DNA from: a virus
Length of the DNA stretch: 22,905 nt
IMG/VR virus record: IMGVR_UViG_3300044546_000103
Span: 1-22,905 of that record
Direction: 5' to 3' (one strand)
This document shows positions 1 to 22,905 of this stretch, piece after piece; position 1 is the first letter of the stretch; every line of letters begins with the position of its first letter. Under the pieces are notes generated by a model that had not been told where the DNA came from, did no database searches, and saw nothing but the letters and a program-made list of their open reading frames with translations. Position numbers and translations under genes: made by a program.

Positions 1-23
1 ATACTCGCCACTTGCAGATTGAG

Positions 24-326
24 TTAATTGTTGCCTTTACTACCCTTGCCTGTAACATTTTTTAACTCTGTAAATTGGTTCTTCCAAGTTTGAATTTTGT
101 CCTCCAACTCAGCGATTCGCTTTTCGCTTGTCATCTTCGCTTGGTTTAAATCGTCTTTTGATTGCTGGATTGTGGATCTAATTGTCAAGAGTTCGGTCTC
201 CAAATCCCAAATGGTGCGATTCCGTTTGTTGATTTCGTGTTGTAGCTCTTCAGCGTTTTTCTCAAGCCTACGCAACTGGTAAGCGAGAAGGACAGTTACA
301 CCGCCCAAAATTATGTAGGTTATCAT
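24..326 (-). CDS. Small membrane-anchored coiled-coil protein (100 aa)
   Basis: I do not recognise a specific family. Residues 2-16 form one hydrophobic N-terminal segment (ITYIILGGVTVLLAY) that should act as a membrane anchor. From about residue 19 to 90 the chain is charged and heptad-like, rich in Lys, Glu, Gln and Leu, which predicts a long coiled coil. The tail is basic and Gly-rich (GKGSKGNN). The start ATG at 326 overlaps the stop of the upstream gene as ATGA, which supports it and suggests translational coupling. It ends 23 bases from the window edge. The topology would suit a spanin-like or envelope-spanning accessory protein, but that is inference only. Confidence 0.75.
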   Translation of the reverse strand: MITYIILGGVTVLLAYQLRRLEKNAEELQHEINKRNRTIWDLETELLTIRSTIQQSKDDLNQAKMTSEKRIAELEDKIQTWKNQFTELKNVTGKGSKGNN

Positions 327-529
327 TTTGCTTTTCCTTTGTAGAATTTGTGGTTAAATAAAACTTGACTGAATTGGTCAAATTCGGGATTGTAAACGTC
401 ACGCTCAAACTCATATGGTTTGGCTTCAGGTAGTTCCTTGTTCATTGCTTTCTTGATGCAATGGATAGAGTAACCCACCGCAAAAACGATGGGTGTGAGA
501 ACGATTGGATAAATTATGTCAAGTGTCAT
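323..529 (-). CDS. Small single-pass membrane protein (68 aa)
   Basis: Unrecognised family. From the ATG at 529 the protein has one hydrophobic stretch near the N-terminus (residues about 4-20, IIYPIVLTPIVFAVGYS), then a polar, Pro/Glu/Phe-rich domain. The frame stays open to a TTG at 559, but ATG 529 is preferred because the likely -7 promoter element (572-565) lies about 30 bases upstream of it. It heads a two-gene unit: its stop overlaps the next gene's start as ATGA. Shared promoter motifs with the recombination operon suggest early or co-regulated expression. Confidence 0.65.
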   Translation of the reverse strand: MTLDIIYPIVLTPIVFAVGYSIHCIKKAMNKELPEAKPYEFERDVYNPEFDQFSQVLFNHKFYKGKAK

Positions 530-558
530 AGTGATTCGAAACAAACGAATATCTTTCA

Positions 559-578
559 ATTATGCAAATTTATTTGCT
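559..578 (-). promoter_or_regulatory. Probable Bacteroidota-type promoter with inverted repeat
   Basis: On the minus strand, TAAATTTG (572-565) matches the Bacteroidota -7 consensus TAnnTTTG exactly. It sits inside a perfect inverted repeat, GCAAAT-TT-ATTTGC (564-577). I see no good -33 TTG at the expected distance. The 11-mer ATTATGCAAAT (559-569, plus strand) also occurs at 2424-2434 in the promoter of the recombination operon. The palindrome over the -7 box looks like an operator for a dimeric repressor or activator; this is inferred. Confidence 0.45.
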
Positions 579-601
579 TATTGGATTTGTAAATGGACGT
601 T

Positions 602-1249
602 TTATTTTGTAATTGACAAAAACAACTCTCCAGCGTAGGCCAATTTTTCATCAATCATTTCTTGGATGTCCTCCTCCAAAGTGATAAGAGTGGTTGTGAG
701 CTTCTTGCCGATGGGCATTCGGGGATCATAGGAAACAAATAAACCCTCTTCCAACCCGGTTGCAATCATCCCCATTTGCATCTGCCAAAAGTATTCCGTG
801 CGTTTGCTCTTGAGTTGCTCATTGTTGGTGATGAAGAAGTTTTGAAGGTGATTGCCTGAATTAAAAGGACATTTGATCTCTACCAATTGCCCACCGAGTG
901 CATCAGGTGAATACCCACCCCACTCTCCGTAGGTGATGAAGGTGTATGTCTCTGCCCCGTAGTAGGTGAAGAACTCGTCCGTTTGTTGTGAGAAGTAGTG
1001 GAAGGCTTCTTTCTCGTGTTCTTTGCCCCAATCCAAAGCACGTCCGTAGATTTCGGACTTCGCCCCAGTTAGGTACTCCGCAGCTTTCTCAAACACAAAT
1101 GATTTTGCAGTTTCTGTGAGGTACTCCGATTTGTTCTTCGGAGTACCCATCAGTTTGTGAATTTCACTTGCGGTAAAACGTGAGCTTCTTAATTGTTGCC
1201 AATCCTCTTCGTTTAAAGAAGTGTGTATAACTGGATGTGTGTTATTCAT
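602..1249 (-). CDS. YqaJ-type viral exonuclease (215 aa)
   Basis: A PD-(D/E)XK nuclease of the YqaJ / lambda-exonuclease type. This family digests one strand of double-stranded DNA ends to give single strands for recombination, working with an annealing protein. Visible motifs in order: R-x3-FTASEIHKLMG (about 21-35), GRALDWGKEHEKEA (69-82), SPDAL (114-118) followed by VEIKCP (123-128), which supply the metal-binding Asp and the E-x-K pair, and FWQMQMGM (154-161). The length is normal for the family. Its start overlaps the stop of the ERF-type annealing gene as ATGA, so the two partners are translationally coupled. It is the last gene of the unit starting at 2393. Confidence 0.93.
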   Translation of the reverse strand: MNNTHPVIHTSLNEEDWQQLRSSRFTASEIHKLMGTPKNKSEYLTETAKSFVFEKAAEYLTGAKSEIYGRALDWGKEHEKEAFHYFSQQTDEFFTYYGAETYTFITYGEWGGYSPDALGGQLVEIKCPFNSGNHLQNFFITNNEQLKSKRTEYFWQMQMGMIATGLEEGLFVSYDPRMPIGKKLTTTLITLEEDIQEMIDEKLAYAGELFLSITK

Positions 1250-1782
1250 TTCTCACCAATTAAAAGTTTTTGATTCGCTGGAGATACATCAAACTTGCTG
1301 GTGATGTCGGTCATCAGTCCGCCCGTCTTCAAGTGTTCAACTGCCTTCGCCCAACTTGGATGCTTTGGTGTGAGTTCGTCACGCTTTGGAAGTTGTCTGC
1401 CCATTGCCTTCTCACCGTCATCGTCATCGTCAATGTTCAAGTTTAGGATAGAACCAAGTGCATACCTCCGTGCGTAGGTAATGGCTGAACCCATTGCCTG
1501 TGGATCGTTCTGTTTGACTACCGGCATCACATAGGATGACTCCATCCACTCGCCCGAATCGGAGTGAACGATAATTGTTGTGAGTGCATCTGCATCAGGA
1601 AACTGGCTGATTGCCAAACCACATTCGCTCAATGGCTTTTGGATTGTGTCCAAGATGTTTGCCAAACTTGCGTACTTTGATTTGAAGAAAGGATTGTTGG
1701 ATTCCTTTGCTACCTTGCTCACCGATGCTTGGAATTTTACCAACGCACCAGCGATGTTCTTGATTGATTCTGACTTATTCAT
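1246..1782 (-). CDS. erf: ERF-family single-strand annealing protein (178 aa)
   Basis: An ERF-superfamily recombinase, which anneals complementary single-stranded DNA during phage recombination or genome circularisation. The signature core is clear: NPFFKSKYASL (30-40), then GSAITYARRYALGSILNL (98-115) followed by an acidic run of five Asp (118-122). The C-terminal 50 residues are variable, as usual. The start ATG at 1782 overlaps the stop of the FlbD-like gene, and the stop overlaps the YqaJ nuclease start; both are ATGA junctions. The pair forms a two-component recombination system comparable in logic to Red beta/exo. Confidence 0.94.
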   Translation of the reverse strand: MNKSESIKNIAGALVKFQASVSKVAKESNNPFFKSKYASLANILDTIQKPLSECGLAISQFPDADALTTIIVHSDSGEWMESSYVMPVVKQNDPQAMGSAITYARRYALGSILNLNIDDDDDGEKAMGRQLPKRDELTPKHPSWAKAVEHLKTGGLMTDITSKFDVSPANQKLLIGEK

Positions 1783-1958
1783 AGGTTTCTGATTAATTCA
1801 ATTATTTGTTCTGTAGTTTCACGTACTTCCCAAGCATCACCTCCGCTTGTGTCAAAGACGAAAGTAGCTCCTTTATAGGTTTCAAAAAATCCAATAATGT
1901 ATTGAATATTTAAATATACAATCCCACCATCTTTTCTTGTAAGTGCTATCAATTTCAT
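1779..1958 (-). CDS. FlbD-like micro-protein (59 aa)
   Basis: A short gene placed exactly between two others: its ATG at 1958 overlaps the upstream stop and its TGA overlaps the ERF start, both as ATGA. The product begins MKLIALTRKDGGIVYLN, continues with IQYIIGFFET, a short beta-hairpin (ATFVFDTSGGDAWEV) and ends RETTEQIIELIRNL. This layout (basic/polar strand with DG turn, 'YLN' strand, then '-V-ET-E-II--I') resembles the FlbD family of small proteins first annotated beside flagellar genes and now often seen in phages, where the role is unknown. The family call is by eye. It fills what would otherwise be a 170-base gap. Confidence 0.8.
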   Translation of the reverse strand: MKLIALTRKDGGIVYLNIQYIIGFFETYKGATFVFDTSGGDAWEVRETTEQIIELIRNL

Positions 1959-2215
1959 AGGAAATTTGTTTTTTGTCCGAGCATAAAGAAGATTGTGAAT
2001 TTCTCAGGTTCTTTGTACTGAAATGTTTCCGATGCCACACCAACAACATTCTTGGTCACGCATCCGTGAAACATCTCACTATCACTTATCAAATAGGGTT
2101 CAATCTCTTCAAAGTGGTGGTTGAGAAAATAGTTCTCTACCTGTGCATCAGTATACACATATTTACCTCCACCTTTAGAATGTAAAATCCAACCGTTAGC
2201 AGCACATTCAATCAT
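1955..2215 (-). CDS. Hypothetical protein in recombination operon (86 aa)
   Basis: No family recognised. The product is soluble and aromatic-rich, with no membrane segment or signal peptide. It starts MIECAANGWILHSKGGGKYVY and contains 'AQVENYFLNHHFEEIEPYLI'. The start at 2215 overlaps the end of the HTH gene by 8 bases and the stop overlaps the FlbD-like gene as ATGA, so it is embedded in the operon. Position suggests an early regulatory or DNA-metabolism accessory, but nothing in the sequence shows a function. Confidence 0.7.
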   Translation of the reverse strand: MIECAANGWILHSKGGGKYVYTDAQVENYFLNHHFEEIEPYLISDSEMFHGCVTKNVVGVASETFQYKEPEKFTIFFMLGQKTNFL

Positions 2216-2393
2216 TGTTCACCTCCCTCAATGCAATCTCAATGACTGCCTTTGCCTTTGGAGAAACGATATTCCCCTCTACCAAATATTTTCTAACGGT
2301 TGGAAGTGATACTCCAGTTTTACGAGCGACAATTTGAAAAAGTCCTTGTCTGCGTTTTAGTTTGATAATCTCAATTGCTTTGTTGTAATCCAT
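2208..2393 (-). CDS. Small helix-turn-helix DNA-binding protein (61 aa)
   Basis: A minimal HTH protein. Residues about 17-41 (GLFQIVARKTGVSLPTVRKY) fit a canonical helix-turn-helix: a first helix, the 'TGVS' turn, and a recognition helix 'LPTVRKYL'. The N-terminus is basic (KLKRRQ). It is the first gene of the recombination unit and starts only about 9 bases after the -7 element, so the transcript is probably leaderless or nearly so. The direct repeats in its promoter make it a good candidate for an autoregulator of the operon. It could also be an antirepressor-like or Cro-like factor; the family is too short to resolve by eye. Confidence 0.8.
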   Translation of the reverse strand: MDYNKAIEIIKLKRRQGLFQIVARKTGVSLPTVRKYLVEGNIVSPKAKAVIEIALREVNND

Positions 2394-2401
2394 AACAAGA
2401 G

Positions 2402-2433
2402 CAAAAGTAAAATAAACTTATCTATTATGCAAA
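2402..2433 (-). promoter_or_regulatory. Bacteroidota-type promoter of the recombination operon
   Basis: On the minus strand TTTG (2433-2430) is followed after exactly 20 bases by TACTTTTG (2409-2402), matching the TTTG-N19-21-TAnnTTTG consensus at both elements. The predicted start of transcription, about 6 bases downstream, is within a few bases of the ATG at 2393. It drives the HTH, 86-aa, FlbD-like, ERF and YqaJ genes. Confidence 0.7.
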
Positions 2434-2440
2434 TAAACTT
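2410..2440. repeat. Two 10-bp direct repeats overlapping the promoter (operator candidates)
   Basis: AAATAAACTT occurs at 2410-2419 and again at 2431-2440 (plus strand), a spacing of 21 bp, or two helical turns, so both face the same side of the DNA. The copy at 2431 covers most of the -33 element and the copy at 2410 abuts the -7 element. This is the geometry expected of tandem operators for a cooperatively binding repressor; the adjacent HTH gene is the obvious candidate. Confidence 0.6.
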
Positions 2441-2449
2441 TTCTTTTTG

Positions 2450-2986
2450 TTAGATTTTTATGTCTTCGGAGAATATCAAATCACCAAATCTTGCATTCAA
2501 TTCATTGACCAATTCCATCTGTATTGACTCGGTGAACGCACTCTCAAGGAATGGTTGTGGCTTTGTTCCCACTCTGTGAATCTTGTTTGCGATGGCTTTG
2601 GCAAGTGAATCGTAGGTCATCTCCTGTGGTGGTTTGATTCCTTTGAACGACATCCATTCTTTGATTGACTGCCATAGATACGGTGTGCCTTCAACGTGAC
2701 CATTTCTTGTTGGCTTCCTTCCGTATTCCACGAATTCCCAATAGTCCTCAGCAAGAAGGATGGTGTTGATGGATGTGGGTGATTTGGTGATAGTATCAGG
2801 AACAAAAGATTGTCTCAACACGGAAGATGCGTTGATGTTTTTGTTGTCAAGGTTTGCCCAAATCGGAGGAATCACCTTCTTGTTCCACCAATCAACAATG
2901 ATTTGTTGAAGGAGTGATCCTTCGGATGCATCACCTAAGTAAGTATCCAACGCATCGGGTAATTTGTTGAGGTCTATTGTAGCCAT
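2450..2986 (-). CDS. HK97 gp10-like neck/tail-completion protein (178 aa)
   Basis: Resembles the HK97 gp10-type family of head-tail joining or tail-completion proteins. Useful landmarks are the 'EDYWEFVEYGRKPT' segment (about 80-93), 'TPYLWQSIKEWM' (101-112), 'SLAKAIANKIHRVGTKPQPFLESAF' spread over about 127-151, and an amphipathic C-terminal helix. The GTKPQPFL element is typical of this family, where it precedes the final helix. The gene overlaps the end of the preceding small gene by 13 bases. It belongs to the neck block with the connector (3935-4495) and tail-terminator-like (3450-3890) genes. Confidence 0.7.
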   Translation of the reverse strand: MATIDLNKLPDALDTYLGDASEGSLLQQIIVDWWNKKVIPPIWANLDNKNINASSVLRQSFVPDTITKSPTSINTILLAEDYWEFVEYGRKPTRNGHVEGTPYLWQSIKEWMSFKGIKPPQEMTYDSLAKAIANKIHRVGTKPQPFLESAFTESIQMELVNELNARFGDLIFSEDIKI

Positions 2987-3318
2987 CCCACAAGCGTTAA
3001 AACAACTAAACCTATACTTATACTCTTAAATAACTTTAAAGTCCTTGAGATGGCTTTATTTTGCTTCACAAGTGAATCATTCTCACTATTCAAGTATGCG
3101 ATGTTTACCTTTTGTTTGGTGATGACTGAATCTTGTTCAGCAATAATGATGGAATCCGAGTGGACAATCTTCATCAATTGCCCTACTTTTTGCCTTGCGA
3201 TTGCTCCCTTGACAAGGTAACTATTGGCAGTTCGTAGAGTCGCAGAATCTATGGAGACGGATTGCCCCTTCAAGTCCGTGAGAAGTAGCATCAAAAGTAT
3301 CAAGAAAAATCGTATCAT
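2974..3318 (-). CDS. Secreted/membrane coiled-coil protein, possible spanin partner (114 aa)
   Basis: The N-terminus is a signal-peptide-like hydrophobic stretch (MIRFFLILLMLLLTDLKGQS) with a plausible cleavage site after GQ; there is no lipobox cysteine. Residues about 22-95 are polar and heptad-rich and should form a coiled coil. A second hydrophobic segment lies at the C-terminus (about 99-113, SIGLVVLTLVGWLQ). The gene overlaps the upstream TM protein by 98 bases in another frame. An overlapping pair of small membrane/periplasmic proteins is the pattern of Rz/Rz1 spanins, but this sits in a neck-gene block and no lipoprotein signal is seen, so the assignment is tentative. Confidence 0.65.
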   Translation of the reverse strand: MIRFFLILLMLLLTDLKGQSVSIDSATLRTANSYLVKGAIARQKVGQLMKIVHSDSIIIAEQDSVITKQKVNIAYLNSENDSLVKQNKAISRTLKLFKSISIGLVVLTLVGWLQ

Positions 3319-3511
3319 AGTGGTTGAGCTCTTGGATTAATGTGATTCGTTTGATCTTCTCTTTTTCAATGATTCTCTCGTGTAATTCCACGTTTAAAGG
3401 TTTGACGTAACGGACTGGTTCTTCATAGTGAAAGAACGCCCATAGCCAACTAAACAGGAACAACGCAAGTATTATGTAGATAAGGAGTGAGGACTTGAAA
3501 GTTGATTGCAT
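3221..3511 (-). CDS. Small membrane protein overlapping both neighbours (96 aa)
   Basis: ATG at 3511 is chosen because it starts directly before the membrane anchor (residues 8-27, SLLIYIILALFLFSWLWAFF); the frame is open further upstream but only inside the neighbouring gene. After the anchor come a basic/polar stem (VELHERIIEKEKIKR) and a C-terminal domain with two Cys (90 and 95). It overlaps the 3' end of the tail-terminator-like gene by 62 bases and the 5' end of the next gene by 98 bases, so more than half of it is dual-coding. Topology (N-in, short periplasmic domain) resembles an inner-membrane spanin; this is inference. Confidence 0.6.
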   Translation of the reverse strand: MQSTFKSSLLIYIILALFLFSWLWAFFHYEEPVRYVKPLNVELHERIIEKEKIKRITLIQELNHYDTIFLDTFDATSHGLEGAIRLHRFCDSTNCQ

Positions 3512-3890
3512 ATCCAGCGAGGATGTCGGTTTTTGAATCGTAAAATGGAGAAGCGTTGCCGTTGATGACAATCTCAAAATCTTCATCGTCTTGAGTGTTG
3601 TCCTCAATCAAAGCAAAGATGTCGGTCATTATCTGGGCAGTATCGGAAAGGACTTCGATTGTGTTGCTCTCGGATTCAAACACACGATCCATCACAAGCA
3701 ATGCAAAGTTGTATGTCAACAAGTTGCCGGTAGATGTCAAATTGAACCCATCAGGATACAACCAAACCAAAGGATAATACTCCACATTCTCAACGGTCAA
3801 ATTTGACTGCTGACCAACAGAGAATTTGTGAACCATCTTATGGCTTTCCGCTGCGGTTTGAATCTTTTTGATTATTTGGTTTAGTGTCAT
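3450..3890 (-). CDS. Tail terminator/tail completion-like protein (146 aa)
   Basis: Resembles the tail terminator or Gp17-type tail completion proteins found after the head-tail connector in siphophages. It shows an N-terminal amphipathic helix (TLNQIIKKIQTAAES), a beta region 'YYPLVWLYPDG', then 'LLTYNFALLVMDRVFESESNT' over about 57-77 and a long helix 'IEVLSDTAQIMTDIFALI', followed by strands. The length is normal for the family. It comes after the connector gene with a 44-base gap and is followed by the overlapping 96-aa gene. Confidence 0.6.
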   Translation of the reverse strand: MTLNQIIKKIQTAAESHKMVHKFSVGQQSNLTVENVEYYPLVWLYPDGFNLTSTGNLLTYNFALLVMDRVFESESNTIEVLSDTAQIMTDIFALIEDNTQDDEDFEIVINGNASPFYDSKTDILAGYAINFQVLTPYLHNTCVVPV

Positions 3891-3934
3891 TTTTGAGAAA
3901 TTTGAGAAGTTTGGCTTCGTTGTTTTTTTGCCAC

Positions 3935-4495
3935 TTATTCGTTCTCGTGGGGGAAGTCATAATTCCAAAAACAATCTTGTGATGTGGGAAGATAAATACC
4001 ACCAACGAACGCTGTGTTCTTTGGACGGATTGTGTCAAAGGTAGAGCCTGGATTCAAGAACAATGGATAGTCATTGGTGTATGTCCGCAAATAATCTCTC
4101 AACCTGTTGGCATAGTATTCCGCTTTATCACGATAACGACCTTCAATCATTGTCATTTCCTCCACGGATACTGCACGAGCGTTGTCACTCTCTCTACTTG
4201 CTACGCTCTTATTCATCAATTTAAACGTCATAGGGAGCATTGCTTCGGTCAACGTGTAGTATTTCAAACAAGGTGCAATGTATGAATCCAAAAGCGTTGT
4301 ATTCAATTGAGTCAAAGTACCAGCGAACGCCTGAACTTGGAGTTCGTTGTAAATGCCTGAACCAATCACGTCTCGCACATAGATCTCTTGAGCTTCTTTG
4401 ATGGCTGATTTCAAAAGTTTATCGTCAACATTCTCATTCAAAGGGGTGTTGTCTTTGAGATAAGTGGTTGAAATGAAGTATACGAAGTTGGTCAT
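3935..4495 (-). CDS. Head-tail connector protein, gp6-like (186 aa)
   Basis: An all-alpha protein of the kind that forms the connector ring under the portal. It has 'LKSAIKEAQEIYVRDVIGSGIYNELQ' over about 28-53, a long helical middle ('LLDSYIAPCLKYYTLTEAML') and a C-terminal 'YRDKAEYYANRLRDYLRTY' helix, matching Bacteroidetes-phage connector proteins I recall. Its ATG overlaps the portal stop as ATGA, and a connector directly after the portal is the expected position. No signal or membrane segment is present. Confidence 0.75.
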   Translation of the reverse strand: MTNFVYFISTTYLKDNTPLNENVDDKLLKSAIKEAQEIYVRDVIGSGIYNELQVQAFAGTLTQLNTTLLDSYIAPCLKYYTLTEAMLPMTFKLMNKSVASRESDNARAVSVEEMTMIEGRYRDKAEYYANRLRDYLRTYTNDYPLFLNPGSTFDTIRPKNTAFVGGIYLPTSQDCFWNYDFPHENE

Positions 4496-6372
4496 CTTTT
4501 AATTCTCCTCAATAATTGTTGAACCCATATGTGTCTGCATTGTGGTGTGGTGATTCCTGTTTCTTTGTTAGTGTACCACTCACCTCTCCTCTTCCATACA
4601 TCGTAACCCAACTCCGCTGACATCATATTTATGTCCTCACGAGAATAAACACGCTTACTACCTTCAATCTGTCTGCAAAAATCACGGCTTGTTGGAATGA
4701 TGATTGGTCCTGGAATACCCGGTGCTAAACCATAACTATATCTCACCACGATTTCAGTTTGTAAACGCTTCACTTCTTCAACTCCTTTGGGTGTTGTTTC
4801 CAATCCGTCTTCGTATGACTTGACCAAATCGGCTTTGGCAAGTTTAGCAATTGCATCGGCAACGACCTTTGCATCCAGTTTGGTGATGTTCACGATGTCA
4901 CCCACTTGAAGACCTTTGTTCTCTTTTAACACGTTCAAGATGGCAGTTTCAACCGCATCCACAAATTCAAAAGTGTAGGCTTCAAAGTTCTCCGCTGGTT
5001 CTCCGTGTGATTGGAAAACCTTGATGTCACGTTCGTCATCCCAACCAAAGGGGTTTTGTTTTGACAATGCCACGGGTGAAGAACCAAGTGAATCTCCACC
5101 GGGTATTGGAGCAAGTCCCGCCAATTGACGTTTTTCATTCACGGTCATATTTGAAAGGACGTTGTTCGCAACCAAAGGACTCAAGGCATTGATTGCATCG
5201 TTGAGAGATGATGTCACTTGTACGTTTGATATTGATGGCAATCCAAGTTCTTTCCTTGCTTCTTCGTTGGTGATGATTCCAGCGGTGAACAAAGCCTGAT
5301 AGTCCAATCCGATTGGTGGTTTGTTGATGGTTTCCAACTTAACCGATGCAATTGGTTCAAGCAAATAGGCGAAGGTATCGTCTATCTTTTGTTGACGTGG
5401 TTCAATGTATGCGTGGTGGAACATCTCATAGGCTTCAATCAACTCCGAACGACCGCCTAATTGTCCCTCTACACGCACTCCAAACAACATTGGGGAGTTT
5501 ACCTTGTGTGCGACAAATATCTCTTGTTGTACTGTCTTATTTAAAAGGTCGAATTGCTTGTCAAAATCCGATGGTTGAAGGTTACTGATGACTGATTCCT
5601 TCTCCGTTGGGTCGTTATACTGAATGATTAAACCACCGGCATTGTCTGTGCCTTGATAGTTCTCTTTGAATCGTCTCGCAGTTGCACGAGCTTCTTCAGG
5701 TGTGGGAATGCCCTTAAATAACTGGATATGAGTTTGAGCCGTGAATCCGTTCTTAATGCTATTCAAGTAGTAATTGGAAATCTCGGTATCAACTTCGATG
5801 TATTTCAATGCCCCAACGTAATCAGGTAAGGGGTATTCACCTTGACCGGGGCGATAGAACTGGCAATAATACAATTGCTTTGATTCTCTCGTGATTGGGT
5901 TGTAGGGTTGATAAGAGATGCGTGGTGCTTTTGCATCAGTCCAATCTTCACAATACACGAAATCACCCTCAAGACCTTTGCGAACATCCTTGAATGGAAT
6001 GTGGTAGTATTCGGATGGTGCGGTCTTCGCTTTGTTCCAAATTACCTCAACGCAAAAGCCATTGAACAACTCAGCGTCATAGGCTATTTTGCCCTTGAGT
6101 TCTTCGTAGGTTTCGTAGGCGTTAATGCTTTTGAGTTTGGCTTGGATTTTGGCGATGTCGGTGGTGTTTTGTCCATATACCTCAGTGCCAATTCCAGCCA
6201 CATATGAAGCTTTTGCAGAAACGATTGCATTGTGTTTTGGGCTTTTGTTAAATAGTTCAATTAAAAAATCGGGATAGAGATTATCTGCTCCGAAGGTCAC
6301 GAATCCTTTTGCCTTATTTTCTTTGAAAACAGGTAGTTTGTTATCGTGAAAATTCAATCTTTGGAATATCAT
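4492..6372 (-). CDS. Portal protein with C-terminal minor-head-like extension (626 aa)
   Basis: Portal proteins form the dodecameric ring through which DNA is packaged and ejected. The body (about 1-420) has portal features: 'NLYPDFLIELFNKSPKHNAIV' near 31-51, 'ELFNGFCVEVIWNK', the stem/wing-like 'PEEARATARRFKENYQG', and 'VNSPMLFGVRVEGQLGG'. Residues about 472-538 read as a winged-helix domain (TAILNVLKENKGLQVGDIVN, then 'VVADAIAKLAKADLV'). The last 65 residues carry RDFC, SREDI, DVWKRRGEWY and CRHIW, like the C-terminus of Mu gpF-type minor head proteins. ATG 6372 is preferred over upstream starts because those lie in the preceding gene. This leaves a 16-base gap. Confidence 0.88.
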   Translation of the reverse strand: MIFQRLNFHDNKLPVFKENKAKGFVTFGADNLYPDFLIELFNKSPKHNAIVSAKASYVAGIGTEVYGQNTTDIAKIQAKLKSINAYETYEELKGKIAYDAELFNGFCVEVIWNKAKTAPSEYYHIPFKDVRKGLEGDFVYCEDWTDAKAPRISYQPYNPITRESKQLYYCQFYRPGQGEYPLPDYVGALKYIEVDTEISNYYLNSIKNGFTAQTHIQLFKGIPTPEEARATARRFKENYQGTDNAGGLIIQYNDPTEKESVISNLQPSDFDKQFDLLNKTVQQEIFVAHKVNSPMLFGVRVEGQLGGRSELIEAYEMFHHAYIEPRQQKIDDTFAYLLEPIASVKLETINKPPIGLDYQALFTAGIITNEEARKELGLPSISNVQVTSSLNDAINALSPLVANNVLSNMTVNEKRQLAGLAPIPGGDSLGSSPVALSKQNPFGWDDERDIKVFQSHGEPAENFEAYTFEFVDAVETAILNVLKENKGLQVGDIVNITKLDAKVVADAIAKLAKADLVKSYEDGLETTPKGVEEVKRLQTEIVVRYSYGLAPGIPGPIIIPTSRDFCRQIEGSKRVYSREDINMMSAELGYDVWKRRGEWYTNKETGITTPQCRHIWVQQLLRRIKR

Positions 6373-6388
6373 CTCTATCAAATAGCGT

Positions 6389-6613
6389 TTAATCTTTTTT
6401 GTTTGAGAACTTGTCAATAGATGTGAATCCAAGACAAGCAATCACGATGAATTCAACTGCGGTCACCAGTTCGGGAGAAGGTGCGATATCAGTAGTTGAC
6501 ATAGAATTGTGAGCCATTGTGCCAAACAAAACAAAAGCACCAATGATCCCAACGAATCTTTTTGACGACATTTCTCCTTTGTCACCCGTGAAAATTTCCA
6601 TTAATTTTTTCAT
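6389..6613 (-). CDS. Putative holin (74 aa)
   Basis: A small membrane protein with two hydrophobic segments (about 19-34, KRFVGIIGAFVLFGTM, and 50-65, LVTAVEFIVIACLGFTS) and charged ends. The 'FTGDKGEMSSKRFVGIIG' N-terminus is a pattern I know from Bacteroidetes-phage holin-like proteins. Its start overlaps the endolysin stop as ATGA, which fits a holin/endolysin pair. A holin would permeabilise the inner membrane to trigger lysis. The function is inferred from topology and position. Confidence 0.65.
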   Translation of the reverse strand: MKKLMEIFTGDKGEMSSKRFVGIIGAFVLFGTMAHNSMSTTDIAPSPELVTAVEFIVIACLGFTSIDKFSNKKD

Positions 6614-7185
6614 AAATCTTTGCTTTCTAAAAGTGTATATGTGAATGAATTGCCGTGCAATGTCGCAGCCTTTTTTACAAGCAACATAAACTCGTCAAAA
6701 TCTGCGGACTTTTTGAACACCTGACATCCCTCGCTCCAGTTCTCAACGTAGGTTGAATCTGCACCAGCCTTGTGAATGTTAATGCCGTACACACCTTCTG
6801 TGATTGTCTTGGTGTCATAGGTCATATCCTTGTTGGCATCACGATAAACCTTCACGGGTTTGGCTTGTTTCAACGCTTCGTATTTGCCTTGATGTAAACC
6901 GATAGCGTGACTGCCACGATATTGACCAGGAACAAGACGAGCCACACCTTGTGCGTTGTGAAATTCCTTCACTCCCTTTGTGCCGGGATCAGTTGTCGCC
7001 ATCCATTTTTTGAAGTGCCACACATCGCCTATTTTGTAACTCACCGTGAGGAAGTCATCAAAGACGTTTGTCACTTTGTTACCAGTATCCGAGTTGCGGA
7101 TTCCGATGATGTTGATGTTGTAATCACCATTTTCAAAAAAGGCATATCCCTTCGCCTTCATTGCCACTTTGATTTTGTCTATCAT
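6610..7185 (-). CDS. L,D-transpeptidase-fold endolysin (191 aa)
   Basis: A YkuD-like (L,D-transpeptidase fold) protein, used in phages as a peptidoglycan-cleaving endolysin. The active-site signature is visible: GINIHKAG (134-141) with His138, then WSEGCQVF (150-157) with the catalytic Cys154. Upstream, 'VPGQYRGSHAIGLHQGKYEAL' (about 85-105) is the substrate-side region. There is no signal peptide, so release would rely on a holin, and a holin-like gene follows at once by ATGA overlap. The preceding 39-aa gene also overlaps by ATGA. Confidence 0.85.
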   Translation of the reverse strand: MIDKIKVAMKAKGYAFFENGDYNINIIGIRNSDTGNKVTNVFDDFLTVSYKIGDVWHFKKWMATTDPGTKGVKEFHNAQGVARLVPGQYRGSHAIGLHQGKYEALKQAKPVKVYRDANKDMTYDTKTITEGVYGINIHKAGADSTYVENWSEGCQVFKKSADFDEFMLLVKKAATLHGNSFTYTLLESKDL

Positions 7186-7301
7186 TTTCCTTGTCCTTTA
7201 TATGGTTTGGAACTCTTGTGTTTGTTCTTGTGTTTTGTGTGCCGACCTAATTTGTTTTTTGGTTTAGCACGGAATGAGGTGATGTTTACTTTTCCCCCCA
7301 T
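7182..7301 (-). CDS. Very basic 39-aa micro-protein
   Basis: A short gene in the 100-base gap between two larger ones. It starts at ATG 7301, 16 bases inside the end of the upstream gene, and its TGA overlaps the endolysin start as ATGA. The peptide starts MGGKVNITSFRAKPKNKLG and ends RHTKHKNKHKSSKPYKGQGK: about 14 Lys/Arg and 3 His with no acidic residue. The ending 'K-P-Y-K-G-Q-G-K' resembles short Lys-rich phage peptides ending 'YRGQGR' that I recall from environmental phages. A nucleic-acid- or envelope-binding role is possible but unproven. Confidence 0.7.
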   Translation of the reverse strand: MGGKVNITSFRAKPKNKLGRHTKHKNKHKSSKPYKGQGK

Positions 7302-7732
7302 ATGTACATTCTAAAATAGTCAAACTCTTCTTTCCCACCCTCGCTCACATAGTTCAAATAAGCATCATAAATCTCACCTTTGAATTGAACGGGTTGAGTT
7401 GTGGTATCAAGTCCAGCACCTACCATTTTAACGGCATACACTTCCATCTTATCCTCAATCACGTGCATCTGTTCAACCACGGCTTCCGCTTTCTTTTCAG
7501 CAACAATCACGGCTTCTTTCAATTCGGCTTTCTCTTGCACCTTGCCTTCGACCATTTGTTCTCCTTTGGCTTTTGCCACGGATACAACTGCGGACGCTTG
7601 ACGAAGATTTGATTCAACTTTTTTCAACATTGCTTCCACCTCATCAATCGGAGGTGTGGTTACTGCACCAACAGGGAAGGCAATCTCAATCGCTGCGATA
7701 AATACGCAAAACAAAATAACTAAGTATCTCAT
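7286..7732 (-). CDS. Exported coiled-coil protein (148 aa)
   Basis: Residues 1-23 are a signal-peptide-like segment (MRYLVILFCVFIAAIEIAFP, then VGA). About 30-105 is a long Ala/Glu/Lys/Val-rich coiled coil, and the C-terminal 40 residues are a compact aromatic-rich stretch (YDAYLNYVSEGGKEEFDYF). No family recognised. It starts by ATGA overlap with the upstream TM/coiled-coil protein and lies in the block leading to the endolysin, so a role in envelope spanning or lysis is plausible; a virion-associated role cannot be excluded. Confidence 0.7.
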   Translation of the reverse strand: MRYLVILFCVFIAAIEIAFPVGAVTTPPIDEVEAMLKKVESNLRQASAVVSVAKAKGEQMVEGKVQEKAELKEAVIVAEKKAEAVVEQMHVIEDKMEVYAVKMVGAGLDTTTQPVQFKGEIYDAYLNYVSEGGKEEFDYFRMYIWGEK

Positions 7733-8010
7733 AATTTTTTGACGGTGTTAATGATGCGAAGTTCTGTGATGGCGGCTGCCAATGCGGAATCGGATTTCTT
7801 CAAGGCATATCCGAGACGATCAATCTTCAAATCCAACGCTTCAATTTTCTTGTTAGAGTTTTCAAGTTGTTCGGTATATGATGACTTGACATCATAGTAT
7901 AAATAACTCACGCCAACCAAAGCGAGGAACGCAACTCCAGCAACTGGATTCTTGCGGAATTGATCAAAGCTAATTGGTAGCGGATTTGCGGATGGTTTTT
8001 TTACGGTCAT
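7729..8010 (-). CDS. Single-pass membrane protein with coiled coil (93 aa)
   Basis: A short polar N-terminus is followed by one membrane segment (about 23-39, VAGVAFLALVGVSYLYY) and then a heptad-rich region (about 45-85, EQLENSNKKIEALDLKIDRL). No family recognised. It is joined by ATGA overlaps to the small membrane protein upstream and the exported coiled-coil protein downstream. Anchor plus periplasmic coiled coil is the inner-membrane spanin topology, and the next gene encodes an exported coiled-coil partner, so the pair may act together; no lipobox is visible in the partner. Confidence 0.7.
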   Translation of the reverse strand: MTVKKPSANPLPISFDQFRKNPVAGVAFLALVGVSYLYYDVKSSYTEQLENSNKKIEALDLKIDRLGYALKKSDSALAAAITELRIINTVKKL

Positions 8011-8186
8011 TTGATGCGATTGATTTTTTTAGTCCAATAGATAACTGCCAAAATACCCGAAATAATACCAAGAATCCCCACGCCAAAGGTAACCAAAGGT
8101 TGATAAATTTGAGCGAAAGTGATGACCGCTGATGAACCCGTGATGGCGGTGGCGATTGCTGCGGTGGTATCATTGAGATTCTTCAT
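8007..8186 (-). CDS. Two-TM small membrane protein, holin candidate (59 aa)
   Basis: A short gene whose ATG at 8186 shares a base with the upstream stop (TAATG) and whose TGA overlaps the next start (ATGA). The peptide starts MKNLNDTTAAIATAITGSS, has a first weakly hydrophobic segment (about 8-27) and a strong second one (about 30-51, containing VGILGIISGILAVIYW), and ends in a basic tail (TKKINRIK). Small size, membrane segments and a basic C-terminus at the head of a lysis-type block suggest a holin or a pinholin; a second holin-like gene lies at 6389-6613. Confidence 0.7.
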   Translation of the reverse strand: MKNLNDTTAAIATAITGSSAVITFAQIYQPLVTFGVGILGIISGILAVIYWTKKINRIK

Positions 8187-8407
8187 TAGTATGGAAATGG
8201 GGGTGGAGGTGGTGGTGTGTATTCGCCTTGTGGTAAATCAAAGAGCCACATATATGGTGTGCCTTCAAACTCTGCCTTGTCTTGTTCAGATGCAAAAAAG
8301 AACCACACACCATTGATGTCGGCAACGCAGTTGATGAATTGGTAAGGGTTGACAAACTGCCCTTGTACCTCGTTGTATTGTTCGGGTGTTAGAATGTATC
8401 CTATCAT
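8186..8407 (-). CDS. Small proline-tailed protein (73 aa)
   Basis: Unrecognised. A compact aromatic-rich body (MIGYILTPEQYNEVQGQF, then INCVADINGVWFFFAS) ends in a poly-proline tail (YTPPPPPPFPY). The ATG at 8407 shares a base with the stop of the receptor-type gene (TAATG). Its position right after the fibre/receptor genes suggests a fibre accessory or chaperone; the Pro tail might mediate assembly contacts. The function is unknown. Confidence 0.65.
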   Translation of the reverse strand: MIGYILTPEQYNEVQGQFVNPYQFINCVADINGVWFFFASEQDKAEFEGTPYMWLFDLPQGEYTPPPPPPFPY

Positions 8408-9195
8408 TATACTTGTCGGCTAAGGGTTGTTTGAAACGCTTGTACTGCGGTGTAAAAGTCAGATGCTTGGGTGTCGGTTAAGCCGTCACCGATAGAAGCG
8501 AAGGCGTACTGTCTTGAAGAAAATAAAGCATTTGTACCATTATTATTCAATGCGCCTAAACTGAGTTTTTGATTAGGTCGTGAAGTTGATGTTTTATTGT
8601 CTGTATACGCCAAAGTTCCCGCCCTAAAAACTTTTGCAGTTGTTGATGCTATTCTACTAATTAATAATAAACTTGTAGTTGGAGTAAATGTTGGGCCTGG
8701 TGGGCCATCGCTTGAATTAATTCCTGAATAAGTCACATCGCCAAAATAATAAGATACAAAATGTGCTGGAGCATTTGAACCAAAATCAATAGTTGAACCC
8801 GATTGCAAATCAGTTCTTGAATAAACGCTAATATGCCCAGAATCTAATAAACCGCTTACGCTTGGATTATAGGTCGTATCCATAAACGCACTCGTTCCAT
8901 TTGGCGTAACCCCCGTACTCGCAAAAGTCCAACCGCTACTAAACGTACCCGTAAAACTTGAACTCTTTAAGTTCTGCGCACACGCTGCCGCACTTGCTCC
9001 CACCATTGGATAAATGGCTTTCATTGGTGTCCATAGCGAATTGGCTTTTAATGCAATTACCAAACTATTCACCGCTTGTTTTTCCGTGTTTGTCAGCGAA
9101 CCTCCCGCAGTTGTTACCCTATTAAAGAACGCAACCGCATCCGCATCAAAGGACGCAATTTGACTTGCTATTAATCCGTGACTTGCTAATATCAT
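8407..9195 (-). CDS. Tail fibre/receptor-binding-type protein, lectin-like (262 aa)
   Basis: A distal tail protein type I recognise from Bacteroidetes phages. The N-terminus is helical (DADAVAFFNRVTTAGGSLTN, then TEKQAVNSLVIALK). The middle is a Gly/Ser/Thr-rich beta domain ending 'QYAFASIGDGLTDTQASDFYTAV'; a fold like concanavalin-A lectins is likely, consistent with glycan binding. ATG 9195 is chosen because it overlaps the fibre gene's stop (TAATG); the frame continues 9 codons upstream only inside that gene. It probably determines host binding. Confidence 0.65.
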   Translation of the reverse strand: MILASHGLIASQIASFDADAVAFFNRVTTAGGSLTNTEKQAVNSLVIALKANSLWTPMKAIYPMVGASAAACAQNLKSSSFTGTFSSGWTFASTGVTPNGTSAFMDTTYNPSVSGLLDSGHISVYSRTDLQSGSTIDFGSNAPAHFVSYYFGDVTYSGINSSDGPPGPTFTPTTSLLLISRIASTTAKVFRAGTLAYTDNKTSTSRPNQKLSLGALNNNGTNALFSSRQYAFASIGDGLTDTQASDFYTAVQAFQTTLSRQV

Positions 9196-10292
9196 TACGC
9201 TATATCTCCAAATAAATACCACTCATTTTCCGCAATCTTAATCAAGGTCGCACCTGAATATTGAGCATTGAGTTTCAACTTTGCCCCGTTGCTTCGGATG
9301 GTTACGCCACTTGTTGCAACGATTGTTGTTTGACCTGCTCCGTATTGTGCCAAAAGGATTTGAGTGCCTGTGCTGAAAGCAACTGAACTATTCAAAGGGA
9401 CTGTGAGATTGTTTGCACTTCCCACATTCATTTCAACCAATTTGTCCGCATCGCTCAAAACCAAAGTATATGAAGCGGTCTGTCTGTTGGTGGTGATCAG
9501 TTTATTGGTCTTTGAATCAATCTGCGTTTGTGCATTGCTTGTGAGCGAATTGATATATTGAAATTCTGTGCTTGTAACTGTGCCATCAGCAATTGCAGTT
9601 GCATCAATTCCACTTGCAGGTGCTACGCTGATATTACCACTACCCAAAAGCGAAGTGCTGTTGACGGTCTTGATGTTTGTACCCGATACCAAAGTATCCT
9701 GTTTGCTTGTAGCCAAACCCGAATACAAACTATTTACCGCATTGTCGCCCGTGTTTGTTCCGCTTGTGTTTTGGATGACAGTTAAATTGGCATCGGTTAC
9801 ATAGCGTTTATTGCTTGAATCTGCGATGTCTGCGGTGGTTGCATCTGCTCCAGCAGTTACCAAACCTTTTGCATCGTAGGTGATTTTTGTTTTTGTTGCC
9901 CCAGTGATGGCTGTGTTCTCATCTACCTTGCCATCGAGTGCAGTTTGTAAATCGGTTTGATTGGAAAGCGTTCCAGTTACACCACCCCACGCAACGGCTG
10001 AGCTGATAGCGATGTTTCCACTACCAAGAACTGATGTGCCGTTGATGGTCTTGATATTTGTTCCGCTGACAAGCGTATCTTGTTTGGCGTTTAATGCCGA
10101 TTGTGTAGCACTTGAAACAGGCTTGTTTGCATCCGATGTGTTGTCAACATTGTTCAACGCCAATGCAGTTTTCAACGCTGAAGGAGTGATTTTCTTTGTC
10201 TCAGCTGCCGATGTATCAACAATTGGAAACAAATCCGATGCGTTGTCTACCGTGACAATTGTCGCTAATTGGGATATTTTTTGATCTGCCAT
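9195..10292 (-). CDS. Tail fibre protein with internal repeats (365 aa)
   Basis: A fibre-type protein. It starts MADQKISQLATIVTVDNASD, a virion-attachment-like N-terminus common in tail fibres. The shaft is low-complexity and Ser/Thr/Asn/Ala-rich with two copies of a repeat around 'QDTLVSGTNIKT..' (residues 70-97 and 197-223), separated by 'GTLSNQTDLQTALDGKVDE' and 'TKITYDAKGLVTAGADATTA'. The C-terminus (268-365) is a beta-rich tip ending ENEWYLFGDIA that resembles the end of the tail-tip protein (15277-18012). It is joined to its neighbours by TAATG overlaps on both sides. Confidence 0.8.
   Translation of the reverse strand: MADQKISQLATIVTVDNASDLFPIVDTSAAETKKITPSALKTALALNNVDNTSDANKPVSSATQSALNAKQDTLVSGTNIKTINGTSVLGSGNIAISSAVAWGGVTGTLSNQTDLQTALDGKVDENTAITGATKTKITYDAKGLVTAGADATTADIADSSNKRYVTDANLTVIQNTSGTNTGDNAVNSLYSGLATSKQDTLVSGTNIKTVNSTSLLGSGNISVAPASGIDATAIADGTVTSTEFQYINSLTSNAQTQIDSKTNKLITTNRQTASYTLVLSDADKLVEMNVGSANNLTVPLNSSVAFSTGTQILLAQYGAGQTTIVATSGVTIRSNGAKLKLNAQYSGATLIKIAENEWYLFGDIA
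9624..10085 (-). repeat. Repeated shaft module in the tail fibre gene
   Basis: Two related coding segments, 10085-10002 and 9704-9624, encode nearly the same 27-28 residues (KQDTLVSGTNIKT followed by INGTSVLGSGN or VNSTSLLGSGN). They are diverged at the DNA level, so the duplication is old or under protein-level selection. The spacing is 127 residues. Confidence 0.75.
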
Positions 10293-10738
10293 TATAGTAA
10301 GATTTTATCACCACTTTCAAGAAGGCAGAAATCGCCACTTTCCAAAAGTAGATAGATGATTTGTGTGGGTTGTTCAATCTCGTAGATTTTCTCATTCAAC
10401 GTCACCTCATAGTAGTTGCGAGTGACATCAAATTCAACCTTCAAGATTCCACTTTCAACCAATTCATTAGCCAACGCTGGAGACAAATTGGTTGATGATG
10501 TTTGTGCGTAAACTTGATATTCAAATTCACCGGCATCAAGCGTGAAGGTGCTACCCTCTACAACCGCAAATTGATTGTATCGCTCAGGGTGAGTTGAGAT
10601 GTCCGACAAAATCACCGTTGTGAGTTCATTGCTCAAACGATGAGTGAAGGCAAACAGAAAATATGGATTGGTAATCGTGACTTTTTCGGTCAGCGTTAAA
10701 TACCAATTTGTGGATTCTGCTTTATCAATTACTAACAT
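10292..10738 (-). CDS. Conserved tail-associated protein of unknown role (148 aa)
   Basis: Beta-rich and soluble, without a signal peptide. It starts MLVIDKAESTNWYLTLTEK and contains 'NPYFLFAFTHRLSNELTTVI', 'HPERYNQFAVVEG' and 'GEFEYQVYAQTS'. I associate this pattern with a short protein commonly found just before fibre genes in Bacteroidetes phages, of unknown function, possibly an Ig-like or fibre-attachment subunit. It is the first gene after the terminator/promoter at 10758-10800, and its stop shares a base with the fibre start (TAATG). Confidence 0.7.
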   Translation of the reverse strand: MLVIDKAESTNWYLTLTEKVTITNPYFLFAFTHRLSNELTTVILSDISTHPERYNQFAVVEGSTFTLDAGEFEYQVYAQTSSTNLSPALANELVESGILKVEFDVTRNYYEVTLNEKIYEIEQPTQIIYLLLESGDFCLLESGDKILL

Positions 10739-10757
10739 CTCTTGAAAATAGCGAGAT

Positions 10758-10789
10758 CAAAAATATGTAACAAAAAAAGGGAGAGCAAT
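10758..10789 (-). promoter_or_regulatory. Promoter for the fibre-lysis-portal unit, overlapping a terminator
   Basis: On the minus strand ATTG (10789-10786) is followed after 20 bases by TATTTTTG (10765-10758), a full match to TAnnTTTG with the standard spacing. The -33 element lies in the loop of the intrinsic terminator at 10771-10800, and the spacer contains its U-tract. The predicted transcript would start near 10752, with a leader of about 14 bases before the ATG at 10738. Confidence 0.6.
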
Positions 10790-10800
10790 CGCCCTCCCTT
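10771..10800 (-). terminator. Rho-independent terminator after the tail tube gene
   Basis: Read on the minus strand, AAGGGAGGGC (10800-10791), loop GATT and GCTCTCCCTT (10786-10777) form a 10-bp hairpin with one G-U pair, followed by further T residues (10776-10772). It lies 25 bases past the stop of the tail tube gene and should end or attenuate the structural transcript, giving high capsid and tail tube mRNA relative to downstream genes. Confidence 0.9.
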
Positions 10801-10824
10801 CTTAGCCTATGAACAAAGAATCAA

Positions 10825-11331
10825 TTAGATACCTAAAGCGGTAACAACAGAAGCTTGTAATTTGAAAGGTGCTTCCGCTTCGATAGCAGAAAGCGTAACT
10901 TCATAACCGTTGGAATCTCCCATCGCAGTACCTGTGTTGGCAACCATAGCGGTCACATCACATCCGTACTCCTTACCAACCAACCAATACTCATCGTTAT
11001 TGTTTTTTACGATGCAGTAGCAACGACCTTGAGCGAGAAGCTTCATTTCGTTTCTTTTGGTGGTGGACAATCTGCGAAGTTTAAAAACAACATCCGATTG
11101 ATTGAATGATGTTCCATTTTCTACAGAGACGTTGGTGGTGATGGTCATTGAACCAGTTCCTTTGGGAAGCTCGTAATCATAAACATCACCACTTGCAACG
11201 GTTGTGGCAGTTACTTCACCACTTGCAACGGTGAATTTTGAATCAACCCAAGTGATAAGGTGGATTGATTTGATTCCGCCAACTGCGTCTTTGCAGTCAA
11301 GCGTGAATCCTTGTGTGAGTAAACAAGCCAT
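10825..11331 (-). CDS. Major tail tube protein (168 aa)
   Basis: Probably the subunit of the tail tube. It starts MACLLTQGFTLDCKDAVGG, followed by 'IKSIHLITWVD', a start I recognise from tail tube proteins of Bacteroidetes siphophages. The rest is beta-rich with 'MTITTNVSVENGTSFNQSDVVFKLRRLS' spread over about 62-89 and ends in the long beta stretch typical of the fold. Placement after the major capsid gene (11-base gap) and before a strong terminator fits an abundantly made structural protein. Confidence 0.75.
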   Translation of the reverse strand: MACLLTQGFTLDCKDAVGGIKSIHLITWVDSKFTVASGEVTATTVASGDVYDYELPKGTGSMTITTNVSVENGTSFNQSDVVFKLRRLSTTKRNEMKLLAQGRCYCIVKNNNDEYWLVGKEYGCDVTAMVANTGTAMGDSNGYEVTLSAIEAEAPFKLQASVVTALGI

Positions 11332-11342
11332 TATTTAAAAGA

Positions 11343-12272
11343 TTAAAGTGTGAAGTAAACGATTTCGCCAGGGAAAGCAACCTGAACACCAGCCTTGAAA
11401 GTGAAACGAACACGAACTTCATCGTTGTCCTGTGAGTACCACATTTTCACTTCTTCTTGCTCGTCAATCAAATCAGTTCCCATAAAGAAGTTTGACAATG
11501 AACCAGCAGCGATTTTGTTAGTTCCGTTCAAACCACCTACACCAATAACTCTCATATTAGTACCGGGGTAGATCATCTCCATTGCACTTGCAGCATCGGC
11601 TACGTAGTGGAACAAGTTGGCATTTTTCAAGTTAACCAACATCAACTTATAGGTGTCGATTCCTACGAAACAAACCAAGTCAGTTTTTTCAGCAACGGCA
11701 GCTGGGATGTTAGCGTATACTTGATCCAAGATATCGTCTACGTTTGCAGCGGTGATTGAAGTGAAAGTGGTTGGAGCAGCATTCGCCAATACAGGAGAAG
11801 CGGCAGCGATGATTTTGTTGAAACCATCAAAACGGTTCAAGTTAGGGTTGCCACTTGCGGTGTCACCTTGCCACATTGCAGTTTCCAAAGTTTGTGCAAT
11901 CACGGCTGCCTTTTCAGCACCTACTTGCTCCTCGAATGGAATCATTGTTGGTGAACCGGGCATGATTTGAGTTTGCATCCATTTGGCTTCCAATGTTTTT
12001 GGGCAAAGGGTTTCTTCAACTTTTACAGCACCAACGGTGATGTTTCTTTGAGTGAAGGCAGTCGTACCTGATGGGTTGTAACCGCAACCATCCGCTTGAA
12101 AGAAAACGGTTGAAGCAAGGATGTTCAAAGCGGCAGCACTTTTGATGCCGACTTGAACTTGGTTAGAAGATTGCAACAAGGTTGCAGTTTTGCTCCCGAA
12201 AAGAGCTTTAACCAACAAATCTGTAGATTGTTCGTTGGTGTAGTTTGCGAGTGATCCTACTGAGAATGCCAT
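11343..12272 (-). CDS. Major capsid protein, HK97-type (309 aa)
   Basis: Forms the icosahedral head shell. The length, Ala-rich composition and position after protease and scaffold-like genes support this. Features: an N-terminal helical arm (about 1-60), an 'IMPGSPTMIPFEEQVGAEKAAVIAQTLETAMWQGD' span over about 103-137 as in the long spine helix, 'VCFVGIDTYKLMLVNLKN' in the A-domain, and the terminal beta segment 'EVRVRFTFKAGVQVAFPGEIV'. The leader lacks a Shine-Dalgarno and is A/T-rich, typical of Bacteroidota. Confidence 0.9.
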   Translation of the reverse strand: MAFSVGSLANYTNEQSTDLLVKALFGSKTATLLQSSNQVQVGIKSAAALNILASTVFFQADGCGYNPSGTTAFTQRNITVGAVKVEETLCPKTLEAKWMQTQIMPGSPTMIPFEEQVGAEKAAVIAQTLETAMWQGDTASGNPNLNRFDGFNKIIAAASPVLANAAPTTFTSITAANVDDILDQVYANIPAAVAEKTDLVCFVGIDTYKLMLVNLKNANLFHYVADAASAMEMIYPGTNMRVIGVGGLNGTNKIAAGSLSNFFMGTDLIDEQEEVKMWYSQDNDEVRVRFTFKAGVQVAFPGEIVYFTL

Positions 12273-12276
12273 AGTT

Positions 12277-12810
12277 TTATTTGTTTATTGCGTTTTTGAA
12301 TTTTTTCAATGCTTCAAACTGGTCGTTTTTCTTGTTTGAAACGGGAGTTTTGATTGGGGTTTCACTTGGTAAATCAGCAATCTTCTCAATCAAGTCAATT
12401 GCTTTGCTCATTGCTTCTTTGTGCTGGTTGTTAGATGTAGACAAAGCCACAACTTTTGCAGACAATTCAGCGATTGCACTTTCCAACTTTGATACAACGT
12501 CATTGAAATGAGATACGGTTGCAAACTCTTCGGCTTCGATTTCGATTTCAATTTCGGGTTCAACGATTTCGGTAACCAAACCACCTACGGTTGTCACCAA
12601 CAAACCACCTTCAACCTCGTGAGTTGCATCAGGTGCTGGAATGTCACCTTCAGCGGTTTGAACGAAGATGGCAGTTCCGATTGCCAATTCGCCCTCATAA
12701 GAAATTACCGTCCCATCGGTCAAGGTAGCGGTTGCCATCTCAACTTTGGTTTCTTCATCAGAAAATCCCAACATCGTGCGGATTTCTTTTAATGTTTCTT
12801 TTGCGTTCAT
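12277..12810 (-). CDS. Scaffold-like capsid assembly protein (177 aa)
   Basis: ATG 12810 is chosen (MNAKETLKEIRTMLGF); the open frame upstream reads into the protease gene. The N-terminal part is a small beta domain (about 23-80, 'ATLTDGTVISYEGELAIGT..'). It is followed by an acidic low-complexity run (EPEIEIEIEAEE), a coiled coil (about 96-147, 'SKLESAIAELSAKVVALS') and a basic C-terminus (KKNDQFEALKKFKNAINK). Coiled coil plus basic tail between the protease and capsid genes is the classic scaffold arrangement: the tail would bind the capsid protein and the protease would remove the scaffold. Confidence 0.75.
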   Translation of the reverse strand: MNAKETLKEIRTMLGFSDEETKVEMATATLTDGTVISYEGELAIGTAIFVQTAEGDIPAPDATHEVEGGLLVTTVGGLVTEIVEPEIEIEIEAEEFATVSHFNDVVSKLESAIAELSAKVVALSTSNNQHKEAMSKAIDLIEKIADLPSETPIKTPVSNKKNDQFEALKKFKNAINK

Positions 12811-12848
12811 TTGTATAAAATTAGAGTTTAAGTTTTCGTGTTGCAATT

Positions 12849-13430
12849 TTACTTGCCATTCCACTTGGAAAGGACTTCTTTCAATGCCTCAAGTATTTGT
12901 TCATCTTTCTCTTCGGGAAAGTCAAAAACGCCCTCCACGGAGAACCCTTTGAACTCACCTGATTTCACCTTTGCCCAAACATCGTCATTGTCAATGAGGT
13001 ATGAAACAAACCAACTGCCATCCGCAACTTCTTCAAATCCTTTTGGTGGCATCACACCACGCTCCCTATCAATGAGGTATGATTCAAACAAACTCACACC
13101 ATCGGCAATGGGTGTTTTGTGATGGGTGTTGACTGCATTGTATTGGTTTGACCTTGCCCATTTTTTGGCAATTTTAAAGATGCTCTCCTTGTCAAATACG
13201 ACATAGTATTCACCACGCACTTCGTCTCTGCGATAGATGGGTAAATCGGCAATCATCGCTGCCCCAGTAACGATTCTTTTCTCCTCGTCTTGGATGGCAA
13301 ATTTGATAGGCGATTCGCTGAATGCTAAAAAGTCCTTTTGGATGGCTGCGTTTTCAACAAGAGAAACAAAGTCAATACCGGTCTCCTCGTCAAATTCGTT
13401 GATGGTTAGTTTGTAAACTGGAAGTTTCAT
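12849..13430 (-). CDS. Prohead maturation protease, XkdF-like (193 aa)
   Basis: A serine protease of the XkdF/S78-like type that processes the scaffold and capsid arm. Landmarks are 'NTHHKTPIADG' (101-111), which supplies candidate catalytic His, and 'GFSVEG' (162-167) with Ser164 as likely nucleophile, preceded by 'VWAKVKSGEFK'. The length is normal for the family. It begins MKLPVYKLTINE, as do related phage proteases. It is followed by the scaffold-like and major capsid genes, which is the standard assembly order. Confidence 0.85.
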   Translation of the reverse strand: MKLPVYKLTINEFDEETGIDFVSLVENAAIQKDFLAFSESPIKFAIQDEEKRIVTGAAMIADLPIYRRDEVRGEYYVVFDKESIFKIAKKWARSNQYNAVNTHHKTPIADGVSLFESYLIDRERGVMPPKGFEEVADGSWFVSYLIDNDDVWAKVKSGEFKGFSVEGVFDFPEEKDEQILEALKEVLSKWNGK

Positions 13431-13445
13431 CGTCTTTAAATAGCG

Positions 13446-15275
13446 TTATTGAGTTACGGATACTTTTTTCAATGATGCCACACGACCTTGTGTGCGTGAA
13501 ATGTCGCCTTCGGTAACGTATACACGTTGATCAAATCCGTTTACTTGTGGCAATGTGGATGATACTTTCGGAGCTGCCATTTGTGCCATACCTCCTCCGC
13601 TTGATTGCATTCCCGATGGTGCTGATGGTTGACCACCTTTGAGGATGTCTCTCGCTTTCTTTGCGTTCGTCAAAATCATTGCAGCCAAACCGATGTACTT
13701 TGCAGCACCGGCAAGACCACCAGTCGCCACGTTGTCGGGAGATGGTTTTTGAGTCACATTCAACGCTCCTGAGATTGCCATTGCCGTATCTGCTGCGATA
13801 ACCGACAAAGCAATTGCCTTGCCTGTTTTGGTTTGCTCTCCAGCCAATGCAGCGATGGAATTTGCCAAATCAATTGACGCTTTGTACAGGCTTTGTTTTG
13901 CTTGTTGAACGGCTTGTTCCGATTTGATTCTATCTTCAGCACTCTTGGCAGCAATTGCGGTGACAATCTCGGCTTCTTTCTTTTTGTTCTCAATCAGTTC
14001 ATCACTTGCCTTCTTCTCGGCTTCGGCTTGTTGTGCATCAAAATTCAATTTTGCCGTTGCAATGTCGCTTTGATATTTGGCTTTGATTAACTTGATGGCT
14101 TCTTCGTTCCCTTCAGCTTCTTTGAGTTGTTGCCAATATGCATCACGCAACGCCAATCTTTGATTTTCATATTCAATCTTTACTCGCTCTTTTTCAGTTT
14201 TGGCTTGTGCCAATCTTCTCTCCCTTTCGGATTCAACAAAGCCTTGTTGTGCGTCAGCAATTTGCTGATTTTTTAACTTCTCGGCTGCCGCTGCTTCTTC
14301 CTCTTCCTTCTTTTTCTCGGCTTTCTTCTTATCTCTTTCTGCTTGTCTGTCTTTCGCTGCCTGTGCGTTGGCATCGTTTTGTGCTTTGGTTTGGTCTTTT
14401 TGGTAGTTCTGCTCCTCAATCTCCAACACCTTCAATGCGTTCTTGGTATCGTCAATTATCTTGCCCCAATTCTTCTCATTGTTTTTGCCATAACTTGCAC
14501 GAGCAAGTGCCAAATCATTCTCCAACTTCTCACGCTCCTTGTTGAAAACTCCGACTTGGTCACCTCTCGCCTTGAGCAATGCAATCTCTCGGTCAAGTTG
14601 GTCATTCGCTCTCTCGGTTGTCTTGTTCAATTTAGCCAATGCCCTATCTTGTGCGGATGTTATTCCAACCCAATCCGTGAACTGCTGAACCAAACCACCG
14701 ACAAACTTGACCATTGAACCAAGACCAGGGATCAACGACATCACGGCTTTTTTGAGTGTGTCAAAGTTGGCAATGATTAACGTCAAAGCGATACCGATTG
14801 CACCGAAGGCAAGGTTTGACATATTGCCCAACGCCTTGAACGCACTCATCACACCACCTTTGATATTCTTGGCAATCGCCCCAAATTGTTGTTGAACTTT
14901 TCCAAGTCCCTCAAGACCTTCAGCCAATGCCATCGCTCCTTGAAGTTTGACCATTGTCTTTTCAAGTTCTTCCGATTGGTTGCCGAACAATGCCATTGCC
15001 CCTTGTGCTGCTTGGAATCCACGAGCAACTCCCGAAACAACCGTGTTCAATTGTGCAAACTTATCGGGGTTCACCGCCTTTACTCGGTCATTGAAGTCCT
15101 CCATTCGGTCACGAGCTTGAGCAAGTGCCTTCTCTGCCTTGATGGCTTCAGGTGAAAACTCCCCAAACTGCATCACCGCTTGTTGAGCGGCAACGGTTAA
15201 CTCCCTAATCTCTGCCTTCATTGACTTGAAGTCAGGCTTGTTGACGGTTAAGTCAATACTTGCATTTAATGCCAT
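13446..15275 (-). CDS. Tail tape measure protein (609 aa)
   Basis: Sets tail length and is ejected with DNA. The N-terminus (1-120) is helical. A hydrophobic segment with 'LAFGAIGIALTLIIANF' and 'VMSLIPGLGSMVKFVGGLVQQ' lies at about 155-205. A long charged coiled coil (about 215-430, with a Lys/Glu/Ala-rich run near 310-335) follows, then a second hydrophobic stretch (about 470-545) and a conserved-looking tail, VYVTEGDISRTQGRVASLKK. By the usual 0.15 nm per residue, 609 residues would give a tail of about 90 nm. It is 2 bases from the end of the tail-tip gene and comes after, not before, the Dit/tail-tip genes, which is unusual. Confidence 0.85.
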   Translation of the reverse strand: MALNASIDLTVNKPDFKSMKAEIRELTVAAQQAVMQFGEFSPEAIKAEKALAQARDRMEDFNDRVKAVNPDKFAQLNTVVSGVARGFQAAQGAMALFGNQSEELEKTMVKLQGAMALAEGLEGLGKVQQQFGAIAKNIKGGVMSAFKALGNMSNLAFGAIGIALTLIIANFDTLKKAVMSLIPGLGSMVKFVGGLVQQFTDWVGITSAQDRALAKLNKTTERANDQLDREIALLKARGDQVGVFNKEREKLENDLALARASYGKNNEKNWGKIIDDTKNALKVLEIEEQNYQKDQTKAQNDANAQAAKDRQAERDKKKAEKKKEEEEAAAAEKLKNQQIADAQQGFVESERERRLAQAKTEKERVKIEYENQRLALRDAYWQQLKEAEGNEEAIKLIKAKYQSDIATAKLNFDAQQAEAEKKASDELIENKKKEAEIVTAIAAKSAEDRIKSEQAVQQAKQSLYKASIDLANSIAALAGEQTKTGKAIALSVIAADTAMAISGALNVTQKPSPDNVATGGLAGAAKYIGLAAMILTNAKKARDILKGGQPSAPSGMQSSGGGMAQMAAPKVSSTLPQVNGFDQRVYVTEGDISRTQGRVASLKKVSVTQ

Positions 15276-15276
15276 C

Positions 15277-18012
15277 TTATTTTTCTCCCATTAAAAAGTA
15301 ATCAATACCATCAGTCACAATCTCGTGTGCTGCCCAATTCGTTGAAACACTATGTGTGTCCCCTCCGTCAATCTTTGCCGTGCCTGTTGTCTCAATCGTC
15401 ACGGAATGTGCTGCGGTGATTTTCTTGACTGCAAAATACTTCCCACTCAATCCAGCTGGATCGGGCAAGGTCAACACCATCCCTCCCGTTGCTGGATTCA
15501 ACAGAAATAAGTAATCGTCCTTTGTTGCCGTGTAACTTGTCGTTAGCGTTTTGACATCTCCACCACTCAAAAAGTTTGGATACATCTCGTAATTGCCGAC
15601 ATACATTGTGTTCGATTTGGTGACCTCAAAGTCATCACAAACAATCGCCACACTTCCATCCACTCCGATTGGAAATGCGACATTGGTCACTCCAAGTCCT
15701 GAATTGTTGACGTTGACTGAATCGTTCACAACACCAGTACCAACAAAAACACCCATTCCACTATCTTGACTTGTGCCAACGCTTACTCCTTTGATACCCG
15801 GCTTAATTGGGAAGTTACCCGCTGGATAAATATCCCCGTTGATTTCTTCGCTTTGTCCTCCTCCCGTTCCACTTCCAATTGTTTTGTTGGTGATGGTTGC
15901 TGGAGGTATGAACTGAGCCAATAGAAATTCACATTGGTACACCCCATCTTGCATTGGGTTGTAATCGTTTACTTTATTCAACCGCCAATACTGACCTTCA
16001 AAGAAATACAGATTTTTGAATTGTAGGTTGAACCAATCACTTGGAGTTATACGAAAATATGCTCGTACAATCTTAGAGTTTTTGTTGGTGATTTCCGTGA
16101 TAAACCGATAGTAAAAGTTTGTGACAAGGTTTGAATTGCCGTATTTGTAACCAGCACCCACACCCAATTCTCTCGGCATCCCGAAAAGGATATCAAAGGT
16201 TGGATTTGAAATTGAATCATAATGCAATGTCAACGGCAATGATGCACGATTGGAGTAAAACGGGAGCATATAGGAAATTGGGTACAACCTCCAACTCACT
16301 CCAGTTTGCAAACCACCATAATATAATATCCTCAAGTCACCATCCTTCTCCGAGTCCACATATGATAGAACGAAGTTCTTTTGTGCGTTCGGATAATTCT
16401 TGATTTGAGTTGGTGAAAATACGATGTCAATTTTCTTCTCCGTTTTTACAAAGTCATTGTCAACCTGATACGTGCGTGATCCATAGGTTGTTTGATACAT
16501 CTCTTGATACTCTTGGTTGCTGATATCTCCACCTTGTTTGTAGCTGAACATATACGGATTTGCATCCAGTTCACCCATAGGAACAATCTCAACGGGTTGT
16601 GAGTAATCAAGTTTGTATGTCCAATCCACATTCACCCCATTGTAAAAATCATCTCTTGGAACAAGACGAAGTTTCTTTGGCTGGTCTTTGTCGGGTTCAA
16701 TGTATAAGTTGAACATCTTGACAAAGGACATCAGCATATCACTTTGTTTGACTTCGGAGTTCAGGAACTGGGTGAAATCAACCGTTTCTCCATAACCGAA
16801 AGTAAATGCCGTGCAATCATTCTCAACAAAGGAGTTTGTCAATACGTCAAGAGTGAAGTTGCTATTGACAAGCGTTGTGTTATTCAACGAATCATATACT
16901 TGAGTCAGTTTGAACGTCACACTATCGCCAATGTTCGCTCGTGAATACACCAAATGTACATCGTTTACAATCGGGAACACGCCAAATGTTTGTTGGAATG
17001 TGGCAGTTTTGACAAGTACGTTGTTGACATACATCCCAATTGCAATCGTGAAATTATCAGGTGGATACAAAGGTGAATAAGTACCTATGTTACACACCAT
17101 ATTAAGAGTCAAATCAAACACATACTCACCAGCAACAGGAACAACATAAGCACCCGTGCCGTTGTTGTAGTTATTGCCGTTGTCATAGTTGCCCGATGTG
17201 GAATCGTTGTTGAAGATTAAGGTCGTTCCAAGAGACAATGATTGTGTTGTTGTCCTTGTTGCTTTGAATCTTCTTTGTTCAATAACCGCAGAACTAACCG
17301 TCAACCCATTCGGTGGTGTTACAACCAACCTTTTGAATCTGTCGTTATTGAAGTATGAATCAGCGGTGTACGAATACCCGGCATCGGTGAAGATTTTGTC
17401 AACGATGGTTTTTGCATAAAGGCAAGGAGTCATTGACGATACTTCAAACTGCGTGATGTTCTGCGTTTTTGAATATCCTTTGTCAATTAGGGCGTACATA
17501 TAACCGCTCCCATAGGCGAACGCTTGTGAGCTTCCGTTCTTTGTGATGGACGTATCCCACGAATCAATAACCGCACCACTTGACAAGGTGTGATTGTACT
17601 CCGAGAAGTCAAGCACGTTCAATTTACGCTCGGCAATGGTGGTGAATAAGTCCGCAGTTTGCCCGTGTAAGGAGCATTGATATTCGATTTGAGTAGATCC
17701 AAGAACATTGATTTGAATCAAGCGAATAAACCCTCTCAACTGCTCTATCTCGTCCAATAAAACCACGACATCGGCTTTCTTGTTGGGGTTGAAATCGGGA
17801 GCAAATTGGGTTGATGTGCGAATCGTGTGTTCAACCTCAAAGATGTGAGAGAATAGCTTGTTGTTTTGTGCAGTCCCTGGTATTGTGATTGTCTTTGTCC
17901 ACTCGCTGGAGCGTGATTGTGGTTCACGAATGTCAGCAATTGCCTTGTTTATTGAGATATCAAAATCCGCAGACAAATCAACGGGCGTATTATTCACTAA
18001 GAGCCTTATCAT
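15277..18012 (-). CDS. Tail-tip (hub/Tal-like) protein with appended beta domains (911 aa)
   Basis: The largest gene here. Residues 1-240 and about 400-700 look like a tail hub (MIRLLVNNTPVDLSADFDIS; 'DMLMSFVKMFNLYIEPDKDQ' at 425-444; 'FKNLYFFEGQYWRLNKVNDY' at 665-684). An insert at about 260-395 is a beta-sandwich-like domain ('VPVAGEYVFDLTLNMV'). A Gly-rich linker (712-720, GSGTGGGQS) leads to a repetitive beta region and a C-terminal tip (820-911) ending GIDYFLMGEK. The tip resembles the end of the fibre protein. The ATG overlaps the Dit-like stop as ATGA. It probably plugs the tail and contacts the cell surface. Confidence 0.75.
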   Translation of the reverse strand: MIRLLVNNTPVDLSADFDISINKAIADIREPQSRSSEWTKTITIPGTAQNNKLFSHIFEVEHTIRTSTQFAPDFNPNKKADVVVLLDEIEQLRGFIRLIQINVLGSTQIEYQCSLHGQTADLFTTIAERKLNVLDFSEYNHTLSSGAVIDSWDTSITKNGSSQAFAYGSGYMYALIDKGYSKTQNITQFEVSSMTPCLYAKTIVDKIFTDAGYSYTADSYFNNDRFKRLVVTPPNGLTVSSAVIEQRRFKATRTTTQSLSLGTTLIFNNDSTSGNYDNGNNYNNGTGAYVVPVAGEYVFDLTLNMVCNIGTYSPLYPPDNFTIAIGMYVNNVLVKTATFQQTFGVFPIVNDVHLVYSRANIGDSVTFKLTQVYDSLNNTTLVNSNFTLDVLTNSFVENDCTAFTFGYGETVDFTQFLNSEVKQSDMLMSFVKMFNLYIEPDKDQPKKLRLVPRDDFYNGVNVDWTYKLDYSQPVEIVPMGELDANPYMFSYKQGGDISNQEYQEMYQTTYGSRTYQVDNDFVKTEKKIDIVFSPTQIKNYPNAQKNFVLSYVDSEKDGDLRILYYGGLQTGVSWRLYPISYMLPFYSNRASLPLTLHYDSISNPTFDILFGMPRELGVGAGYKYGNSNLVTNFYYRFITEITNKNSKIVRAYFRITPSDWFNLQFKNLYFFEGQYWRLNKVNDYNPMQDGVYQCEFLLAQFIPPATITNKTIGSGTGGGQSEEINGDIYPAGNFPIKPGIKGVSVGTSQDSGMGVFVGTGVVNDSVNVNNSGLGVTNVAFPIGVDGSVAIVCDDFEVTKSNTMYVGNYEMYPNFLSGGDVKTLTTSYTATKDDYLFLLNPATGGMVLTLPDPAGLSGKYFAVKKITAAHSVTIETTGTAKIDGGDTHSVSTNWAAHEIVTDGIDYFLMGEK

Positions 18013-19142
18013 ATGCGTTGTGATTTGTCAGCAAATGAAAGCGTGATGTCAAGTTCAAGGTTGAACATTCTATCTTGTACGGTCTTTTTCTGCTCATATG
18101 CCACATTGTCTATGTTGACTGCGTACAAAGTGCCATCATACATATAAACGATGGGTGATTCAATCAGGTCTTTCAACCAAATTGATTCCACATCATTGAT
18201 CCAGTTACTAAACAACTTAATTTTTTGGCTTGTTTCGGTGTGATAATTGGTGCGAGTCCTTGCCGATGTTTGGTATCCGTACGATGCACCCAATGTGTAG
18301 GGGTTTTGTTGGAATTGTTTTCGCACTACTTCAAAGTTATCTCTGCGAACCATATTAAAACGGAAGGACTCAAACCCACCAAGACGATTCATAAAGAAAA
18401 TATCAGTTGTTTCGTACTTGCTACACTCGTCCTTGATGTTGAATCGGTATGTCTCGGACTTGGATGTACCTCCAGCCTTCAACACAACGTCAAAGAATGT
18501 CGCTCCACCGGGTATTGTTAACTGACTTCCAACGGGTATTCTCACCACCTTAGACGAAGGCAAAGTAAATGTCTGCGTAGATGTGTCGGAATAAGTAATT
18601 AGAACGCTTGTGGCATCTCCTTTCAAAGCATAGAGCCAATCCTTTTGAGTGCGGTGTATTGTCCGTGTGCGGACGTTGGTCAAGAACTTTGCGGATGTGG
18701 ATGTGGCGAGATAATTAGCTTGAGAGTAGGTGACCAAATCAAATGGATTCAAGGCAGCGTTCCACACCGTGCCGGTTGCAGATGTCAAATCAAGATATTC
18801 CGTGATTGTTCCAGTTGGTGAGTTGCTATACTCATACCCGAACTCTACCTCGTAATCGCTGAATGAGTTCACGCATCCGCTTGGTGATGTATCGGTGAAT
18901 TCCCAATTATTGGTAACGTAACTTTCAAGAATTCTGCCAATGTTGAACACGCCCTTGTTTGTACTGCCAAAGTAAATCGGTGCTTTCAATTTTGCCACGG
19001 TTGTCGCTGCGACCTTGACATCGGCAATGAACTTGAAATTGTCTTTTGTGTAGATACCACCGCTTGATTCCGTTATGACAAAGTTTGTGTCATTGAATGC
19101 TGGTGCGTAGTTGTTGGGTTGTTGGGTGATTGATAGAGCCAC
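18009..19142 (-). CDS. Distal tail (Dit-like) protein (377 aa)
   Basis: A beta-rich structural protein starting MALSITQQPNNYAPAFNDTN. The middle has 'SYVTNNWEFTDTSPSGCVN', a Thr/Ser-rich sandwich ('VLITYSDTSTQTFTLPSSKV') and 'TTDIFFMNRLGGFESFRFN' (about 246-264), the last being a hallmark I associate with Bacteroidetes-phage distal tail proteins. It precedes the tail-tip gene with an ATGA overlap, the common Dit-Tal order. No catalytic motif is seen. The leader region upstream holds the opposite-strand tRNA-like gene, so its transcription must read through antisense to that gene. Confidence 0.65.
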   Translation of the reverse strand: MALSITQQPNNYAPAFNDTNFVITESSGGIYTKDNFKFIADVKVAATTVAKLKAPIYFGSTNKGVFNIGRILESYVTNNWEFTDTSPSGCVNSFSDYEVEFGYEYSNSPTGTITEYLDLTSATGTVWNAALNPFDLVTYSQANYLATSTSAKFLTNVRTRTIHRTQKDWLYALKGDATSVLITYSDTSTQTFTLPSSKVVRIPVGSQLTIPGGATFFDVVLKAGGTSKSETYRFNIKDECSKYETTDIFFMNRLGGFESFRFNMVRRDNFEVVRKQFQQNPYTLGASYGYQTSARTRTNYHTETSQKIKLFSNWINDVESIWLKDLIESPIVYMYDGTLYAVNIDNVAYEQKKTVQDRMFNLELDITLSFADKSQRI

Positions 19143-19218
19143 GATAGAAAATAGCGGTTAGGGTTATGCGTTCCAATTGATGATAATTATTGAAATTTAA
19201 TTTGTTACTTTGTACAAT

Positions 19219-19334
19219 AGTTAGGTGGCGAAATTGGGTAGACGCATAGGGAATAGTCATTCTTTGTAGAAATACAAAGTCAGCACTAACCAGACAAAGT
19301 TGATGTCATATAGGTTCGAGTCCTATCCTAACTA
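19219..19334 (+). tRNA. tRNA-like gene with oversized middle region (116 nt)
   Basis: The only plus-strand gene. A perfect 7-bp acceptor stem pairs AGTTAGG (19219-19225) with CCTAACT (19327-19333), discriminator A 19334. The D-arm is GCG/CGC (19228-30/19243-45) with a GG-containing loop. The T-arm is ATAGG/CCTAT around the canonical TTCGAGT (19315-19321). The D-arm resembles Leu tRNAs. The middle, 19246-19309, is 64 nt, about 30 more than a class II tRNA needs, and holds a 7-bp hairpin with a GAAA tetraloop (19262-19279) and a possible second stem (TCAGC 19280-84/GTTGA 19299-303). A weak 5-bp anticodon stem with a 7-base loop can be drawn at 19248-19264 (triplet AGT), but I do not trust the identity. 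TTACTTTG (19205-19212) is a near-match -7 box placed to start transcription near the 5' end. CCA is not encoded. Confidence 0.65.
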
Positions 19335-20092
19335 CAACATCTCGTGCAGACAAGCCACAACGTATGCGTTGAATCCTTTGGCGGCTGCCTGTTCAATTCT
19401 TTTGTCTCGCTCCTTCACCTTTGCCTTGAAAAAAGCAATCGTGTTGAGAAACTCTATGAGTGGCATTGTGAGGATGGCATCCCACTTTGTGCGGTCACCT
19501 TTGACAATTCTGTCAACCAACTCAAGCCATATTATCGGACTTCCGTTATTTCCTTCTTCAACTGCTCCATCTCCTTGATCAAATAGGATTGGATAGTTTT
19601 CAATAACTCTGGATAAACTGCCGAAAAAAAAAGCGAGTAGCTATATGGCAACGGCACTTCCATTGATAGAAACAAATCGCACTTGTCTTGATAGTGTGCT
19701 TGTGCATCTTTGATGGTTTTTGACTTGCCAAAGAAATCCACCTCATAGGCGAGTAACGCCATTATTTTGTTGAGCGATTCTATCGTATCTCCGTTGAACA
19801 CTTGTTGAAGTTCTATGAAGTGGTGGCCACAAATCTCATTGGGTGTTTTTGCCAATCGGAAATATCTGCCCTTGTGTTTGAACATAAATTGAACAGGTCG
19901 GTTGGGCAGTTCATTCAAGAACTCCAACTTCTTGAACTCTTTTGTCAGCTCGTCAATGGGCATTGATTCGACCTTGTCCATTGTCCAGTTGTTAACGATG
20001 GCAAGGATGTTCATTGTCCTTTCAATGTGGGACATATCACGACAAGAGTGAATCTCTTGCAGTTGGTGGATGGTTATGTTGTTCCAATTCAT
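19332..20092 (-). CDS. Tail assembly chaperone, -1 frameshift fusion form (253 aa)
   Basis: Predicted long product, analogous to lambda gpGT. Translation starts at ATG 20092, slips back one base on a run of nine T (19632-19624) and continues in the -1 frame, which is open from the slip site to a TAG at 19334-19332 and has no ATG of its own until deep inside. The extension reads FGSLSRVIENYPILFDQ..., then WLELVDRIVKGDRTKWDAIL, ending VVACLHEML. A hydrophilic helical extension with 'W-x2-LV-x3-KGDRTKWD' fits the T-type domain that recruits tail tube subunits. 761 bases plus one re-read base equal 254 codons exactly. The alternative is a homopolymer length error or a real frameshift mutation. 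Confidence 0.7.
19532..20092 (-). CDS. Tail assembly chaperone, unshifted form (186 aa)
   Basis: The zero-frame product (gpG-like), expected to be the abundant form that coats the tape measure protein during tail assembly. ATG 20092 (MNWNNITIHQLQEIHSCRD) follows the terminase stop by one base; the open frame continues upstream only within terminase. It is mostly helical, with 'MDKVESMPIDELTKEFKKLE' and 'RYFRLAKTPNEICGHHFIEL' as landmarks, and ends at TAA 19532-19534 after KKEITEVR. The function is inferred mainly from the frameshift architecture and tail context; unusually, Dit and tail-tip genes separate it from the tape measure gene. Confidence 0.8.
   Translation of the reverse strand: MNWNNITIHQLQEIHSCRDMSHIERTMNILAIVNNWTMDKVESMPIDELTKEFKKLEFLNELPNRPVQFMFKHKGRYFRLAKTPNEICGHHFIELQQVFNGDTIESLNKIMALLAYEVDFFGKSKTIKDAQAHYQDKCDLFLSMEVPLPYSYSLFFSAVYPELLKTIQSYLIKEMEQLKKEITEVR
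19624..19633 (-). promoter_or_regulatory. Slippery site for -1 ribosomal frameshift
   Basis: On the minus strand the zero frame reads CTT TTT TTT TCG across nine consecutive T. This provides T-TTT-TTT heptamers (X-XXY-YYZ) on which both tRNAs re-pair perfectly after moving back one base. The -1 frame is then free of stops for about 97 codons. Confidence 0.7.
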
Positions 20093-20093
20093 A

Positions 20094-21281
20094 TTATGCA
20101 AAGTAAAATGTTCCTGGTCTGTTGTGTTTTTTGCAATCAAGAGCCAACGCCAATGCCATAACGCAGTCATCGTGAAGTCCTTGTGGTGCGGTGTATCTCA
20201 CGCCCGTTCTTGTGTACTCAAATTCAAAGTTTTCCATCTCCGAGCCTATCGGTTCTTCAGGGAAAAACACCTCCTTGTTTTGGACTGATATGACCAAACC
20301 CTCAATGAGTTGTTGTTTGCTCTGTGATGTGAATTTAAATCCCTTAATTCTTGGATGACTGCGTTGTAATTGCTCAACAATAGGATCTCCAACACCGGTA
20401 CTATCAACGAATGCTGGAGTCACTCCAATCAATGAGGTGATTTTTGCCAATGTTTGTGACCAATCGGCTTGGAATCTGTCCACATATGCCACACAATTCA
20501 TCGCATCCAAACCGATAATGACGGTATAATCCGAGTACTTCGCCAAATCCACGCCCCAACTTACCACACTTTTGTTTGTAACTGGGTGATAACAACTGCG
20601 AATGGCATCAATACCGAATGGATTTGTCTTATCGTCCGCTGGTTCTGCCAAATACAATTCATCAAAAACGTGTTTTGGTAAATCTCGTTTCGCTTGTTCA
20701 ACCTCCTCAAGTTTGAGAATGCCTTCTTTGACTGCATCGTAAGCGGTTATCTTAAAATATCTGTAATCACTCTCACCACTCCTCGCCCTTTCGCCCAACT
20801 TGTAGAACCAGTTCTTTTTGCCTTTGACGTTTCCAATCAACTTGCACTTGCCTTGTGTAGCGGTCAAGGTTGAACGCATTGCATACCACGACTCTTCACG
20901 CATCCTTGACGCTTCGTCAATCACGGCAGCATACACGTCATCCCCATACAAGTTGTCAGGCTTCTCCCCTGACTTGAATTCTATCCTCGCTCCAGTTGGT
21001 AAGGTGAGCAACAACTTGGTTTCGTTGGATTGGAAGAAGTTTTTGTCCGTCACTTGTGACTTCATCCTTCGGAAGGCAATCTCCGCTTGTTGGTATACAG
21101 GAGCAACCCACCACACCGATTGGTTGTCTTGACATTTCAAGGCTTGTTCAAAAAGCCAAATGATGTGAGATGCGGTCTTTCCCGTTTTTGTACTCGCTGC
21201 GGTTATTGTGAACCTCTCCTCACAATCAAGGATGGCTTGTTGGTAACTGGTAACAAATGGACGATTGTAGGTTATTTGCAT
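20094..21281 (-). CDS. terL: Terminase large subunit (395 aa)
   Basis: The ATP-driven DNA-packaging motor and nuclease. Walker A is STKTGKT (30-36) and Walker B is VIDEA (120-124), followed by the coupling region 'KLIGNVKGKKNWFYKLGE'. The RNase-H-like nuclease domain has GVDLAKYSDYT (243-253, Asp245), VDSTGVGDP (292-300, Asp293) and HDDCVMALALA (370-380), the three acidic clusters expected. The length is slightly short but complete. It overlaps the end of the glycosyltransferase gene by 10 bases. No small terminase is visible; it may lie beyond the right edge or be absent. The portal is about 14 kb downstream instead of adjacent. Confidence 0.95.
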   Translation of the reverse strand: MQITYNRPFVTSYQQAILDCEERFTITAASTKTGKTASHIIWLFEQALKCQDNQSVWWVAPVYQQAEIAFRRMKSQVTDKNFFQSNETKLLLTLPTGARIEFKSGEKPDNLYGDDVYAAVIDEASRMREESWYAMRSTLTATQGKCKLIGNVKGKKNWFYKLGERARSGESDYRYFKITAYDAVKEGILKLEEVEQAKRDLPKHVFDELYLAEPADDKTNPFGIDAIRSCYHPVTNKSVVSWGVDLAKYSDYTVIIGLDAMNCVAYVDRFQADWSQTLAKITSLIGVTPAFVDSTGVGDPIVEQLQRSHPRIKGFKFTSQSKQQLIEGLVISVQNKEVFFPEEPIGSEMENFEFEYTRTGVRYTAPQGLHDDCVMALALALDCKKHNRPGTFYFA

Positions 21282-22258
21282 AAACTTTGATACACCTGTA
21301 ATCTCGTCAAGTTGTGTAGGTCAAGATTGTGGTACGTCTCACAATAAACTTTGTTTGAACGCCCCATTGATTGACGAACAGAATGCCCAGCATCAATCAA
21401 CTTTTGAATGGATGCTTTCCAATTGTTTTGGGTTGCAAATATCACACCGTCATTTCCCTGATGGTATAAATATGGGTAAACGGCTGAACAGATGATGGGG
21501 ATTCCATAGGCAGCCGCTTCCACAATCTTCAATTCCGATTTGCAGTTGTTGAATGTCGTGTTCTGCAATGGAGCAAGTACAAAGTCAAAGTGTTTGTAAA
21601 CCTCACCATATTCAAAGACAGATGTCCCTTGCACGATTTTGGCTTTCGGAATCAGTTTCACGATGTTGTTCCAATGCTCACTTGGAGTGTAACCGCAGAT
21701 GTAGAACTCAACATCCATAGAATTGATGTCATCGGCAATGAGCTTCAAATCCTCCTCGTGTGTGATTCCACCAACCCAACCGATTTTCACACGGTCGTTC
21801 TTTTCTTTGGGTTGCTTCCATTGGTTGTGGGTGGTATCCAAGCAATTAGGAACTATGTAGACGTTCTCGTTGATTGCCCTCACCTCGTTACCGAGTTTTT
21901 GTGTGGTGACAAACACGGCATCTGCGTAATTGATTGCATCCTTGATGGCATTCTTGATTCCTTTGCGATATGCCCAATATGCTGGGTTATATTTTGGAAG
22001 TACCCAATAATCATCCACGTCAATAACGTAAGGTTTACCAGCATCGGTGATCCGCTTGAGTACATCATACTGATTCTTTCCAAGCCATCGTGAGAAGATG
22101 ATAACGTCATACGGAGCGAGATCAATAGTCATCCACTCTGCTTGTGACTGGCAGACATCAACCTCCGCTTCTCCGTTAATTTGCATCCGTAGATGGGGTG
22201 TGTATATGCGGTGATAAACAACACCATTAATTCCATCGGTTAGTATTAAAAGTTTCAT
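21272..22258 (-). CDS. GT4-like glycosyltransferase (328 aa)
   Basis: A GT-B fold glycosyltransferase that moves a sugar from a nucleotide donor. It begins MKLLILTDGINGVVYHRIY and shows VDDYW (81-85), PNCLD (137-141), the domain-linker IGWVGG (159-164) and the C-terminal donor-site region 'NNCKSELKIVEAAAYGIPII' (237-256), where the ELK-x-VEA acidic motif binds the nucleotide. No membrane segment or signal is present. The start overlaps the upstream glycosyltransferase-like gene as ATGA and the end overlaps terminase. Phage enzymes of this kind may decorate virion proteins, phage DNA or the host surface; which applies here cannot be told. Confidence 0.88.
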   Translation of the reverse strand: MKLLILTDGINGVVYHRIYTPHLRMQINGEAEVDVCQSQAEWMTIDLAPYDVIIFSRWLGKNQYDVLKRITDAGKPYVIDVDDYWVLPKYNPAYWAYRKGIKNAIKDAINYADAVFVTTQKLGNEVRAINENVYIVPNCLDTTHNQWKQPKEKNDRVKIGWVGGITHEEDLKLIADDINSMDVEFYICGYTPSEHWNNIVKLIPKAKIVQGTSVFEYGEVYKHFDFVLAPLQNTTFNNCKSELKIVEAAAYGIPIICSAVYPYLYHQGNDGVIFATQNNWKASIQKLIDAGHSVRQSMGRSNKVYCETYHNLDLHNLTRLQVYQSLCK

Positions 22259-22905
22259 AGGTTTTTGAGTAGGTAATTGAAGGCTTGATTGGTGACGTAA
22301 TCAAAGCCATTGTTCACTGGTATCACATTGGGGGTGTTTGGACAAACCTCAAGCAATCGTTTCACCTTCATCTGTTCAGCAATAGCGTACGTGCTTGACT
22401 GATTGCCGATGAATGCCTTCACGCTCCCCATAATCGTGGCCAACATCAAAGCATCTGCACATTTGAGAAGCTCACAATCTAACTGCCATCGTTCGGTGAA
22501 TGCAATATACTCGGATTCGTAACCAAAAAAAATGCACTTGTGTTCTTTTAATGGGAAATAATTGATGTCGTAATTCCGATAACGTGAGGAGAAGTTGAGA
22601 AGGATGTAATCCTCAAAGGATGGTATTGGTTCACTTGCCGTGATACAAGGGTTGTGTAGGTTTGTAATCAATTCGGGATACACAAGAAACTGATTCCGTC
22701 TCAAGTCCCCAGCTCCGAGATTCAATCCGTGCCTTCGGAACTTGTCAAAGTCATACACCACGTCTTGGTGATGATGCATATGAACCGCCTTGATGTATTC
22801 TTGGTGTTCGAGTAATGGCTTGACATATTCGTATGAGTTCAGGTTCATACAATACCCACCACCGGGGTGACCAGGAACACCATTCGGTTCACGGAATCCG
22901 ATGTG
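22255..22905 (-). CDS. Glycosyltransferase-like protein, 5'-truncated at the window edge (at least 216 aa)
   Basis: The frame is open to the right edge, reading HIGFREPNGVPGHPGGGYCM before the first in-window Met, so the gene starts outside. The C-terminal part has 'LLNFSSRYRNYDINYFPLK', 'CIFFGYESEYIAF', 'CADALMLATIMGSVKAFIGN' and 'STYAIAEQMKVKRLLEVCP', followed by PNVIPVNN. The 'FIGNQS-x2-AIAE-x-MKVKRLLEVCP' region is what I expect of GT9/heptosyltransferase-like phage proteins, where it binds the nucleotide sugar. It is coupled to the next glycosyltransferase by ATGA. Family level confident, substrate unknown. Confidence 0.7.
   Translation of the reverse strand, partial: HIGFREPNGVPGHPGGGYCMNLNSYEYVKPLLEHQEYIKAVHMHHHQDVVYDFDKFRRHGLNLGAGDLRRNQFLVYPELITNLHNPCITASEPIPSFEDYILLNFSSRYRNYDINYFPLKEHKCIFFGYESEYIAFTERWQLDCELLKCADALMLATIMGSVKAFIGNQSSTYAIAEQMKVKRLLEVCPNTPNVIPVNNGFDYVTNQAFNYLLKNL

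Follow-up and report, generated by a model that had tools for sequence, protein, structure and literature searches.

A putative tail assembly chaperone gene with a conserved nine-T slip run in phages related to Nonlabens phage P12024

Recoding of two open reading frames to append a short C-terminal domain is a hallmark of tail assembly chaperones. To our knowledge, all known tail chaperones shift frame on the ribosome. In lambda, the short product gpG and the -1 product gpGT, which carries a C-terminal domain, are encoded ahead of the tail genes, and the G/GT gene lies between the tube and tape measure genes. Tail-chaperone recoding has been described as ribosomal (PMC5009743), occurring at about 6-7% in an HK97-like cluster (PMC3711429). 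A different agent acts in dnaX of Thermus thermophilus, an unrelated gene in which a nine-base homopolymer is enough for slippage by bacterial RNA polymerase, for which nine As or Ts make an efficient slip site (PMC5009743).

Here we describe a large, unannotated family of recoded genes with a nine-T run in phages related to Nonlabens phage P12024; the family has a cultured member. A literature search that combined tail assembly chaperone frameshifts with Bacteroidetes gave no description of this nine-T gene.

Two coding frames meet at a nine-T run

The DNA analyzed (the window) makes up one complete IMG/VR contig of 22,905 bases. On its minus strand, a zero-frame ORF (19532..20092) starts with ATG at 20092, ends with TAA at 19534-19532 and encodes 186 aa. 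Thirty codons ahead of its end is CTT TTT TTT TCG (19633-19622, minus strand), which contains a run of exactly nine Ts (19624..19632) and the heptamer T TTT TTT (19631-19625). The -1 frame is open from 19625 and closes with TAG at 19334-19332. This extension (19332..19625, minus strand), which we call the T-part, encodes 97 aa. The short and long products have residues 1-156 in common, the last 30 aa of the short product are its own, and the fusion is 156 + 97 = 253 aa long, with ...YSLFFFGSLSR... across the junction. The original prediction had read the zero frame to 19532, the nine-T run, the -1 frame open to 19332 and the 253-aa fusion, and all of these are correct. Composition alone would give 3.3 such runs in the window (both strands). 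Because a single nine-T run is not rare by composition, the case for recoding rests on relatives.

Scans of IMG/VR with the window family returned several hundred loci, which include 153 distinct gene sequences with a readable junction. Zero-frame proteins in the first set were 39-100% identical to that of the window. In all readable loci of the family, the junction is T9, or T10 by substitution, with codon phase unchanged and a long -1 frame, which encodes roughly 90-98 aa across the family. When the window family and the sister family described below are taken together, the nine-T run is present in every readable relative, roughly 200 in all. Neither T8 nor T7 was ever found at the slip site among readable window-family loci and 62 sister-family loci. 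In 2.5 Mb (redundant) of relatives there are 247 runs of at least nine Ts, and all but about 3 are the slip site. A search of genome contigs with the window family returned no relative. One candidate exception, a T8 run in L321, was rejected since it sits in another ORF. We also observed a 3,780-base contig (L097) with the extension at its start and the zero frame at its end, a permuted or misassembled fragment.

Homopolymers are prone to error, and remote relatives encode a single continuous frame, as would be expected if a one-base error or a decaying gene had disrupted a true continuous gene here. However, the same run length and phase recur across hundreds of independent contigs and also in two cultured phages. 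Where a tenth T occurs, it comes from a base change (TCG to TTG, or CTT to TTT) with no effect on either frame, and the zero-frame tail of the short product is conserved inside each family. On the strength of this sequence conservation, we regard an artefact as already refuted.

The pattern of variation was assessed by within-cluster comparison. Before the run, variable sites at codon positions 1/2/3 of the zero frame number 19/5/90. Past the zero-frame stop, variation concentrates at third positions of the -1 frame (12/5/42 at positions 1/2/3). In the overlap 3' of the run (19532..19623, minus strand), variable sites are rarer and show no codon periodicity. This switch of codon-position variation at the run is what two overlapping coding frames produce, with both frames under constraint in the overlap.

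The second part could instead be a separate gene, translated by coupling or from an internal start, which is how gp39 of P12024S is annotated. The window's -1 frame has its earliest plausible start codon, TTG, at 19520 and an internal ATG further on. TTG codons are found at scattered positions in the -1 part of relatives, and gp39 has an ATG. However, the position of a start is not conserved. ATG, GTG and TTG are all absent from the first 45 codons of the -1 part in 65 of the 153 sequences, and only 4 have an ATG there. Moreover, the region before any start is conserved and is continuous with the single-frame relatives. We therefore consider two separate genes very improbable. The original prediction proposed programmed access to a -1 frame without a start of its own and suggested aligning homologues; the run, its phase and both frames are kept in the 153 distinct sequences, and the T-run and both frames are likewise conserved in the 62 sister-family contigs. 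The recoding itself is almost certainly real.

Recoded and single-frame relatives

A tblastn comparison of the window protein with cultured phages gave no match, and the link to P12024S was found by fold search. The AlphaFold2 model of the short protein (mean pLDDT 86.5) matched 33 viral proteins in Foldseek at E <= 1e-3, including P12024S gp38 (E 4.9e-8) and a protein of Flavobacterium phage 6H. The P12024S record annotates gp38 and gp39 as two separate genes. However, gp38 lies directly after the terminase large subunit gene (TerL), carries C-T9-A in the same phase as the window, and has a -1 frame that contains the annotated gp39. P12024L has the same run, and in both phages (gp38/gp39 and gp40/gp41) the -1 extension enters the next annotated ORF. 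Among IMG/VR relatives of gp38, the run and the -1 extension are present in 62/62 complete loci (61 T9, one T10). The frameshift is missing from the annotation of P12024S/L, and our results correct the gene calls for P12024S gp38/gp39.

This sister family (62 contigs plus P12024S/L) is about 15-20% identical to the window family. The window phage and P12024S have the same structural module, with a protease, major capsid protein (MCP), candidate tube protein, portal, DUF6712 protein and two tail proteins in common. The window phage, itself uncultured, is therefore a distant relative of Inhavirus and of a marine Flavobacteriia phage. Just past the run, the T-parts of the two families are alike (FFFGSLSRVIENYPILF and FFLSFRERLRDLYPELY; profile alignment p 8e-4), whereas the short products end differently (FFYHLGND in P12024S/L and FFSAVYPELL in the window). 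Because the T-parts are alike between families and the tails of the short products are not, the long product is what is conserved. In many P12024-type members (L266-L324), the zero frame runs 58-87 codons beyond the slip, across most of the -1 extension. In these members, almost all of the T-part is thus coded in two frames, and TTTTTTTTTATCATTTAGGNAACGA is almost invariant.

A second group of relatives encodes the protein without recoding. A weak match pointed to a scaffold of a human gut phage and to prophages in Bacteroides MAGs, where a protein of 286-287 aa is encoded in a single frame across the junction. When the whole junction was aligned to the Bacteroides prophage proteins with hhalign, p was 8.7e-7. 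The 6H match led to single-frame homologues in Flavobacterium phages FPSV-F7 and laban6-1, Cellulophaga phage Ingeline and a phage filed under Microcystis, and IMG/VR contributed 23 further single-frame loci. The proteins of the Duneviridae (FPSV-F7, laban6-1, Ingeline) and of the Bacteroides prophages are 271-305 aa long and homologous across the junction. Like the window, they conserve an LFF motif at the slip position. Unlike the window, their frame is continuous, and neither a stop nor a run of seven or more Ts was found at the junction in the single-frame loci checked. The junction motif in these loci is mostly L-F/Y-F-A/G with varied codons, versus LFFF or LFFL in the recoded families.

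The presence of the long protein in one frame in remote relatives further indicates that the long product is the conserved protein. Single-frame relatives appear content with the long form alone, so the two-product ratio is not required across the whole superfamily, which counts against the chaperone-pair reading discussed below. Since some related phages recode to make the long protein and others make it directly, one can now ask what purpose the short product serves, and whether polymerase and ribosome slippage are interchangeable for setting a tail-chaperone ratio.

Two records in this group carry observations of their own. In Flavobacterium phage 6H (L256, 10352-10927), a break near codon 185 interrupts the homologue, and the annotated protein is 191 aa long. 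Sister phages of 6H (L257, 3001-3882) have a single 293-aa ORF, and several local bases differ. The break may be a sequencing error or a real disruption. The phage filed under Microcystis (L261, MZ447863) carries a homologue of a family otherwise met in phages of Bacteroidota, and its host assignment may deserve a check.

RNA polymerase or ribosome as the slip agent

Two agents could give access to the -1 frame, and from the sequences the choice appears near even, with RNA polymerase slightly favored. We give an even chance to polymerase slippage that adds one U to the message. Polymerase slippage has been demonstrated for the nine-base run of T. thermophilus dnaX and is inferred for the window gene. 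Consistent with this, the run is never shorter than nine in readable members of the recoded families, runs of at least nine Ts are nearly absent from the rest of these genomes, and the window clade shows no conserved RNA stimulator. At the slip site, the two Phe codons are TTT without exception in both families, while elsewhere in the same genes TTC makes up 61% (window family) and 52% (P12024 family) of Phe codons. In the P12024 family, TTC at the second slip Phe would alter neither encoded protein and would retain the heptamer, yet it is never used. We estimate the chance of such TTT retention at roughly 1 in 1000, counting about ten clusters at 70% identity. Coding constraints account for part of the retention of at least nine Ts and of TTT over TTC. 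Hydrophobic codons in one frame or in both can explain the first and ninth Ts, and nine Ts are therefore no proof of polymerase slippage. U UUU UUU is a good heptamer for the ribosome too, and TTT may suit it better than TTC.

The same two products could arise by classical -1 ribosomal frameshifting, in which the tRNA-Phe in the P site and that in the A site shift in tandem on U UUU UUU. This reading is credible, if somewhat short of an even chance. Every readable member has the heptamer (X XXY YYZ, here T TTT TTT) in phase, and the tail-chaperone recoding cited above is ribosomal. In a distant clade of the window family, a 10-bp helix can form that begins about 8 nt downstream, with pairing in 96.7% of cells. 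However, covariation of this helix was not above that of shuffles, and no equivalent or other conserved RNA stimulator was found in the window clade (both by RNAalifold). Upstream of the run there is no SD-like stimulator, and Bacteroidota are without SD-led initiation (PMC6847099). A heptamer places no demand on the third base of the A-site codon, yet that base is never C. We consider it improbable that both agents act together.

If polymerase slippage is the agent, a large phage lineage, including flavobacterial phages, could set its tail-chaperone ratio by RNA polymerase on nine Ts and not by the ribosome, having converted a single-frame ancestor into a two-product gene. We put this scenario forward tentatively.

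Gene order and a putative role in tail assembly

From its architecture and position, the gene probably encodes a tail assembly chaperone pair. The 186-aa short protein would be the main output. A fraction would enter the -1 frame by slippage at the nine-T run and yield the 253-aa protein, made of the shared first 156 residues and a 97-residue helical extension. By analogy with lambda gpG/gpGT, the pair would coat the tape measure protein and recruit tail tube subunits.

The original prediction described this as the lambda G/GT arrangement in a phage with no recognizable lambda-like sequence. The likeness holds in that a short product and a long -1 product are encoded ahead of the tail genes. 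It does not extend to homology or gene order, and the lambda slip site is GGGAAAG as opposed to nine Ts. We found nothing when aligning to lambda gpG and gpT with hhalign. Neither Pfam nor PHROG scans, run on the two parts and on 11 diverse fusions, matched any model, chaperone models included, and PDB searches by sequence and by fold also returned nothing. In BFVD, strong Foldseek matches are unnamed phage proteins such as A0A6J5LW25, and the matches that carry a tail chaperone annotation are weak (E 0.037, 0.4). The two parts were folded separately; the T-part model is of low confidence (pLDDT 64), and the fold search with it was uninformative. We therefore compare the gene with lambda G/GT in its presumed way of working and not by descent.

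In both recoded families, the gene comes right after TerL and is the first of the tail module. In the window, TerL (20094..21281, minus strand; phrog_2, E 2.6e-33) lies directly upstream, separated by a 1 nt gap. TerL is present in nearly all relatives, and in most cases the distance from its end to the frameshift gene is no more than about 20 nt. On the other side is a gene for a 377-aa tail protein, Dit-like by position (18009..19142, minus strand; blastp E 1.3e-12 to P12024S CDS 25201-26625, gp44), which is next in order in 186 of the 187 relatives with enough flank. It is followed by a 911-aa tail/tip protein (15277..18012, minus strand; N-terminal blastp E 1.3e-5 to P12024S CDS 26802-29066, gp45). 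Next is a 609-aa tape-measure-like protein (13446..15275, minus strand), recognized by its long coiled-coil, hydrophobic segment and position, with a match to the unnamed phrog_5218 (E 4e-5). Two tail genes therefore separate the frameshift gene from the tape measure gene, as originally proposed. A 168-aa protein (10825..11331, minus strand; blastp E 1.7e-21 to P12024S gp03; phrog_19091, no function given) is a candidate major tail protein from its position and sequence. The candidate tube gene is placed after MCP and not beside the frameshift gene. The window thus departs from the lambda order, in which G/GT separates the major tail protein gene from the tape measure gene.

This position directly after TerL in both recoded families could also suit a recoded protein that serves packaging or head-tail joining. 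In the Duneviridae and the Bacteroides prophages, the gene is located after the portal and adaptor genes, and homology to known chaperones is lacking. However, TerL of the window and P12024 families show no similarity at 1e-5 while the neighboring tail genes match. The gene therefore travels with the tail genes, which favors a tail role over packaging. In addition, recoding across two ORFs to add a short C-terminal domain is, as noted above, a hallmark of tail chaperones. In Ingeline and in a Bacteroides prophage (L254), the homologue is upstream of the tape measure gene, in Ingeline by three genes. We consider a role in packaging or head-tail joining unlikely and continue to favor a tail assembly chaperone pair.

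Two further observations concern the window. The C-terminal region of the portal protein (4492-6441, minus strand) has weak winged-helix (MarR-like) matches. On the plus strand, 19219-19334 matches the Rfam tRNA model at 35.5 bits, which exceeds the gathering score. This element is convergent with the frameshift gene and covers part of its -1 stop codon. It received no ARAGORN call, its middle is odd and long, and its D and T arms are leucine-like; the T-arm motif is present in just 9 of 132 relatives.
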